DNA of 64,000 bases from Asticcacaulis endophyticus (GTDB lineage: Bacteria; Pseudomonadota; Alphaproteobacteria; Caulobacterales; Caulobacteraceae), in contig NZ_BMZB01000001.1 of NCBI RefSeq assembly GCF_014652575.1, positions 1,619,928 to 1,683,927 on the forward strand, given 5' to 3'. Shown here piece by piece: positions 1-64,000 of this stretch (its first letter is position 1; the number at the start of each line of letters is the position of its first letter). The position numbers and the translations under genes were made by a program. The notes beneath the pieces were generated by a model. It worked only from the letters and a program-made list of their open reading frames with translations. It was not told the DNA's origin and made no database searches.

Positions 1-93
1 GGGGGAGTTCTTGGAGATTTGTTTTTTAGAACTCCCCCTGTTGCAGGGGGAGCTAAGTGCAAATCATTGATTTGCGCTTAGAGGGGGTAAATA
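1..93. repeat. Intergenic palindromic repeat, family A (copy cut by window edge plus a second unit)
   Basis: The window opens inside a repeat that ends GGGGGAGTTC. An oppositely oriented unit follows from about 29: GAACTCCCCCTG, TTGC, AGGGGGAGCT, then a separate hairpin (arms like TAAGCGCAAATCA), then AGAGGGGGTAA. The same frame recurs near 29582-29736 and 36815-36890 with a different inner hairpin each time. Its end overlaps the probable ribosome-binding region of the next gene. Confidence 0.7.
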
Positions 94-96
94 GGT

Positions 97-846
97 ATGA
101 CATATAAAACGAAAATCGCCGTCATCACGGGCGCAGGCAGCGGCATAGGCCGGGCCGTCGCGGTGGCTTTATCGCAGGCCGGATGGTCGCTGGTTCTGGC
201 CGGGCGACGGAAGGCCGCGCTCAAAGACACCGCAGAGTTATGCGCGGGCGAAACCCTGTGTGTCCCTACAGATGTCACCGACGAAGCCTCAGTTGCTGGA
301 CTGTTTGAGGCAACAATCAACCGATTCGGGCGAGTCGATATGCTGTTCAACAATGCCGGGGTAAGCGCTGCGGCCGTGCCACTCGAAGACCTCGACTGGG
401 CGCGGGCCAAGGCCGTCATCGACACCAATGTCACCGGCGCTATGTTGTGCGCGCGTGAAGCCATCCGCGCTATGAAAGCACAAACCCCACAAGGCGGGCG
501 CATCATCAATAATGGCTCGATATCGGCCTATGCGCCGCGGCCTCATGCCGCGCCCTATGTGATGTCAAAGCACGCTGTAACTGGGCTGACCAAATCGATC
601 ATCCTCGATGGCCGCCCGTTTGGCATCACCGCGGCCCAGATCGATATCGGCAATGCGGTCACGGATATGTCCGAAGCGATGGCGTCGGGCGTGCTGCAGG
701 CCGACGGCGGCATCCGCCCTGAGCCGCGTATGGACGTGGCCCATGTGGCCTATACGGTGGTGCATATGGCGAACCTGCCGCCGGAAGCCAATATGCCGTT
801 CGTGACCATCATGGCGACCAATATGCCGCTTTACGGACGGGGTTAG
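97..846 (+). CDS. SDR family NAD(P)-dependent oxidoreductase
   Basis: A classical short-chain dehydrogenase of 249 residues, the usual family length. The cofactor motif TGAGSGIG is at residues 11-18 and NNAG at 85-88. The catalytic triad appears as Ser141, Tyr154 and Lys158 (YVMSK). The substrate cannot be read from sequence; the enzyme should be cytosolic and reduce or oxidise a carbonyl or alcohol with NAD(P). The start ATG lies four bases after a palindromic repeat whose GGGGG may serve as the ribosome-binding sequence. Its stop codon overlaps by four bases the end of the convergent aminopeptidase P gene. Confidence 0.9.
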
Positions 847-2672
847 AGGGGGGCGCAGACGGTTTTGAGCCACTCGCGGACGTCGGGGGCGACGAGGTCT
901 TTCAGCAGGTCAAAGGTCCTGGCGTGGTAGGCATCCATATAGGCGCGCTCAGCCTCGGTCAGCAGCGAGACCTCGATCAGGTTGCGGTCAATCGGCGCCC
1001 ACGTCAGGTTTTCAAAGCCGTGCATCGGGCGTTCACCGCCGTCGATGGGCGTGGGTTTGGTCACGTACTGCAGGTTCTCAATCCGGATGCCGAACTCACC
1101 GGCTTTGTAAAATCCGGGCTCATTGGAAACGATCATGCCGGTTTGCAGCGGATAGCGGTTGAGGGCCTTTGAAATCCGCTGCGGGCCTTCGTGGACCCCC
1201 AGATAGACGCCGACGCCGTGGCCGGTGCCGTGATCATAGTCAAACCCGCCCGCCCACAGATATTGCCGGGCCAAGGCGTCAAGATGCGTCCCCGTTGTGC
1301 CTGCCGGAAAACGCACGGTCGCCAGCGCAATATGGCCTTTGAGCACCAGGGTGAACATGCGTTTGTGCTCAAGGTTGGGCTCACCGATCGCCATCGTGCG
1401 GGTGACATCGGTGGTGCCATCCTCAGACTGTGCGCCGGAATCGACCAACAGCAAATTGCCCTTGGCGATGCGGATATCCGAGGCCGTCGTGACGCGGTAG
1501 TGGGGCAAGGCGCCGTGCGGGCCAAAGCCGGATATGGTATCGAACGACAGGTCTTTGACGCGGCCGGAGGCGATGCGAAGGGACTCCAGCTTTTGCGCCA
1601 ATTCGATTTCCGACGGCAGGGTGGTTTGCGCCTCTGTGGCGACCCAGTGCAGGAAGGTCGTCAGGATCGCGCCATCGCGGATATGGGCGGCGGTGGTGCC
1701 TTTGAGTTCCGTCTCATTCTTGCAGGCGCGCGGCAGGGCGCAGATATCGTCGGCGGGGACGGTGGTGGCACCCGCAGAAGTCAGGGCCTCAAACCAGTAA
1801 GCCGACGAAATCGCCGGATCGATCAAAACGCTGTGGCCGCTCAGGTCAGCCAAAGCCGAGGCGATATCGGCGGGCGTCAGCAGCGAGACTTCGTTACCCA
1901 GCCACTCACCCAGACCCTCGGTCACCTTGGCCGGTTCAAGGAAAATCTGCGCGCGGCCATCATCGAACAGGATCGCCTGACCCAGCGGCAGGGGCGAGCG
2001 GATGACATCGCCGCCGCGAATATTAAACAGCCACGCCAGCGATGACGGGGCGGTGATAAGGGCGGCTTTGGCACCCTTGGCTCTGAGCGTTTCGGCAAGG
2101 CCGTGGCGCTTATCGGCGGACGATACCCCTGCAAATTCAATCGGGTGCGGCACGACGGGGGCAGCGGGCTGGGGCGGACGGGCCTCTCCCCACGCCAGAT
2201 CAAGCGGGTTGGGCGACGTGGCCTTTAGCGTCAGCCCCGCCTGATCGGCCGCCGCTTTCAGGGTTTTCAGGCCATCGGGGCTGTGCAGGGCCGGATCATA
2301 GCCGATGACCGCCCCTTTGGGGACTAAGGCTAACTGTTCAGCAAGGGACGCCATGCCGTTAAAATCTTCGACGCTGAACACCGACGGATCGGTCTGCTCG
2401 CGCGATTGCAGGGTGTAGCGGCCATCGGCAAACAGGATCGCCTTATCTTGAAACACAATCGCTGCCCCGGCCGAGCCGGTAAAACCTGACACCCACGCCA
2501 GCCGTTCATTGGCGTCGGGCAGATATTCGTTTTGATGCTCATCCTCATGGGGGATGATAAAGCCGTACAGCCCCATGGCCGTCATTTGCGCGCGCAGGGC
2601 CGCGACGTTGGTGACGCCCTGCGACGGATGGGTGGTGACATCAAAGGTCTGAAAGGCGGTGTCTGCGGGCAT
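843..2672 (-). CDS. pepP: Aminopeptidase P family (Xaa-Pro aminopeptidase, M24B)
   Basis: A 609-residue metallopeptidase of the long three-domain aminopeptidase P type, which removes the N-terminal residue from peptides with proline in second position. Two creatinase-like N-terminal domains are followed by the pita-bread M24 catalytic domain. The metal ligands are recognisable: the two aspartates in [17 protein letters not shown], the histidine in the [17 protein letters not shown] segment, and the glutamates in [17 protein letters not shown]. No signal peptide is visible, so it is probably cytosolic. The start ATG has an AGGAAG ribosome-binding sequence. Transcription converges with the SDR gene. 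Confidence 0.92.
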
Positions 2673-2714
2673 GGGAGGGCTTCCTAAACAATCTCCCCAT
2701 ATTTACGACTGTAA

Positions 2715-3803
2715 CTACCCGGTGACAAGCGGCCCGTCAGGCGCGATGCAATAAAGCACTGTATCGGGCACAAAGGCCGAATGGTGGCGCAGGTACATCT
2801 CATAGCCCGGATAATAGCTTTTGATCATCGCCGGAATTTCCCACAGATGATGGGACAGGTGATAGATGCTAAGCGCCAGCGTTGGCCGATAGGTCTCAAT
2901 TATATGGCGCGCACCAGTGATCGCCTCGATCTCGGCCCCTTCAATATCCATCTTGATGAAGTTGGGCGGGGATGCACTTAAGGTCGCATCCAACGACACG
3001 ACCGGCACTGAAATCGTAACCGGCGCAGTCTCAACGCCGATCATGAACGAACTGCACACCGTATTGAGGGCGTTGAATTTCAGCACATCATTCTTTGACC
3101 AGGCCCCGAATGGCAAAAGCCAGAAATCGGTATCTTCAAACTGGGGTTTCAATCCGCCTATTCGTGCGCACAGGCGCTCAAAAATGTCGGGGTCGGGCTC
3201 AAAGGCGGCAAACCACGACACCGGCACCGGCGATTTCTTGAGCGCGCTCTGGATCGTGTCGCCATCATAGGCGCCGCAATCGGCAAACCGAAGGGACTTT
3301 ATACCGCGAAAAACATCAATCCCCGCCGGAAAATAGGGCGCATATTGATCGGGCAAACCGGTGAGCGGGCCTTGGAAATTCTGGCGAAAGGCGATAACGG
3401 TATCAAGGATTTCGCGGCTTATGTCATCGCTCAGCATATCGCGAAAGACCTTGAGGCCGGGCTCATTAGGGTTGACGCTGTGGCTTGCGACCGCATCGAT
3501 CAGGGCGGGGTAGATCAGCGCCAGATCCTGCCACTGATGGATTTCGCCAAATCCCTGACGCGACAGGCTGTCGGCCAGAAAGGTGTGGATATCGGTTGCT
3601 GACGGTGTGCCGTTATGCAGCGACACCATCAACCGGATGTCGCCCTTGTCGGCGATGTCAGCCATGCGTTTGACGGGCAGGCCGCTGACCTGCGGCTCCG
3701 GCGAAAATTCATCAATGAAGAAATCTGCCGTTTCACCGCGCTGCGCCATCTCGCCCAGCAGGACGCGCCCGCTTTTGCCTGCACCGTAGATTGCCGTTTT
3801 CAT
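2715..3803 (-). CDS. FkbM family methyltransferase
   Basis: A 362-residue protein. The N-terminal stretch (about 1-110) starts with a Rossmann-like nucleotide-binding motif (AIYGAGKSGR). The C-terminal half is an FkbM-type SAM-dependent methyltransferase, with SAM motif FADCGAYDGDT around residue 190 and the hallmark FIKMDIEGAEIEAI around 285. Such proteins often methylate sugars of glycolipids or polysaccharides. The N-terminal extension resembles the coenzyme-binding module in sugar-modifying enzymes. It lies on the same strand as its neighbours but with 40-65 bp gaps. The substrate is unknown. Confidence 0.8.
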   Translation of the reverse strand: MKTAIYGAGKSGRVLLGEMAQRGETADFFIDEFSPEPQVSGLPVKRMADIADKGDIRLMVSLHNGTPSATDIHTFLADSLSRQGFGEIHQWQDLALIYPALIDAVASHSVNPNEPGLKVFRDMLSDDISREILDTVIAFRQNFQGPLTGLPDQYAPYFPAGIDVFRGIKSLRFADCGAYDGDTIQSALKKSPVPVSWFAAFEPDPDIFERLCARIGGLKPQFEDTDFWLLPFGAWSKNDVLKFNALNTVCSSFMIGVETAPVTISVPVVSLDATLSASPPNFIKMDIEGAEIEAITGARHIIETYRPTLALSIYHLSHHLWEIPAMIKSYYPGYEMYLRHHSAFVPDTVLYCIAPDGPLVTG

Positions 3804-3868
3804 CGCCCTGAACTCACACTGGTTTGACTTAAACTGGAGTATTAGGTGGAATGGTTAAGCGGGCCTTA

Positions 3869-4735
3869 TCAGACTTTTTGCATGACCAGCGTGCACCAGG
3901 CGTCGCGGTGGATGCGGCGCACGACCTTAAAGCCATGCGACAGATAGGCGCCCTTGACGAACCGCTCCTGCGTACGCAGCAGGCCGGACAGGATGACGAC
4001 CCCGCCGGGCTTAAGCGCGCCGCGGATAGAGTGCGACAGGCCCACCAGAGGCCGTGCCAGAATATTGGCGAACACCAGATCATAGGGGGCGTCCTGACGC
4101 ACGTCCTTATGGTTCAGGCCATTGGCCCACACAAAGCGAGCCTTGGCCTGATTGAGCTTGGTGTTCTCATTGGAAATACGCACGCTGATCGGGTCGATAT
4201 CGGTACCGACGGCGAACTTGGTGCCGGTTTTGGCCGCGGCAATGGCAAGGACGCCGGTGCCTGCGCCGACATCGAGCACGCGCTCAAATCGGTGTTTTTT
4301 CAGCAGATCATTATACGCCATGAGGCAACCCACCGTCGTGCCGTGGTGGCCGGTACCAAAGGCCGCACCGGCTTCGATGCGCAGATTGACGGCGCTTAGT
4401 GGTCGTTTGCCGCGGTCGTGGGCGCCGTAGACAAAGAAACGCCCCGCCCGAACCGGCGGCAAACCTGACAGCGCCATAGCCAGCCAATCGGCATCGGCCA
4501 GTTGTTCAGTGGTGAGTTTCAGGTCAGCGTAATCGGCCAAAACCTCTTGTAAACGCTCAGACTCTTCCTCAGTGGTCGGGAAGGCATCGATGCGCCAGAT
4601 GTTTTTGTCCTCATCTTCCTCAAGGATGGAATAGGTCGCCCCTTCGAGGAAGGCGTCGTCGTCAATGGCGCTGGCTGCGGCTTCGGCAACGGCGCGGGGG
4701 CCACGGGCGACGATTTGCTGAGGATGGTAGGTCAT
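3869..4735 (-). CDS. prmA: Ribosomal protein L11 methyltransferase PrmA
   Basis: A 288-residue enzyme, close to the usual length for PrmA, which methylates lysines and the N-terminus of ribosomal protein L11 using SAM. It has an N-terminal substrate-recognition domain (about 1-110) and a C-terminal methyltransferase domain. Visible motifs are GTGHHGTT, the SAM loop [19 protein letters not shown], and the catalytic-pocket motif FANILARPL. The gene is monocistronic by position, divergent from the histone-like gene, with about 95 bp between the start codons. Confidence 0.92.
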
Positions 4736-4831
4736 GTTGCTTTATGTTCTTTGTACGCAATTGATTAAGAGCGCAGAGTCAGATAGGCTAAGGAGATTCG
4801 ACGACTGCGTTTGAGCGATGGGATAAGATTG

Positions 4832-5653
4832 ATGGCGAGAGCTACCACGAAAAAGACGACGACGGAAACAGAAATCCCGGCCGATGCCGGTGTAAAAAAG
4901 ACCATCGCGCGTAAGGCTCCGGCCGTGAAGGCGGCGGCGGAAAAAGCTGTGGCCAGTGCTGAAAAGACCGTAAAGTCCGCAGCCAAGACAACGGCGGCTA
5001 CCGCCAAGAAAGCGACAACCGCCGCGAAGACGACGGTTAAAAAAGCCGCTGCCGAGGTAAAGCCGATCGTGGCCGACACCAAAAAGGCCGTAGTCGCTGA
5101 GACCCAAAAGGTTTCCAAAGCCGCAGCCAAGACCGAAGTCAAGGCGGCTAAGGTCGTAAAGACGGCTGAGAAAAACGTCGAAAAGACCGTGAAAGCGGCG
5201 ACCAAAAAGGTAGAAGCCGCTGTGGCTGATGCCAAGAAGACCGCCGCCAAAGCGACCGATAAGGCTGTGGCCAAGGCCAAGCCCGTCATCGCCAAGGCTC
5301 AAAAAGAGGCCGAAAAGGCGATTGATGCCGCGCAGGACAAAATCGACGATGCCATCAAGGCTGCCCAGCCCGCGCTCGATAAGGCCCGCAAAGAAGCTAC
5401 GAAGGTCATCGATGCGGTTGAAGATAAGGTTGATGACGCCGTAAAGGCGGCAACGCCTGCCATCAATCAGGCTAAGGCCAAGATCGATGACGTTCTGGAT
5501 GATGCCCAGGCTAAGCTTGATGAGGCTGTTAAGGCCGCTAAGCCGACCTTTGATAAGATCGAAGCCAAGGTCGAAGAGGTCGCCGCGGACGCCAAGGCCG
5601 CCGTTACACAGAGCAAGCCCGGTTTCTGGGCACGTCTGTTCGGCAAGAAATAA
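4832..5653 (+). CDS. Lys/Ala-rich histone H1-like DNA-binding protein
   Basis: A 273-residue protein of very low complexity, nearly all Ala, Lys, Val, Thr, Asp and Glu, in AAKKT- and KAAK-like repeats. The first half is strongly basic. The second half (from about residue 150) has regular heptad-like KAAxPAxDKA blocks with more acidic residues and may form long amphipathic helices. It ends KPGFWARLFGKK. The composition matches eukaryote-like H1 or AlgP/HC1-type bacterial proteins, so nucleoid or polyanion binding is inferred. I chose the ATG at 4832 (MARATTKK); an in-frame TTG at 4811, 15 bases after AAGGAG, is an alternative. A strong terminator follows. Confidence 0.75.
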   Translation: MARATTKKTTTETEIPADAGVKKTIARKAPAVKAAAEKAVASAEKTVKSAAKTTAATAKKATTAAKTTVKKAAAEVKPIVADTKKAVVAETQKVSKAAAKTEVKAAKVVKTAEKNVEKTVKAATKKVEAAVADAKKTAAKATDKAVAKAKPVIAKAQKEAEKAIDAAQDKIDDAIKAAQPALDKARKEATKVIDAVEDKVDDAVKAATPAINQAKAKIDDVLDDAQAKLDEAVKAAKPTFDKIEAKVEEVAADAKAAVTQSKPGFWARLFGKK

Positions 5654-5678
5654 TACCCGCACGATATCCGGATTAAGG

Positions 5679-5707
5679 AAGGGCGGGATTAAACTCCCGC
5701 CCTTTTT
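5679..5707 (+). terminator. Rho-independent terminator of the histone-like gene
   Basis: A perfect 10-bp stem (AAGGGCGGGA / TCCCGCCCTT) around a 6-base loop leads into TTTTT, 26 bp after the stop codon. Confidence 0.85.
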
Positions 5708-5782
5708 CATGTCTAAGCAGCATGATCATGTCATCAACTGACATACGGGCGGTATAAACACCTACAAAGCCCAGTCAGGTTC

Positions 5783-7669
5783 ATGATGATACTCGCACCC
5801 GTATTTACCTTTTTTGAGAGCCTGATTAAGCCGTTTAAGGACTATCAGGCCGCAACGCCGCCCACGACCGTGCGCGGATTTTTCACCCATTTCCTGCGTC
5901 AGGTCTGGCCGGTTTTTGCGGTATTGCTGGTGGTCGGGCTGTTGTTCACCCTGACCGAAGTGATGGTGTTTCAGTACATCGCGCGGGTCATCGACATATT
6001 GACCCACGCCGATCCGGCACAGCTTTGGGCTCTGCATGGCCGCGAGTTCATCATCATGCTGCTGGTGCTGGGTGTTTTATCGCCCGCACTGTTGGGCTTA
6101 CATTCGCTGATCCTGCAACAGGCGATCACCTCTAATTTTCCGACCCTGATCCGCTGGCAGTCGCACCGCCATGTCGTGCGGCAATCTTTGAGCTTTTTCA
6201 GTAATGACTTTGCCGGACGGGTGGCCTCAAAGGTGGTCGATACGGCCTCGGCCCTGCGCAACACGCTGGTGACCCTGTGTGACACCTTCCTTTATGTCAT
6301 CGTCTATTTCACCAGCGCGATCGTGCTGTTTTTTGCCGCCGATCCACGCCTGATCCTGCCGGTGATCATCTGGATGGCGCTGTATGTCCTGATGTGCCTG
6401 CGGTTCGTACCCAAGTTATCCAAGGCCTCCGAAGAAGGCTCTGAGGCGCGCTCATCACTGGTTGGGCGGGTGGTTGACAGCTACACCAACATCCAGACGG
6501 TCAAGCTATTTGCCAATACCCACCGCGAAGACGACTATGTGCGCGAAGCGCTCGATTTCAACGGCAAAAAATGGCAGGCCCAGCAGCGGTTGATCACCAC
6601 GCTCGATATCGGTGTGGCGGTGCTGAATGCCAGTTTACTGATTTCTACGGGCATCTTGGCGGTGTGGCTGTGGCGTGATGGCGCCATCAGTGTCGGTGCC
6701 ATTGCCCTGGTAGGGGCTCTGACTCAGCGATTGCTTAACATGTCCGGCTGGGTGATGTTTCAGGTCACCAGCCTGTTTGAAAATATAGGCACCGTGCAAA
6801 ACGGCATGGAAACCATCTCGCATCCTCATACGGTGATCGATGCTGCACAGGCTGCTGATCTGGTGGTAACGCGGGGCGAAATCCGGTTTGAAGACGTGCA
6901 GTTCGGTTATGGTGACAGCGGCCGTCCGGCGCTCAACGGCATCAACCTGACCATTGCGCCGGGGGAAAAGATCGGTCTGGTCGGGCCATCAGGGGCGGGT
7001 AAGTCGACGCTGGTTAACCTGTTCCTGCGCCTCTATGACCTGACCGGCGGGCGCATCCTGATCGATGGGCAGGACATTGCGACGGTGACGCAGGAAACCC
7101 TGCGCAGCCATATCGGCATGGTGACGCAGGATACGTCGCTGCTGCACCGCTCAATCCGCGACAATATCGGCTATGCCCGGCCGGGTGCCAGCGATGCGGA
7201 GATTATGGAAGCCGCGGCGCGTGCCCATGCGGCCAGTTTTATACCGGCTCTGGTCGATTCCAAGGGGCGCGCGGGGCTTGAGGCCCATGTCGGTGAACGC
7301 GGCGTCAAGCTGTCGGGTGGGCAACGGCAAAGGGTTGCCATTGCGCGCGTGCTGCTGAAAAATGCGCCGATGCTGGTGTTGGATGAGGCGACCTCAGCGC
7401 TCGATTCTGAGGTCGAGGCCGCGATTCAGGACAGCCTGATCGACCTGATGGAGGGCAAGACGGTGATTGCCATCGCCCACCGCCTCAGCACGATTGCGCG
7501 CATGGATCGCCTGGTGGTCATGGATGGTGGGCGGATTGTTGAGGTCGGCACCCACAGCGAACTGACCGCCGCCGGCGGGCTCTATGCGCGGCTATGGGCG
7601 CGCCAGACGGGCGGGTTTATTGCTGAGGACGTGGCCGTCAAAAGTTTAGAGCTTTCGGAACATGACTAA
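5783..7669 (+). CDS. ABC transporter, fused permease and ATP-binding protein (exporter type)
   Basis: A 628-residue half-transporter. An N-terminal membrane domain with about six helices (residues 30-330) precedes an ATPase domain (from about 370). All ATPase motifs are intact: Walker A GPSGAGKST, Q-loop VTQDTSLL, signature LSGGQRQR, Walker B MLVLDEATSALD and switch AIAHRLSTIA. Homodimers of such proteins export lipids, peptides or drugs, or serve heavy-metal tolerance; the substrate is not evident. Two consecutive ATGs (5783, 5786) are possible starts. Its 3' end overlaps the convergent acetyltransferase gene by 24 bp. Confidence 0.9.
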   Translation: MMILAPVFTFFESLIKPFKDYQAATPPTTVRGFFTHFLRQVWPVFAVLLVVGLLFTLTEVMVFQYIARVIDILTHADPAQLWALHGREFIIMLLVLGVLSPALLGLHSLILQQAITSNFPTLIRWQSHRHVVRQSLSFFSNDFAGRVASKVVDTASALRNTLVTLCDTFLYVIVYFTSAIVLFFAADPRLILPVIIWMALYVLMCLRFVPKLSKASEEGSEARSSLVGRVVDSYTNIQTVKLFANTHREDDYVREALDFNGKKWQAQQRLITTLDIGVAVLNASLLISTGILAVWLWRDGAISVGAIALVGALTQRLLNMSGWVMFQVTSLFENIGTVQNGMETISHPHTVIDAAQAADLVVTRGEIRFEDVQFGYGDSGRPALNGINLTIAPGEKIGLVGPSGAGKSTLVNLFLRLYDLTGGRILIDGQDIATVTQETLRSHIGMVTQDTSLLHRSIRDNIGYARPGASDAEIMEAAARAHAASFIPALVDSKGRAGLEAHVGERGVKLSGGQRQRVAIARVLLKNAPMLVLDEATSALDSEVEAAIQDSLIDLMEGKTVIAIAHRLSTIARMDRLVVMDGGRIVEVGTHSELTAAGGLYARLWARQTGGFIAEDVAVKSLELSEHD

Positions 7670-8143
7670 GGCATCAACCAGCCCTTCGACCGGATGATCG
7701 AAAGCGTCCGGCAGGCGGGTCAGGGTCTGAAAGCCCAGCCCGTGCCATAGCGCCACGGCGCGGGTGTTTGTAGAGACCACGAAATTGAACTGCATGGCGG
7801 CAAAGCCCATGTCTTTAGCCACCTCAAGCGAGTGCTGGCACATGGCGCGGGCCACGCCTTTACCGGTGGCATGAACGGCGGTCATATAGCCGCAGTTGGC
7901 GACGTGGGCGCCACCACCTTTTTGGTTGGCTTTGAGGTAATAGGTGCCCAGAATTTGCCCGCTATGAATTTGTCCGTCGGTTTCGGCGACAAACACGTAA
8001 TGACCGACGCCAAACCAGTAGTTTAAGGTTTGTTCACGCGACCAGTCACGGGGCAGGGCGTAGGTGTCGCCAGCGCGGATGACAGGCTCAAGGATCGACC
8101 AGATAGCGTCATGGTCAGCAGTAGTGGCGGGACGAATATTCAT
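7646..8143 (-). CDS. GNAT family N-acetyltransferase
   Basis: A 165-residue acetyltransferase that should transfer an acetyl group from acetyl-CoA to an amine. It opens MNIRPATTADHDAIW, typical of the fold. The acetyl-CoA loop is in the GKGVARAM segment, and NTRAVALWHGLGF is the usual C-terminal motif. It resembles the small-molecule detoxifying (phosphinothricin-like) subgroup, but the substrate is unproven. The ATG at 8143 is preferred over a TTG three codons upstream. The 3' end runs 24 bp into the convergent ABC transporter gene. Confidence 0.85.
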   Translation of the reverse strand: MNIRPATTADHDAIWSILEPVIRAGDTYALPRDWSREQTLNYWFGVGHYVFVAETDGQIHSGQILGTYYLKANQKGGGAHVANCGYMTAVHATGKGVARAMCQHSLEVAKDMGFAAMQFNFVVSTNTRAVALWHGLGFQTLTRLPDAFDHPVEGLVDALVMFRKL

Positions 8144-8181
8144 CCCCGCCAAATAGGGCGGCTTATTGATCGGCGCAAGTC

Positions 8182-8370
8182 TCAGCTAAGCCGTAAACGC
8201 AATGACTCTGCCGTCAGCGACAGCATTTCGCGTAAGTTGTCTTCGTCAACCTCATCGACTTCCATGACCATGCGGGTCATTTCGTCATTAAGCAGGTCGT
8301 CAAGCGACAGGTCGGGAATAATGGAATGGCGGGTGGCGGTGGAGCGCTTAATGGCAGGGGTACCCAGCAT
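8182..8370 (-). CDS. Small conserved-looking acidic protein, function unknown
   Basis: A 62-residue protein with the acidic middle IIPDLSLDDLLNDEM and a helical C-terminus rich in Glu and Leu. The ATG at 8370 has a very strong Shine-Dalgarno sequence (GAAGGAGG) six bases upstream. The frame stays open to an ATG at 8508, preceded by a weaker AAGGG, which would give 108 residues; the strong internal site makes the shorter form more likely. I recognise no family. It lies 38 bp upstream of the acetyltransferase gene on the same strand and may be co-transcribed with it. Confidence 0.5.
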   Translation of the reverse strand: MLGTPAIKRSTATRHSIIPDLSLDDLLNDEMTRMVMEVDEVDEDNLREMLSLTAESLRLRLS

Positions 8371-8737
8371 GTCGGCCTCCTTCTTATGAGGTGTGTCTAA
8401 TAAAGCGCTGACAGGGTGCGATAGCCCTGTGAACGCGAACGGATCAGAATAGGTGTCGATCTCATCATATCGCAATTGAGAATTATTCGCAATATAGCTC
8501 ATCGGCATTTATCCCTTACGGTTTCGGGTTGCGGTTTTTCAGGCTGCAGGCTCTAAACACTTAAGGTTATAAAAGAATTTTGTATCGTTCTGATGATAGT
8601 TGGGCATATAGGCAGCGCTTTGGCGTTTACCAAGTACGGCTGTGAAGTCTTTTAGACATTTTTTATGGCCGGAGTTTGACCGGTGTTTGGTATAGCTTAC
8701 CATAATTACGTCATAACACAACGTGCAGGGGAACATC
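8371..8737. other. Intergenic region with lower GC, no convincing gene
   Basis: This stretch separates the divergent small acidic protein and the Pr6Pr-type membrane protein and is more AT-rich than its surroundings, as expected for a double promoter region. A 66-codon minus-strand frame (8539-8739) has no ribosome-binding site, overlaps the start of the next gene and has an unconvincing composition. The only alternative coding content is the longer N-terminus of the small acidic protein. Confidence 0.5.
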
Positions 8738-9370
8738 ATGAAACGCTTGGTAACCGTTGGCGGGCTTGGGGTTGGGATTATCGCCCTGTGTGTTCAACTT
8801 TTTTTGACTATTTCGTCAAGATTGGTGAACGGCGATAACCTGTTGGACGCTTTCGTTTTCTTTATCAGTTTCTTCACCATACTGACCAATTTGGCGCTGG
8901 TTCTGATCTATGCGTCGGCGCTGTTTAAGGGGCGCTGGCTGGACGGTTTCAGGCGCGACGGGGTACGCGCTATGATGGCCGGGATCATGACTCTGGTTAT
9001 GATATTCTACCATTTCATGCTGGCTCAGACCTGGAATCCGCAAGGGTGGTTCAAGGTCTGCGACATCGCGTTGCATTATGTGACGCCGGTCATTTATCTG
9101 GTGTGGTGGGTGTGGGTGCAGCCCCACGGTGCGCTACGTTTTCGCGATATTCCGGCGATGTTTATACCGGCTGCCATCTATGTGGCCTATGTGATGATCC
9201 GTGGTGCGATCACCACGATTTATCCATATGCCGTGTTTGACGCGCATACCCTGGGCTATGAGGCGGTGGCGATCAATGTTGTCGGCTTGATAGTGTTTGC
9301 AGGCATTTTGTTTGCCGTTGCCGTTTGGGCGGATAAGGTTTTAAGCCGCCGCCCGCCCCAGATGCGTTAA
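8738..9370 (+). CDS. Pr6Pr family integral membrane protein
   Basis: A 210-residue protein with about six transmembrane helices, consistent with the Pr6Pr family of uncharacterised six-helix membrane proteins (distantly FAR-17a/AIG1-like). Recognisable family features are the SFFTILTN segment in helix 2, YHFMLAQTWNPQG after helix 3, and HYVTPVIYLVWW in helix 4. The ATG at 8738 follows CAGGGGAAC; a GTG five codons earlier is less likely. No enzymatic role is established. Its last 30 bases overlap the end of the convergent hisN-like gene. Confidence 0.75.
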   Translation: MKRLVTVGGLGVGIIALCVQLFLTISSRLVNGDNLLDAFVFFISFFTILTNLALVLIYASALFKGRWLDGFRRDGVRAMMAGIMTLVMIFYHFMLAQTWNPQGWFKVCDIALHYVTPVIYLVWWVWVQPHGALRFRDIPAMFIPAAIYVAYVMIRGAITTIYPYAVFDAHTLGYEAVAINVVGLIVFAGILFAVAVWADKVLSRRPPQMR

Positions 9371-10150
9371 GGCTTCATCGCGAACCGATGTGCTGCCCGA
9401 CGCGATCACTTGACCGCCATAACCGCCGACGGGTTGGCCGTGCCAGTCAGTGACGGTGCCGCCGGCGTTCTCGATCACCGGAATGATGGCGTCGATATCC
9501 CAGGCCATCAGGCCGGTTTCAAGGGCGATGTCCATCGTCCCTTGAGCCACCATGGCAAAGGCATAGGCGTCGCAGCCATAGCGCGCAAGACGGGCCGCAC
9601 TTCGTAATGAACCAAACGCGTCGGCCTCAGGGCCTTTGAACAGGAAGGGGTCGGTGGTGCCAAGGGTGGCGGCCGATAGTGTGCCGCAATCGCGCACTTT
9701 CAGCGGCGTTTCACCGGAGGCGGTAATCAAGCGTGAGCCCAGATTGGGGCTGCCGATAAAGATTTCACCTAAAAAGGGCTGGGCAATCAGCCCAACGACC
9801 GGGCGATTGTGGTGGCGCAGACCGATCAGGGTCGTCCACAGCGGCAGGCCGGAAATGAAGGCGCGGGTGCCATCGATGGGATCAAGTACCCAGACAAATT
9901 CGGCGTCGGGCTGATGCTCACCATATTCTTCGCCGATGACGCCGTGGTCGGGGAAATGTTCCGAAATGAGTGAGCGGATGGCGCGTTCGGCCCCTTTGTC
10001 GGCTTCGGTGACCGGATCAAAGCCTTTGTCCAGCTTATTTTCGGCCCCCAGCGACAGGGTGCGAAACAGCGGCAGCGAAATGCGCGCCGCGGCGGCGGCG
10101 AGGGTCTGGGCAAAGGCGTCCAGATGATCGAAGTCCGGGGATTTTGTCAT
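9341..10150 (-). CDS. hisN: Inositol-monophosphatase-family phosphatase, probable histidinol-phosphatase HisN
   Basis: A 269-residue magnesium-dependent phosphatase of the inositol monophosphatase fold. The metal-binding motifs are GEEYGE (near 72), WVLDPIDGTRAF (near 88) and the C-terminal MAWDIDAIIPVIENAGG. The overall pattern (FDPVTEADKGAERAIR, HGVIGEEYG) matches HisN, the IMPase-type histidinol phosphatase. The his operon at 27-35 kb has no histidinol phosphatase, so this gene could supply that step. A 3'-phosphoadenosine or inositol phosphate phosphatase remains possible. It overlaps the convergent membrane-protein gene by 30 bp. Confidence 0.72.
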   Translation of the reverse strand: MTKSPDFDHLDAFAQTLAAAAARISLPLFRTLSLGAENKLDKGFDPVTEADKGAERAIRSLISEHFPDHGVIGEEYGEHQPDAEFVWVLDPIDGTRAFISGLPLWTTLIGLRHHNRPVVGLIAQPFLGEIFIGSPNLGSRLITASGETPLKVRDCGTLSAATLGTTDPFLFKGPEADAFGSLRSAARLARYGCDAYAFAMVAQGTMDIALETGLMAWDIDAIIPVIENAGGTVTDWHGQPVGGYGGQVIASGSTSVRDEALTHLGRAAA

Positions 10151-10274
10151 GACGGCCAGATGTAAATCCAGTCGCCGTGATCGTCCAGTCAGAAAGTGAT
10201 CATCCGGACGCTATGCGACCAGAAGGGTAGTGTGCTCAGTTACTACACATGAATCTTACAGGTGGTCAGAACCT

Positions 10275-10295
10275 CCAAACCTTAAAAAGGTTTGG
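10275..10295. other. Perfect hairpin between hisN and the XRE regulator
   Basis: Nine-base arms CCAAACCTT and AAGGTTTGG surround AAA. There is no T-run on either side, so it is not an obvious terminator. It lies between two minus-strand genes, about 125 bp upstream of the hisN start. Confidence 0.5.
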
Positions 10296-10367
10296 CAAGG
10301 GCGCCAAATTAGGTACTTGGCCGCCTGAGCGTTATGCGAAGTGCCTGCGTGGCGTTTGAGCGTTACT

Positions 10368-10395
10368 GCGCTCAAGAAGCGCAGCGTTAGCGCAA
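10368..10395. repeat. Short dispersed repeat, family C copy 1
   Basis: The 28-bp sequence beginning GCGCTCAAGAAGCGC and ending AGCGTTAGCGCAA matches, in inverse orientation, 30398-30425 between hisH and hisC'B at 26 of 28 positions. Each copy lies directly downstream of a minus-strand gene. Confidence 0.55.
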
Positions 10396-10404
10396 CTAAA
10401 AGTA

Positions 10405-10788
10405 CTATGCAGCTTGATCGTTTTCGCCGTTAAGCGATTTGGCCAGATCAAGCAGACGACGGCGCGGCCGCTCCGACAGGCGGTAATAGGCCTGAATGAG
10501 GTCGAGGGTTTCCTTGCGTGAAAACACTTCGATGCCTTCGTTCTGAACTGCGGCGACTTCGGTGCGGTCATCGGACAGACCGTCATAGAAGTAGTTGATC
10601 GGGGTTTCCAGCGCCTTAGCCAGTTGGAACAGGCGGGCAGCGGAAATGCGGTTGGCGCCACATTCATATTTCTGGATTTGCTGGAAGCGGATACCAACGG
10701 CCAGGGCCAGTTGCTGCTGGGTCAGGCCGAGCAGGCGGCGGCGGCGGCGCAGACGTTTGCCGAGGTGCAGATCGATATCAGTAGCCAT
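10405..10788 (-). CDS. XRE family helix-turn-helix transcriptional regulator
   Basis: A 127-residue Cro/cI-type DNA-binding protein. The HTH occupies about residues 8-62 (GKRLRRRRRLLGLTQQQLA, then VGIRFQQIQKYECGANRIS). The C-terminal half (LETPINYFYDGL, then a short helical tail) follows the pattern of a regulator conserved across alphaproteobacteria. The ATG has AAGGGGAA upstream. It is followed by the family C repeat and preceded by about 285 bp of non-coding DNA. Targets are not evident from context. Confidence 0.88.
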   Translation of the reverse strand: MATDIDLHLGKRLRRRRRLLGLTQQQLALAVGIRFQQIQKYECGANRISAARLFQLAKALETPINYFYDGLSDDRTEVAAVQNEGIEVFSRKETLDLIQAYYRLSERPRRRLLDLAKSLNGENDQAA

Positions 10789-11026
10789 AATAATTCCCCT
10801 TCTGGTCTTAAGGTGCGGCTGTTGAATTCACGTATTGGGCGTTCCGTTTCGGGACGCTTCGTAGTGTGAGTTTCAAGCTTCGTGCCAGAGGCGAAGTCAC
10901 AGGGGGCAGATACTTATCCGTGCACCTATGGGGGAGTATTGGGGTGAGTCAGTACAGTGTGAGGGGCATGTGGAAAGTGGTGATAACCCTATCCACATCA
11001 AATCGACGGACCGTCGCCGCCCGCAA

Positions 11027-11051
11027 CAAAAAAGGGGCCGTAAGGCCCCTT
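11027..11051 (-). terminator. Terminator of rcdA
   Basis: On the minus strand an 8-bp stem (AAGGGGCC / GGCCCCTT) with a four-base loop runs into TTTTTTG, 24 bp after the rcdA stop. The DNA between here and 10789 shows no gene. Confidence 0.85.
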
Positions 11052-11074
11052 GTTCATTTCGGTATGTGCTCTGC

Positions 11075-11602
11075 TTACTGGCGGGCTTCGGTAGCCGCCC
11101 CAAAGGCATTTTGCAGAAGCTGCATCTGGTTCAGCACCTGATTGACCGCAGGCACCTCAGATTCCGCATCAATAAACATGCGCTTGTCCATGTGAGAAAT
11201 GCGATCATAGAGGCGGTTGGCACGGTCCAGCAGGCTGATCAGGCCATCGGGCATCTTTTCGGCCCCATCCGCGGAGCTGCTTTGCACCGGTGTTAAGCGG
11301 TAACGCTCTTCGCAGGCATCGGCGGCTTCCATATCGCCTTCACGCACGGCGCGCTGCACCAAAAGCCACGAAGCGATCTGCATCAGGCGGGTGGTCAGGC
11401 GCATGCTCTCACCGGCATAGGCCAAGGCGTCTTCGCGGTTCAGCAGGCGGCTGTCCCTGCGGCCATCGCCATCCAGATAGGCGGCGGTCTCTTCGACCAA
11501 AGCCATACCTTCTTTAAAGGTCCGGTCAAACAGGTCGGAGCGGGCAAAATCACGCACGATTTCAACGCGCTGAACTATCTGTGTGGCGACACTATCTGAC
11601 AT
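11075..11602 (-). CDS. rcdA: DUF1465 family protein, probable regulator of CtrA degradation RcdA
   Basis: A 175-residue helical protein of the DUF1465 family, which contains Caulobacter RcdA. RcdA is an adaptor that works with CpdR and PopA to deliver CtrA to the ClpXP protease at the G1-S transition. Visible family features are FARSDLFDRTFKEGMALVEE near the N-terminus, SMRLTTRLMQIASWLL in the middle, and a disordered C-terminal tail. The ATG at 11602 is the natural start. The DUF1192 gene lies upstream on the same strand, an arrangement common in this order. A terminator follows. Confidence 0.8.
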   Translation of the reverse strand: MSDSVATQIVQRVEIVRDFARSDLFDRTFKEGMALVEETAAYLDGDGRRDSRLLNREDALAYAGESMRLTTRLMQIASWLLVQRAVREGDMEAADACEERYRLTPVQSSSADGAEKMPDGLISLLDRANRLYDRISHMDKRMFIDAESEVPAVNQVLNQMQLLQNAFGAATEARQ

Positions 11603-11771
11603 CAAAAGACTGCCTTCAAATAAATGTAGGGCGAACCCATACTACGCTTAACCATAATAGCCGTGCGGACCATATCATGCCCCGCAGGCCTTGTCACAAA
11701 TCGCTTTGTGTCCCATTCGATGCAACCCCCGTGCCATTCCCGTGACTGTCCGTGTTACGGTTTGGGCACCT

Positions 11772-11990
11772 CTACCCCTTAAAGGAGAAAAGCGCATCCG
11801 CCGCGGAACGCTGGCTTTTCTTGGCAGTCAGGGCGTTGCGGGTACGCATCGTTTCGGCCTCCAGCGCCTCAATCCGGGCCGTCAGGTCTTCGACGCTGAA
11901 CGGGTCGAGATCTTCCCGAAACAGAGTGCCCGCAAGGCCTTTGGTGGCCGTAAGCGCGCGCGGTTCAGCCGGAATATCGTCATCTATCAT
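11772..11990 (-). CDS. DUF1192 family protein
   Basis: A 72-residue protein with the DUF1192 pattern: a variable acidic N-terminus, then LDPFSVEDLTARIEALEAE forming a short coiled-coil helix. The ATG follows a good GGGGAGG ribosome-binding sequence. It lies divergent from the quinone oxidoreductase gene and upstream of rcdA. Function is unknown; the length and coiled coil suggest a small partner protein. Confidence 0.8.
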   Translation of the reverse strand: MIDDDIPAEPRALTATKGLAGTLFREDLDPFSVEDLTARIEALEAETMRTRNALTAKKSQRSAADALFSFKG

Positions 11991-12119
11991 AGGCTGCCTC
12001 CCCGGATTTTAGCTTATAGCTGAGATCGAAAAACTGGGATCGGTTGAATATGAACCCTATCTGTTTATGATCATCATCAAACCCGTATCAGGCGAAGATT
12101 GCAAGGAAAACGAATCAGC

Positions 12120-13112
12120 ATGCATGTGATTCAGGTGAACAATGACGGGAAAAGTCCGTATGATCTTTTTGTGGCTGAGGCCCCCCGGCCTGAGACGCCC
12201 GCGGGCCATGTCCTGATACGGGTCAGCCATGCCGGGGTGAACCGTCCCGATATTCTACAACGCATCGGGGCCTACCCGCCACCTGTGGGGGCATCGCCTA
12301 TATTGGGGCTTGAGGTCTCCGGCACGATTGAGAGCTTGAACCTTAGCGATGAAGAGGCCCGGTTGTTGGGGTGGACGCTGGGCGATAAGGTCTGTGCCCT
12401 GACCAATGGCGGGGGCTATGCTGAGTTCGTCAGCGTCGATGCCCGCCACCTTCTGCCCATTCCCAAAGGTCTTACGATGGCGGAGGCGGCAACCCTGCCG
12501 GAAGTTTCGCTTACCGTCTATGCCAATATGATCGAAGGCGGTGGCCTGAAAGCCGGAGAGACCGTACTGATCCACGGCGGCAATTCCGGGATCGGATCTA
12601 TGGCGATCCAGATGGCCAAAGGTTTTGGCGCCAAGGTCATCACCACCGTGCGCGGCGCCGATAAGTGCGCGCGGGTCGCGGCGTTTGGGGCTGATCTGGT
12701 CATTGATGCGGGGGCGGGGGATTTCGTGGAAGCTGTCAAAGCTTACGGTGGGGCGGATGTGGTCATTGATATCGTCGGTGGTGATTATACTGACCGGAAT
12801 CTGATCTGCCTGAAACCTAAAGGCCGGATGGTGCAGGTCGGTGTGGGGGCGGGCGCAAAGGTGGCGCTTGATCTGTTTCGCGTCATGCAAAAGCAACTTA
12901 CGCTCACGGGCTCCACTTTGCGGCCACGATCCGCCGATGAAAAAGCCCGTCTCAGCCATGCTGTGCGCGATCAGGTCTGGCCCCTGATTGACGCGGGCCA
13001 GATAAAAACCGTTGTCGAAAAGGCATTTAGCCTTGATAAGGCGGGCGAAGCCCACGCCTGGCTGGAGGCCGGGCAGCATGTCGGTAAGGTCGTGCTTAAA
13101 ATCGGCGGGTAA
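12120..13112 (+). CDS. NAD(P)H-quinone oxidoreductase, zinc-independent MDR family
   Basis: A 330-residue enzyme of the zeta-crystallin/quinone oxidoreductase branch of the medium-chain dehydrogenases, similar to PIG3/QOR. It has the GroES-like N-terminal domain (HAGVNRPDILQRIGAYPPPVG, about residues 40-60) and a Rossmann domain with the motif GGNSGIGSMAIQMAK (near 146). The structural-zinc cysteines of alcohol dehydrogenases are absent, as expected. It should reduce quinones or enones with NADPH. The ATG at 12120 follows AAGGAAAA. It probably forms an operon with the next gene, 12 bp downstream. Confidence 0.88.
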   Translation: MHVIQVNNDGKSPYDLFVAEAPRPETPAGHVLIRVSHAGVNRPDILQRIGAYPPPVGASPILGLEVSGTIESLNLSDEEARLLGWTLGDKVCALTNGGGYAEFVSVDARHLLPIPKGLTMAEAATLPEVSLTVYANMIEGGGLKAGETVLIHGGNSGIGSMAIQMAKGFGAKVITTVRGADKCARVAAFGADLVIDAGAGDFVEAVKAYGGADVVIDIVGGDYTDRNLICLKPKGRMVQVGVGAGAKVALDLFRVMQKQLTLTGSTLRPRSADEKARLSHAVRDQVWPLIDAGQIKTVVEKAFSLDKAGEAHAWLEAGQHVGKVVLKIGG

Positions 13113-13124
13113 TAAGGACATAAC

Positions 13125-13490
13125 ATGGCGCATACCAATCTGACCGAAGCGTTCGAGGCCATCAAGCAAATGCTTCTGGTCTATGAGCGCGACTGCGTGT
13201 CGCTGCACGATGAACCCATGCGCTATTATCTGGGCTCACCGCGCGCGGCCAAGGACGGTTTTCGCATGTGGTTTGGCGGGGTTGAAATCCGCAAGAGCAT
13301 CGTGGCCCTTCATCTCATGCCGATCTATCAGCACCCGGAAATGTTGGCCACCTTACCCGACAGCCTGAAACGCCGTCAAAACGGCAAGTCGTCGTTCAAT
13401 TTCAAAGGCCTGACACCTGAACTGACGCAGGATATCGCCGATCTGATCCGGGCCAGCGCGGTGCGTTTCAAGGCCGACGGCTATATGTAG
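13125..13490 (+). CDS. Hypothetical protein, co-transcribed with quinone oxidoreductase
   Basis: A 121-residue soluble protein without signal peptide or membrane segment. The conserved-looking core includes RMWFGGVEIRKSIVALHLMP and ends with FNFKGLTPELTQDIADLI. The pattern (beta segment, surface hydrophobic PxY, KxxFNFK) is reminiscent of DUF1801-like small folds, but I cannot assign it. The ATG follows AAGGAC nine bases upstream, and the gap to the preceding stop is only 12 bp, so the two are likely one operon. Confidence 0.75.
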   Translation: MAHTNLTEAFEAIKQMLLVYERDCVSLHDEPMRYYLGSPRAAKDGFRMWFGGVEIRKSIVALHLMPIYQHPEMLATLPDSLKRRQNGKSSFNFKGLTPELTQDIADLIRASAVRFKADGYM

Positions 13491-13491
13491 A

Positions 13492-13506
13492 AACGTAATT
13501 TACGTT
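13492..13506. promoter_or_regulatory. Perfect 7-1-7 palindrome upstream of the GNAT-like gene
   Basis: AACGTAA-T-TTACGTT lies two bases after the previous stop codon and 48 bp before the next start. It could be a regulator-binding site; there is no T-run to suggest a terminator. Confidence 0.4.
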
Positions 13507-13553
13507 AATTCAATCTATGATTGATATTGTTTCCGGCGTTGCTTTAACGTGCG

Positions 13554-14705
13554 ATGGTGCCGGTTATGACCTTTCATCATTCACCTGCCTTGTTTCCCAA
13601 GCACGGCTTACGTCCATTTAACGGGGCTGATCGGGCCGGGGTCAATAGGCTATGGGAACAGGTGTGGTGGCCGCAGCGATCCGAGGCTGGCTGGGACTGG
13701 ATCGCCGCTAATCCGGTATTGACAGAGGTCGCCGTACCGCAGGGCTGGGTGATTAAGGGATCTGACGGCGAGGTGTTAGCGTTTCTGGGCGCATTTGCGC
13801 AAAGATTCTGGCAGGGCGGGCGCGCGTATCATGCGGTCACTGGCCATTCGCTGGTGGTGTCACCCACCGCGCGCGGGGCCAGTCGCGCCCTTATCCACGC
13901 CATACTGGCCGTGCCGGATATGTTGGCCTGCTATACGCTCAATGCCAATGTCATTTCCCACAAACTTTATGGCCATTATGGTTTTAAGGCGTTTCCGGCT
14001 GAGACCCATAATGTCAAACTGTCGTGGGTGACAGGCCCTATCACCTGTCTGGCCGGGCGGGGGCTGCGGCGGTTGGTGCGCGGCCATGATGACTGGGCGC
14101 GTAAGGTTGGTGAGCGCTTCCTGCCCCGATCCCTGTGGCGGCCTTTTGATCTTAACCTGCCGGAAAATGTGCGCATCTTAAGTGATTTTGAGGATTACTC
14201 TGCCTATAGCCGGTTCTGGGAGGCGCTTAGGTCTGAAGGCCGGCTGATCGCCGATCGTAGTCCGGCTATTCAGCGCTGGCGCTTAAGCGACCCTGATGCC
14301 ACAACCTTACCAGTGGCCTTGAGTTTTGGCCGGGAAGATGCTTTTGGCGGCTATGCGGTGGCCATGTTCAATAAGCCCAGCCCCATAGAGCCGGTGGCGC
14401 TGGAAATCATTGATATTATGGCGCTTGATCACGCGCCGGAGGCCGTGCCAGCCCTCATGACGGCCTTAAAGCGTATCGCAGCTAAGTTCGGAGCGGCGAA
14501 ACTGAGGCTGCCGGTTGTCAATGACCGGCTGATGCGACAGATTGGGCCGTGGGTGCGCACCGCCCGCCGTGAGGGCGGATGGTCGCATGCTCAGGTCTAT
14601 GTGCATGACGGTGCACCGGACATTTCGTCCTGGCAACCCACAGCCTATGATGGTGATCATGGCCTATGCCTCAGGCCGCCGCCACGACGTGTTTTTGAGG
14701 TTTAG
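13554..14705 (+). CDS. Long GNAT-like acyltransferase, substrate unknown
   Basis: A 383-residue protein. Residues about 18-160 look like a GNAT domain: LRPFNGADRAGVNRLWEQVW at the start, then a VVSPTARGASRALIHAIL acyl-CoA loop, then NVISHKLYGHYGFKAFP as the C-terminal GNAT motif. The remainder (about 190-383) is a second alpha/beta region with a weaker repeat of the pattern (IMALDHAPEAVPALMTALKR), suggesting tandem GNAT folds as in FemAB-like or polysaccharide acyltransferases. There is no signal peptide. ATGs at 13554 or 13566 can start it. Confidence 0.6.
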   Translation: MVPVMTFHHSPALFPKHGLRPFNGADRAGVNRLWEQVWWPQRSEAGWDWIAANPVLTEVAVPQGWVIKGSDGEVLAFLGAFAQRFWQGGRAYHAVTGHSLVVSPTARGASRALIHAILAVPDMLACYTLNANVISHKLYGHYGFKAFPAETHNVKLSWVTGPITCLAGRGLRRLVRGHDDWARKVGERFLPRSLWRPFDLNLPENVRILSDFEDYSAYSRFWEALRSEGRLIADRSPAIQRWRLSDPDATTLPVALSFGREDAFGGYAVAMFNKPSPIEPVALEIIDIMALDHAPEAVPALMTALKRIAAKFGAAKLRLPVVNDRLMRQIGPWVRTARREGGWSHAQVYVHDGAPDISSWQPTAYDGDHGLCLRPPPRRVFEV

Positions 14706-14789
14706 CGCCCTGAATTTGCCACTATGTCCTTGTCAAACCGTCGTAAATAGATTCATGTGCGCGCGATCAGATGGGTTTGGACGTTTGTC

Positions 14790-15020
14790 ATGGCCGACAT
14801 CTATGTAAAAGCGGTCAGGGCTGGCCACAGGGCTTATAAGCTTGGCCTGTCGCCGATGATAGGGCAGGCGTGCCGGTTTTTGCCGACCTGTTCTGACTAT
14901 ACGGCTGAGGCCCTGATCACCCACGGCCCGCTAAAAGGCGGATGGATGGGGATCAAACGGATTTGCCGGTGTCGTCCCGGCGGTGGCTCAGGATATGATC
15001 CGGTGCCACCAAAAGGCTAA
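14790..15020 (+). CDS. yidD: Membrane protein insertion efficiency factor YidD
   Basis: A 76-residue protein with the full YidD signature: [11 protein letters not shown] and, further on, RICRCRPGG. An N-terminal amphipathic helix contains the usual [12 protein letters not shown]. YidD associates with the inner membrane and aids YidC-dependent insertion. The usual rnpA-rpmH neighbours are absent here; it lies just before thrS. An alternative GTG start at 14757 would add 11 residues. The position 92 bp upstream of thrS allows co-transcription. Confidence 0.92.
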
Positions 15021-15035
15021 AAAATAACTGCCTTT

Positions 15036-15084
15036 GCCTGTCGTAGGGGTGAGGCTCAATCCACGCTCTGGCCTGTTGTAGGGG
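15036..15084 (+). repeat. Direct repeat in the thrS leader
   Basis: The 14-mer GCCTGTCGTAGGGG at 15036 recurs with one change at 15071 (GCCTGTTGTAGGGG), spaced 35 bp apart. Both lie between the yidD stop and the thrS start. Function unknown. Confidence 0.45.
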
Positions 15085-15111
15085 CTGAGCATACTGAAAG
15101 TGACTTAAAGC

Positions 15112-17043
15112 ATGACGATAGAACTGATTTTCCCCGATGGCGCCAAACGTGAGTTTGAGGCCGGAACCACCGGGAGGGCTATCGCGGAGTCCCTTTCCAA
15201 GTCGCTGGCCAAAAAGGCGGCGGTCATCAAGATCGACGGTGAAATGCTTGATCTTGACCGCCCGCTCGATCACGGTGGCAAAATCGAAATCCTGACCCGC
15301 GACGCGCCGGAACTGCTTGAGGTCATCCGTCACGATGCCGCGCATTTGCTGGCGCAGGCCGTACAGGAGCTGTTCCCCGGCACGCAGGTCACGATTGGCC
15401 CGTCGATTGACGATGGCTTTTATTACGACTTTGCCCGCGAAGAACCGTTCAGCCTGGATGACCTGCCCAAAATCGAAAAGAAGATGAAGGAGCTGGTCGA
15501 CCGCGACGAGACAATCGTGCGCGAAGTCTGGGACCGCAACGACGCCATCAAGCATTTCGAGGAAATCGGCGAAGCCTATAAGGCCGAAATCATCCGCGAC
15601 CTGCCGGGGACGGAAACGATCACGGTTTATCGCCACGGCGAGCGCTGGAAAGACCTGTGCCGCGGGCCGCACATGCCGTCGTCGCGCTTTGTCGGTAAGG
15701 CGTTCAAGCTGACCAAGCTGGCCGGGGCCTATTGGCGCGGCGATCAGAACAATGCTCAGCTTCAGCGCATCTATGGCACGGCCTGGGCGACCGAAGACGA
15801 CCTGCAAGCCTACCTCACCCGCATCGAAGAGGCCGAAAAGCGCGATCACCGTAAGCTCGGCCGCGCTATGAACCTGTTCCACATGCAGGAAGAAGGCCGC
15901 GGCATGGTCTTCTGGCACCCCAAGGGCTGGATGCTGTACCGGACCCTTGAGGCCTATATGCGCCGTCGTCTGGATGTGGCCGGCTATACCGAGGTCAAGA
16001 CGCCGCAGGTGCTGGATCGCACCTTCTGGGAAAATTCCGGCCACTGGGATAAGTACCGCGCTAATATGTTCGTCTGCGAGACGGTTGAGGGCGAAACCCT
16101 GTCGCTCAAGCCGATGAACTGCCCCGGCCACGTTCAGATATTTAAGGTCGGTCTGCGGTCTTACAAAGAACTGCCGATGCGTATGGCCGAGTTTGGCGCC
16201 TGCCACCGCTATGAGCCGTCCGGGTCGCTGCACGGTCTGATGCGAGTGCGCGCCTTTACGCAGGACGACGCCCATATCTTTTGCCGCGAAGACCAAATCG
16301 TTGAGGAAACCGAAAAGTTTGTACGGCTGACCCAGATGATTCATTCGGATCTGGGCATGGAAACGGCCTATATCAATCTGGCGACACGCCCCGAAGTGCG
16401 GGCGGGTTCTGATGAATTCTGGGATAAGGCTGAGGGCATGTTGCTGGAGGCGGCACGCAAGGCCGGGGTTGAGCCGGTCATCGCCGAGGGTGACGGAGCA
16501 TTCTATGCGCCTAAGCTCGACTTCATCGTCAAGGACGCCATTGGCCGCGAATGGACCTGCGGCACCTTGCAGCTTGATTACGTCCTGCCCGAACGTCTGG
16601 ATGCCGAATATGTGGCGGAGGATGGTTCGCGCCAGCGTCCGGTCATGCTCCACCGCGCGATTTTGGGGTCGTTTGAGCGCTTTATCGGCATCATGATCGA
16701 AAACTTTGCCGGTAAATTCCCGCTGTGGCTGGCCCCGGTGCAGATTGTGGTGGCCCCCATCACGTCCGATGCCAATGACTATGCCGAGAGCGTCGCCGCC
16801 AAATACCGGGCGGCGGGTCTGCGGGTTGAAACCGATCTCAGGAACGAAAAGATCAACTATAAGATCCGCGAACATTCCCTCGCTAAGGTGCCGGTCATCG
16901 CGGTCGTGGGCCGCAAGGAAGCCGAAACCGGTGAGGTGGCCTTACGCCATCTCGGCTCGGACGGTCAGACGATCCTGAGCGTTGAGGCGTCCGTGGCGCA
17001 ACTGGCGACTGACGCCACCCCGCCGGATTTGAAACAGGCGTAA
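15112..17043 (+). CDS. thrS: Threonyl-tRNA synthetase
   Basis: A 643-residue class II synthetase of normal length that charges tRNA-Thr. Domains in order: TGS (1-62), the editing SAD domain with [11 protein letters not shown] (near 77), the catalytic core (about 240-530), and the anticodon-binding domain (about 540-643, starting [11 protein letters not shown]). The zinc-site cysteine is in [13 protein letters not shown], and motif 2 is in the [15 protein letters not shown] region. A short non-coding leader with a direct repeat precedes it. The glycosyltransferase gene starts two bases after its stop, so translation may be coupled. Confidence 0.97.
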
Positions 17044-17045
17044 AC

Positions 17046-17963
17046 GTGGATATGGCCGCGCCCTCATCATCGCCTGTGATTGCGACGCCGTCCTCCGGCG
17101 TCAGTGTGATTATGGTTGCCTATCACACGGGGAAAATCCTGTTTGACAGCATCCGTGATGTGTTGCGCGATGGGGCGGTGGCTGAGTTGATACTGGTCGA
17201 TAACGGCTCCACGCCAGAGGTCGAACGGCAACTTCAAGCGCTGGCGCGCGCCGATAATCGCGTGACCTTGCTTCAGGGCCACGGCAATATCGGCTTTGGG
17301 CGGGCGGTTAATCTGGGGGCGAAATCCGCGCGTCAGCCGTGGCTGGTGATCCTCAACCCGGATGCGTCCCTCAAAGGCGGCACAGTGGATAAGTTGGTGG
17401 CGGCAGCGGTTGACCAGCCAAGCCCGTGCATCGTCGGTGCGCGGGTGCTCAATACTGACGGCACAGAACAGCGCGGGGCGCGGCGCGGCGAAGTCACACC
17501 GGTGACGACGCTGGTGTCCCTGCTGCGGCTTGAGCGGTTCGTGCAGGGCCTCGAAGGGTTTGAACTGCATCACCACGATAAGCCTCTGCCGGATGCGCCA
17601 ATGGCGGTGCCGACCATATCGGGGGCCTGTTTTGCGATCTCAAAGGCCGATTTCGATAAACTCGGCGGCTTTGACCCTGAATTTTTCCTGCATGTCGAAG
17701 ATGTCGACCTGTGCTGGCGCGCGCGCAAAATGGGCGGGATCGTCCTGTTTCATCCCCATGCCGAGGTCGTCCACGAAGGCCATACCTCCCACGTCGCCCC
17801 GACCTTTGTGGAGTGGAATAAGGGCAAGGGCTTGGTGTACTTCTTCAATAAACGCGCTGACACCCTGTGGCGTAAGCTCTATGTCTGGGCGCTGGGGCCA
17901 TTGATCCTTTTGGTGTCGCTGCTGCGTTCGGCGCTCAGACCGCGGATGAAGCCCGAAGAGTAA
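17046..17963 (+). CDS. Family 2 glycosyltransferase (rhamnosyltransferase-like)
   Basis: A 305-residue cytoplasmic or peripheral-membrane glycosyltransferase. The GT-A fold is seen in SVIMVAYHTGKILFDSI, the donor motif ILVDNGS, LLQGHGNIGFGRAVNLGA and the metal-binding ILNPDAS. EFFLHVEDVDLCWRARKMG is the acceptor/catalytic motif typical of WbbL-like rhamnosyltransferases. The C-terminal amphipathic segment (VWALGPLILLVSLLRS) may anchor it to the membrane. It starts at GTG two bases after thrS, and another glycosylation gene ends 12 bp away on the opposite strand. Confidence 0.85.
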   Translation: MDMAAPSSSPVIATPSSGVSVIMVAYHTGKILFDSIRDVLRDGAVAELILVDNGSTPEVERQLQALARADNRVTLLQGHGNIGFGRAVNLGAKSARQPWLVILNPDASLKGGTVDKLVAAAVDQPSPCIVGARVLNTDGTEQRGARRGEVTPVTTLVSLLRLERFVQGLEGFELHHHDKPLPDAPMAVPTISGACFAISKADFDKLGGFDPEFFLHVEDVDLCWRARKMGGIVLFHPHAEVVHEGHTSHVAPTFVEWNKGKGLVYFFNKRADTLWRKLYVWALGPLILLVSLLRSALRPRMKPEE

Positions 17964-17975
17964 TCACAAAAGTAA

Positions 17976-19694
17976 TTACTGCTTACGGAACAGGGTGATC
18001 GCGACCTCATTGCCGTTGGAATAGTTGTGGCCATGTACGGTGGTGATAGCGCGTACTTTCAGGTTATTTTTCGCCATTTCCGCCTCAAACGCTTTCAGGT
18101 GCTCGGCCTCGACAAAGATCGGGCGGCCCTGTTCGACGACGGTCACCGCCTGCTGGGCATTATCGAGCAGGGCAGTTTTGGTGCCCATGGCGAACACAAA
18201 ACTCGGTTCAGCGTAACCCAGCGTCGCCACCGGGCCGGGGATCAGACCCAGACGCGGGTCGGTGCGTGTCTCGATCAGCGTGTTTTCGAGATTAACCGAC
18301 ATCCACAGCGGTTTGAGCTGAGACGCCAGCGTAATCAGTCCCAGATGCCCGCCGACCCCGCCTAAGAACAGGCACAACAGCCCCGCGGCCTTGTGATTTT
18401 TCCACAGGAAGAACCCGCCAAGTGCCGCAATCAGCAGGGCCGAGGCCACCGTCAGGGTCACCGCCGTGAGCGCCACCGTCGGATGCGCACCGGTGCCAAA
18501 TTCGGTCAGGGCGGTAATGGCTATCCATGAGATGACCACACCGGCAAACAGCCCCAGCACCATATTCATGATCTTGGCCCAGCGCTTATGCACCATGCCG
18601 ATTGACACCGCCGCCAGCAGGGCCAGCCCGCCATAGGCCGGCAAAGGGTAATGGATCAGCTTGGTGGGGGAGATTTCAAAGATAATAAACGCGGGCAGGA
18701 ACCAGCAGATCGCAAAGCGGATGGCGGGCTCGATACGGCGCGAGATCGCCGCCTGCAAGGCCCCGCCCAGCAGAAACGTACCTGGGAAAAACATCAGCGG
18801 CAGCATCAGCGTATGCGTGCCGGGCCAGGCGAAATGGCCCTCAGAGCCGCTGACCAGCTTGGGCGCCAGATCATCACCGATGGCCGTGCCCCAAAAGGCG
18901 CCGTCGGTTGCAATAGTGATGGCAATGGCCCACGGCCCGACCATGAGGACGGTGAGGGCGATCCCCCAACTCCAGCCCAGATGGCGGAACCAGTCCATAT
19001 TGCCCTTAGACATATCGCCTTTGGCGGCCTGCTTGTCCCACGCGATCAGGGTGAACGCTGTAGCCAGAAAGATCATTGGCCCGATCGGGCCCTTGATAAG
19101 AATGGATGCGGCAAAGGCCAGCCAGAAGGTCAGACGCAGGTGACCAAGCTTAAGACGCGCCTTCGGATCGGCGTCGACCGGGCGGTTACGGTACGCGACA
19201 TAGATCTGCGCCAGCGCCGCCATAAACAGGGTCACAAATCCGCACAGGACGGCATCCGTCTTGGCGATAAAGGCCTCGGTCGACAGCAGCAGGGAAATAC
19301 CGAGGATCAGCCCGGCTTTCAGGCCGCGCCGGTTATCGAATAAGGCGCCGCCACCCCAGGCCAATGAAAACGCCGCAAGGGCCGCCCCCAGCAGGGATGG
19401 CCAGCGATAGGCCAGAATCTCACGCGCCCCAACTTCCGACGTTAAAGACACGCTGGCGGCTTGCAGCCAATGGATACCAACCGGTTTTTTATGGCGCGGG
19501 CCGTCCTGATAGTTGATGTTGATGAAGTCGCGGCTTTCCAGCATCTGGCTCGACGCCTGCACAAAGCGCGATTCGTCGCGATCCAGCGGCGGAATGATCA
19601 GGGCGCACGGCAGGCCGACCAGAAACGCCACCAGCGCTGCCAGAAGCGGCCCGCGCAAGCCTTGGGTTGCGGCAGCAATGAGTTTGGACGACAT
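17976..19694 (-). CDS. ArnT-like glycosyltransferase (GT39/GT83 family), polytopic membrane protein
   Basis: A 572-residue protein with about 12 predicted membrane helices. The first periplasmic loop carries PPLDRDESRFVQASSQML, with the acidic pair typical of ArnT/PMT-type transferases that use polyprenyl-phosphate sugars. KKPVGIHWLQAASV follows in the usual place. These enzymes move a sugar from an undecaprenyl carrier to lipid A or another surface acceptor. A soluble periplasmic C-terminus (about 460-572) follows the last helix. The neighbouring GT2 genes fit a surface-glycan role. Confidence 0.85.
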   Translation of the reverse strand: MSSKLIAAATQGLRGPLLAALVAFLVGLPCALIIPPLDRDESRFVQASSQMLESRDFININYQDGPRHKKPVGIHWLQAASVSLTSEVGAREILAYRWPSLLGAALAAFSLAWGGGALFDNRRGLKAGLILGISLLLSTEAFIAKTDAVLCGFVTLFMAALAQIYVAYRNRPVDADPKARLKLGHLRLTFWLAFAASILIKGPIGPMIFLATAFTLIAWDKQAAKGDMSKGNMDWFRHLGWSWGIALTVLMVGPWAIAITIATDGAFWGTAIGDDLAPKLVSGSEGHFAWPGTHTLMLPLMFFPGTFLLGGALQAAISRRIEPAIRFAICWFLPAFIIFEISPTKLIHYPLPAYGGLALLAAVSIGMVHKRWAKIMNMVLGLFAGVVISWIAITALTEFGTGAHPTVALTAVTLTVASALLIAALGGFFLWKNHKAAGLLCLFLGGVGGHLGLITLASQLKPLWMSVNLENTLIETRTDPRLGLIPGPVATLGYAEPSFVFAMGTKTALLDNAQQAVTVVEQGRPIFVEAEHLKAFEAEMAKNNLKVRAITTVHGHNYSNGNEVAITLFRKQ

Positions 19695-19913
19695 GAAAAC
19701 ACTCGCGGCAGATCAAAAATATGGGCGGCAAACTATTGTAGACGCACAGAAAATCCAGCGAAAAAGGACACGATTCGCTAAGGTTGCCACTATTTACCGA
19801 ATAAGCTTAAAATGTTAAGCACCAGAATCAAAGCCTTAATCTGGCCCTGTCGCGGGCCGTGCCGTGGTTTAACGGTCAGCAATTAAGGCGCGCAGCGATC
19901 CGAAAGAGTCCTT

Positions 19914-20645
19914 ATGCCTTTAGCCGTTTCCGTCGTCGTGGCCGTCCAGAATGAAGAGGGCGCGGTCGCCGATGTGGTAAGAGAGCTGAAGTCGGTATTC
20001 GATGACGGCCTTGGGGCCGATGGCTTTGAGCTGATTTTCGTCGACGATAAGTCATCGGACGGTACGGTGGCCCAACTACGCGAACTGCAAAAAACCGTGC
20101 CTAATCTGCGGGTTGTATTGCACGAAAAGAATGTCGGCAAATCGGGTGGCGTGCGCACCGGTATCATAAGTGCCCGCACCAACATCATTGCTATGATGGA
20201 CGGTGACGGCCAAAATCCGGCGGCGGATGTTTTGCGGACGGCGCTGAAACTGCTGAATGCCGGCCCGGAGGTCGGACTGGTGGCCGGTGAGCGTAAGCGA
20301 CGTCAGGATACGGCCTCGAAAAAATGGGCCTCACGCTGGGCCAATAGTATCCGTAAGCGCATGTTGAATGACGGGGCCGAAGATACCGGCTGCGGCATTA
20401 AGGCTATCCGCCGCGATGTCTTCCTGCGCTTACCCTATTTCGATAATATGCACCGCTATATCCCGGCCCTGGTCAACCGTGAGGGGTATAAAACCCTTTT
20501 TGAGCGGGTTGAGGATCGCCTGAGAACCACAGGTCATTCTAAATATACCAATATCGGCAGATTATGGGTTGCCTTATCCGATCTTCCGGGTGTCATGTGG
20601 CTAAACCGGCGTTACCGTCATCCGGGAAGCACAACTGAACTATAA
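19914..20645 (+). CDS. Family 2 glycosyltransferase, polyprenyl-phosphate mannosyltransferase-like
   Basis: A 243-residue GT2 enzyme of the dolichol-phosphate mannose synthase type. Visible are VVVAVQNEEGAVADVV, the FVDDKSSDGT donor motif, VVLHEKNVGKSGGVRTGI and MMDGDGQNP. TGCGIKAIRRDVF matches the family segment near residue 160. No C-terminal membrane helices are present, so the product could be made at the membrane surface and used by an ArnT-like enzyme such as the adjacent divergent one. The small membrane-protein gene downstream may be its partner. Confidence 0.85.
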   Translation: MPLAVSVVVAVQNEEGAVADVVRELKSVFDDGLGADGFELIFVDDKSSDGTVAQLRELQKTVPNLRVVLHEKNVGKSGGVRTGIISARTNIIAMMDGDGQNPAADVLRTALKLLNAGPEVGLVAGERKRRQDTASKKWASRWANSIRKRMLNDGAEDTGCGIKAIRRDVFLRLPYFDNMHRYIPALVNREGYKTLFERVEDRLRTTGHSKYTNIGRLWVALSDLPGVMWLNRRYRHPGSTTEL

Positions 20646-20730
20646 AATTGACGCGAGGGGCGCAATGTCTGGTCAGCCTGGTGAAAAACCGATATTAACC
20701 ATGTCAGCCGTTGCTTCAGGAGGAAAACGT

Positions 20731-21180
20731 ATGTCCGGTGCGCCGACGCCCAGCCAGCCCAGTATGTGGACCGCGTTTCCTTTACTTGTTATCCCGGTTG
20801 TTGCCTACAATCTGATCGCCTTTTTTTCGATGTTTGGTGGTTCGGCCGATGCGGCCTATAACTACCTGCACGGGGTATGGTTTAGCGTGCCGATGCCAGC
20901 GCCCGGTTCGACCTGGAAGGTCGGGGTAGGCGATGTCATTACCTTGATCGGCTTGATCATGCTGTTTTTCGAACTGCTGAAATCGACCTCATCGGACAAG
21001 GTGGCGATCATCAACCATGCTTTGTCGATGGTACTGTTTATCGTCTGTCTGGTGCAGTTTCTGCTGCTTAAGCCGTTTGCGACGTCAGTGTTTTTCATGC
21101 TGACGGCCATGACGCTGCTGGATGTGCTGGCAGGCTTTATTGTCACGACCATCTCGGCACGGCGTGACTTTGAGTTCTAA
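20731..21180 (+). CDS. Small four-helix membrane protein, function unknown
   Basis: A 149-residue protein with roughly four hydrophobic helices (around residues 11-32, 68-86, 95-115 and 120-140). The ATG at 20731 follows a near-perfect AGGAGG seven bases upstream; the in-frame ATG at 20665 lacks such a site. It follows the polyprenyl-phosphate sugar transferase gene in the same direction. No family was recognised; a role with the glycosylation genes is only suggested by position. Confidence 0.7.
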   Translation: MSGAPTPSQPSMWTAFPLLVIPVVAYNLIAFFSMFGGSADAAYNYLHGVWFSVPMPAPGSTWKVGVGDVITLIGLIMLFFELLKSTSSDKVAIINHALSMVLFIVCLVQFLLLKPFATSVFFMLTAMTLLDVLAGFIVTTISARRDFEF

Positions 21181-21197
21181 CTCTAATCAGACTTTGA

Positions 21198-21275
21198 TTA
21201 CCCAAATATCGTGAATATGGTCGCGACGATCAGTACGTCAAAAGTCTTGGTCAGTATGGGGTAAAGGGCCTGCAC
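21198..21275 (-). CDS. Candidate 25-residue membrane microprotein
   Basis: A GTG-initiated frame of 25 codons with GGAG eight bases upstream. Residues 9-24 (TKTFDVLIVATIFTIF) would make one hydrophobic helix. It lies 80 bp downstream of the 88-residue gene on the same strand. A frame this short can arise by chance; the ribosome-binding site and hydrophobic pattern are its only support. Confidence 0.3.
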   Translation of the reverse strand: MQALYPILTKTFDVLIVATIFTIFG

Positions 21276-21328
21276 AGTATCGTCTCCGCTCGTTTGCGGA
21301 AAGGCTTTGCAATTTGCGTGCCGGACGT

Positions 21329-21346
21329 GGTTAAGCGCGATTAACC
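21329..21346. promoter_or_regulatory. Palindrome GGTTAA-N6-TTAACC
   Basis: Perfect 6-bp arms around GCGCGA, 54 bp upstream of the candidate microprotein GTG. It resembles a CtrA-type double TTAA site, but with six rather than the usual seven spacer bases. Confidence 0.35.
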
Positions 21347-21355
21347 CTGAAAGCC

Positions 21356-21622
21356 TTATATTTCGGTCTTTTTGATGATGCCGGCCTGAGGTCTACGGTC
21401 ATTCCGGCCGGAATATTCTGACTTAAGATAGGTTGTTTTTGCCTGCGCTAAAGTCTCAGCCCCGCCTCTCAGGCCGCGTTTTTCACCGCCCCCTAGGATT
21501 TGTGCCGTAAAGCCCGGCTGTGCCTTCGCGCCTATACGCTTACGGGGCTTGGGGCCTGTATCATGATCAATCACCGGCCCGACAGGTACGGGCAGATTGG
21601 ATGTCTCGCGGGAAGTGGTCAT
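21356..21622 (-). CDS. Conserved-looking small basic protein, function unknown
   Basis: An 88-residue protein starting MTTSRETSNLPVPVGPVIDH. The pattern PVGPVIDHDTG, QILGGGEKRGLRGG, TYLKSEYSGRNDRRP, then a terminal IIKKTEI looks like a family I have seen in Caulobacterales, but I cannot name it. There are no membrane segments; it is rich in Gly, Arg and Lys. The ATG at 21622 is chosen because the upstream part of the open frame is Pro- and Cys-rich and unlike coding sequence. It lies downstream of phaR, separated by a terminator. Confidence 0.65.
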   Translation of the reverse strand: MTTSRETSNLPVPVGPVIDHDTGPKPRKRIGAKAQPGFTAQILGGGEKRGLRGGAETLAQAKTTYLKSEYSGRNDRRPQAGIIKKTEI

Positions 21623-21713
21623 GGGCGGTCTCGTGGGGGCGGTCTCAACATTCTGTTGGTATGCACAATAGCTGATAATGGTGCCGACTTTATTAAACCC
21701 TGCTGGACACATG

Positions 21714-21751
21714 AAAAAGGGCCCCGGCACAGATAACTGTGCGGAGCCCTT
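21714..21751 (-). terminator. Terminator of phaR
   Basis: On the minus strand a long stem (AAAGGGCTCCGCACAG against CTGTGCCGGGGCCCTTT, one bulge) with loop TTAT runs into TTTTTC, 33 bp after the phaR stop. Confidence 0.8.
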
Positions 21752-21783
21752 TCAAATCCGTGGATGGCGGTTAAGCCTGAAAA

Positions 21784-22413
21784 TTAACTTTTAGTGGCCA
21801 GCGCATCAATCTGCGCCTTCATGGCGGCCAGTTGTTTTTTCAGGTCGTCCATTTCATGGCTGTCGGCGGTGGGCTTAGCCTCAGAACCCTCCGAAGGGGC
21901 CTCTGCCGAAGCCGGTGCGCCTGCCGCCGTGGCCGCAAACGAGAACGGCGAGAACATACGCATAGCCCGATCAAACATGGCTAGGTTCTGGGACACCTGC
22001 TCATCAAAATACCCCAGACCCGGCGCCCCGCCGAAAGCCTGAGAAAACTGCGAACGAAAACGCTCCTGCTGCTTGGCAAAGCCATCAAGCGACATCTCAA
22101 GATAGGTCGGCAGCAGGTTTTGCATGCTGTCGCCATAAAAGGAGATAAGTTGGCGCAGGAATTGTATCGGCAGCAGGCTTTGGCCGTGGCTTTCTTCCTC
22201 GAAGATGATCTGAGCCAGAACGCCGCGGGTGATATCATCGCCGGATTTAGCATCATAGACGATGAAATCGACGTTTTGACGCACCATGTCGGAAAGATTG
22301 TCGAGGGTCACATAGGAACTGGTGGCCGTATTATAGAGGCGGCGGTTGGCATATTTTTTTATGACCACCTTATCGCCTTCGCCGCGTTTGGTTTTGGTCT
22401 TTCCTTCCGTCAT
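21784..22413 (-). CDS. phaR: Polyhydroxyalkanoate synthesis repressor PhaR
   Basis: A 209-residue regulator that binds DNA and PHA granules and represses phasin and its own gene until polymer forms. The N-terminal DNA-binding domain is clear (VVIKKYANRRLYNTATSSYV, about residues 17-37), followed by the PHB-accumulation domain (SLLPIQFLRQLISFYGDSMQ, about 78-98). The C-terminal region is Ala/Pro/Glu-rich and ends in a short coiled coil. It is divergent from phaA-phaB across about 400 bp containing TGC-rich palindromes. The start and length agree with the family. Confidence 0.93.
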   Translation of the reverse strand: MTEGKTKTKRGEGDKVVIKKYANRRLYNTATSSYVTLDNLSDMVRQNVDFIVYDAKSGDDITRGVLAQIIFEEESHGQSLLPIQFLRQLISFYGDSMQNLLPTYLEMSLDGFAKQQERFRSQFSQAFGGAPGLGYFDEQVSQNLAMFDRAMRMFSPFSFAATAAGAPASAEAPSEGSEAKPTADSHEMDDLKKQLAAMKAQIDALATKS

Positions 22414-22526
22414 CAGACGTATCTCCCGTTCATGCCCTTAATCGAGGCGCTACCGCCTGCATAAGGTGTGGTTATTGTGAGCAGACTAGACCTTTTTTTG
22501 CTGTTGCGTAAAGCATTTTGGATGCA

Positions 22527-22604
22527 GTTGCGCGCAACCGGACATAAAATGCGGCAAAATCTTATATTCACTGATAAAAATGATGTTCGCAGTTGCAAAA
22601 CTGC
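22527..22604. promoter_or_regulatory. Candidate PhaR operators between phaR and phaAB
   Basis: Two TGC-rich palindromes lie in the AT-rich divergent promoter region: GTTGCGCGCAAC (22527-22538, perfect) and GCAGTT-GCAA-AACTGC (22589-22604, perfect arms). PhaR in other alphaproteobacteria is known to bind TGC-containing repeats. The rest of 22414-22813 shows no gene. Confidence 0.45.
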
Positions 22605-22813
22605 ACATAAAATTTGCTCACAGGTTGTAAATATTCCGTAATAACAGGGCTTTTTCACGCAAAATCAGGTGACGAATGTTGCGGGATGTTGCAGGGTCGG
22701 CGACGTCCGCCGCAGGCTTATTCCGGCTTACGGCTCATGCCATTACTGTCTAAATTCCGTTACACAAAGATGTGAAATCTATGAGCGGAAACAATGTGAA
22801 AGGATTTGCCCGC

Positions 22814-24022
22814 ATGTCTGCCAAAACCGTGTCAGATGTCGTTATTGTTGCCGCTGCCCGCACGCCGGTGGGCTCATTCTTAGGCGGATTGTCCAGCCTG
22901 TCGGGCGCGGAATTGGGGGCCTTGGCCATCAAGGGCGTGATCGAGCGCGCCGGCATTGCCGCCGCCGATGTCGATGAAGTGATAATGGGGCAGGTGTTAC
23001 AGGCCGCCCAAGGGCAGGGCCCGGCCCGTCAGGCCTCCATCAAGGCCGGTTTGCCGATTGAAACCCCGGCCTGGAGCCTCAATCAGATCTGTGGCTCCGG
23101 CTTGCGGGCGGTGGCTTTGGGGGCGCAGCAAATTGCGCTCGGTGATTCGGCAATAGTTGTGGCGGGTGGTCAGGAAAGCATGTCGCTGGCGGTTCATGCC
23201 GCGCAAATCCGCACGGGCCAGAAAATGGGCGATCTTGGTTTGAAAGACACCATGATCACCGACGGTCTGTGGGATTCGTTCAACGGCTATCACATGGGTC
23301 AGACGGCGGAGAACATTGCCGCCAAGTGGGGCATCAGCCGCGGCGCGCAGGATGAGTTTGCGGTGTCGTCGCAGAACAAGGCCGAGGCCGCTCAGAAAGC
23401 CGGTAAGTTCGATGAAGAAATCTTGCCCGTAACCATTAAGGGCCGCAAAGGCGACACGGTCGTCGATAAGGACGAATTTATCCGTCACGGCGTGGTGCTG
23501 GACAGCATTTCGGGTCTGAAACCTGCCTTCAATAAAGAAGGTTCGGTCACGGCTGCCAATGCGTCGGGCCTCAATGACGGGGCGGCCGCGCTGGTGCTGA
23601 TGTCGGCGGATGAGGCCGCCAAGCGCGGGCTTAAGCCGCTGGCGAAGATCGTGTCGTGGGCCAATGCCGGTGTCGATCCGGCGATCATGGGTACCGGCCC
23701 GATCCCGGCCTCGAAAAAGGCGCTGGCAAAAGCGGGCTGGAGCGTGGCCGACCTTGATCTGGTCGAATCCAACGAAGCCTTTGCGGCGCAGGCTTTGTGC
23801 GTGGTTAAGGAACTGGGGCTTGATACCGCTAAGGTCAATGTCAACGGCGGCGCAATTGCTATCGGCCACCCGATCGGGGCGTCCGGCGCGCGTATTCTGA
23901 CCACGCTTCTGTTTGAACTTAAGCGCCGCACTGCCGAGCAGGGCAAGCCGCTCAAAGGTCTCGCGACGCTGTGCATTGGCGGCGGGATGGGGGTTGCCAT
24001 GACCGTTGAGTCAATAGTTTAA
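22814..24022 (+). CDS. phaA: Acetyl-CoA C-acetyltransferase (beta-ketothiolase)
   Basis: A 402-residue biosynthetic thiolase that condenses two acetyl-CoA to acetoacetyl-CoA, the first step of poly-3-hydroxybutyrate synthesis. The acylated cysteine is in [16 protein letters not shown] (near residue 90); the active-site histidine is in [19 protein letters not shown] (near 355), and the second cysteine in [14 protein letters not shown]. The ATG at 22814 matches the typical family N-terminus ([16 protein letters not shown]); an upstream ATG at 22772 would add 14 unconserved residues. phaB follows 38 bp downstream. Confidence 0.95.
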
Positions 24023-24060
24023 GAATCTGATTTAATTAAAAAATATAGGAACAGGATAAT

Positions 24061-24783
24061 ATGACACGAGTAGCATTGGTCACCGGCGGCACGCGCGGTA
24101 TCGGTAAGGCCATCGTAAAACGTCTTAAGGACGCAGGTCTGACGGTCGCCGCCGGTTATGCCGGTAACGAAGAAAATGCCCGCAAGGTCGCCGAAGAGCT
24201 AGGCGTCATGGTCGTCAAGGGCAGCGTCGATAAGTTCGAGGACTGCGCGCGCGCCGCCAAGGAGGTCACCGACGCGCTTGGCCCCATCGACGTGCTGGTC
24301 AACAATGCCGGTATCACCCGCGACGGCTTCTTCCATAAGATGACGCAGGATCAGTGGCAGGAAGTCATCCACACCAATATGGACTCGGTCTTCAACATGA
24401 CCCGTCAGGTGATCGAAGGCATGAGAGAGCGTAATTATGGCCGCATCATCAATATCTCATCGATTAACGGCCAAAAGGGGCAGGCGGGGCAGACTAACTA
24501 TTCCGCCGCCAAGGCTGGGATGATCGGCTTCACCAAGGCTCTGGCGATGGAATCGGCTGCCAAGGGTATCACCGTTAACTGCGTGGCGCCCGGCTATACC
24601 TCGACCGAGATGGTGTCGGCCATCAATCCGGCGGTGCTTGAAAAAATCGTCGCCGGTATTCCGGTCGGTCGTCTGGGCACGCCCGAAGAAGTGGCTGAAA
24701 TCTGCGCGTTTCTGGCGTCGGATATGGCCAGCTTCATTACGGGGGCGACCATTGCGGTCAATGGCGGCCAACATATGCTGTAA
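24061..24783 (+). CDS. phaB: Acetoacetyl-CoA reductase
   Basis: A 240-residue SDR enzyme that reduces acetoacetyl-CoA to (R)-3-hydroxybutyryl-CoA with NADPH. TGGTRGIGKAI binds the cofactor, NNAGITRDGFFHKMT is the typical PhaB segment, and the catalytic residues lie in NISSINGQKGQAGQTNYSAAK. The C-terminus ITGATIAVNGGQHM is also diagnostic. It is the second gene of the phaAB operon and ends before a strong terminator. The polymerase gene phaC is not in the window. Confidence 0.95.
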   Translation: MTRVALVTGGTRGIGKAIVKRLKDAGLTVAAGYAGNEENARKVAEELGVMVVKGSVDKFEDCARAAKEVTDALGPIDVLVNNAGITRDGFFHKMTQDQWQEVIHTNMDSVFNMTRQVIEGMRERNYGRIINISSINGQKGQAGQTNYSAAKAGMIGFTKALAMESAAKGITVNCVAPGYTSTEMVSAINPAVLEKIVAGIPVGRLGTPEEVAEICAFLASDMASFITGATIAVNGGQHML

Positions 24784-24830
24784 GGGCAATGTGTTATAAT
24801 ATATCCGCAGTATGTTGTTAATATTGCTGA

Positions 24831-24868
24831 AATTGGGCAAAGCCGCCTTGGCTTTGCCCAATTTTTTT
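24831..24868 (+). terminator. Terminator of phaAB
   Basis: A 14-bp perfect stem (AATTGGGCAAAGCC / GGCTTTGCCCAATT) with a 5-base loop followed by TTTTT. Confidence 0.9.
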
Positions 24869-24917
24869 GAAATGCTCGTCTTAAATCCGCCCCACTCACT
24901 GCTTACACCCTTGTCCT

Positions 24918-25706
24918 ATGAGATTTTCCACGCGTCAGTTCAGATTGCCGGTTGCCTTAAGCCTCCTGATTGGGGTGATGACCCTGACAGGGTTGGGCTT
25001 GGGAACGGCGAACGCACAAAATAACCTGCGTGACGCCATGCTGGGGCCATCGACCTCTGATAGCCGCGGCAACTCCATGCCCGATGTCGCCCATTTTATG
25101 TCCGAAGACGGCGAAGGTTTTGTGCTTGATCACACGCAGGACCAGCCGTTCATTCGCTTTGATGGCGATGCCGAAGTCTGGGCGCTCACGCCGTCACCGG
25201 GGCCGCGCGGCGATGTGATATTCAAGAACGATGTCGGCGAACCCATTCTCCGGTCTTCGCGGCTTGGCGGGCTGACCCTGTTCAGCCGCACACGCCCGAC
25301 TGGCGATCCGGTCGCGGTCAGTGGCAAGGCTGACGCCATCAAGGCAGGTCGTATGACGCCGGGCCTGTTGTTCCAGCAACTGGCCAGAGCCTCGAAAAAA
25401 GCCTCTGCCGCCGTATCGCGCCTTCTGCCGTTTGATGCCGATATTCAGACACCGGGCGCGGATTACCTGTTTGCCGATGCGGCGCGGGTGACGGCGGATG
25501 CCATAGTCGATGTCGCCAACCAAAATAATGGCCGCAAAATTCTGGAACCCATCCGTGAGGTTCGCCTGATCGAAGGCCGCCCGCCGGGTGTCTATATGGA
25601 ACGCAACACGCTGGTCCTGCGGCTTGACCACACGCAGGGCTGGGGCGGGCGGCCGTCGTCCAAGCGCATCACCAAGATCCTCAAGACCGCCTCTAAGGGC
25701 CGATAG
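24918..25706 (+). CDS. Exported protein, DUF4908-like
   Basis: A 262-residue protein with an N-terminal signal peptide (hydrophobic LPVALSLLIGVMTLTGLGLG, cleavage after ANA near 34). The mature part has FVLDHTQDQPFIRFDGDAEVW, PRGDVIFKNDVGEPILR, SRLGGLTLFS, a helical Ala/Ser-rich segment, then VYMERNTLVLRLDHTQGWGG near the end. From memory it resembles the DUF4908 family found in Caulobacterales; the function is unknown. It is probably periplasmic. The phaB terminator separates it from the upstream operon. Confidence 0.7.
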   Translation: MRFSTRQFRLPVALSLLIGVMTLTGLGLGTANAQNNLRDAMLGPSTSDSRGNSMPDVAHFMSEDGEGFVLDHTQDQPFIRFDGDAEVWALTPSPGPRGDVIFKNDVGEPILRSSRLGGLTLFSRTRPTGDPVAVSGKADAIKAGRMTPGLLFQQLARASKKASAAVSRLLPFDADIQTPGADYLFADAARVTADAIVDVANQNNGRKILEPIREVRLIEGRPPGVYMERNTLVLRLDHTQGWGGRPSSKRITKILKTASKGR

Positions 25707-25781
25707 TTCCGTATAGACAGCGCCGTATTGCGTCCCCTATGCTGTTTGGCATAATGCGTGTGAAAGCGGTGGGGGTACAGG

Positions 25782-27233
25782 GTGAAGCGTACGGTTAAGA
25801 TTGCCACAGGTCTTGTGGTCGTATTCATGGCTATTTCGGGTACGGCCCTGGCCCAGCCCTACGGCAATGCCCGTCTGGTCAGCCCCCCCCAATATGGTCA
25901 GATCAAAATGGTTCTGGGTGCTGCACGTCTTGTCGCGCAACCCTCCGCCGAGTGTTCCATTGAGGGCAAGCCGTGGGTCTCGGCTCCGTGCTTCGATCCG
26001 GTGTTTGCCCGTCTGCGCCAAACCGGAGAAGCCTCCGCCACGGTGGTCGGGCTGTTTCGTCCGGCGCTGGACGGTGAGATCATGCGCGGCACCTATGGTT
26101 ACGATTTTGCCCTGTTCGATGTTACCAAGCAGGGCGCGAAGTTCAATGTCGCCAAGATCGACCTCCAGACCTCAGCCGTGCGCGCGCCCCAGGACTGTTT
26201 CAGCCTGCCGGAGGAAGACGTGTTTTATCGCATGGACCGGCGCGGCACCGTCTCAGTCGCGCAGGAAATGCTGACGGTGGTGTGCGGCGGCGCCCCCAAA
26301 CGCACTTACGGCGGCTATATGGCGCAGGGGGCCTCGCTTCCGGCTCAGGAGCCGGCGGTAGGGCAGGCCCCGAACCTGAGCGGGCCGTTGTGGGTCACAA
26401 CGGAAAAGCGTTTCCTGAAGGGTGAGCGGCGGTATCTTGCCATCAAGGATGGCGACTGCCCCAAGGATCAGCGCGTTGATGGCGATTACTGTGCCCCGGC
26501 GGCGGTGGCGGCTTTTGCGGGCAATGCAGAGCTTAAGGAACTGGATCTGATCGCGTCTGAACGCCGGGTCGAAGAGGGGGCCGCCCTGACCGATAAGGAC
26601 ATCGACCAGTGGGTTCTGAAACGCAAAGGCAAGGGTCCAAAGCAAAAACTCGAAGCCGATGATCGCTGGTTCGCGCACTCAAATCTTGAAGCCATTCCAG
26701 GCTGCACGCCCATAAAGGACACGACCTACCGCGTGGTACGCCATGAGGGTGAGTTATATCTTCAGGAAGAAGTGCTGGCCCAGTGCGGCGCACCGCCCGC
26801 CCCGTCGCCGTTTGCGACCTATGAAGCATATGGCGATGAACGCCCTGTGGCGCAGTTTAAGCCCGACTGTCCGGCGGAGTCGAAGATGCTATCCAACATC
26901 TGCTTTGATGACGTTATCGCCTATATGGAGGCCAATAACCATCAGGCGCTGGATGTTGTGGTGCTGAACCGCCCGGCTCAAGATCGGGCCCAAGATCGGG
27001 ACTATTTATATCGGGGCGGGCCGGTCAGCTATGACATGGTCAAGGTTAAGTTTTATGAGGGGCACCGGTACGAAGCCGACCGCAAATCAAGCTATAATGC
27101 CCGCTCAATCATCTTGCCCGGCTGCTCGCAAATGCCAAACGCGCCACCTGAGGCTAAGGGATGGGTGCTGACCAAACGCGGACGTAACCTTATGGCGGTA
27201 GAGTATCAGTGGTTTAGCTGTCCGGTGAGTTAA
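25782..27233 (+). CDS. Exported protein with three four-cysteine repeats, unknown family
   Basis: A 483-residue protein with a signal peptide (MKRTVKIATG, hydrophobic 8-20, cleavage near ALA 24). It contains exactly 12 cysteines, in three sets of four: 58/70/139/168, 226/237/308/335 and 363/374/448/480. Spacings within the sets are nearly constant (11-12, 69-74, 27-32), so the protein is three diverged repeats of about 130 residues, each probably held by two disulfides in the periplasm. Repeat 1 and 3 share a CFDPVF/CFDDVI motif and a ...LFRPA/...VLNRPA strand. It starts at GTG 25782 and converges with hisIE. No known family recognised. Confidence 0.7.
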   Translation: MKRTVKIATGLVVVFMAISGTALAQPYGNARLVSPPQYGQIKMVLGAARLVAQPSAECSIEGKPWVSAPCFDPVFARLRQTGEASATVVGLFRPALDGEIMRGTYGYDFALFDVTKQGAKFNVAKIDLQTSAVRAPQDCFSLPEEDVFYRMDRRGTVSVAQEMLTVVCGGAPKRTYGGYMAQGASLPAQEPAVGQAPNLSGPLWVTTEKRFLKGERRYLAIKDGDCPKDQRVDGDYCAPAAVAAFAGNAELKELDLIASERRVEEGAALTDKDIDQWVLKRKGKGPKQKLEADDRWFAHSNLEAIPGCTPIKDTTYRVVRHEGELYLQEEVLAQCGAPPAPSPFATYEAYGDERPVAQFKPDCPAESKMLSNICFDDVIAYMEANNHQALDVVVLNRPAQDRAQDRDYLYRGGPVSYDMVKVKFYEGHRYEADRKSSYNARSIILPGCSQMPNAPPEAKGWVLTKRGRNLMAVEYQWFSCPVS

Positions 27234-27247
27234 GGGGCTCCGGTGCT

Positions 27248-27889
27248 TTATTTGTGCCGTTGCCTCAGAATGTCCAGCACGTTCTCCAGCGAGGTTTCGC
27301 GCGCCATCAACAATACCGACAGGTGATACAGCAGATCGGCGGCTTCGGCGTGCAGTTCATCAAGATCACCGCAGCGACCGGCCAGGGCGGTTTCCAGACC
27401 TTCTTCACCGACCTTTTGCGCGATCTTGGCGACACCCTTTTGCATCAGCCGGGCGGTGTAGGATTCCTCGACCGGGGCCTTGGCGCGCTCAGCCACGACG
27501 CTGGCCAACTGACCCATAAAGCCGATGCCAGGGGCGGTCTCATCGCCAAAGCATGAGGTCGTCTTGAAATGGCAGGTCGGGCCGACCGGACGGGCATAGA
27601 CCAGCAGCGCGTCTTCGTCACAGTCGGTCAGGATGCGGTCAAGGTTCAGGAAATCGCCGGAGGTTTCGCCCTTGCGCCAGCGCCCGCCTTTGGAGCGCGA
27701 AAAGAACGTCACCTGACCGTCCGTCAGGGTCTCGGTCAGGGCGGCTTTGTCCATATAGCCCAGCATAAGGACTTGCAGCGTATCGGCGTGTTGTATGATC
27801 GCGGGGATCAAGCCGTCGCCCTTGGTGAAATCGAGCGCGTCGATATCGGTGAGGGTGAGCGAGGTGTTCAGTTTGTGGTCTTTGGACAT
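27248..27889 (-). CDS. hisIE: Bifunctional phosphoribosyl-AMP cyclohydrolase / phosphoribosyl-ATP pyrophosphatase
   Basis: A 213-residue fusion catalysing steps 2 and 3 of histidine biosynthesis. The HisI domain (about 10-115) has FFSRSKGGRWRKGETSG, DCDEDALLV and GPTCHFKTTSCF, including the zinc cysteines. The HisE domain (about 125-213) has GVAKIAQKVGEEGLETALA and the helix LHAEAADLLYHLSVLL. The ATG at 27889 is the real start; the frame continues upstream to 27985 only because it runs through a palindromic repeat that reads MWWWGF. It is the last gene of the minus-strand his operon and converges with the cysteine-repeat protein gene. Confidence 0.93.
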   Translation of the reverse strand: MSKDHKLNTSLTLTDIDALDFTKGDGLIPAIIQHADTLQVLMLGYMDKAALTETLTDGQVTFFSRSKGGRWRKGETSGDFLNLDRILTDCDEDALLVYARPVGPTCHFKTTSCFGDETAPGIGFMGQLASVVAERAKAPVEESYTARLMQKGVAKIAQKVGEEGLETALAGRCGDLDELHAEAADLLYHLSVLLMARETSLENVLDILRQRHK

Positions 27890-27970
27890 AATGTGTCTTT
27901 TCCAGAGCAATGTGCCAAAAAGTGTATGCGGTTTTTGGCCGAAACACTGCGACAAAATAAAAGCTAAGAA

Positions 27971-28041
27971 CCCCCACCACCACATCTCAATCGCTGCGCG
28001 ATCTCGTGCGGTCCCCCTCCCCAGTAAAACTGGGGAGGTAT
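27971..28041. repeat. Intergenic palindromic repeat, family B
   Basis: The pattern is CCCCCACCACCAC, a variable hairpin (TCAATCGCTGCGCGATCTCG), GCGGTCCCC, then CTCCCCAGT AAAA CTGGGGAGGT. It lies between hisF and hisIE. The same frame occurs at 31967 and 33421. Confidence 0.75.
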
Positions 28042-28057
28042 GAAGGTATTGTCTTTC

Positions 28058-28825
28058 TTAAATCCGTACAGCAATCCCTGCGGCTTGCAGGTCGCGTTTC
28101 AGGTCGGGAATGTGAATAATCTTTTTGTGGAACACAGATGCCGCCAAAGCGCCCGACACATCACACTGATCGAACACATCAGTAAAATGTTCGACCGCAC
28201 CGGCCCCACCAGACGCTACCAGCGGAATATCGATCAGGTCGCGCACCAGACGCAACTGCTTTAGGTCATAGCCCTTGCGCACGCCGTCCTGATTCATGCA
28301 GTTGAGCACGATTTCACCGGCACCGCGCGTCTGGGCTTCGACCACCCAGTCGAGCGTGCGCCGGCCCGCCGCGCGGATTTTGTCAGGGTCACCACTATAC
28401 TGGTGAACGTAATAGTCGCCGTCCAACTCGCGGCTATCCACCCCCACGACCACGCACTGCGATCCGGCCATTTCAGCCAGTTCGTTGATCAGGTCGGGCC
28501 GCTCCAGCGCCGGGGAATTGATCGACACCTTGTCCGCGCCATTGTTCAGGCATTTGACAGCCTGTTCAGCCGAGCGGATACCGCCCGCCACACAGAACGG
28601 GATATCGAGCGCACGGGCAATGTCGCGTACCCAGTTATAATCGACTGTGCGACCTTCGGCTGAGGCGGTGATGTCGTACAGCACCAACTCATCGGCACCT
28701 TCGTCGCGGTAGCGCAGGGCCATATCCACGGCATCGCCCAGGACTTCGTGCCCGATGAACTGCACGCCCTTGACGACCTTGCCGTCCTTGACATCGAGAC
28801 AGGGGATGATGCGTCTGGCTAACAT
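28058..28825 (-). CDS. hisF: Imidazole glycerol phosphate synthase, cyclase subunit
   Basis: A 255-residue TIM barrel that, with HisH, turns PRFAR and ammonia into imidazole glycerol phosphate and AICAR. Catalytic Asp11 is in [15 protein letters not shown] and the second aspartate in [10 protein letters not shown] (near 130). Phosphate-binding loops are GGIRSAEQ and the C-terminal [11 protein letters not shown]. Length and motif order are normal. hisA ends six bases upstream, so the two are tightly coupled; a family B repeat follows. Confidence 0.96.
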
Positions 28826-28831
28826 TGTGTT

Positions 28832-29563
28832 TTATCCCACATTGAGCGCCGCTTTCAAATCGATCAGACCCTCATAGATCGCCTTGCCCACAATCGCGCC
28901 GTGAACCCCCAGCGCCTTGAGGTCATAGAGGTCATCAATGGACTTCACCCCGCCGGAGGCCTGAATCTCAAGGTCCGGGCGTTTCTGACGCAAAGCGCGC
29001 ATCAGATCCATGTTCGGCCCCATCAACATGCCGTCGCGCGACACATCGGTGACCAGAATCCGTTGCGCCACACCCACTGGATAATAGTCCAGCACGTCCC
29101 ATAGCGATATGCCAGAGCCTTCGACCCAGCCGTGCAGGGCGGCGTCAAAGTCACCATCTTTGGTGGGCAAAACGTCCAGCGCCAATGTAATGCGGTCCTT
29201 GCCGAACTCAGCCAGCCAGCCTCGCACCTCTTCCGGGTTTTTAACCGCGGCTGATCCGACCACGACGGCGGAGACTCCGGCATCGAGCAAGGTGGCCACA
29301 TGCTCGCGCGAGCGCACGCCGCCGCCGGTCTGAATCTTGGCTTTTGAGGCCTTGGCTAGCCGTCCGATCAGTTCGTGCTGCTGCGGCGATCCGGCCTTAG
29401 CGCCATCAAGGTCAACGATATGCACCCACTGGGCATTCTCGTCGTTGAAGAGGCCAAGGCGCTTAAACGGGTCGGGATCGTACAGGGTCACCTGATCGAA
29501 CTTGCCTTGCGCCAGACGGACACAGGCACCATTGATCAGGTCGATAGCGGGGTAGAGGATCAT
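28832..29563 (-). CDS. hisA: ProFAR isomerase (1-(5-phosphoribosyl)-5-[(5-phosphoribosylamino)methylideneamino]imidazole-4-carboxamide isomerase)
   Basis: A 243-residue TIM barrel performing the Amadori rearrangement of ProFAR to PRFAR. The catalytic Asp is in LYPAIDLINGACVRLAQG, the second in ITLALDVLPTKDG. Phosphate loops are seen in QTGGGVRSREHV and QASGGVKSIDDL. VTDVSRDGMLMGPNM is the usual loop. The gene lies between hisH and hisF; two back-to-back family A repeat units separate it from hisH. Confidence 0.95.
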   Translation of the reverse strand: MILYPAIDLINGACVRLAQGKFDQVTLYDPDPFKRLGLFNDENAQWVHIVDLDGAKAGSPQQHELIGRLAKASKAKIQTGGGVRSREHVATLLDAGVSAVVVGSAAVKNPEEVRGWLAEFGKDRITLALDVLPTKDGDFDAALHGWVEGSGISLWDVLDYYPVGVAQRILVTDVSRDGMLMGPNMDLMRALRQKRPDLEIQASGGVKSIDDLYDLKALGVHGAIVGKAIYEGLIDLKAALNVG

Positions 29564-29581
29564 ATCAATTCTGTCTCATAA

Positions 29582-29736
29582 GAACTCCCCCTGTTGCAGG
29601 GGGAGCTGGCTTTAAGCGCGAGCTTAAGGCCAGAGGGGGTAATCAGGCGGCGGGGTTTTACCCCCTCTTGACCTCGATGCGAACATCAAGGTCAAGCTCC
29701 CCCTGCACCGCGCGGGCGGCCCCGCAGGGGGAGTTC
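29582..29736. repeat. Two back-to-back family A palindromic repeat units between hisH and hisA
   Basis: Unit 1 (29582-29642) runs GAACTCCCCCTG...AGGGGGAGCT, a hairpin GGC(C)TTAAGC..GCTTAAGGCC, AGAGGGGGTAA. Unit 2 (29658-29736) is the inverse: TTACCCCCTCT, hairpin TTGACCT..AGGTCAA, AGCTCCCCCTGCACCGCGCG, GGGGGAGTTC. The frames agree; the inner hairpins differ. Confidence 0.8.
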
Positions 29737-29742
29737 TTAAGG

Positions 29743-30351
29743 TCATAGCTTCAGAAAATTCTCTAAAATCTTGGAACCGGTGGCCGAAGACCGTTCCGGG
29801 TGGAACTGGCAGCCCCAGACGTTACCCTTGCGCACCATCGCCGCAAACGGCGCGCCATAGGTCGATTGGGTCAGGGTATAGTCATTGACCGGGCACACAA
29901 AACTATGGACGAAATAGGCATAATCGCCCTCGGTAACGCCGTCATTAAGCGGATCGCTTTTCAACGGCTCCAGCGTGTTCCAGCCCATGTGCGGCACGAC
30001 ATAGCCATCGGGGACGACCATTTTGGTGACCTTGCCCGGAATGAGCCCCAGACATTCGACATCACCTTCGTCGGACGTCTCAAACAGCAATTGCTGGCCC
30101 AAGCAGACTCCCAATAGTGGGCGCTCAAAGCCGCGCAAAACCTCAACCAGCCCAAGTGCGCGCGCCTGAGACATGGCAAAACCGGCAGCCCCGACACCGG
30201 GCAGGACCAGCTTAGGCGCGGCGGCGATCTCAGCCGCATCAGATGACAGTACGGCGTCCGCTCCTAGCCGCTCCAGCGCAAACAGGACGGACGCCGTGTT
30301 CGCGCAACCTAACTCAACGACAACAATTTTATTGGCACTATTGCCCGTCAT
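29743..30351 (-). CDS. hisH: Imidazole glycerol phosphate synthase, glutaminase subunit
   Basis: A 202-residue class I glutamine amidotransferase that supplies ammonia to HisF. The nucleophile is the cysteine in LLGVCLGQQLLFE (near 84), and the His-Glu pair is in GCQFHPERS near the C-terminus. Oxyanion and tunnel motifs (VLPGVGAAGFAM, PHMGWNTLE) are present. It is co-directional with its neighbours; a 28-bp family C repeat lies between it and the upstream fusion gene. Confidence 0.95.
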   Translation of the reverse strand: MTGNSANKIVVVELGCANTASVLFALERLGADAVLSSDAAEIAAAPKLVLPGVGAAGFAMSQARALGLVEVLRGFERPLLGVCLGQQLLFETSDEGDVECLGLIPGKVTKMVVPDGYVVPHMGWNTLEPLKSDPLNDGVTEGDYAYFVHSFVCPVNDYTLTQSTYGAPFAAMVRKGNVWGCQFHPERSSATGSKILENFLKL

Positions 30352-30397
30352 ATCTACGTCCTAAACTAATGGGTGCAGGGTCTGTGACCTTGCTTAT

Positions 30398-30425
30398 TTG
30401 CGCTAACGCTTCGCTCCTTGAGCGC
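30398..30425. repeat. Short dispersed repeat, family C copy 2
   Basis: TTGCGCTAACGCT followed by TCGCTCCTTGAGCGC. It matches 10368-10395 in inverse orientation at 26 of 28 positions and lies directly after the hisC'B stop. Confidence 0.55.
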
Positions 30426-30427
30426 GG

Positions 30428-31927
30428 TCATGCGAGCATGCCTTTCGTTGACGGCAGACTGTCGCCCTCAATGCGCGTGGCCTGGCGCAGGGCGCGGCCC
30501 AACGCCTTGAAGCAGGCCTCAGTCTTATGGTGATCATTGCCGCCGGAAACCTCGACATGGATCGAGGCCCCAAGCGTTTCCGACAAAGACCGGAACGCAT
30601 GGGCCGTCATTTCGGTCTGATAATCACCGATGTGGGTGGCCTCGAACTCGCCCTTAAAGACACAGAACGGACGCCCGCCCAGATCGACGCTGACCTTGGC
30701 TTCGGTCTCATCCATCGGCAGAACAAAGCCAAAGCGCGCCATGCCGATGCGGTCGCCCAGCGCCTGTTTCAACGCCGCACCGACCGCCAACATAGTGTCT
30801 TCGACCGTGTGGTGGGCGTCGATATGCAGATCGCCTTCGCAGGCGACCTGAAGCGAAAACCCGCCGTGGGAGGCGACCTGATCCAGCATGTGATCGAAGA
30901 AACCCACGCCGGTGGATATGCTGATCGGCTTGGGGTTATCGAGGTCGACCATGACCGAAATGCGGGTTTCCTTGGTGTCGCGCAAAAATTCGCCTTTGCG
31001 CGTCGGTTTGGCGTCGGAGGTCACGCCCAGCGCCGTCAGAATCCGGTCATTGAACGCTGCGTCACCCATCGGCAGCAACAGCCCGTCATAGGCGTTACGC
31101 GCACTGATGCCAAAGCGTTTCAGCGCGGTCTGGGTGCGGATCAGATCCATCGGTTTTAAGTGAATGAACGGCCCATCGTTCAATTCAAACTGGGCCAAAG
31201 CCTTACTCTCTGCCAGTTTGTGGCGCAGGCGCGATTGTTCCGACCGCACCAGAGCAATACGGGCTTCGACATTGATCTGCCGCGACGGCGACAGCACCAG
31301 TTCGGCGGCCTTAAGCGAGGGCGTCGGCAGCGGATAGGGCTCACAGTACCGCGTCAAGCCGGCCAGGGTCTTAGCCCCGGCGATCAGGGCGCCGACCCGC
31401 GCCCCGCCGATACCGTAAAGGTAAGACAGGCTTTTGAAGACGATGACATTGGTCTCCGTCCGCGTCAGTTCGGTCAGACTCTGGGCATCGACCGCATCGA
31501 AATAGCTCTCATCGACCACCAACAGCGTCGGGAAAATATCAACCGCCAGCGCCCGTGCGGCCTCAGCGCTCCACGCCTTGCCATCGGGCAAACGCGGGTT
31601 GTCGATCAGGTAAAGCCCCGCACTTTTGGCCCCCAGCGCATTGGACGGCGGCGACTTGATCTGAAGCCCATACACATTGCACAGGCTTTCCAGATAATAG
31701 GATTTTTCGCTTAAGCCCGTGTCGGCCAGGATGGTTTCATGGCCATGCAGCCGTAAGCGCCGCAGCAGGATTTCCATGGCATGCGACGCGCCGCGCGTCA
31801 CCAAAAGCTGATAGGGCTCAACGCCATAAAGCTCGGCCATGCGTTCGCGCAAGGGCTCCAGCGACGGCGGGGAGCCTTCGAGACCGGACGTGGCGGCGGT
31901 CAGGGATGAAAACGGTGACGCGAACAT
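30428..31927 (-). CDS. hisB: HisB imidazoleglycerol-phosphate dehydratase with fused, degenerate HisC-like aminotransferase domain
   Basis: A 499-residue two-domain protein. Residues 310-499 are a complete IGP dehydratase (step 6), with metal motifs GFFDHMLDQVASHGG, DAHHTVEDTM and NDHHKTEACFKALGRALRQA. Residues 1-300 resemble a fold-type I aminotransferase close to HisC: TRGASHAMEILLRR (45-58), IDNPRLPDG (108-116), VVDESYFD (137-144), SLSYLYGIGGARVG (166-179). The catalytic Lys of the usual SLSKAFGLAG motif is Tyr169, and the Asn before PTG is Leu113, while Asp139, Tyr142 and Arg177 remain. The N-terminal domain is therefore probably not a working transaminase. It starts at ATG 31927, two repeats downstream of hisD. 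Gene symbol given for the intact half. Confidence 0.9.
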   Translation of the reverse strand: MFASPFSSLTAATSGLEGSPPSLEPLRERMAELYGVEPYQLLVTRGASHAMEILLRRLRLHGHETILADTGLSEKSYYLESLCNVYGLQIKSPPSNALGAKSAGLYLIDNPRLPDGKAWSAEAARALAVDIFPTLLVVDESYFDAVDAQSLTELTRTETNVIVFKSLSYLYGIGGARVGALIAGAKTLAGLTRYCEPYPLPTPSLKAAELVLSPSRQINVEARIALVRSEQSRLRHKLAESKALAQFELNDGPFIHLKPMDLIRTQTALKRFGISARNAYDGLLLPMGDAAFNDRILTALGVTSDAKPTRKGEFLRDTKETRISVMVDLDNPKPISISTGVGFFDHMLDQVASHGGFSLQVACEGDLHIDAHHTVEDTMLAVGAALKQALGDRIGMARFGFVLPMDETEAKVSVDLGGRPFCVFKGEFEATHIGDYQTEMTAHAFRSLSETLGASIHVEVSGGNDHHKTEACFKALGRALRQATRIEGDSLPSTKGMLA

Positions 31928-31966
31928 AGATCAGTTTTCCTTTACTTGGAGGCGTCCATTTAAGGG

Positions 31967-32085
31967 CCCCCACCACCACGCGGTTGCCCGCGCGGTCCCC
32001 CTCCCCAGTAAACTGGGGAGGTATATTTTTATACTCCCCCGGCGTGCCGGGGGAGGTGGATGACCGCAGGTCAGACGGAGGGGGG
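31967..32085. repeat. Pair of palindromic repeats (family B) between hisD and hisC'B
   Basis: The first unit is 31967-32023: CCACCACCAC, GCGGTTGCCCGCGC, GTCCCC, CTCCCCAGT AAA CTGGGGAGGT. The second, 32033-32085, is inverted: CTCCCCCGGCGTGCCGGGGGAGG, a TGGATGACCGCAGGTCA hairpin, GACGGAGGGGG. The intervening sequence is AT-rich. Confidence 0.8.
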
Positions 32086-32096
32086 CTTTAAGCACC

Positions 32097-33395
32097 TTAA
32101 ACCTCCAGCCTGAAATCCGCTGCCAGCGCATGGGCTTCGAGCCCTTCTAAACGGGCGAGGCGGGCGGCAGCGGGCGCAATGGCGGCGGCACCGGCCTTGG
32201 TGGCGCGTTGCACCACAAAACTGGTCAGGTACGAGCGCACGGTGATGCCGTCATAGGCCTTGGCCGCGCCATCGGTCGGCAGGACGTGGCTGGGGCCTGC
32301 TGCATAGTCACCAAAGGTTTCAGCGGCATAGGTGCCCGCAAAAATGGTCCCCGCAGCAGTTAGGTTCGGGATAATCGTGTCAACATCTGCGACCTGAATG
32401 GCGAGGTGTTCGGGGCCGTAAAGGTTGGACACTTCCGCCGCCGCCGCAAGATCATCGACGATAAACAGGCGGGCCTGTTCCAGCGAGGCGCGAGCAATGG
32501 TTTCACGCGGCAAACGTGATACTTGGGCTTCGACCTCAGCCGCAATGGCGGCGGCAATATCGGCATCAAGCGACACCAGCACAACTTGCGCGTCGGAATC
32601 ATGCTCGGCCTGACTGAGCAGGTCGGCGGCGACCAGCTTCACATTGGCGGTTTTATCGGCAATGACCAGCAGTTCCGAAGGCCCGGCGGGCATGTCGATG
32701 GCGATGCCGGAGACGCGCTCGGTCGCCTGACGCTTGGCTTCGGTCACGTACTTGTTGCCCGGCCCGAACAGCTTATCAGCGGCAGGCACGCCCTCAAGCG
32801 CGCCGGTCGCAAGGGCCGCAATGCCGTGCGCGCCACCGACGCTCCACAGGCTATCAAGCCCGGAAGCCGCGGCAGTGGCGATCATCATCGGGTGCAGGGA
32901 GCCATCCTTGGCGGGCGGGGTGATGGCCACGCGGTTAGGCACTTTGGCCACCAAAGCGGGCACGGCGGTCATGATCAGGGTCGAAAACAGCGGCGCTAGC
33001 CCGCCCGGAATATAGAGCCCGGCGGTGGTGATGGGGCGATACACCCGTTGCAGGCTCAGGCCCGGCTTGGGGGCGATGATAGGGCCGTCGCTCGGCAGTT
33101 CGGCGCCCTGAAAGGCGCGCACGTTTTCGACGGCAAGCTCCATGGCCGCAAGGTCTTCGCGGGAAAGGGCGGCGCGGGCGGCATCAACCGTGGCGGCGGT
33201 CAGGTCGATCCGCTTAGGGGCATGGCCATCCAGCTTGACGGCCCAGTCGCTGACGGCCGCAAACCCACGCGCTTCGACATCATCAAAAATCGTGCGCACG
33301 GTGTCCAGCACGCGCGTATCACGCCGGTTGGCGGGGCGGGCGAGGGCGGCCTTGCGCTCAGCCGCGTTCAGATTTTTCCAGACAAAGGTTTTCAT
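32097..33395 (-). CDS. hisD: Histidinol dehydrogenase
   Basis: A 432-residue zinc enzyme that oxidises histidinol to histidine in two NAD-dependent steps. The family segment PAGPSELLVIADKTANVKLV is followed by DLLSQAEHDSDAQ, which carries the zinc/base residues, and YGPEHLAIQ gives the catalytic Glu-His pair; further ligands lie near the C-terminus (GPSHVLPT). The ATG at 33395 is the true start with AGGTAAAACG upstream. The frame extends to 33434 only because of a family B repeat reading MWWWGFWL. hisG lies upstream across another repeat pair. Confidence 0.95.
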   Translation of the reverse strand: MKTFVWKNLNAAERKAALARPANRRDTRVLDTVRTIFDDVEARGFAAVSDWAVKLDGHAPKRIDLTAATVDAARAALSREDLAAMELAVENVRAFQGAELPSDGPIIAPKPGLSLQRVYRPITTAGLYIPGGLAPLFSTLIMTAVPALVAKVPNRVAITPPAKDGSLHPMMIATAAASGLDSLWSVGGAHGIAALATGALEGVPAADKLFGPGNKYVTEAKRQATERVSGIAIDMPAGPSELLVIADKTANVKLVAADLLSQAEHDSDAQVVLVSLDADIAAAIAAEVEAQVSRLPRETIARASLEQARLFIVDDLAAAAEVSNLYGPEHLAIQVADVDTIIPNLTAAGTIFAGTYAAETFGDYAAGPSHVLPTDGAAKAYDGITVRSYLTSFVVQRATKAGAAAIAPAAARLARLEGLEAHALAADFRLEV

Positions 33396-33420
33396 CGTTT
33401 TACCTAAAGAAAGCCAGAAA

Positions 33421-33560
33421 CCCCACCACCACATTTCGCCGCTTCGCGTCTCGTGCGGTCCCCCTCCCCAGTAAACTGGGGAGGTACAAGATGATGTCTT
33501 ATACCTCCCTGACGTGTCGGGGAGGGGGACCGAAGCGCTCTTGCGCTTTGGTGGTGGGGT
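33421..33560. repeat. Pair of palindromic repeats (family B) between hisG and hisD
   Basis: Unit 1 (33421-33486) has CCCCACCACCAC, a TTCGCCGCTTCGCGTCTCG hairpin, GCGGTCCCC, CTCCCCAGT AAA CTGGGGAGGT. Unit 2 (33501-33560) is the inverse: ATACCTCCCTGACGTGTCGG, GGAGGGGGACCG, AAGCGCTCTTGCGCTT, TGGTGGTGGGGT. The two hairpins differ. Confidence 0.8.
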
Positions 33561-33572
33561 GTCTTGCTCAAA

Positions 33573-34454
33573 TTACTTCATCATTTTCTCGATCGGCAGG
33601 ACCAGTATCGCAGACGCCCCCGCAGTTTTCAGCTTATCCAGCGTGTCCCAGAACACATTTTCCTGACAGACCGCATGGACGGCGACCGTGTCTTCGCGGC
33701 CGGCCAACTGCATGATCGTCGGCGCATCGGCACCGGGGATCAGTTCGATGATCTCACTCAGATGCTCACGCGGCGCATTCATCATGACGTACTTGGCGCC
33801 AGTCGAAGCCGTCACACCATCGAAACGGCGCAGCAGCATGTCGTAGGTGTGGGCCAGTTCAGGGGCCGGAGCATGGGGGGCCTTGACCAGTACGGCTTCG
33901 GATTTCAGCACCAGATCGGTCGCCTTCATACCATTGGCTTCTAAGGTGGCACCTGTGGAGACCAGATCGCAAATGGCGTGGGCGATCTTCATGCGGGGGG
34001 CCACTTCGACGGCACCGCGCATTTCAACAATCTCGGCTGTGATGCCGTGGGTTTTGAGCCACGCCCCCAGCACATTGGGATAGGATGTGGCGATGCGCTT
34101 GCCATCCAGCCACTGCGGGCCGGTATAGTCGGCCTCATTCGGTACGGCGACTTTAAGCGTACACGACCCAAAGCCCAGGCGCTGCACGATCATGGCTTCA
34201 AGGTCGGCGTCGGGGAAGTGCTCGGCCAGAACATTGTAGCCGACGATGCCCAGTTCCGCCACGCCATCGGCCACAAAGGTCGGGATATCGTCGTCACGGA
34301 CGCGCAACAGATCGATCGGCTGGTTCTCGATCCGGTAAAGCAACTCATTGGCGCCCTTCATGACGCGCAGGCCAGCACCGGAAATCAGCTCCAGCGAACG
34401 GTCAGCCAGACGGCCGGACTTTTGGACGGCAATGCGAAGGCGGGGTTCAGACAT
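33573..34454 (-). CDS. hisG: ATP phosphoribosyltransferase, long form
   Basis: A 293-residue enzyme for the first committed step: ATP plus PRPP gives phosphoribosyl-ATP. The length and the extra C-terminal ACT-like domain (about 220-293) identify the long, allosteric HisG, which is inhibited by histidine and does not need HisZ; no hisZ is present nearby. Markers are RIAVQKSGRLADRSLELI, a Phe-rich VGYNVLAEHF segment, and the PRPP loop AICDLVSTGATLEANGMK. It starts six bases after the stop of the TrpR-like regulator gene. Confidence 0.94.
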   Translation of the reverse strand: MSEPRLRIAVQKSGRLADRSLELISGAGLRVMKGANELLYRIENQPIDLLRVRDDDIPTFVADGVAELGIVGYNVLAEHFPDADLEAMIVQRLGFGSCTLKVAVPNEADYTGPQWLDGKRIATSYPNVLGAWLKTHGITAEIVEMRGAVEVAPRMKIAHAICDLVSTGATLEANGMKATDLVLKSEAVLVKAPHAPAPELAHTYDMLLRRFDGVTASTGAKYVMMNAPREHLSEIIELIPGADAPTIMQLAGREDTVAVHAVCQENVFWDTLDKLKTAGASAILVLPIEKMMK

Positions 34455-34460
34455 TAGGCT

Positions 34461-34754
34461 CTACTCTTTATCGGCTTTGAGGCGGTCCAGCACACGCCGG
34501 TAACCTTGATGAGGCATGTCGCGCAGGAAACGCGCCACGCGGGTAACAGTGGTGGTCGACGCTCCGGTCTTTTCGGAGATTTCGCGGTATGACGACTGCC
34601 CTTCGTCGAGCAGACGCGCGACCTTGAACCGCTCGGCAAAGGCGCGCAGTTCCGACGGCGTACACAGGTCGTCTAGGAACGCCTTCACCTCAGCTTCGGT
34701 CTGAAGGCTTAAGATCGCGCGGACGAGAATGTCATCATCGGAGGGGGCGGGCAT
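34461..34754 (-). CDS. YerC/YecD family TrpR-like regulator, first gene of the his operon
   Basis: A 97-residue DNA-binding protein of the Trp repressor superfamily, YerC/YecD type. LRAFAERFKVARLLDEGQS is the core helix and YREISEKTGASTTTVTRVAR the helix-turn-helix (about residues 56-75). By operon position it is the likely his repressor; histidine or another pathway metabolite is the natural corepressor to suspect, but that is inferred. A perfect inverted repeat sits just before its start codon (34757-34794). No clear Shine-Dalgarno is visible, so translation might be leaderless. Confidence 0.88.
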   Translation of the reverse strand: MPAPSDDDILVRAILSLQTEAEVKAFLDDLCTPSELRAFAERFKVARLLDEGQSSYREISEKTGASTTTVTRVARFLRDMPHQGYRRVLDRLKADKE

Positions 34755-34756
34755 GT

Positions 34757-34794
34757 CTGTATCAGCGTGTTAATGTGTTATCGTGCTGATACAG
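34757..34794. promoter_or_regulatory. Perfect inverted repeat before the his operon, candidate operator
   Basis: Arms CTGTATCAGC (34757-34766) and GCTGATACAG (34785-34794) are perfect complements with an 18-bp AT-rich centre (includes TTAA and TAACAC). The distance between dyad centres (about 28 bp) suits tandem binding of a small dimer. Position, only two bases from the first start codon of the operon, suggests that binding blocks transcription. Confidence 0.6.
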
Positions 34795-34842
34795 AAGGCT
34801 TGCACGGAATGCAAGGGGAATTGTGGGAGTTTTTCCGAGTGG

Positions 34843-35439
34843 TTAGAACGTAGTGTCTTTGGCTAGTAACCAGTGCTTGGACGAGGCTTTGGCAAAGACG
34901 TCCGCGTCATCACTGGAATCAAAGGCGCTTTTAGGAATTATGATGGCGCTGTTTTTATTGTAGAAAAGCAGTATGGTCTTGCGGGTTTCTGATACATCAT
35001 AAATTTTCGCCCAATCTGTTTCAGAGTCTTTGTTGCCGGAGGATTTGAATAATTTTGATGATGTTATCTCTACCTGATTTTCCCGTCTTGAGACCGGGCT
35101 GATCACAAATATCAGCAATTGGGTTAGGTAGTTGATGAGTGGGGAAGCTACAAACAAAAAGGCTGCTGTCATTAACAGGCAAGCTAAGCAAGTAATTAAG
35201 ATGGTAAAGAATATAACTATTGGGCCAAGCCATGGATAGTCATTTAAATCCGATGTCATCGTGGTCAAAATGGGCACTGTGACGAACATCATAATAGCAA
35301 TAATTATGGCAGAACTAATCCAGAGCTTTCGCCACAGGTTTTTATCGAAATAGTGCTTCTTGAGCCAGACCGTAAAAAAGTCGGTGAGGTTTTCAGACTT
35401 GATCTTGTAGCTATTCGTTTTAAGCGCGGCTTCGGTCAA
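34843..35439 (-). CDS. YcxB family membrane protein
   Basis: A 198-residue protein with two hydrophobic helices (about 42-64 and 72-105) and a C-terminal cytosolic domain. The pattern WAKIYDVSETRKTILLFYNK, then SAIIIPKSAF, is the YcxB-family signature. The gene is noticeably AT-richer than its neighbours (many AAA, AAT, ATT codons), which suggests recent arrival by transfer. Function of the family is unknown. It lies on the same strand as the his operon but upstream of the operator, so it is not part of that operon. Confidence 0.75.
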   Translation of the reverse strand: MTEAALKTNSYKIKSENLTDFFTVWLKKHYFDKNLWRKLWISSAIIIAIMMFVTVPILTTMTSDLNDYPWLGPIVIFFTILITCLACLLMTAAFLFVASPLINYLTQLLIFVISPVSRRENQVEITSSKLFKSSGNKDSETDWAKIYDVSETRKTILLFYNKNSAIIIPKSAFDSSDDADVFAKASSKHWLLAKDTTF

Positions 35440-35484
35440 GATGTGCGTTCCGGTTGATGGCTACCAAGATGCCCTTGATCTTCC

Positions 35485-36747
35485 TCAAAGACAATACCGC
35501 TCTTTTGCGGCCAGCCCCAAGCCCGACGCCACCGACGAAAAACGGTCGCCGTAGTTAATAGCGGCGGCAGGGAAGGCGGCACTCATGGCGTCTTCAAAGC
35601 CCGGCATGGCGGTCGAACCCCCGGTCATAAACAGGGTATGGATGGCATCAATCTCAAGACCGGCCTTTTCGGTGACGCAGGCCACCGCCGTATCCACAAT
35701 CCGGCCGACCTCACGCTCGGTCGCGGCCTTGAGGGTGCCGCGGTCAATGCTCATCAGCCAATTCGCGTCAACGGCGCTGAGGTCAACCGTAGTGGCACTT
35801 TGATCCGACAAAGCGATCTTGGCGCCCTCAATCCGGTTGGCGACATGGTGGCCCAGTTGCTTATCGACCGTATCAACCAGCCGCTGCGTCAATTCGGGCT
35901 GTGCGGCCTGAAAATGCAGTTGCCGGATGCCCGCGATGTTTTTTTGCGTATAGAGAAAATTGATCAGGTGCCAGGTCGCCAGTTGGTGATAATAAAGCCC
36001 CGGCATATCCAGTCCGCTTTTCATCTGCGAGCGGAAGCCCATCTCCCGCATGGCGGTATTAAGGCTCAGGCGCGTATCGAAATCCGTACCGCCGATATGC
36101 ACGCCTGAATTGGCCAGAATGCTGTTTGTACGGTCATCGCCACGTTTGGCCTTGGGCGACAGCTTGATCACCGAAAAGTCGGACGTACCCCCGCCGATAT
36201 CGACGACCAGCACGACCTCATCGCGCGTCAGTCGGCTTTCGTAATCGCGGGCGGCGGCCAGCGGTTCATATTCAAAGCTGATGTTTTTGAACCCTTGCGC
36301 CTCGGCTATGCCGCGCAGTTCGGCCTCGGCGCGGGCATCGGCCTCCGGGTCCTCGTCGACGAAATGGACGGGTCGGCCCAGAACCACATCCTCGATTTTT
36401 TCACCCGTATGGGCTTCGGCGCAGGCTTTCAGGTGTTTGATATAGAGCCCGATAATGGCGCGAAAATCCTTGCGGCTTGCACCAATCTGGGTGGTTTCTC
36501 CGATCAGGCGGCTGCCCAGAACCGATTTCAGCGCGCGCATTAGGCGGCCTTCATAGTGCTCCAGATATTCACTGATGGCCGCCCGGCCAAATGTCAGGGT
36601 CTCAGTCTCAAAATTGAAAAATAAGGCCGACGGTAAGGTCACGGAGGCGCCTTCGACCGGCACCAGTTCGAGACGATCGCCAAAACCCGCACACACTGCC
36701 GAATTGGACGTGCCGAAATCTATACCGCAATATGGACGGGAGGTCAT
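35485..36747 (-). CDS. Hsp70-family protein, YegD-like
   Basis: A 420-residue actin/Hsp70-fold ATPase without the long peptide-binding domain of DnaK, as in E. coli YegD. Phosphate motifs are CGIDFGTSNSAVC (8-20) and VLVVDIGGGTSDFSVIKL (near 195), with the adenosine motif LFMTGGSTAMPGFEDAM (near 375). The inserted region after GGTDFDTRLS (about 230-330) is distinctive of the YegD group. The client is unknown. It lies upstream of the YcxB-like gene and downstream of a family A repeat. Confidence 0.85.
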   Translation of the reverse strand: MTSRPYCGIDFGTSNSAVCAGFGDRLELVPVEGASVTLPSALFFNFETETLTFGRAAISEYLEHYEGRLMRALKSVLGSRLIGETTQIGASRKDFRAIIGLYIKHLKACAEAHTGEKIEDVVLGRPVHFVDEDPEADARAEAELRGIAEAQGFKNISFEYEPLAAARDYESRLTRDEVVLVVDIGGGTSDFSVIKLSPKAKRGDDRTNSILANSGVHIGGTDFDTRLSLNTAMREMGFRSQMKSGLDMPGLYYHQLATWHLINFLYTQKNIAGIRQLHFQAAQPELTQRLVDTVDKQLGHHVANRIEGAKIALSDQSATTVDLSAVDANWLMSIDRGTLKAATEREVGRIVDTAVACVTEKAGLEIDAIHTLFMTGGSTAMPGFEDAMSAAFPAAAINYGDRFSSVASGLGLAAKERYCL

Positions 36748-36814
36748 GGCGCACCATCAGCTTTTCAAAAGGGGCGCGTGTTTAACGCTGTGTGGTCGCC
36801 AAAGCAAGGGTAAT

Positions 36815-36890
36815 TTACCCCCTCTTTACGCAGGCTCAGCCTGCATAAAGGCTCCCCTGCACCGCGCGGGCGTCCCCGGAGGGGGAGTTC
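36815..36890. repeat. Family A palindromic repeat
   Basis: TTACCCCCTCT, then a hairpin TTACGCAGGCTCAGCCTGCAT, then GGCTCCCCTGCACCGCGCGG, then GGGGGAGTTC. It lies between the YegD-like gene and the TPM gene. Confidence 0.75.
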
Positions 36891-36895
36891 TGAAG

Positions 36896-37594
36896 TCAGA
36901 TCTCGATCAGCACGTCCGGCAGTTCGTTGAGATTAACCGCATCGGGCGGGAAGTGCGCACTTAACACTTCGCCGCTTTTGATGACCGCGGCCTCGAACCC
37001 GCCGGTCAGGTCATCGCGTTTGATATGGCTGATCAGCGCCGCCACCGTCTCATCCCAGACCTTATGATCGACCCTGGAATAGATGCCCTCATCGGCGATA
37101 ACATCGACAAAATGCTCTTCCAGCGCACAAAAGATCATCACGCCGGTGCGGGCCTTGGTCAGGTGCAGGCCGCGGGCCATGAACTGCTCCATGGCCTTTT
37201 TGTGGGCGCGTTTGCGCTTGATGCTGCTCGGCGTCAGGGCCAGCCGCACCTTGGGGATGGTGACCAGCCCATAAACGACGGCAAACAGAATAACCTGCAC
37301 CAAGCCGTAAAGCCCGATGGTTTCCAGCCGGTTATAAAATTCCTGCTGGCCGTGGGCCGACTGCCACTCAATGGCAGCACTAGGCAGGAGGTGTATCAGC
37401 CAGTCCTGCGGCCACACGCCCATCAGCGCCATGATGACCGGCCCGATCAGGGCGGCGGCCGTGGCCCACATCAGCGGGGTTTCGGGGTAATCCAGCGGCT
37501 TTGATTTGATGACGCAGGTGATCTCACCCGACGTTGTTTCCTCGGCCTTTGAGATGGCGGCATTGATGCGGCTGTGATCGATTTTAAGTGCCAT
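36896..37594 (-). CDS. TPM domain membrane protein (second TPM gene of the lemA operon)
   Basis: A 232-residue protein with two hydrophobic helices (about 40-62 and 100-122) between two halves. The N-terminus has a TPM-type strand (ISKAEETTSGEITCVI). The C-terminal half shows FMARGLHLTKARTGVMIFCA and ALEEHFVDVIADEGI, the typical TPM_phosphatase pattern. It may help assemble membrane complexes or photosystem-like repair, as in other TPM proteins, but that is uncertain. It starts nine bases after the first TPM gene on the minus strand. Confidence 0.75.
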   Translation of the reverse strand: MALKIDHSRINAAISKAEETTSGEITCVIKSKPLDYPETPLMWATAAALIGPVIMALMGVWPQDWLIHLLPSAAIEWQSAHGQQEFYNRLETIGLYGLVQVILFAVVYGLVTIPKVRLALTPSSIKRKRAHKKAMEQFMARGLHLTKARTGVMIFCALEEHFVDVIADEGIYSRVDHKVWDETVAALISHIKRDDLTGGFEAAVIKSGEVLSAHFPPDAVNLNELPDVLIEI

Positions 37595-37603
37595 GATCTG
37601 ATC

Positions 37604-38401
37604 CTACCAACTGCCTGATGAGCCGCCGCCGCCGAAGCCGCCGCCACCCCCGCCAAAACCTCCGCCGCCGAAGCCGCCTCCGCCACCACCTGACCAGCCA
37701 CCCCCGCCGCCGCCCAGGCCACCGAGCAGGAAGAACGGCAGCCAGCCGCGTGAGAACATGACGATCAGGATGAAGATCAGAATGATGACCCAGCGCGGGA
37801 TTTCCTGTTCCTGGGGCTGCTGTTGCGCGGCCTGCTTGGCGCGGTCGATGGCGACGCCGCGATCCAGCGATAACTGCTCAATGAGGGCATCGGTGCCGGC
37901 GACAATCCCGCCCGGATAGTTGTTTTCACGAAACTGCGGCAGGATACGGGTCTGAATGATGAGTGACGACAAAGCGTCCGTAATGACGGGTTCAAGGCCG
38001 TAACCGACTTCGATACGCACTTTACGTTCATTGGGGGCGACGATCAGCAATACGCCGTTGTTTTTCTGAGTGATATCGGTGCCGACGGCATTTTCGGCTG
38101 ACTGACCGATACCCCAGGTCCGCCCCAGCTTATAGCCATATTCAGCGATGTCGTAGCCTTCGAGATCGGGCACCGTGATCACCACCACCTGATCGGAGGT
38201 GGTCTGCTCTAACGCCGCCAGCTTTCCCGTCAGTTCGGCCTCAACCTCTGGCGTCAGCAAATTGGCCTGATCGACGACGCGACCGCTTAGCTTGGGAAAG
38301 GTCGGTTCGGCAAAGGCGGCGCTGGCGAACACCAGCGCCATCAGGGCCAGCCAAACAGCCGCACCCCATGATCGTGCCTTATGGACGGATAAATTAGTCA
38401 T
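37604..38401 (-). CDS. TPM domain protein with signal peptide, membrane anchor and Gly-rich tail
   Basis: A 265-residue secreted, membrane-anchored protein. Order: signal peptide (1-31, cleavage near AFA), TPM domain (about 35-190, with LSGRVVDQANLLTPEVEAEL and GVLLIVAPNERKVRIEVGYG), membrane helix (about 203-225), then a tail almost entirely Gly and Ser with GGGFGGGG repeats. This is the classical layout of the TPM partner of LemA. The operon is lemA, this gene, then a second TPM gene. The Gly tail may be cytosolic or surface exposed; function unresolved. Confidence 0.88.
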   Translation of the reverse strand: MTNLSVHKARSWGAAVWLALMALVFASAAFAEPTFPKLSGRVVDQANLLTPEVEAELTGKLAALEQTTSDQVVVITVPDLEGYDIAEYGYKLGRTWGIGQSAENAVGTDITQKNNGVLLIVAPNERKVRIEVGYGLEPVITDALSSLIIQTRILPQFRENNYPGGIVAGTDALIEQLSLDRGVAIDRAKQAAQQQPQEQEIPRWVIILIFILIVMFSRGWLPFFLLGGLGGGGGGWSGGGGGGFGGGGFGGGGGGFGGGGSSGSW

Positions 38402-38431
38402 GGGATGCGGCCTGAGTGTGGTCTAAGCCGG

Positions 38432-39103
38432 TTACTGAACGGTGGCGGGTGCGGCAGCCGGGGCTGCTGGCGCCGGATCAGACGGCTTTAAGCCATCGAA
38501 ATTGACCGAAGGTGCGTTCTGAGCGCCAGCCGCAGCCTGGAAGTACTCGAACGGCTTTTCACCGCCATAGATGGTCTTGGCCCACACGATCGACGGGAAG
38601 GTGCGTAAGGTCGTGTTAAAATCGCGCGCCGATTCGTTATAATCGTTGCGGGCAATATTGATGCGGTTTTCCGTGCCCTCTAATTGCGATTGCAGGGCCA
38701 GGAAGTTTTGGTTCGATTTCAGGTCAGGATAGCGTTCAACCACGACCATCAGGCGGCCCAGCGCTGACGACAGGCCGTCCTGAGCCTGCTGGAACTGCTG
38801 GAACTTGGCCGGATCGGTGATGGTGGAGGCGTCCACATTGACGGAGGTCGCCTTGGCGCGGGCTTCGACCACTTCGGTCAGGGTCGTGCGCTCCTGAATG
38901 GCGGCGCCCTGAACGGTCGAGACCAGATTGGGGATCAGGTCAGCGCGGCGCTGATATTGCGACTGCACGTCGGCCCACTTGGCCTTGGTGGCTTCCTGCT
39001 TGGTCGGAATGGTGTTGAATCCGCAGGCGGATAAGGTGACAGCGGCGGCGGCCAGTGCGGCAAAGGCCGCGATACGCTTACCCAGTTTAGATGCGAATTG
39101 CAT
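38432..39103 (-). CDS. lemA: LemA family lipoprotein
   Basis: A 223-residue lipoprotein: the lipobox LSAC occupies residues 24-27, so the mature cysteine is Cys27. The LemA domain (about 40-190) is helical, with the family motifs VQSQYQRRADLIPNLVSTVQ near the start and NDYNESARDFNTTLRTFP. A Pro/Ala tail ends the protein. LemA proteins sit at the inner membrane facing the periplasm and act with the TPM genes that follow; the shared function is not settled. Confidence 0.9.
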   Translation of the reverse strand: MQFASKLGKRIAAFAALAAAAVTLSACGFNTIPTKQEATKAKWADVQSQYQRRADLIPNLVSTVQGAAIQERTTLTEVVEARAKATSVNVDASTITDPAKFQQFQQAQDGLSSALGRLMVVVERYPDLKSNQNFLALQSQLEGTENRINIARNDYNESARDFNTTLRTFPSIVWAKTIYGGEKPFEYFQAAAGAQNAPSVNFDGLKPSDPAPAAPAAAPATVQ

Positions 39104-39237
39104 GTCAGGAGCTCCCTCGAATGCTCAAATTTCAATAACCGGCATCAGGCCGATCATTGGATATGTGGGTGTTGATACGTCATTTTAAAGAGTTGCAAAA
39201 GAGGTTAACTTCATAGTTGATCTGCGTGACAGAAAAT

Positions 39238-39837
39238 ATGGCGATCCGGGACATGAGCAAACGGACTAAGCAAAATTGGAAAATCTGGGCCTATGTCGTG
39301 CCGGTCGTGGCCGTGCTGGCAGGCTTTGGTTATGTCGCCTATGAAAACTGGGGCGTTCAGGCCTATCCAGACCCGATCGAGGTCGAGCGTAAGGCGGCTG
39401 AGGGCGGCAAATTATCGTCTCAAGTGCGCATGGCTGAAATCTATGACTACGGCTTTTCGGTGCCGGTCGATAAGGCGGAGGCGGCGAAGTGGTACCGTCT
39501 GGCCGCCGAGCAGGGGCACGGCGGGTCGCAGTTTATTCTGGCCGAAAAGCTGATGCGTGGGGAGGGTGTGGTCCGCAATGACGCTGAGGCCTTTGGCTGG
39601 TACCAAAAGGCCGGTTTCAAGGATCACGCTGTCGCGCGCTTTAAAGCGGCCGATATGTTGGAAAGGGGTACAGGGACGGACAAAAACCTGCTCAGGGCCT
39701 ATGTTGAGTTTACGCGGTTAGCCAGGGACGGCGATCAGGCCGCCGCCGCCGTGCGGGCGCAGGCCTTGGAGGGGCAACTTACACCGGAGGAAAAGGCTAA
39801 GGCGGTTGAGTATCTGGCGGAAACAAAAGCCGAATAA
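39238..39837 (+). CDS. Sel1-repeat protein, membrane anchored
   Basis: A 199-residue protein with an N-terminal membrane helix (about 15-35: WAYVVPVVAVLAGFGYVAY) followed by three Sel1-like repeats (SSQVRMAEIYDYGFSV, GHGGSQFILAEKLMRGEGV, AVARFKAADMLERGTGT). Each repeat pairs with an Ala-rich helix such as AAKWYRLAAEQ. Sel1 proteins act as adaptors in periplasmic complexes. Starts at 39238 and 39253 are both possible; neither has a strong ribosome-binding site. A further TTG at 39217 is unlikely. Confidence 0.75.
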   Translation: MAIRDMSKRTKQNWKIWAYVVPVVAVLAGFGYVAYENWGVQAYPDPIEVERKAAEGGKLSSQVRMAEIYDYGFSVPVDKAEAAKWYRLAAEQGHGGSQFILAEKLMRGEGVVRNDAEAFGWYQKAGFKDHAVARFKAADMLERGTGTDKNLLRAYVEFTRLARDGDQAAAAVRAQALEGQLTPEEKAKAVEYLAETKAE

Positions 39838-39865
39838 ACCGGTTCACTTATTTTGTATGTGTTGG

Positions 39866-39919
39866 CCCCCCTCCGTCAGCCCTACGGGCTGCCACCTCCC
39901 CCGGCACGCCGGGGGAGTA
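39866..39919. repeat. Family B palindromic repeat
   Basis: CCCCCTCCG, TCAGCCCTACGGGCTG, CCACCTCCCCCGGCACGCCG, GGGGAGT. It lies between the Sel1 gene and the convergent acetyltransferase gene. Confidence 0.7.
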
Positions 39920-39933
39920 TAGTTGTGGAAAGC

Positions 39934-40488
39934 CTACAACGCCTTGGTCATAATATAGTCGGTAAAGTCAAACGGGCCCATGCGTACCGGCACTTCGGTA
40001 ATGACCTGAAGGCCGTTATATTTGTAATAGTCGATGGCCTTTTCGTTGCCCTTATTGACATAGAGCGACAGGTGCGTGGCGGGTGCGAAGTGCGCAAGCG
40101 CCTGATGCATCAACGCCTTACCCAGCCCCAGCCCCTGATATTCCGGCAGGATATAAAGCTTCTTGATCCACAGGGTGGAACCGTCCTTATAGGCCGAGGC
40201 AAAGCCCGTATCGACCGGCGGCTCACCGGGCACGGCATAGCTGATGATCCAGAACACATGCCCCAGTTCGTCCATGTCCTGCTCCAGCGTATCGAGCGCA
40301 TAGATCTGCGCCAGCATGGTGTCGATCTGGTGCGGGGCGATAACGCCGTCATAGCTGTTGGGCCATATCCGCTGGGCCAGAGACTGCACGATATAAAGCT
40401 CATCGGCCTTGATCTGGCGGATATGGGTGCGACCTGGTGCCGGACGGCTTATGGGTTTTGGGCGAGTGTTGGCGGCGTTTACTGTCAT
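39934..40488 (-). CDS. GNAT family N-acetyltransferase
   Basis: A 184-residue acetyltransferase. LYILPEYQGLGLGKALMHQA is the acetyl-CoA binding loop (near 112-131), and LYVNKGNEKAIDYYKYNGL is the family C-terminal motif. The N-terminal 22 residues are Pro-rich and could be trimmed to start at a later methionine. It resembles the small-protein or amine acetyltransferases; no substrate is implied. It lies convergent with the Sel1 gene. Confidence 0.82.
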   Translation of the reverse strand: MTVNAANTRPKPISRPAPGRTHIRQIKADELYIVQSLAQRIWPNSYDGVIAPHQIDTMLAQIYALDTLEQDMDELGHVFWIISYAVPGEPPVDTGFASAYKDGSTLWIKKLYILPEYQGLGLGKALMHQALAHFAPATHLSLYVNKGNEKAIDYYKYNGLQVITEVPVRMGPFDFTDYIMTKAL

Positions 40489-40570
40489 GCGGCGGCTTAG
40501 CTCTCATGATTGATATGAAATCTGACTATAAATCAAAATCAACCGATTGATTAGCTGTAAAATGCACATT

Positions 40571-40610
40571 AAAAAGGACGCTCGAACGGGGGGCGGTTCG
40601 AGCGTCCTTT
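40571..40610 (-). terminator. Strong terminator downstream of ald
   Basis: A perfect 15-bp stem (AAAGGACGCTCGAAC / GTTCGAGCGTCCTTT) with an 8-base loop followed on the minus strand by TTTTTAA. It lies about 90 bp after the ald stop. Confidence 0.85.
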
Positions 40611-40697
40611 GGGTAGGGCGCGTTTGGCGCTCTACGCAGGAGCGGAGACTGCAAGGGGGAAGAACAGTCGCATCGCTCGTAGACCTGATATGGGGCT

Positions 40698-41810
40698 TCA
40701 GGTCAGGGTTTCAAGTCCGCTGTAGTCAAGATTTAAGGCATCTGCCACCGCGCGGTGGGTGATCTTTCCGCCTTTAATATTAAGGCCTGCGCGCAGATGG
40801 GGATCGGTTGACAAGGCCCCTGCGACACCCTGCCGCACCATCTTGAGCACAAACGGCAAGGTGGCGTTATTCAAAGCCAGAGCCGACGTGCGCGCCACAG
40901 CCCCCGGCATATTGGTGACGCAGTAATGGACAACGCCGTCCTCGATATAGATCGGGTCCTGATGCGAGGTCGGGCGCGAAGTGTCAAAGCAGCCGCCCTG
41001 ATCGATGGCGATATCGACCATGACCGCACCTGTCTTCATGGACTTGACCATATCGCGGGTAACCAGCTTAGGGGCGGCCGCACCGGGGATCAGCACGGCC
41101 CCGATCACGAGGTCAGCCTCCCTGACGGCGGCGGCAATGGCGGCCTTTGAGGCGTAGGCGGTTTTGATGCGCCCCTGATAGGTCTGGTCGATCTCAATCA
41201 GCTTATGGGCGGAGATATCCAGCACCGTGACATCGGCATGAAGCCCGATCGCCATCTGGGCGGCATTGAGGCCCGCCACCCCGCCGCCGATGATCACGAC
41301 CTTGCCCGGTGCCACCCCCGGCACACCGCCAAGCAGCACACCGCGTCCGCCGTAAGCCTTATGCAGATAAACGGCCCCGACCTGAACTGACAACCGCCCC
41401 GCCACTTCGGACATGGGGCGCAGCAGAGGCAGGCCCCCTTGGGGCTCGGTCACAGTCTCATAGGCGATGCAGGTCGCTCCCGACGCCATCAGGGCCTGGG
41501 CCTGCGGTTTGTCGGCGGCCAGATGCAGGTAGGTGAACAGGGTTTGATGGGGGTGCAGGCGGGCACATTCGTGAATCTGCGGCTCCTTGACCTTGACGAT
41601 CAGGTCGCCGACGGCGAAGACCTCTTCGGCGGTGGCGACAATGATGGCACCGGCGGCCAGATAGTCCTTATCCGAAAAGCCAATGGCGGCCCCGGCCAGT
41701 GTTTCCACATAGACCTCATGGCCGTGATGGGTAAGCTCTGCCACCGAATCCGGCACTAAGCCGACCCGATATTCGTGGTTCTTGATTTCTTTCGGAACGC
41801 TGATTTTCAT
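40698..41810 (-). CDS. ald: Alanine dehydrogenase
   Basis: A 370-residue NAD-dependent enzyme that interconverts L-alanine and pyruvate plus ammonia. The substrate domain opens MKISVPKEIKNHEYRVGLVP, and the Rossmann domain has VVIIGGGVAGLNAAQMA (near 170). LFTYLHLAAD (near 93) carries the active-site histidine, and AYETV follows. The length is standard. It is divergent from an Lrp-type regulator across 141 bp that contain a TGCAAATTTGCA palindrome, so local control by that regulator is likely. Confidence 0.95.
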   Translation of the reverse strand: MKISVPKEIKNHEYRVGLVPDSVAELTHHGHEVYVETLAGAAIGFSDKDYLAAGAIIVATAEEVFAVGDLIVKVKEPQIHECARLHPHQTLFTYLHLAADKPQAQALMASGATCIAYETVTEPQGGLPLLRPMSEVAGRLSVQVGAVYLHKAYGGRGVLLGGVPGVAPGKVVIIGGGVAGLNAAQMAIGLHADVTVLDISAHKLIEIDQTYQGRIKTAYASKAAIAAAVREADLVIGAVLIPGAAAPKLVTRDMVKSMKTGAVMVDIAIDQGGCFDTSRPTSHQDPIYIEDGVVHYCVTNMPGAVARTSALALNNATLPFVLKMVRQGVAGALSTDPHLRAGLNIKGGKITHRAVADALNLDYSGLETLT

Positions 41811-41901
41811 GAGTGGCCTCCTGTCGGTTTCCAGTGATTATAGCCTGTTGTGATCACAGTGTTATTTTGTTGATAATGATACGAAAACCGTAAGATGTTT
41901 T

Positions 41902-41913
41902 TGCAAATTTGCA
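41902..41913. promoter_or_regulatory. Palindrome TGCAAATTTGCA in the ald/lrp divergent region
   Basis: A perfect 12-bp palindrome lies about 92 bp upstream of the ald start and 39 bp upstream of the regulator ATG. It is a candidate site for the adjacent Lrp-family protein. Confidence 0.45.
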
Positions 41914-41951
41914 GCTTGAATTGCCAAGTTGCGCCAGATATTCTCAAAAAC

Positions 41952-42416
41952 ATGGCCAATGCCGATAAATTTTCCGATCTCGATTCCTTCGACCGCGAAC
42001 TGATTAAGGTTTTGCGGGCGGATGCACGCGCCACGGCGGCTGAACTGGGCGAAAAGGTGGGCTTAAGCCCGTCAGCGGCCCACCGCCGCGTCAAGATTTT
42101 AGAACAGCGTGGCATCATCACCGGCTACCGCGCGGTCATCGCGGAAAACATTCAGGGCAAGCAGGGCACCGTGTTCGTGCACGTCACCTTGCAGGATCAG
42201 CGCCGGGAGACGTTCGAGAAATTTGAGAAGGTCGCCCTGACATGCGCCCCCATCGAAGAATGCCACCTGATGTCGGGTGAGGCGGATTATCTGCTGAAAA
42301 TCGTGCTGCGCGATAGCCTGTCGTATGAAGACGTCCACCGCGATGTGCTGTCAACCATGCCGGGCGTCTCTAAGCTGGTGTCGCAGTTTTCGATCCGCAC
42401 CGTGAAGATGCTGTAG
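41952..42416 (+). CDS. Lrp/AsnC family transcriptional regulator
   Basis: A 154-residue regulator with an N-terminal winged helix (LDSFDRELIKVLRADARATA, then KVGLSPSAAHRRVKILEQRG) and a C-terminal RAM/effector domain (ECHLMSGEADYLLKIVLRD). The ATG at 41952 gives the usual family length; an earlier frame from 41895 lies over the palindromic control region. The position opposite ald suggests an AldR-like activator or repressor responding to alanine or related amino acids. Confidence 0.9.
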   Translation: MANADKFSDLDSFDRELIKVLRADARATAAELGEKVGLSPSAAHRRVKILEQRGIITGYRAVIAENIQGKQGTVFVHVTLQDQRRETFEKFEKVALTCAPIEECHLMSGEADYLLKIVLRDSLSYEDVHRDVLSTMPGVSKLVSQFSIRTVKML

Positions 42417-42447
42417 GCTGCGCGTAAAGGTTTTGACGCTTCATTTA

Positions 42448-42615
42448 TCTCCTCCCTATTGCGTAGAAATGGGGAGGTGGCAGCCCGTGAGGGCTGACGG
42501 AGGGGGATTCTTCTTACTTAAACTTATCCGCCTGAGTGCTCACAGTGACAGCGCTGCCCCCCTCCGTCTCGTCGCTAACGCTCCGATCCACCCCCCATCT
42601 GCGATAGGGAGGAGA
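42448..42615. repeat. Two palindromic repeat units (family B)
   Basis: Unit 1 (42448-42507): CCTCCC..GGGGAGG, GGCAGCCCGTGAGGGCTG, ACGGAGGGGG. Unit 2 (42557-42615): CCCCCTCCG, TCTCGTCGCTAACGCTCCGA, TCCACCCCCC..GGGAGGAG. The two are inverse to one another and lie between the Lrp gene and the convergent DUF1365 gene; the 50 bp between contains no gene. Confidence 0.75.
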
Positions 42616-42619
42616 AAGA

Positions 42620-43441
42620 TCACCCGACTGAGGCCGAAGATTTCGCCGTCGGCGGTTTGGGGCGGTACGTGATGCCTTTCAGCCAGATTTTCAGCGCTTC
42701 CCAATGTATGCCGGCCATGACCCCCAGCGTCATCAGCGGCAGGCCCCAAAACTGCTGCATCAGGGCCTTATCGCTCAAGGCCTCGCGCCGGGCCGTAAAG
42801 GCCGCCAGCAGCATATTCTCCCCCTTTTGCCGCAGCATGATCTTGAGCGCAAAGGTCTCACGCGGGGCCGTAAGGTCAAAATCATAGCTCATATCCATGT
42901 CCATGAACGGTGACACATGCAGCCGCTTGGGACTGTGCTGATGGATGTGGCGGGCGTCGGTCTCAACCGGCAAGACATAAGAATGGCGGTCGCCAAAGGT
43001 GTTGTTGACCTCATAGACCACTGAGCGGATCTGGCCATCCGGGGCCTGCACGAAATAGAGGCTGATCGGGTTGAACACATAGCCCAGAACCCGCGGCATG
43101 GTCAGCAGAAACAGCCGGTCGCCGTCTACGTACATGTCGCGGGATTTCAGATGGCGCACCACGCGGTCCTTGAGTGGCCGCGCTGTGTCGGCCTGATCCG
43201 GGCCGTGGTCGGCCTCATGGAAACTGAGCCAGCCAAACCGGTTTAGCGACAGCCATTTCAGGGGTTTGAGGTCGGCGTCCAGATGATCTAGATCTAGCAA
43301 CACCTGAAACACCTTATAGCTCAGCCGGTGTGATTTCGGCGCATAACGGACATGCAGCACGTCCCCCGCATAAAGACCCGCCGCCAGCGCATCTGGCCGG
43401 TTGATTTTATGCTCAGCAGGGGCGGGGAAGGGCGCGTTCAT
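42620..43441 (-). CDS. DUF1365 family protein
   Basis: A 273-residue protein of the DUF1365 family, uncharacterised but repeatedly found beside amine-oxidase-like FAD enzymes and Cfa-type methyltransferases. The marker motifs are LHVRYAPKSHRLSYKVFQ near the N-terminus, RVLGYVFNPISLYF in the middle, and KRLHVSPFMDMDMSYDF. It starts four bases after the FAD oxidoreductase gene and belongs to the minus-strand unit driven by the ECF-type promoter at 44918-44947. A role in modifying membrane fatty acids under oxidative stress is inferred from that company. Confidence 0.85.
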   Translation of the reverse strand: MNAPFPAPAEHKINRPDALAAGLYAGDVLHVRYAPKSHRLSYKVFQVLLDLDHLDADLKPLKWLSLNRFGWLSFHEADHGPDQADTARPLKDRVVRHLKSRDMYVDGDRLFLLTMPRVLGYVFNPISLYFVQAPDGQIRSVVYEVNNTFGDRHSYVLPVETDARHIHQHSPKRLHVSPFMDMDMSYDFDLTAPRETFALKIMLRQKGENMLLAAFTARREALSDKALMQQFWGLPLMTLGVMAGIHWEALKIWLKGITYRPKPPTAKSSASVG

Positions 43442-43445
43442 TTAG

Positions 43446-44888
43446 CTACTCGGCAGCTATATCGGCTGCATAGTCAGCCGGTTTGGGCCGCCACGCAATA
43501 CGGCTTTGGGCCGCATCAAACGCCCACGGACGTTTCAACCCGCTCAAGGCTTCGGCTACCGCCAACCCGGATTGCAGACCGTCTTCGTGAAAGCCATGAC
43601 CCATCCACGCCCCGCAGAACCATGTCCGGCGTACGCCCTGAATAAGCCCGATATGTTGCTGTGACTTGAGGGCGCGGGCATTAAACAGCGGGTGGTCAAA
43701 CTCGGCCACCGATATGATCTTGGCCGGATCAACCGGCGTGACCGGATTGAGGGTCACAAAATAATCGGTATCGGTGTTCAGGTTCTGAAGCCGGTTCATC
43801 CAGTAGCTGACGCAGAGCTGACGGTCATGGTCCGCGCCCTTACCAATATAGTTCCAGCTTGACCATGCATGGCGGCGCTTGGGCATCAGGTTCGCGTCGG
43901 TATGCAGGACCACCGTGTTGGGCGTATAGCTGATGCCGCCTAAGATATCGGTTTCCATATCATCCGGGTCACCGAGCATGGCCAGCGTATCAGGCGTATG
44001 AGTGGCGAAAATCACATGATCAAAGCGGTGAGCGCGGTCTTGCTCATCGATCACGATCACTTCGCGCTCATGGCGGATCACGGTTCGGATGGCGGTGTTG
44101 GTGACGATGCGGTCTGTGAATGTCGCCGTCAATTTTTCGACATAGGCCTGAGAGCCGTTCGTCACCGTCCGCCACGGCACGCGGTCTTTCAGGCGCAGCA
44201 GGCCGTGATTTTCAAAGAACGCAATGAAGGCCTTGAGCGGATAGTCCATGATCTCGCGCGCCGAGGTCGACCAGATCGCCGCCGCTTGTGGCAGCAGGTG
44301 ATCATCGATAAACGCCCGGCCATAACGCTTATCGGTCAGGTACTCGCCCAATGTATAGCTGTCGGAGGTCAGGGCCTTGGTATCAATCGGCGCATGTTTG
44401 TAAAAGCGCATGATGTCCGACAGCAGGCTCAAAAACCGCGGACGGATCAGGTTGCGGCGCTGAGCAAACAGGCCATTCAAACTGGTTGAGGCATACTCCA
44501 GGTGCCCCGGTCCATCCTGATCGACACTGACACCGAACGACATGTCAGACGGCTCATGGGCCACGCCCAAATGATCAAACAAATTCAAAAGGTTGGGGTA
44601 ACAAGGGTTGTTAAAGACAATAAAACCCATATCGATCCACAGCGGATCTTCGGTGGTGCCGGCATTAAAGCTGTGGGAATGGCCGCCGGGTTTAGCGGCT
44701 TTTTCAAACACAGTCAGGTCGTAACTATCTTTCAGCATCCACGCTGCCGACAGACCGGCAATGCCGGTACCGATGATGGCGACCCTTTGGCGATCCTCAC
44801 CCAGCGGCATGCGGCTGAAGCTGAAATCAGCGTGAGGGCCATGCTGGTCAAACGGCTTGATAGGATCATAGATATGGCTGTCGGACAT
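43446..44888 (-). CDS. FAD-dependent oxidoreductase, amine-oxidase-like
   Basis: A 480-residue flavoprotein. The dinucleotide-binding motif VAIIGTGIAGLSAAWML (near residue 36) and EKAAKPGGHSHSF (near 60) match the family that sits with DUF1365 in stress islands. DMGFIVFNNPCYPNLLNLF and ATHTPDTLAML are further family marks. From known homologues it may oxidise or desaturate fatty acyl chains, but the substrate is not shown here. It is the first gene of the minus-strand unit. The start codon is about 23 bp beyond the predicted transcription start. Confidence 0.85.
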   Translation of the reverse strand: MSDSHIYDPIKPFDQHGPHADFSFSRMPLGEDRQRVAIIGTGIAGLSAAWMLKDSYDLTVFEKAAKPGGHSHSFNAGTTEDPLWIDMGFIVFNNPCYPNLLNLFDHLGVAHEPSDMSFGVSVDQDGPGHLEYASTSLNGLFAQRRNLIRPRFLSLLSDIMRFYKHAPIDTKALTSDSYTLGEYLTDKRYGRAFIDDHLLPQAAAIWSTSAREIMDYPLKAFIAFFENHGLLRLKDRVPWRTVTNGSQAYVEKLTATFTDRIVTNTAIRTVIRHEREVIVIDEQDRAHRFDHVIFATHTPDTLAMLGDPDDMETDILGGISYTPNTVVLHTDANLMPKRRHAWSSWNYIGKGADHDRQLCVSYWMNRLQNLNTDTDYFVTLNPVTPVDPAKIISVAEFDHPLFNARALKSQQHIGLIQGVRRTWFCGAWMGHGFHEDGLQSGLAVAEALSGLKRPWAFDAAQSRIAWRPKPADYAADIAAE

Positions 44889-44917
44889 GCACGGGCCTCA
44901 CGGTTAGACTTACTCAA

Positions 44918-44947
44918 CCTATACGCCGCCCTCTCGCGCATGGATCA
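44918..44947 (-). promoter_or_regulatory. ECF-type promoter of the FAD oxidoreductase/DUF1365 unit
   Basis: Read on the minus strand: TGATCC, 18 bases, TATAGG. The element and spacing are the same as in the divergent promoter at 44973-45002 and fit the RpoE/ECF11 class known from Rhodobacter (TGATCC-N18-TA). Confidence 0.6.
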
Positions 44948-44972
44948 AGCGGCATATTTTTTTACGCTTGCG

Positions 44973-45002
44973 TGATCTGTCTGAAATCGCGTGCCGTACT
45001 AA
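44973..45002 (+). promoter_or_regulatory. ECF-type promoter of the sigma factor operon
   Basis: TGATCT (44973-44978), 18 bases, TACTAA (44997-45002). It would place the transcription start near the ATG at 45008, so translation may be leaderless or start at ATG 45020. Confidence 0.6.
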
Positions 45003-45007
45003 CCGTC

Positions 45008-45685
45008 ATGAAACAGCGCATGTCGACCCTGACCCTGGACCCCGACGCCTTCACCGCGGAAGGGTTTGACGTGCGCCCTCAGATTGGCGCATCATACATT
45101 ATGTCTCATGACGACCTGCGTGCCGCCACGGTAGAGGCCCTGATCCTGAAAATCGCCGTTGACCGCGACCGAGCGGCCTATGCGAGGTTGTTCTCGCAGT
45201 TTGCCCCAAAGCTCAAGGCCTTCATGATGGGGCGGGGCATGAACGCGTCTGAGGCCGAAGATCTGGCGCAGGACACGCTGTTGAATGTCTGGCGTAAAGC
45301 CCATTATTTCGACCCGCACAAGGCGCAGGGCTCGACCTGGATTTACGCCATCGCCCGCAATCTGCGCATTGATAATCTGCGTAAGCTACAGCGCGTCAAG
45401 GAACTGCCAGAAGACCTGTGGGCGCCGGAACCCGACCGCGCCGCCGATGACGCAGTGATTACCGCTCAGTCGGTAAAGTCCATGGCCGCCCTGATGCAGA
45501 ACCTGCCGCCGGAGCAGATGGAAGTCATCCGGCTGTCGTTTTTTGAAGACCTGTCCCATGGTGAAATTGCCGCCGCCCTGTCGATACCGCTGGGCACCGT
45601 GAAATCGAGACTGCGTCTGGCCATGATGCGCCTCAAAAGCGCGTATGAGGCCTCGCTCGCCAAAGACCCTGTGTTAAGATCATGA
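45008..45685 (+). CDS. rpoE: ECF sigma factor, RpoE/ECF11-like
   Basis: A 225-residue sigma factor. Region 2 is DLAQDTLLNVWRKAHYFDPH (near 90) with WIYAIARNLRIDNLRK, and region 4 is MEVIRLSFFEDLSHGEIAAA then IPLGTVKSRLRLAMMRLK. Its stop overlaps the start of the ChrR gene (ATGA), so the pair is coupled. Sigma factors of this group direct the singlet-oxygen response in Rhodobacter and Caulobacter. The start was set at ATG 45008 because the promoter lies just upstream; the open frame from 44972 includes the promoter. Confidence 0.88.
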   Translation: MKQRMSTLTLDPDAFTAEGFDVRPQIGASYIMSHDDLRAATVEALILKIAVDRDRAAYARLFSQFAPKLKAFMMGRGMNASEAEDLAQDTLLNVWRKAHYFDPHKAQGSTWIYAIARNLRIDNLRKLQRVKELPEDLWAPEPDRAADDAVITAQSVKSMAALMQNLPPEQMEVIRLSFFEDLSHGEIAAALSIPLGTVKSRLRLAMMRLKSAYEASLAKDPVLRS

Positions 45686-46341
45686 GTAGCGTTATGCACC
45701 ACCCCGCCACTGAACTTTTGCTGGACTATCATAACGGCCGGATGCCGCGCGGGCAGGGCCTGACCGTGCGCGCCCATGTTGAGGCCTGCGCCGAATGTCG
45801 TGCCCAACTGAGGCTGTTTGACGTGATCGGCGCGGCCTTGCTTGAGGACACGGACGGCGTTGAGATGTCAGCCGATGCACTCGATCTGGCGCTGGCGCGC
45901 ATTGAACGGCCGGAAGAGACCGTGTCTCAGCCCACTGCCAAACCTGCCAAGCCTAAGCCCTATCTCGAAGGGATCGCCCTTCCGGCGGGCCTTAAACCGC
46001 AGGATTTCAAGCCGCGTTATTGGGCGGCGCCAGGTGTGTGGATTGCCTCGCTGGATAATGAAACCGACGGCGCGCATACCTATCTGATGGGTGTTAAGGG
46101 CGGCATGAACATGCCCGACCATGACCATAAGGGCCTTGAACTAACCCTAGTGCTGACCGGGCGTTTTTCTGATGTTGGCGGGGATTATCTGCCCGGCGAT
46201 CTGGTGGCGCAGGCACCGGGCGATATTCACGCTCCGGCGATTGCGGGCGGGCAGGAGTGCATCTGCCTGATTTCGGCCTTGGCGCCGATTGCGCCCAAGA
46301 CCTTGCTGGGTAAGCTGCTTAAACCGTTTGCGCGGATTTAG
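45682..46341 (+). CDS. chrR: ChrR-type zinc anti-sigma factor with cupin domain
   Basis: A 219-residue protein. The N-terminal anti-sigma domain shows the zinc-binding set His7, His32, Cys36 and Cys39 (H-x3-C-x2-C), in the same spacing as Rhodobacter ChrR. The C-terminal cupin (about 110-205) keeps a metal site in DHDHKGLEL and GDIHAP. It should hold the sigma factor until singlet oxygen or a related signal releases it. The cupin is the sensing part in ChrR. Both metal sites are intact, so it looks functional. DUF2177 starts two bases after its stop. Confidence 0.9.
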   Translation: MSSVMHHPATELLLDYHNGRMPRGQGLTVRAHVEACAECRAQLRLFDVIGAALLEDTDGVEMSADALDLALARIERPEETVSQPTAKPAKPKPYLEGIALPAGLKPQDFKPRYWAAPGVWIASLDNETDGAHTYLMGVKGGMNMPDHDHKGLELTLVLTGRFSDVGGDYLPGDLVAQAPGDIHAPAIAGGQECICLISALAPIAPKTLLGKLLKPFARI

Positions 46342-46343
46342 AG

Positions 46344-46766
46344 ATGACCAGATTTGCCCTCAGCTACAGCGCGGTATTCATCGTTTTTGCGATACTTGAT
46401 TTTCTGTGGCTGTCAAATATGGCCGGGCGGATTTACCGGCCTATGATGGGCGATTTGTTGCTGGAAAAATTTAATGTCCCGCCCGCGATCCTGTTTTACA
46501 TTCTGTATGTCTTTGGCCTGACCTGGTTTGCGGTCTATCCGGCGGCCAGCGGTCAGGTCAGCCCCTATGGTTTATCGCCGCTCATGTCAGCCGTGACTAA
46601 TGGTTTTATGGTCGGGCTTATCGGTTATGGCACCTATAATCTTACCGCGTTAGCCGTGGTAAAAAACTGGTCAGCGCCATTATCATACATAGACATCGGC
46701 TGGGGCGCTGTGGCCAGTGCGGTAGCATCCGGTATCGCTTTTTTGTGTCTTCGTCTCATTAAATAA
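46344..46766 (+). CDS. DUF2177 family membrane protein
   Basis: A 140-residue protein with about four hydrophobic segments, consistent with DUF2177, a small family repeatedly found in RpoE-ChrR or fatty-acid modification islands. Marks are LDFLWLSNMAGRIYRPM near the N-terminus and GLIGYGTYNLTALAVVKNW in the second half. It follows chrR by two bases and is followed by the cfa-like gene 39 bp later, so all belong to the sigma operon. Confidence 0.8.
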   Translation: MTRFALSYSAVFIVFAILDFLWLSNMAGRIYRPMMGDLLLEKFNVPPAILFYILYVFGLTWFAVYPAASGQVSPYGLSPLMSAVTNGFMVGLIGYGTYNLTALAVVKNWSAPLSYIDIGWGAVASAVASGIAFLCLRLIK

Positions 46767-46805
46767 GTTATATTTGCCTCATACATAGAGGAAGGGTGCC
46801 TGCGT

Positions 46806-48068
46806 ATGCTCACGTCACCAGTAAACCACTCTGCGTCAGATACATCCGCGCGCACATCACCTGCGCTTAAGCCTGCAGATATGTCGATCTTACCGGCGGC
46901 GTTTCGCAAAAGTCTGAAAATTCTCAATAAAAACTGGCGCAAAGGCCGGCTGGATATTATCTTTCCGAATGGTGGCGTCTGGTCGCTTACGGGGGTAGAA
47001 GAGGGGCCTTCGGCACAGTTGCAGGTAAAGAATACCCGCTTTATCCGCCGGGTGATGGCGTCGGGCGATATCGGCTTTTGCGACGGATACCGCGAAGGCG
47101 AATGGGATACACCTGATCTGGCGGCTCTGTTGACCGTGCTGAGCCACAACCTTGATAAGCTTAAGATACTGCTGGTCGGCAATCCGCTGGTGCGGGCGTT
47201 CAACAATATCGTCCACGCCTTCAATAAAAACACCAAAGAGGGTTCCAAACGCAATATTTTCGCCCACTATGATCTCGGCAATGATTTTTATGGTCAGTGG
47301 CTTGACCCCAGCATGACCTATTCGTCGGCCCTGTTTGGTACCGAAACCGATCTGGAAAGCGCGCAGACGGCCAAATATGCAGCCCTTGCCAAACTGGTTG
47401 ATCTCAAACCCGGCCAGCACGTGCTCGAAATCGGCTGCGGGTGGGGGGGATTCGCCCAGTACGCCGCGCAAACCGTCGGGGCCAAGGTCACCTGCCTGAC
47501 CATATCACCCGCGCAGGCCGATTATGCCATCGCGCGCATGAAACGGCACGGGCTCGATAATCTTGTGGATATCCGTCTGATGGATTACCGCGATGTCGAG
47601 GGCGAATTTGACGCCATTGTCTCCATTGAGATGTTCGAGGCGGTCGGCGAAGCCTATTGGGATGCCTATTTCGATCAGGTCAAAGCGCGGCTTAAACCCG
47701 GCGGTAAGGCGGGCCTTCAGATCATCACCATCCGCGATGACCTGTTTGATGAATACCGTCAGCGTTCGGATTTTATTCAAAAATATATCTTCCCCGGCGG
47801 CATGTTGCCAAGCCTTGCAAAGCTTAAAGACCAGGCGGCGCGCGTGGGTCTGTCACCGCTTAAAACCTATGGGTTTGCGCTCGATTACGCCCACACACTA
47901 AAACTGTGGGCGCAGCGGTTTGAGGCGGCGTGGAAGGCGGGCCGCATCAGCGGTTTTGACGGGCCTTTCCGTAAGCAGTGGCTGTTTTATCTGGCCTATT
48001 GCGAAGCCGGTTTCCGCACCGGCCGCACCGATGTCATCCACTTCGGACTGCAACGCCCCAGAGTCTAA
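46806..48068 (+). CDS. cfa: Cyclopropane-fatty-acyl-phospholipid synthase family methyltransferase
   Basis: A 420-residue SAM-dependent enzyme that methylates unsaturated acyl chains in phospholipids. The SAM motif is HVLEIGCGWGGFAQYAAQ, preceded by FAHYDLGNDFYGQWLDPSMT and TYSSALF, and followed by ISPAQADYAIARM and VSIEMFEAVGE. The N-terminal 100 residues carry the lipid-binding region of Cfa. In Rhodobacter the corresponding gene is part of the RpoE regulon, and some paralogues work in furan or other modified fatty acid synthesis; whether this makes cyclopropane or another product is not shown. Last gene of the sigma operon. Confidence 0.9.
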   Translation: MLTSPVNHSASDTSARTSPALKPADMSILPAAFRKSLKILNKNWRKGRLDIIFPNGGVWSLTGVEEGPSAQLQVKNTRFIRRVMASGDIGFCDGYREGEWDTPDLAALLTVLSHNLDKLKILLVGNPLVRAFNNIVHAFNKNTKEGSKRNIFAHYDLGNDFYGQWLDPSMTYSSALFGTETDLESAQTAKYAALAKLVDLKPGQHVLEIGCGWGGFAQYAAQTVGAKVTCLTISPAQADYAIARMKRHGLDNLVDIRLMDYRDVEGEFDAIVSIEMFEAVGEAYWDAYFDQVKARLKPGGKAGLQIITIRDDLFDEYRQRSDFIQKYIFPGGMLPSLAKLKDQAARVGLSPLKTYGFALDYAHTLKLWAQRFEAAWKAGRISGFDGPFRKQWLFYLAYCEAGFRTGRTDVIHFGLQRPRV

Positions 48069-48145
48069 AGGCGAAAAGAGCCTTGTTTTGACTCACCTGT
48101 CAGGCTACGAGCTTAGATCGTAGTCAATAACCATCGGGGCCTTAA

Positions 48146-48802
48146 ATGGGGGTGTCGGCGTTCAGTCCGCAGTCTCTTGATACCCCGGCCGGGGGCAAGG
48201 TGACGGATAAGGGCAGCACATCGCGTCATAAGGGCGGAGCCATTACGCTGGTCCGTCATGGCGAGCCAGCATTGTCACGGCGGGTCAAACTGACCGCCAA
48301 AGGCTATGGCGAATGGTGGGCACGCTATGAGGTAGGGGGGCTGCTCGAAGGCCAGCAACCACCGCAGGTGCTCAAAGACTATATTGCTCGCGCCCGCTAT
48401 TTGCTGTCATCGACCCGTCAGAGAGCACTTGAAACCGCGCGCATGGCCTGTGGTGAGCGTGAGTTTGAGTCGCTGGATCTGTTTATCGAAGCCCCCTTGC
48501 CGCCGCCGAATTTTCCCGACAGCCTAACCTTCAGCCCCAAGCACTGGGGGGCGATTTCGCGCTTCTGGTGGTGGGCGTTCAACAACCACAAAGGGCAGGA
48601 AACCCGCCGTCAGGCTGAGGTACGCGCCCGCAAAGCCGCCGATTTCCTGCTGGAGCGGGCGAGCGGCGGCGATGAAGTCGTGCTCTTGGCCCACGGCTAT
48701 TTCAACTACATGATTTCGCGCGAGCTTAAGCGCTCCGGCTACGCCAAAACCCATGAGCAGGGCTTTAAATATTGGGGCTGCCGCCGGTACGAAGCGCGCT
48801 GA
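48146..48802 (+). CDS. Histidine phosphatase family protein
   Basis: A 218-residue phosphatase of the phosphoglycerate-mutase-like superfamily. The nucleophile motif is ITLVRHGEP (about residues 33-41), with SSTRQRALETA in the middle and the second histidine in VVLLAHGYFNYM. The N-terminal 30 residues are low-complexity and may be disordered. Substrate unknown. It lies alone between the sigma operon and xseB. Confidence 0.8.
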   Translation: MGVSAFSPQSLDTPAGGKVTDKGSTSRHKGGAITLVRHGEPALSRRVKLTAKGYGEWWARYEVGGLLEGQQPPQVLKDYIARARYLLSSTRQRALETARMACGEREFESLDLFIEAPLPPPNFPDSLTFSPKHWGAISRFWWWAFNNHKGQETRRQAEVRARKAADFLLERASGGDEVVLLAHGYFNYMISRELKRSGYAKTHEQGFKYWGCRRYEAR

Positions 48803-48899
48803 TCAGCGGTCTGTTAGACCCTAAACAGGGTTGATATGGTGAAATTTAGGGCTTAAAGCCTGTTACGAATATATCGCCGCAAGAGAATTTATCCGCGCC

Positions 48900-49148
48900 A
48901 TGACCGAAGCTGTAAACGATATTTCCGCCTTGTCTTTTGAGGACGCTTTAAGCCAGCTTGAAAAGGTCGTGCAAAAGCTTGAGTCGGGTGCGGCGCCACT
49001 GGAAGAATCGCTAAAGCTCTACACCTACGGGGCAGAGCTGAAAAAGCACTGCGAAAAGCGCCTTGAGGACGCCCGTATTCAGGTCGAAAAAATATCCCTG
49101 TCCAAAACCGGGCAGGTCGAAGGGGTTGCCCCCGCAGAGTTCAATTAA
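48900..49148 (+). CDS. xseB: Exodeoxyribonuclease VII small subunit
   Basis: An 82-residue subunit with the family helix SFEDALSQLEKVVQKLESGAA... and a second helix (LYTYGAELKKHCEKRLEDA). With XseA it degrades single-stranded DNA. Its large subunit is not in the window. Gene order xseB-ispA-dxs is common in bacteria and present here, so it is probably the first gene of an isoprenoid operon. Confidence 0.93.
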   Translation: MTEAVNDISALSFEDALSQLEKVVQKLESGAAPLEESLKLYTYGAELKKHCEKRLEDARIQVEKISLSKTGQVEGVAPAEFN

Positions 49149-49211
49149 TACAGCGCTTTGTCGCGCGCTCATGTGACGCCTTAAATGAGAAAGATCTAAG
49201 CCTTGACCCTG

Positions 49212-50114
49212 ATGGCCGCCAATTCCGACCTTCCTCCCTTGCGCCAGCGTATGCAGGAAACGGCGGATTTGGTGACCATGGCGCTGGATGAGCTTTTGCC
49301 GCGCGCCGACGGGCCGGAGCAGCGTTTGACCGAGGCCATGCGCTATGCGGCTCTGGGGCCGGGTAAGCGCTTGCGGCCGTTCTTTGCGCTGGAAACCGGG
49401 CGTTTGTTCGATGTCGATGAGCGGGCCGTGCTGCGGGCCGCCTGTGCCCTTGAGTGCATCCATGCCTATAGCCTCATTCACGATGACCTGCCGTGCATGG
49501 ACGATGACGATATCCGCCGTGGGCAGTTGACCGTCCACCGCGCCTATGACGAAGCGACCGCCGTGCTGGCGGGTGATGCCCTGCAAAGCGTGGCGTTTGA
49601 GATCATGGCGTCGGAAGACACCCACGAAGACCCGCTGGTGCGCTGCGACCTGGTGACACGTCTGGCGCAGGCGTCGGGGGCGCACGGCATGGCGGGCGGT
49701 CAGATGATCGACCTGATCGGTGTGTCGGATGACATGGGGGGCGTGGCGCGGATGCAGCGCCTGAAAACCGGCGCTTTGATCGTGTTTGCCTTTGAAATTC
49801 CGCTGATCATTGCCGATGCCGGTGATCGCGAATCCCACGCCCTGACGCACTTTGCGCAGGATCTGGGGTTGGCCTATCAGATTGCCGATGATTTGCTTGA
49901 TGTCGAAGGCGACCCTGATCTGCTGGGCAAGGCCACCGGCGGTAAGGATGCCGCCAAGGGCAAGACCAATTTTGTGACCCTGCTCGGCGTCGAAGAGGCC
50001 AAGGCGCGGGTCAAAATTCTGGCCGATCAGGCCAAGTCGCGGCTCGATATGTTTGGATCGGATGCGAGGTTTTTGCGCGAAAGTGTTGATTTTGTGCTTA
50101 ATCGCCAGAGTTGA
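49212..50114 (+). CDS. ispA: Polyprenyl (farnesyl/geranyl) diphosphate synthase IspA
   Basis: A 300-residue prenyltransferase that elongates DMAPP with IPP. The first aspartate-rich motif is [15 protein letters not shown], the second DDLLDVEGD; the basic [13 protein letters not shown] and [11 protein letters not shown] are conserved too. The ATG at 49212 is preferred; a TTG at 49203 is possible. It lies between xseB and dxs, as in many genomes. Confidence 0.93.
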
Positions 50115-50199
50115 TAGCTGAAGCCAGCGCGTATCGCCGCAAATGAGGCGATAATTTAGTTATTTCAAAGCGATTCAAAAATCTATATTCTTAAGCGTA

Positions 50200-52125
50200 A
50201 TGAATATGTCGTCAGTAACGCCCGTCCTCGACACCCTGTCCCCGCCTGAGCGCATTAGGTCTTTGAGCTTTCATGATCTGAAAGCGCTGGCCGATGAGGT
50301 GCGTCTGGAAACCATCGAGGTGGTCTCAAAAACCGGCGGCCATCTGGGCTCGGCGCTCGGCGTGGTCGAATTGACGGTGGCTCTGCACCATGTCTTTGAA
50401 ACCCCTAAAGATATTCTGATCTGGGACGTGGGCCATCAGACCTATCCCCATAAGCTGCTGACCGGACGGCGTGATCGTATCCGCACCCTGCGTCAGGGCG
50501 GTGGGCTGTCGGGTTTCACCAAGCGGTCTGAGAGCGAATATGACCCGTTCGGCGCAGCCCATGCGGCCACGTCCATTTCGGCAGCGCTGGGGTTTTGCGC
50601 CGCCCGCGACCTGCAGGGTAAGGACAACCGCGTCGTAGCGGTGATTGGCGACGGCTCGATGTCGGCAGGCATGGCCTATGAGGCGATGAACAATGCCTGC
50701 GAGACGACCAAGAGCCTGACCGTCATCCTCAATGACAACGATATGTCGATTGCCCCGCCGGTCGGCGGCATGAGTGCGTACCTGGCCAATCTCGTTTCCG
50801 GCGGGGCCTATCAATCGTTCCGCAAGTTCGGAAAATCGGTCGCTGAGCGCCTGCCGCGCCCATTGTTCGAGGCCGCGCGCAAGGCAGAAGAATTTACCCG
50901 CGGCATGGTCACCGGGGGTACGTTTTTCGAGGAACTGGGTTTCTATTACGTTGGCCCGATCGACGGCCACAATATGGAACACCTGCTGGCTGTGCTCAAA
51001 AAAGCTCATTCGATCACGGACCGCCCGGTGCTGGTCCATGTGGTGACGCAAAAGGGTAAGGGCTATGTCCACGCCGAAAGTGCGGCCGACAAATATCACG
51101 GTGTCGCCAAGTTCGATGTGGTCACCGGTGAGCAGTCAAAGCCCAAGGCCAATGCCCCCAGCTACACCGATGTGTTTGCCTCGGAACTGATCAAACGCGC
51201 CCGCATAGACCCGAAAATCGTTGGCATCACGGCGGCCATGCCATCGGGCACCGGCCTTGATCGTTTTGCCGAGATTTTCCCGGATCGCACCTTTGATGTC
51301 GGCATTGCCGAACAGCACGCGGTCACCTTTGCGGCCGGTCTGGCGGCCGATGGCATGAAACCGTTCTGCGCCATCTATTCGACCTTTTTGCAGCGTGGCT
51401 ATGATCAGGTGGCGCACGATGTCGCCTTGCAGGATCTGCCGGTGCGCTTTGCTATTGATCGGGCTGGACTGGTCGGGGCCGATGGCGCCACCCACGCGGG
51501 CACGTTCGATGTCGGATACCTAGGGGCCTTGCCGGGCATGGTCTTGATGGCCGCGTCCGATGAAGCCGAACTAGCCGCCATGATTGCCACCGCCACCGCC
51601 TATGATGACGGCCCCTCGGCCTTCAGATATCCGCGCGGCGAAGGCACAGGGGCGGTGATCCCCGAACTGGCCGAAGCTCTGCCGATCGGCAAAGGCCGGA
51701 TTGTGCGCGAAGGCTCAAAAGTCGCCATCCTGTCGCTGGGCGCGCGCTTGAGTGAAGCGCTCAAAGCCGCTGACATTCTGGCCGCCAAGGGACTATCCAC
51801 CACGGTGGCCGATGCCCGCTTTGCTAAGCCGCTCGACAAAGACCTGATCCGCCAACTGGCTAAACACCATGAATGCCTGATCACCGTCGAAGAAGGCGCT
51901 GTTGGCGGTTTCGGGGCGTTTGTTCTGCATTTTCTGGCCGAAGAGGGCGCGCTGGATGCGGGCCTTAAGATCCGTACCCTGACCCTGCCGGATCGGTTCC
52001 AGGATCACGATAAGCCCGACGCTATGTACGCAGATGCGGGCCTTGATGCGGAAGGGATTGCCATTGCGGCCTTGCAGGCGCTGGGTTTCAGCGAGTCCGA
52101 AATTGTTAAGCTGGCCAAGGCATAA
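50200..52125 (+). CDS. dxs: 1-deoxy-D-xylulose-5-phosphate synthase
   Basis: A 641-residue thiamine-diphosphate enzyme that makes DXP from pyruvate and glyceraldehyde 3-phosphate, the first step of the MEP pathway. Motifs are the TPP-binding [17 protein letters not shown] (near 151), [14 protein letters not shown], the transketolase active-site segment [17 protein letters not shown], and [12 protein letters not shown] (near 430). It follows ispA and is the last gene of the operon. Starts at 50200 or 50206; neither has a clear ribosome-binding site. Confidence 0.95.
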
Positions 52126-52148
52126 AAACGGCACCGGTTAGGGTGCCG
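52124..52148 (-). terminator. Hairpin between dxs and rcnB-like gene
   Basis: Stem CGGCACC / GGTGCCG with a six-base loop, followed on the minus strand by TTTTTA. It probably serves the minus-strand rcnB-like gene, which ends 10 bp away. Confidence 0.7.
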
Positions 52149-52157
52149 CTCTTTAAG

Positions 52158-52520
52158 TTATCTCGTTATAATAATGGTGGCAATGACGCCGGTGGCAACG
52201 GCAGCTAAGACGTAGCGGTTATCAATCTGACGCCATTCATAGCCACGGGGCGGGGCTTTCAGCTTTTTATGCTTACGGTAATCGACCGGCTTGCCGCGCT
52301 GCCAGTCATTGTAGGCAACATAGCCGCCTTTTTTGTAGCTCGACTTATCGTGCTTGTGCCAGCCCTTGGGCGGCCCGCGTCTGTCATCATGGCGGGCTTC
52401 AGTCTTGCCCTTAACCTGCTCATGACGGTCATCAGGACGCGGTTGCGCCATAGCGGTGCCGCTGAGGCCTGCGGATGCCATCATGATGGCCATCATCGAT
52501 GCGGCGAATATCTGTTTCAT
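52158..52520 (-). CDS. RcnB-like periplasmic protein
   Basis: A 120-residue secreted protein with a signal peptide (cleavage near AMA, about residue 25) and a C-terminal RcnB domain (GYEWRQIDNRYVLAAVATG). The middle is rich in Lys, His and Arg (HEQVKGKTEARHDDRRGPP). RcnB in E. coli modulates Ni/Co efflux; homologues are common and often untested. The ATG at 52520 follows AAGGAGA; the six-codon longer frame begins with a TTG. Confidence 0.8.
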   Translation of the reverse strand: MKQIFAASMMAIMMASAGLSGTAMAQPRPDDRHEQVKGKTEARHDDRRGPPKGWHKHDKSSYKKGGYVAYNDWQRGKPVDYRKHKKLKAPPRGYEWRQIDNRYVLAAVATGVIATIIITR

Positions 52521-52755
52521 AGGGTCTCTCCTTTTCAATACTGTGTTCCGATGCCCTTACAATGATCCTTGCCCTATGAACCCTATCTGAATGTTCCAAG
52601 GTCTTAGTGTGTTGGTTTTATTTATGATTTGAAATATTTGCCGGTAATGTGGTCAGGCCCACAATCCGCAAATCGTTCTTTTCGATACTATCTGCGTTTG
52701 ACAGCGAAGCGCTTAACGCTAAGCTCAGGGTTTTGCTGTGGTATGGGGATCGATC

Positions 52756-54342
52756 ATGACGAATAGCGATGCGATGCAACGCCAGAAGGGCTTTCTGGGT
52801 CTGATCGAGCGGTTGGGGAATAAACTGCCCGATCCGGTCATGATCTTTGTGTGGCTGATCCTGGTTCTGATGGTGCTGTCGACCATCGGCGCGCAACTTG
52901 GCTGGTCGGCCTCGATCCCCTTTTCCGGCGATAAGGCGCCGCCGTTCTCGACGCTTGAAAACGGGGTCGTCACCTATACCGCCGACAGCTTGTTCACCCA
53001 GGAAAACATCACCCGCCTGCTGGTCGATATGCCAAAGACCCTGACCGGATTTGCACCGCTGGGCGTCGTGTTGGTCGTCATGTATGGCGCGGCGGTGGCG
53101 GAACGCACCGGCATGTTCAGCGCCCTGATCCGCTCAAGTCTGCGCAATGCCCCCAAGGCCATATTGACGCCGTGCGTGGCGGTGATTGGCATGTTGTCGC
53201 ACCATGCCTCTGATACCGGTTATGTGGTCTTTATTCCTTTGGCAGCGCTGATCTATGCCTCGGTCGGGCGGCATCCGCTGGTGGGTGTGGCGGCCGCTTT
53301 TGCGGCGGTTTCGGGCGGTTATGCCGGTAATATCACGCCGGGTCAGATTGATGTGCTGCTGTTTGGGTTCACGCAGGAAGCGGCCCGCATCATCGATCCC
53401 GAATGGACCATGAACCCGATCGGCAATTGGTGGTTCATTGTGGCGATTGTGTTTCTGTTCACCCCCATCGTTTGGTTCATTACCGACAAAATCGCCGAGC
53501 CGCGCCTCGGCAAATGGGGCGGCACTAAGGACACCGAAATCGAAGCCGAACTGGCCAAGTCCGAAGTGACTGAGGCCGAAAAGAAGGGCCTTAAGGCCGC
53601 AGGCATCGCCGCGCTGGTCATCATCGCCCTGTTTGCGGCGCTGGCGCTGTGGCCGGGCTATACGCCGCTGATTGATGAAACAAAGACCGGCCCGGCGCAG
53701 CTTCAGCCCTTCTATTCAGCCCTGATCCCCGGCTTCTTCCTGCTGTTTCTGGCGACCGGCATATCGTTTGGCGTCAAGGCGGGCACGGTCAAATCCGACA
53801 ATGACGTGGTGCGCATGATGGGGGAGGGCATCCGCTCCATGGCGCCCTACATCGTGTTTGCCTTCTTTGCCGCCCATTTTGTCGCCATGTTCAACTGGTC
53901 AGGGCTGGGGCCGATTGCCGCCATCAACGGGGCCGAAGTGCTCAAAGGCTGGAACCTGCCCGCGCCGCTGCTGCTGGTCAGTGTGCTGCTGTTCTCATCG
54001 GTGCTCGATCTGTTTATCGGCTCGGCCTCGGCCAAGTGGTCGGCGCTGGCCCCCGTCGTCGTGCCGATGTTTATGCTGGTTGGTATTTCGCCCGAAATGA
54101 CGACGGCGGCTTACCGGATGGGCGACAGCTACACCAATATCATGACGCCGCTGATGTCGTACTTTCCGCTCATTCTGGCCTTTTGCCGGCGGTGGGACTC
54201 GACTTATGGCGTGGGATCATTGCTGGCCCTGATGCTGCCATATGCCCTGTGTTTCATGGTGGCGGGGATCGCGATGACCGCCGGGTGGGTGCATTTTGAC
54301 CTGCCGCTGGGGCCCCACTCGCAGGTTCACTATACCCGCTAA
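52756..54342 (+). CDS. abgT: AbgT family transporter
   Basis: A 528-residue membrane protein with about 11-12 helices, matching the AbgT family that carries p-aminobenzoyl-glutamate or exports sulfonamides. Motifs are GFLGLIERLGNKLPDPV in the N-terminus, GMLSHHASDTGYVVFIPLAA, and SASAKWSALAPVVVPMFML in the C-terminal half. The ATG at 52756 follows GGGGAT; a GTG at 52738 is an alternative. It converges on an O-antigen ligase gene, overlapping it by four bases. Confidence 0.9.
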   Translation: MTNSDAMQRQKGFLGLIERLGNKLPDPVMIFVWLILVLMVLSTIGAQLGWSASIPFSGDKAPPFSTLENGVVTYTADSLFTQENITRLLVDMPKTLTGFAPLGVVLVVMYGAAVAERTGMFSALIRSSLRNAPKAILTPCVAVIGMLSHHASDTGYVVFIPLAALIYASVGRHPLVGVAAAFAAVSGGYAGNITPGQIDVLLFGFTQEAARIIDPEWTMNPIGNWWFIVAIVFLFTPIVWFITDKIAEPRLGKWGGTKDTEIEAELAKSEVTEAEKKGLKAAGIAALVIIALFAALALWPGYTPLIDETKTGPAQLQPFYSALIPGFFLLFLATGISFGVKAGTVKSDNDVVRMMGEGIRSMAPYIVFAFFAAHFVAMFNWSGLGPIAAINGAEVLKGWNLPAPLLLVSVLLFSSVLDLFIGSASAKWSALAPVVVPMFMLVGISPEMTTAAYRMGDSYTNIMTPLMSYFPLILAFCRRWDSTYGVGSLLALMLPYALCFMVAGIAMTAGWVHFDLPLGPHSQVHYTR

Positions 54343-55610
54343 TTTTCCTGCAAACGGTTGGCGGTCAGACGGGCCGCTGCCGCCACAAACAGCACCCAGA
54401 TCAGGCTGTTTTGCCCCAGAATAAAGCTTTCCGACAGGATCAAAAAGCTGAATAGACACAGGATCAGCACCGAGAAAAAGCCGTCATTAACGCGCGAGAA
54501 CCGAAACAAGGCGCACAGGAAACAGATAGCCAAAAATACCGCAAAGGTAATCACCCCGACCCAGCCCAACTGCACCAGCAAATCCAGCCAGCCATTGTGC
54601 GCCGACGGCACCGGCCAGTGGGTTTCGCGCCGCACGATCAGGGCGGGCACGGACCCTTCGGCCCAGAAGGCTTTGTAGCCATAGCCGAGCCAGGGGCGTT
54701 CTTCGGACAGCCGCCCCAGCGCTTCCCAGATCTGGGTGCGGCCGGTCAGGGTCGGGTCTTTGCCTAAAGCTTTCAGAATCACATCGGGCATGGCCATAAA
54801 CAGCACTGTGCCAAGCGTTGCCGCCGTCGTGGCGCACCAGACGATGACGACGCTGATCAACCCGCCGCGTTGAATGGCTACCAGCACCGGCATCGCCCCT
54901 AAACTTAATAGACAGGCCAGTAGAGAGGTCTTAGAGCGCGACAGCACGACCAATACGAATATCATTACGGCGGCTGCGATCCATGCCTTGCGCCGCTCCG
55001 GCACCTGAAAGGCGGAGGCACACGCGGCGATAAACCCCAGCACCATCATGGCGGCCATCTGGTTCTTTTCGTGCCATAGCCCGCGCCAGGCGCCGGCATT
55101 GATGTCGTGAGCGATACCCATCTTTGGGTACAAAACTGCTGCCAGATAGGAACCGATCGCCAGACCTACAAAGGTGATGCCCACAATCTGAGTCAGGTCT
55201 GAGCCCTTATAGCGTGCCCCCAGATAAAGCCCGAACAGGCTGGTAAAGGCCAGCGCAATGGCCCGCCGGCTGGAAACATCAGGCGCGATCGACCATACGG
55301 ATGACAGATAAGCCAGCCCTACAAATATGCCGGTGGCAAACAAGGCAGGGATTACGCGCAAAAAACTTGGAATTCGTAAGGCGCACAGTAGCGCTGTGGC
55401 CCCGTAAACCGGCAGCCATAGCAGGCGCATCCACGCGGTTTCGCCGCCGTTTTCCTGATTGGGAGCAAATAGCGGCGCCCACAGGGCTTCGGTGAACATG
55501 AACACGCAGAAAATGGTCAGGGCGACTTCGGCGCTGCGGATCAACGCAGCCCAGCGATCCGCCGGTTCGGTGGCGGCGACATTCTCGGTCCGGTAAAAGG
55601 CGGCGGTCAT
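54339..55610 (-). CDS. O-antigen ligase / Wzy-like polymerase family protein
   Basis: A 423-residue polytopic membrane protein with about 11-12 helices. The large periplasmic loop carries SAHNGWLDLLVQLG, the usual Wzy_C/ExoQ-type signature, and WHEKNQMAAMM in the earlier loop. Such proteins either ligate O-antigen to lipid A core or polymerise exopolysaccharide. No adjacent glycan biosynthesis cluster, so the substrate is unknown. It overlaps abgT by four bases. Confidence 0.85.
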   Translation of the reverse strand: MTAAFYRTENVAATEPADRWAALIRSAEVALTIFCVFMFTEALWAPLFAPNQENGGETAWMRLLWLPVYGATALLCALRIPSFLRVIPALFATGIFVGLAYLSSVWSIAPDVSSRRAIALAFTSLFGLYLGARYKGSDLTQIVGITFVGLAIGSYLAAVLYPKMGIAHDINAGAWRGLWHEKNQMAAMMVLGFIAACASAFQVPERRKAWIAAAVMIFVLVVLSRSKTSLLACLLSLGAMPVLVAIQRGGLISVVIVWCATTAATLGTVLFMAMPDVILKALGKDPTLTGRTQIWEALGRLSEERPWLGYGYKAFWAEGSVPALIVRRETHWPVPSAHNGWLDLLVQLGWVGVITFAVFLAICFLCALFRFSRVNDGFFSVLILCLFSFLILSESFILGQNSLIWVLFVAAAARLTANRLQEN

Positions 55611-55665
55611 GGCCCGGACACTACGCGTAAAAGGTCAAAATCTTGTTAGCTGCAAATCTGGATAA

Positions 55666-56544
55666 TCAGTCCAGTATAATTTGGCGCAGTTCCATCTGCT
55701 TCAGGCGCTCGATTTCGCGCTGCTCCCGTGCCAGCCGATCCGCCTCGATGGCCCGGTCACGCAGGTGTTCAATAGCCCGCCAGACCGACGCGATTTCGTC
55801 GTGCGAATGATGTACATGGGCCGGGTCGTGGTGCGGATGGGCGTCAGGAATGGGCGTGTCGTATTTGCCCTCGGATACGCTGATGATAGCGTTGGCGATG
55901 GTCTTTAGCGGCTTTGAGATGAACTCCACGACGATCCACACCGATATGGCGACCATGAGCACGATCCCCATAATGGCGACCGTCATGAAATGAATGGCGC
56001 GTTTGGCGTTATATTCGCGTGCGATGGCCTGATGGTTGGCCAGATCTTTACGTGAGGCTAGAACTGCCTTTTCGACATCGGCCTGAAAGGCGATGCGGCG
56101 AGCGCGGGCGCGCTCATTATTGCCCAGTTTGTCCGCTTCGGCGGGCGATACCGTCGTCCCCAGCCGGATCAGTTCACGGCGGAAGGTTATAAAATCCGCG
56201 GCCTGCTTTTCGATAACCCCAAAACTGGCCAACTTGGCCGGTCCGCCATTGACGCGCCAGTCTTCCAGGGTCTGTTCGATTTCAGTGAGGTCGTTTTCGA
56301 GCCGCTTGGCAAAGACGCGGGCTGAGGTGGTGTCTTTTGACAGATATATGCCGCGTGATTCCATCACGGCACTGGAGACCAGATAGTTGAGGTGTTCGCC
56401 GTAATAGGTGTTGTCATAGGACAGACCGTAATTTTTCATCATCCGGTCATAGTCGCGGATGGTCAGTACGCCCAGTGCGGCAATCGCCAGCGCCATGACC
56501 GCAAACGCCCCGACAAGGGCAAGTATTCTGGACTTGATCGACAT
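55666..56544 (-). CDS. HAMP-only membrane receptor with histidine-rich linker, tandem copy 1
   Basis: A 292-residue protein shaped like a chemoreceptor without its signalling domain. Helix 1 (about 5-30), a helical periplasmic domain (30-190, MCP-type with RELIRLGTTVSPAEADKLGN), helix 2 (about 195-215), and a HAMP domain. The HAMP linker holds seven histidines in 15 residues (DAHPHHDPAHVHHSH), which suggests metal binding. The protein ends soon after HAMP in a short charged helix (MELRQIILD). No kinase, cyclase or methyl-accepting domain. The ATG at 56544 follows GGGAG. It is a paralogue of the gene at 56774. Confidence 0.8.
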   Translation of the reverse strand: MSIKSRILALVGAFAVMALAIAALGVLTIRDYDRMMKNYGLSYDNTYYGEHLNYLVSSAVMESRGIYLSKDTTSARVFAKRLENDLTEIEQTLEDWRVNGGPAKLASFGVIEKQAADFITFRRELIRLGTTVSPAEADKLGNNERARARRIAFQADVEKAVLASRKDLANHQAIAREYNAKRAIHFMTVAIMGIVLMVAISVWIVVEFISKPLKTIANAIISVSEGKYDTPIPDAHPHHDPAHVHHSHDEIASVWRAIEHLRDRAIEADRLAREQREIERLKQMELRQIILD

Positions 56545-56773
56545 GGGTATCTCCCTGCCTTTATGTTTCTGCACGCAGATACCGGATATCGGCGTGTATT
56601 TCCCTGTGGTAGTTTTATGCCTTACTCAGCCGGTAAGGTTTTTGATGTGATGAATATATTATGCCTAAACGCGCAAATAGCAATGATTGATAAATCAGGC
56701 CTTCGTGATGCGGGCAAGACCTGTTTCCGGTGACGCAATACTTTTGCGGGTGCGAACGAATATTGTGCGCACC

Positions 56774-57607
56774 TTAATCCAGAAGGATCTGACGCATTTC
56801 GAGGGAGCGTTTCTCCTCGGCGTCTCTTTCGGCCTTTGCGGTGACTTCGGCCATTTTTGCACGGTCGGCCAGAAGCGACAGGGCTTTCCACACGGCTGAG
56901 ATTTCGGTGCCGGCTCTTGTATCCGAAGGTGCGTTCCGGGGGGCATCATAGTCGCCTTCGGACACACGGATAATAGAGTGGGCGAGGGTCTGCATCGGCC
57001 GTGAAATATAGGCCATGGCCCACCATAGCGACAGGCCGATCATACTCACCAGCCCAAAGCCGACGATGACCACAAAATGCATGATGCGCCCGTCGCCATA
57101 GTTGCGGGCGATTTCACGATGGCGATCAAGTTCACGCCGGTTCATATCAACCCAGTGGCTAAGATCAGCCTGATACTGGGTGCGGGTATGGCGGTTGGTT
57201 TCATTATTACCATGACGGTCGGCGGCGGCCGGAGAGACCTGCGTGCCGAGGCGAATAAGCTCACGCCGGAACGCGACAAAGGCCTGGGTCTGGGTAACAA
57301 GCTCAGGGCTCAGGGTTGGCGGTTCGTTCAGTACGGTCTCGATGTCCTGAAGGTTGCGCTCAAGGCGGGCGGCGAACAACTTAGCGTCTTCGGTGTTGCG
57401 GGCGTGATAGATGCCGCGCGATTCCGCCACAGCGCTGGAAACCAACCCGTTGAGGTGCTCAGCCTTATGGGCGGTTTCATGGGTTTGCGTATACTGGGCC
57501 AGCATGCGGCTGTAGTCGGCAATGCTGACCACGCCCAATACGGCAATGGCCAGTGCCATGACGGCAAACCCGGCGACCAGCGCCAGAAACCTCGATCGGA
57601 TCGACAT
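56774..57607 (-). CDS. HAMP-only membrane receptor, tandem copy 2
   Basis: A 277-residue paralogue of the neighbouring receptor. It shares the start MSIRSRFLALVAGFAVMALA, the RRELIRLGTQVSPAAADRHG segment, the second helix, HAMP domain and the same C-terminal end (EMRQILLD), but lacks the histidine-rich insertion. Like its neighbour it has no output domain. The two genes follow one another with about 230 bp between. A partner protein carrying the output is needed; none is visible nearby. Confidence 0.8.
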   Translation of the reverse strand: MSIRSRFLALVAGFAVMALAIAVLGVVSIADYSRMLAQYTQTHETAHKAEHLNGLVSSAVAESRGIYHARNTEDAKLFAARLERNLQDIETVLNEPPTLSPELVTQTQAFVAFRRELIRLGTQVSPAAADRHGNNETNRHTRTQYQADLSHWVDMNRRELDRHREIARNYGDGRIMHFVVIVGFGLVSMIGLSLWWAMAYISRPMQTLAHSIIRVSEGDYDAPRNAPSDTRAGTEISAVWKALSLLADRAKMAEVTAKAERDAEEKRSLEMRQILLD

Positions 57608-57733
57608 GAAGACCCCACATACGCTTACTACCATCCCCCTAGGGATCGTTTCGATCCTGATTGAGCGGTATAAATGTAAAATAGAGGTGAATAACCACGG
57701 AGTTAAAGAGGTTATGTCTTTGAAACCGGAAAT

Positions 57734-57767
57734 AAAAAGGGCTCCGCAAATTACATGCGAAACCCTT
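57734..57767 (-). terminator. Terminator of the sugar-acid dehydratase operon
   Basis: On the minus strand AAGGGTTTCGCA-TGTAATT-TGCGGAGCCCTT, with a small internal mismatch, runs into TTTTA. It lies 27 bp after the dehydratase stop. Confidence 0.7.
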
Positions 57768-57793
57768 AATGGTAATTCGTGGCGGCTCTATTT

Positions 57794-59599
57794 TTAGTGG
57801 TTATCTCTTGGCAGGCCCTTGGTTTGGGCGATGCGTTGATAGGCCACGGCGTTTTCAAGCGCGGCACCGGTATCCATTTGCCCGACGACAGCACGTTGCA
57901 TTTCCTGCCACGGCGTCTGGTGCTCAGGGTACTTAAAGCCACCAGCGGCGTCGAGGGCGGCGCGGCGCTCAGCGATCTCCGCATCCGAAATCAGCACATT
58001 GACGGTGTTGGTGTTGAGGTCAACGCGCACGCGGTCATCGGTTTTCAGAATGGCGAGATTCCCACCCGCCGCCGCTTCTGGCGACGCATTGAGGATCGAC
58101 GGCGACCCCGACGTGCCGGACTGACGGCCATCGCCGATACAGGCCAGTGACTTGATGCCGCGTTTCAGCAGATAGTCAGGGCAGCGCATGTTGACGACTT
58201 CGGCGGCACCGGGATAACCGATCGGGCCCGCGCCACGCATGAACAGGATGCAGTGCTCATCAATGCCCATCGCCGGATCGTCGATGCGATGGTGATAGTC
58301 TTCGGGGCCGTCGAACACGATGGCGCGGCCTTCAAAGGCGTTCAGGTCAGCCGGATTGTTCAGATAACGCTCACGGAATTCCTCTGAGATGACCGAAACC
58401 TTCATGATGGCCGAGGTGAACAGATTGCCCGACAGGACGCGGAAACCCGCGTTTTCCTTAAGCGGTTTCTCAAACGGACGAATGACGTTTTCGTCTTCGA
58501 TGATGGCGTCACGGCAGTTGTCACCGATAGTCTTACCGTTCACCGTCATGGCGTCTTCATGGATCAGGCCATGCTTGATCAACTGACCCACAACGGCGGG
58601 GACGCCGCCGGCATGGTGGTAGTCTTCGCCCAGGTATTCACCAGCGGGCATCAGGTTGACGATCAGCGGGACTTCTTCGCCGTACTGCTGCCATTCCTCA
58701 ACCTTCAGATCCACGCCGATGTGGCGGGCGAGGGCATTAAGGTGGATCGGTGCGTTGGTCGAGCCGCCGATGGCCGAGTTAACGCGAATGGCGTTGATGA
58801 AGGCTTCCTTGGTCAGGATATCCGAAGGCTTGAGGTCTTCGTGGACCATTTCGACAATGCGCTTACCGGTGCGGTTGGCACATTCCTGACGGTCGCGGTG
58901 CGGGGCCGGAATGGCCGCCGAATAGGGCAGTTGCATCCCCAGCGCTTCGGCCAGAGAATTCATGGTCGTGGCCGTACCCATGGTGTTACAATAGCCGGTC
59001 GAAGGTGCGGATGACGCCACCAGCTTGATGAAGCCCTGATAGTCGATTTCACCGGCCGCCAGCAGTTCGCGGGCCTTCCAGACGATGGTGCCGGAACCGG
59101 TGCGCTCACCCTTATACCAGCCGTTGAGCATGGGCCCGACGCTGAGGGCAATCGACGGGATGTTGACGGTGGCCGCAGCCATCAGACAGGCGGGCGTCGT
59201 CTTGTCGCAGCCGATGGTAAGCACGACACCATCAAGCGGGTAGCCATAGATGATTTCCACCAAACCCAAATACGCGAGATTGCGATCAAGGCCAGCCGTC
59301 GGACGCTTACCGGTTTCCTGAATCGGGTGCACAGGAAACTCCAGCGGAATACCGCCGGATGAGATGATGCCGTCACGGATATGCTTGGCCAACTCAATGT
59401 GATGGCGGTTACACGGGCTTAAGTCCGATCCCGTCTGCGCGATGCCGATGATCGGCTTATCCGATTGCAGGTCTTCGAGCGACAGGCCGAAGTTCATGTA
59501 GCGCTCAAGATAGAGCGCCGTCATGTCGGCGTTGTCGGGATTGTCAAACCAGGCGCGCGAACGAAGCTGGGTTTTGGAACGGGAAACGGAATCGGACAT
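57794..59599 (-). CDS. IlvD/Edd family dehydratase, probable sugar-acid (xylonate/arabonate) dehydratase
   Basis: A 601-residue iron-sulfur dehydratase, close to Caulobacter XylD (D-xylonate dehydratase) from memory: [20 protein letters not shown] with a cluster cysteine near 63, [19 protein letters not shown] with the second cysteine, and [23 protein letters not shown] with the third. [20 protein letters not shown] is the family C-terminal mark. It should convert an aldonate to a 2-keto-3-deoxy acid. The exact pentonate or hexonate is open: other genes of a xylose or arabinose pathway lie outside. It is the second gene after galM (21-bp gap). Confidence 0.88.
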
Positions 59600-59620
59600 A
59601 AGGCTAAGTACTTCGGTCTT

Positions 59621-60760
59621 TTATTGGGTTACGAAAATGTGGTGAACCGTGGTCTGGGTATAGGTCTGGCCGGGGTTCAGGCGTGTGGTCGGGAATTCCG
59701 GACGGTTGGGGCTGTCGGGGTAGTGCTGGGTCTCAAACGCCACCGCATCACCCATGCGGGTCACCTGACCACCCTTGCCGGGGATTTTGCCGTCAAGGAA
59801 GTTGCCGGTATACATCTGAACGCCGGGTTCGGTCGTCAGGATCTTGAGGCCGCGACCCGACGTGGCGTCGGTCAAAGTAACCGCCAGTTTCGGGGCCTTG
59901 GTCAGGCCGCCGCGCACCAGATAGTTATGGTCGATGCCGAGGCCAACCAGAATTTGCGGATGGCGGGCGTCGCGAACCTTGGAACTGATCAGGGCCGGGG
60001 TGGTAAAGTCAAACGGCGTGCCCTTGACCGACGCAATCTCGCCGGTCGGAATGGCCGTGGCTGTGGTCGGCAGGTACGAATCCGCTTCCAGTTGCAGGGT
60101 GGCATCCAGCGCGCTGCGGCCAGAGCTTACGCCGCCCAGATTGAACAGCGAATGGTTGGTCAGATTGACCACGGTCGGCTTATCTGTCGTGGCCTTATAG
60201 CTGATGGTCAGGTCGTTAGCATCGCTCAAAGCATAGGTCACAAAGACCTTGACGGTGCCGGGATAGCCTTCTTCGCCATCGGGAGAGACATAGGACAAAG
60301 TCACCGACGCCGTCGGGCCGGATTTGACCTCTTCGACCTTCCAGACCACCTTGTCCCAGCCCTTAAGGCCGCCGTGCAGGTGGTTACCGTTATTGTTGGT
60401 GGCCAGGGTATATTCCTTGCCATCAAGGGAGAATTTGCCGAGCGCGATACGGTTGGCATAGCGGCCGACGGTGACGCCCAGATACTGCGGCGTATCGACA
60501 TAACCGTCGATGGTGTCATAGCCGATAACGATATCGTCAGCCTTGCCCGTCTTATCCGGCACGATCAGCGACTGAAGCGTCGCGCCATAAGCGATGACCT
60601 TGGCCGAAACGCCTTTGGAGTTTTTCAGCTCGACCGCTTCGATCTTGGTGCCGTCTTTCAGCGCGCCAAAGTCGCCCTTGGTGGCGGTGGCGGCCAGCGC
60701 GGTCGAAGACATCAAAAGGCTGGCAAGCGTCAGGCCTGCAGCTACGGCAAAAGATTTCAT
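59621..60760 (-). CDS. galM: Galactose mutarotase (aldose 1-epimerase), periplasmic
   Basis: A 379-residue epimerase with a signal peptide (cleavage near ALA, about residue 23). It interconverts the alpha and beta anomers of aldoses. Catalytic-site motifs are NNNGNHLHGGLKGWD with the first histidine, NLTNHSLFNLGG with the second, and the C-terminal AFETQHYPDSPN that holds the carboxylate. The periplasmic location suggests preparing sugars for an uptake system. It is the first gene of the operon with the dehydratase. Confidence 0.92.
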   Translation of the reverse strand: MKSFAVAAGLTLASLLMSSTALAATATKGDFGALKDGTKIEAVELKNSKGVSAKVIAYGATLQSLIVPDKTGKADDIVIGYDTIDGYVDTPQYLGVTVGRYANRIALGKFSLDGKEYTLATNNNGNHLHGGLKGWDKVVWKVEEVKSGPTASVTLSYVSPDGEEGYPGTVKVFVTYALSDANDLTISYKATTDKPTVVNLTNHSLFNLGGVSSGRSALDATLQLEADSYLPTTATAIPTGEIASVKGTPFDFTTPALISSKVRDARHPQILVGLGIDHNYLVRGGLTKAPKLAVTLTDATSGRGLKILTTEPGVQMYTGNFLDGKIPGKGGQVTRMGDAVAFETQHYPDSPNRPEFPTTRLNPGQTYTQTTVHHIFVTQ

Positions 60761-60950
60761 TATCGGTCTCTCCTGTGTAAGGTCTTCGGTCTTGCGTCAT
60801 GGTGCCGAAGTCATCGGGGCCATGTCAGACTCTGTTCAACCAGTCTTTTAGCCTTGTGACTAAAGTCCGACAATAGCTGATTTTATTATCATACAAAATT
60901 AGGCGGCCCGCACTGAGGCGATCGCCTGAAAAAGGCTCAGGCCGGAAGGT

Positions 60951-61739
60951 TCAAGTTTGCGGAGACATGCTTTTTTGCGTGTCCTCTAACGCCATGCGCA
61001 CCAGCGATTCCATGCACCAACGGGCGGCAGAAGCATCGCCGCGCTCAATCGCTTCGAATACGCGGGCATGATCAGGGATTGGATCGCGGCTTAAGGATTT
61101 ATGGCGCTGTTTATAGCGGGTGGTCCAGCTTACCGCCGCCCCGATGGTTGTGCTGAGTGAGGCCAGCGCTTCGTTGTGGGTGGCGAACATCAGGGTGTGG
61201 TGAAATTCCAGATCGGCCATGCGTCCGGCCTCACTGGCTAAAGTTTCGGCTTCCATGACCTCAAGCGCCTTGCGCATCCGCTCGATCTGATCCGGCGTGC
61301 GTCGCTCGGCCGCGAGGGCGGCGGCGGCGGGCTCAGTGATCAGCCGCAGTTCAAACAGCCCCTTGATGAAATCCTCAGACGGCTCGGTCTCAAACATCCA
61401 GCCCAGAACTTCGGGGTCGAGTATGTTCCAGCGATCACGCTCAGTGACGCGGGTGCCGATCTTTGGGCGGCTTTCGACCATCCCTTTGGAGGCCAGAATC
61501 CGGATCGCCTCACGGTAGGCCGAGCGCGATATATCGAGCGATTCGCTGGAGTCGATCTCATTGGGCAGGATATCGCCGGACTTATAGACCCCGCCCAGGA
61601 TCTGAACGCCCAGATTGTGGGCCAGTGCGCCGTGCAGGCGTCCCTGAAACGCCGCGCGGAACATGTCATGTCCGCCCGTCGCGGGGGTGAAGGTCAGGGG
61701 ATGCTGTGTTTTATTATCGGTAAGCGTTGGTTTCCTCAT
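60951..61739 (-). CDS. GntR/FadR family transcriptional regulator
   Basis: A 262-residue regulator with an N-terminal winged helix (LGVQILGGVYKSGDILPNEI, then ISRSAYREAIRILASKGMVE) and a C-terminal all-helical FCD domain, whose metal/effector residues are in the GRMADLEFHHTLMFATHNEA region. FCD regulators commonly sense sugar acids. It is divergent from the AraD1-type gene, across about 150 bp. ATG 61739 is chosen over the upstream frame, which runs over the promoter. Confidence 0.88.
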   Translation of the reverse strand: MRKPTLTDNKTQHPLTFTPATGGHDMFRAAFQGRLHGALAHNLGVQILGGVYKSGDILPNEIDSSESLDISRSAYREAIRILASKGMVESRPKIGTRVTERDRWNILDPEVLGWMFETEPSEDFIKGLFELRLITEPAAAALAAERRTPDQIERMRKALEVMEAETLASEAGRMADLEFHHTLMFATHNEALASLSTTIGAAVSWTTRYKQRHKSLSRDPIPDHARVFEAIERGDASAARWCMESLVRMALEDTQKSMSPQT

Positions 61740-61890
61740 GATCAATGCATGACATTTTCGCTGATATTTGACAAAGTTATTTTTAATCAGGCCCATGATT
61801 TGCGCTTTACGACGCATATTTGTCTGACTATATCAATCGGCCTGATGTTCCGTGCGGAACACGCCCAAAAACCATATACGGGAGCCCGTC

Positions 61891-62889
61891 ATGACCCTGC
61901 GCCTTATTCAATTCGTAACTGCCACAGGCGAACGCCGTGTTGCCGCCGCTCAGGATGACGGTTCGGCGCAAGTGGTGAATGGCGTGTCCTCGACCTACGA
62001 ACTGGCGACCGCTGCCATCCGCGAAGGGATTTCGCTGGATGCCAAGGTCACCGCCTTGGGACTGGGCGAGGCGGTTGATATCGCTGTGGCTTTGTCCGAA
62101 GGCCGCGTTCTGGCGCCGATCGATCACCCCGATTCGGCCCACCTGCACGTCACCGGCACGGGCCTCACGCACTTGGGTTCGGCCGAAAGCCGCAACAAGA
62201 TGCACCAGGCGGCCGCATCTGGCGAAGAAAACCTGACCGATTCCATGCGCATGTTCCTGATGGGCGTTGAAGGCGGTAAGCCCGAAGCCGGTAAGGTCGG
62301 CGCTCAGCCGGAATGGTTCTATAAGGGCAATGGCGCGACTTTGGTGGGCCCGAACGTGCCGCTGCAATCGCCAAGCTTTGCCGAAGACGCCGGCGAAGAG
62401 CCTGAAATGGCTGGCATCTATATCATCGGTGAAGACGGCAACGCCTATCGTCTGGGCTTTGCGCTCGCCAACGAATTTTCCGATCATATTGTTGAGAAGC
62501 AAAACTATCTGTGGCTGGCTCACTCAAAGTTGCGCCCGGCCTCGATCGGGGTTGAAATCCGCACCGGCGACCTGCCGAAAAGCGTCGAAGGCACCGCCCG
62601 CATTACCCGCGGCAACGAAGTGGTCTGGGAAAAGCCGTTCCTGTCGGGTGAGGACAATATGTCCCATACCTTTGCGAATCTTGAATATCACCACTTCAAA
62701 TATGCCCTGTTCCGTCAGCCAGGCGACATCCATGTGCACTGCTTTGGCACCTCGACCGCTTCGTTCGGTGACGGCATCCGCACCCAGGACGGCGATGTGT
62801 TTGAAATCGAAGCCTCACCGTTTGTCTTCGGCCTGCGCAATGAACTGACGACGACCAAGGAAGAAAAGATCGTGGTCCGCGCCCTGTAA
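61891..62889 (+). CDS. AraD1/GguC family protein (FAH-fold sugar-acid dehydratase/hydrolase)
   Basis: A 332-residue protein of the fumarylacetoacetate-hydrolase superfamily, close to GguC/AraD1, whose members act on 2-keto-3-deoxy acids such as L-2-keto-3-deoxyarabonate. Markers are LAPIDHPDSAHLHVTGTGLT (near 90), the metal-binding GFALANEFSDH, and CFGTSTASFGDGI with VFEIEASPF. Together with the dehydratase it should form part of a sugar-acid pathway. The ATG at 61891 follows GGGAGC. A bidirectional-looking terminator follows. Confidence 0.82.
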   Translation: MTLRLIQFVTATGERRVAAAQDDGSAQVVNGVSSTYELATAAIREGISLDAKVTALGLGEAVDIAVALSEGRVLAPIDHPDSAHLHVTGTGLTHLGSAESRNKMHQAAASGEENLTDSMRMFLMGVEGGKPEAGKVGAQPEWFYKGNGATLVGPNVPLQSPSFAEDAGEEPEMAGIYIIGEDGNAYRLGFALANEFSDHIVEKQNYLWLAHSKLRPASIGVEIRTGDLPKSVEGTARITRGNEVVWEKPFLSGEDNMSHTFANLEYHHFKYALFRQPGDIHVHCFGTSTASFGDGIRTQDGDVFEIEASPFVFGLRNELTTTKEEKIVVRAL

Positions 62890-62910
62890 GCGCCCGAACC
62901 TAAGCATCAT

Positions 62911-62944
62911 AAAAAAGCCCGCCTTAAGTGAGGCGGGCTTTTTT
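62911..62944 (+). terminator. Terminator of the AraD1 gene
   Basis: AAAAAAGCCCGCC, TTAAGTGA, GGCGGGCTTTTTT: a 13-bp symmetrical stem with T-runs in both orientations, 21 bp after the stop. Confidence 0.9.
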
Positions 62945-63028
62945 ATTGGAGCGGAAACATTCCGCTCAAGCCGCCACCAGCGGCGCGGCCAAGGTGGCGG
63001 AGCCACCGCCCGGTGAGGGACTAAAGAT

Positions 63029-64000
63029 TTAAGTGACCGGATTATGTTTCTCGATAAAGCCAAGAATGGCCGTGGACATTTCGACGCGCTTTGCCTCAAC
63101 CGATTGCCAGTGGTCCTCACCTTTCAGTTCGATAAAGGTCACATCCTTACCGGCGTTTTTCAGGGCGCGTTCCATGCGACGGCTTTGGTCAATCGGGACA
63201 ACCACGTCATCCTTGCCATGTATGAGCAGGACTGGAATTTTACAGTTGGCCGCATGGCGGGCGGGGGATACGGCGTTCATATCGTCCTTGTCACCGAGAA
63301 AGCGTTTCCAGTAGAGCACGGCGGAACTTCTTGCAGACGCTGTTTGTGTGACTTTGTAATCGACAAACTCTTTAAGGTCGCTAAGGCCCGCGACGGATAC
63401 GGCGCAGTTATAAACATCCGGATCGAATGTCGCGCCCGCCAACGCCGCGTAGCCGCCATAAGATGCCCCGACAATGGCCACCCGTTTGGGGTCAATCGTG
63501 CCGTCTTTGGCCAGATAGCGCACACCATCGGACAGATCGGTCTGCATTTTCCGACCAAACTGACCGTAACCGGCTTCTACAAAGGCATCGCCGTAGCCGG
63601 AAGACCCTCTGTAATTGGGTTGCAGAACCGCATAGCCGCGTGAGGCGTAAAGCTGGGACTCCCAATCAAAGCTTGAGGTGTCGCGTGCCTGCGGGCCTCC
63701 GTGCGGCAGGACGATCAGCGGCAAGTTCTTATGTACTTTACTCGGCGGTAAGGTCAGATAACCGTGGATCTCCAGACCGTCGGCGGCCTTATATTTGATA
63801 GGTTTCTTTTGGGTGATCCATTCGGCAGGCAGATCAGGATAGTTTTCTCCGATCGGCAGAGACTTTCCGGCGCCGAAGTCGATAAAATAATAGGTGCCGG
63901 GATCATCTGAGCTTTCGCCGTAAATCAGAACTTTACGTGGGTCCTCAGCCGCAAATTCGTAGATAGAGACGTTATAACCCGGCATGGCGCCTTTGCAGAG
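63029..64000 (-). CDS. S9 family peptidase (prolyl oligopeptidase-like), C-terminal part, cut by window end
   Basis: The visible 323 codons hold the alpha/beta-hydrolase domain. The nucleophile is in VGASYGGYAAL, the aspartate in IHGKDDVVVP and the histidine in LKGEDHWQS. The preceding part (YRGSSGYGDAFVEAGYGQFG) is typical of DPP/acylaminoacyl peptidases, which have an N-terminal beta-propeller that would lie beyond 64000. An ATG at 63985 opens the visible frame, but the frame stays open to the window edge and the propeller is missing, so the true start is outside. Confidence 0.9.
   Translation of the reverse strand, partial: LCKGAMPGYNVSIYEFAAEDPRKVLIYGESSDDPGTYYFIDFGAGKSLPIGENYPDLPAEWITQKKPIKYKAADGLEIHGYLTLPPSKVHKNLPLIVLPHGGPQARDTSSFDWESQLYASRGYAVLQPNYRGSSGYGDAFVEAGYGQFGRKMQTDLSDGVRYLAKDGTIDPKRVAIVGASYGGYAALAGATFDPDVYNCAVSVAGLSDLKEFVDYKVTQTASARSSAVLYWKRFLGDKDDMNAVSPARHAANCKIPVLLIHGKDDVVVPIDQSRRMERALKNAGKDVTFIELKGEDHWQSVEAKRVEMSTAILGFIEKHNPVT

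Follow-up and report, generated by a model that had tools for sequence, protein, structure and literature searches.

A HisC-type domain without its PLP lysine, fused to a motif-intact, predicted HisB dehydratase in Asticcacaulis

The window, i.e. the whole stretch of 64,000 nt of Asticcacaulis endophyticus DNA that was analysed, carries on its minus strand a histidine gene cluster in the order hisG-hisD-[fusion]-hisH-hisA-hisF-hisIE. The fused gene (30428..31927, for which the original prediction gave no strand) encodes in one frame of 499 aa a pseudo-HisC domain and a HisB dehydratase, as indicated by the ORF list and by Pfam, and starts with an ATG at 31927-31925, with an AAAGGA at 31943-31938. 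Also on the minus strand lie hisG (33573..34454, 293 aa), hisD directly upstream from the fusion (32097..33434), hisH directly downstream from it (29743..30351), hisA (28832..29563), hisF (28058..28825) and hisIE (27248..27985), the true start of which is probably inside the listed ORF. These six ORFs we take to be the genes so named, and the matching gene order in relatives backs this. A separate gene for the histidinol-phosphatase HisN is found on the same strand at 9383..10129 (TIGR02067, 300.3 bits with a cut-off of 275.15).

A GC-rich palindromic element, CCCCCTCCCCAGTAAACTGGGGAGG, occurs three times in the gaps of the his cluster (28005-28039, 31989-32023 and 33452-33486). A GTGGTGGTGGGG-like sequence adjoins these copies and probably accounts for the MWWWGF with which the listed hisD and hisIE ORFs start.

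The HisC-type domain, which has neither the PLP lysine nor the N-terminal arm of HisC, comprises residues 1 to about 305 (31013..31927, minus strand), and the imidazoleglycerol-phosphate dehydratase domain comprises residues 309-499 (30431..31003, minus strand). Pfam reported Aminotran_1_2 at residues 23-244 (E 4.8e-14) and IGPD at residues 339-480 (E 7.7e-57). In fact, the entire PF00475 profile is covered and both the HHxxED and the DHHKxE motifs are present, so that the C-terminal part is a motif-intact, predicted imidazoleglycerol-phosphate dehydratase (EC 4.2.1.19), in keeping with the intact dehydratase of the original prediction. The N-terminal part reached 88.5 bits on the NCBIfam hisC model (TIGR01141), below its cut-off of 276.55, and slightly more, 100.3 bits with a cut-off of 290.55, on the CobD model (threonine-phosphate decarboxylase, TIGR01140). 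A profile-profile comparison matched it to intact fused HisC with an E of 1e-51 at 25% identity, and this match and those of Pfam rule out a chance resemblance to aminotransferases. Judged by sequence comparison, these computations show that residues 1 to about 305 share descent with HisC, although the domain lacks the Schiff-base lysine and stays under the TIGR01141 cut-off. The protein is not a HisNB, its N-terminal part being HisC-like with no HAD phosphatase domain. AlphaFold2 modelling of the window protein and four loci gave a pLDDT of 34.3, and fold type I is predicted from sequence homology.

A separate internal start for HisB was considered and rejected, no start codon being conserved at the junction among the 31 loci scanned over a stretch of about 42 codons (three of these loci lack the motif used to place the stretch). 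Precisely, the stretch in the window holds one SD-like TTG, which is not conserved, and seven loci (L029, L031, L034, L049, L060, L101 and L122) have no ATG, GTG or TTG in it. Since no internal start is conserved, the dehydratase would be made as part of the fusion.

In the alignment to E. coli HisC, the PLP lysine (Lys214) corresponds to Tyr169 (codon 31421..31423, minus strand) and Asn157 to Leu113 (codon 31589..31591, minus strand), while Asp184, Tyr187 and Arg222 are kept as Asp139, Tyr142 and Arg177. The original prediction had made the same five assignments, and its central claim, a HisC-like domain without PLP lysine fused to HisB, was confirmed by this alignment and by Pfam. Ser213 is likewise retained; Tyr55, Asp85 and Tyr110 are all replaced by Ser and Arg335 by Leu, and the N-terminal arm with Tyr20 is absent. 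Arg322 is retained in the window protein, but most other Asticcacaulis loci have Lys or Gln there. We assumed for all these residues the roles assigned to them in E. coli HisC.

The residue replacing the PLP lysine varies freely among the loci with a dead HisC part. Of the 24 Asticcacaulis loci read, 11 have Tyr and 13 Phe; of the 21 loci read from a second genus of the same family (g3, at a guess Brevundimonas), 18 have Leu, 2 Met and the remaining one Lys. Five f3 loci all differ (Ala, Gln, Leu, Ile, gap), the g10 locus has Leu, and two f5 loci have Ser and Leu. The loss is therefore fixed in Asticcacaulis, and a sequencing error at this codon, which the original prediction had allowed for, is ruled out by the Tyr or Phe in 24/24 Asticcacaulis loci, the lysine being absent also from 20/21 g3 loci. 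None of the 24 Asticcacaulis and 20 dead g3 loci read has lost the equivalent of Asp184 or Ser213, and that of Arg222 is kept in 23/24 and 20/20, respectively; Pro takes the place of Arg222 in the g10 locus, in 5/5 f3 loci and in the two dead f5 loci. Thr211 has become Ser. Tyr110, Asn157 and the N-terminal arm are gone throughout the dead clade described below, and Tyr55 and Arg335 are gone in Asticcacaulis. As in a pseudoenzyme, the catalytic residues have been lost.

The original prediction had suggested looking for a second, intact hisC elsewhere in the genome, and there is one, away from the his cluster, at C1:1299723-1300772 (300.7 bits, lysine kept). A further HisC paralogue at C1:1164345-1165349 (L009, L086), with a Tat-like leader recognized by eye, scored 231.5 bits on TIGR01141 and 398.6 bits on PRK09105, under both cut-offs.

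The fusion is present in 24 of the 25 Asticcacaulis genomes, the exception (G013) being 87% complete. Among 249 genomes of the family, it was found in Asticcacaulis and in 52 of the 56 g3 genomes (a table count; 21 were read), and in one genome of the family (G033) it is shortened to a 416-aa frame. Stand-alone HisB also occurs in the family, and the other family matches, among those listed, start near residue 300 with 43-51% identity. Four g3 genomes listed as 100% complete (G099, G140, G173 and G209) gave E values of about 1e-9 only, with no match of HisB strength, and so may be histidine auxotrophs. One g3 genome (G106; L062, 3945-6089) has an intact HisC-HisB fusion, keeping Lys and the other residues compared, together with a separate HisC, whereas the fused HisC of its relatives is dead.

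From the matches in 299 genomes of the order we fetched 37 loci of other families. A HisC with its lysine is fused to HisB in 18 of them and a dead HisC in 7, while 5 loci have HisD joined to HisB in a single frame that lacks any HisC part (L104, L105, L106, L117 and L118, from G274, G294, G290, G346 and G374; f3 g33 and f4 g38). The other 7 (L119-L125, f4), with frames of about 400 aa, begin, where HisC would stand, with an N-terminal part some 205-235 aa long. E-values were obtained for 17 sequences: the match to the HisC profiles was clear for L124 (E 1e-8) and marginal for L122 (0.0045), and L119, L120, L121, L123 and L125 showed no HisC by the dead and intact profiles, with scores like those of the HisD-HisB controls. 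We dropped the idea of a shrunken HisC remnant in these frames, the profiles being clear in 1/7. A sample of 398 from the phylum gave matches beyond the order as well; the nine of them that were read (L133-L135 and, with longer frames, L141-L146) were all HisNB with a separate HisC, and no HisC-HisB fusion was seen among these nine. In a plasmid search, the 20 of 92 records that were examined were all from Gammaproteobacteria, and one record of 60-80% identity lay outside those 20.

As far as the stretch extends (it is cut in L056, L107 and L126), every fused cluster read runs hisG-hisD-(hisC)hisB-hisH-hisA-hisF-hisIE. E. coli and three gammaproteobacterial loci show the same order, with hisN between hisC and hisB. 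By gene content and order, then, the operon is of the gammaproteobacterial type hisGDC[NB]HAF[IE], with the phosphatase part missing in the Caulobacterales relatives. PMC1963479 proposes that alpha- and epsilonproteobacteria, among others, received hisNB, perhaps with the operon, from Gammaproteobacteria by horizontal transfer.

Trees were built for both domains by quick searches with SH-aLRT support only. In the HisB-domain tree (76 rows after dropping 16 near-copies and loci fetched twice), the fusions and 4 HisNB are separated from 4 stand-alone HisB of the same family with a support of 100, and the tree implies at least 5 changes of lysine state and at least 4 changes to or from HisD-HisB. 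In the HisC tree (45 rows, with CobD left out, odd composition flagged in 5 rows, and the dead clade represented by 10 of its 50 sequences plus L128), intact fused, dead fused and gammaproteobacterial HisC are separated from 11 stand-alone HisC, again with a support of 100. The 10 dead rows, from Asticcacaulis (g1), g3 and f3, form one clade (support 99) with a stem of 1.47 changes per column, followed by a further stem of 1.47 for Asticcacaulis and one of 0.66 for g3 and f3 together. The fused HisC of G106 branches beside the dead clade with a support of 81, the forks in this place being weak (81 and 86).

Going beyond the original prediction, we can trace the domain, from these comparisons, to a HisC-HisB fusion that relatives retain with a motif-intact HisC; here the HisC part is dead. 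As to origin, an ancestral compact his operon of gammaproteobacterial type would have had hisC next to hisNB. An ancestor belonging to Caulobacterales would have lost the phosphatase part, with HisC and HisB becoming one polypeptide. The simplest account is that the loss of the phosphatase part itself put hisC and hisB in one frame. In many relatives the fused HisC, the only one found there, still has its motifs intact, and the intact fusions presumably have both activities.

We searched with the HisC model TIGR01141 a sample of 78 chosen genomes with a fused HisB frame. The fused HisC was above the cut-off in 24 of them (G271, G334, G481, G263 and G306 were so classed by score or length alone), with scores of intact fused HisC up to 333.7 bits; 18 of these 24 genomes had no other HisC above the cut-off and 6 had another (G106, G251, G259, G276, G410 and G426). 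In the remaining 54 genomes, the fused HisC was absent or below the cut-off, corresponding to 35 dead HisC, 11 HisD-HisB and 8 short N-terminal parts (G369, G413, G333, G337, G341, G353, G291, G338 and G429 were so classed by score or length alone). A separate HisC above the cut-off was present in 53 of these 54 genomes, and in the other one (G323) it scored 275.6 against 276.55. Fisher's test of the state of the fused HisC versus the presence of a second HisC gave a p of 1e-11, which is merely descriptive because the 78 genomes are related. Ten loci (L059, L100-L106, L128 and L132), in which the fused HisC is dead or deleted, have a separate HisC directly downstream from hisIE, as if recruited to the operon.

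Catalytic loss, hence, goes with redundancy. A second HisC of another clade would have made the fused one redundant, after which the lysine, the substrate residues and the N-terminal arm would have been lost; we infer this direction, with redundancy as the cause. The six genomes in which an intact fused HisC coexists with a separate one indicate that redundancy need not lead to loss.

For the dead domain, median dN/dS in three Asticcacaulis subgroups (14 of the 24 loci) was 0.027, 0.031 and 0.077, as compared with 0.019, 0.049 and 0.022 for the dehydratase, 0.061, 0.073 and 0.108 for hisH and 0.047, 0.061 and 0.101 for the part of hisD within the locus. Between close Asticcacaulis species the domain is therefore below hisD and hisH, and the computation shows purifying selection on it. 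In the wider Asticcacaulis comparison, in which pairwise counting is near saturation between subclades, the domain had 0.268 versus 0.088 for the dehydratase (257 of 276 pairs kept), about threefold, and in a second count 0.166 versus 0.073 (120 pairs), so that over wider distances its dN/dS is 2-3 times that of the dehydratase. Constraint is weaker in g3: two subgroups gave 0.146 and 0.383 for the domain, 0.219 and 0.266 for hisH and 0.112 and 0.228 for hisD, and the domain had 0.359 over 86 pairs, with values up to 0.55. The f4 frames of about 400 aa gave about 0.65 over 6 pairs, a value that includes residues before an unplaced start. These values cover the dead groups; for intact fusions, 0 pairs of 3 and 0 of 1 were kept.

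Invariant positions in the 24 Asticcacaulis loci numbered 97 of 302 in the domain versus 132 of 191 in the dehydratase. In 11 columns a residue reaches at least 95% in 50 dead-clade sequences and at most 20% in 19 intact fused HisC (near-copies included, unweighted), and among these newly fixed residues are His49, Glu196, Arg216, Pro253 and Arg295; conversely, 15 columns conserved in the intact fused HisC are lost in the dead clade. We read the dN/dS between close species and the new fixed columns as a change of constraint, not decay alone, so that selection after loss, expected for a pseudoenzyme, is seen in close Asticcacaulis pairs and in the new columns.

In the dead clade (Asticcacaulis, g3 and f3), then, the domain would have evolved fast before being constrained anew, now as a part of the dehydratase without catalytic activity. 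The whole account, from the origin of the fusion to the conversion of a redundant transaminase into a non-catalytic module of probably structural function, is the one we favour and consider reasonably probable. What the module does is a more tentative matter: it would most likely serve folding, solubility or higher-order assembly, and a role in these properties of the particle, or in contact with another his enzyme, has in our estimate somewhat less than an even chance. Plant IGPD is a 24-mer with the N-terminal sheet outward, and the 24-mer is said in PMC10978614 to be conserved between kingdoms. With the sheet facing outward, the domain would sit on the outer face. The five HisD-HisB loci read and the other N-terminal forms of f4 indicate that the dehydratase does not need the domain everywhere.

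The original prediction had offered a scaffold, a ligand sensor or a relic, and a structural or oligomer role fits best. A redundant domain in neutral decay, kept as the bearer of the sole start codon, would agree with the coexistence of intact, dead and absent forms in the order, with the faster evolution of the domain over wider distances and with the high values in g3; yet a freely drifting relic agrees poorly with the low dN/dS between close Asticcacaulis species, with the 97 invariant positions and with the residues newly fixed in the dead clade, and we regard it as improbable. The strong constraint between close species could also come from a regulatory pseudoenzyme, in which the dead pocket would still bind a phosphate ligand or histidine and tune the dehydratase, much as HisZ, a precedent within the pathway, does for HisG. 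The Asp184 and Ser213 equivalents kept in all the Asticcacaulis and dead g3 loci read, and that of Arg222 in nearly all of these, would suit such binding, and the putative ligands would be imidazole-acetol phosphate, histidinol phosphate, PLP without a Schiff base or histidine. However, the substrate pocket is not conserved: Tyr110, Asn157 and the arm are gone in the dead clade and Tyr55 and Arg335 in Asticcacaulis, the residues at the lost sites vary between subclades, Arg222 has become Pro in the g10, f3 and f5 loci mentioned, and Asp184 may be structural. A sensor role is retained as an unlikely one, as is the idea that the dead HisC regulates the dehydratase to which it is fused, either allosterically or through its assembly, in response to the dehydratase product or to another phosphate intermediate.

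Two further readings concern the identity of the domain. Its descent from CobD/CobC rather than from HisC would be in line with the slightly higher TIGR01140 score, but the intact fused relatives score far better on TIGR01141 than it does, the dead clade groups with them (in a tree without CobD) and the gene occupies the hisC-hisB place in the operon, which makes such a descent very improbable. Even less credible is an aminotransferase still active through a relocated lysine. Lys165, which the original prediction had named as an example of a lysine that, if it took the PLP position, would refute it, is invariant in 24/24 Asticcacaulis loci; it aligns with Arg210 of the 'LRTLSK' of HisC, four residues before the PLP lysine, Arg stands there in 20/20 dead g3 loci, several substrate residues are lost and an intact HisC is present elsewhere in the genome, so that Lys165 was rejected as PLP lysine.

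Among known systems, HisNB (HisB in E. coli) is similar as a dehydratase with an N-terminal enzyme of the his pathway and the same operon order, and among the matches listed in the phylum sample it provides the closest HisB domains outside the order. Its partner is a HAD phosphatase, the histidinol-phosphatase, whereas here it is a dead HisC domain and HisN is separate. E. coli HisC (PDB 1fg3 and others) is homologous across the domain, but has the lysine, Asn157, Tyr55, Tyr110, Arg335 and the N-terminal arm, all lost here. HisZ, the regulatory subunit of short HisG, is a regulatory protein of the same pathway; unlike the domain, for which regulation is only putative, it is a separate polypeptide, related to histidyl-tRNA synthetase, and acts at another pathway step. 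LCB1/SPTLC1 of serine palmitoyltransferase is a PLP fold type I subunit that has no PLP lysine and supports its partner; it may be an analogue as a fold type I member without the lysine, its partner being an active paralogue and here an unrelated dehydratase on the same chain. Among the titles and abstract beginnings listed from the open-access literature, we found none that describes a HisC-HisB or HisD-HisB fusion. The locus combines two known kinds of event, a his gene fusion and a pseudoenzyme.

Annotation must not score the fused frame as an Asticcacaulis HisC, and an intact fused HisC may be the only one that a genome has. If the domain were, after all, a regulator, the enzyme of the next step would have been fused, made redundant by a second copy and turned into a regulator of the dehydratase, and one bacterial order would still contain the intact, the dead and the deleted form. 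One operon place in one order holds intact HisC-HisB, dead HisC-HisB and HisD-HisB, with a second HisC as the likely cause, and this offers a way to test how a fused domain, once redundant, turns into a non-catalytic part rather than disappearing.
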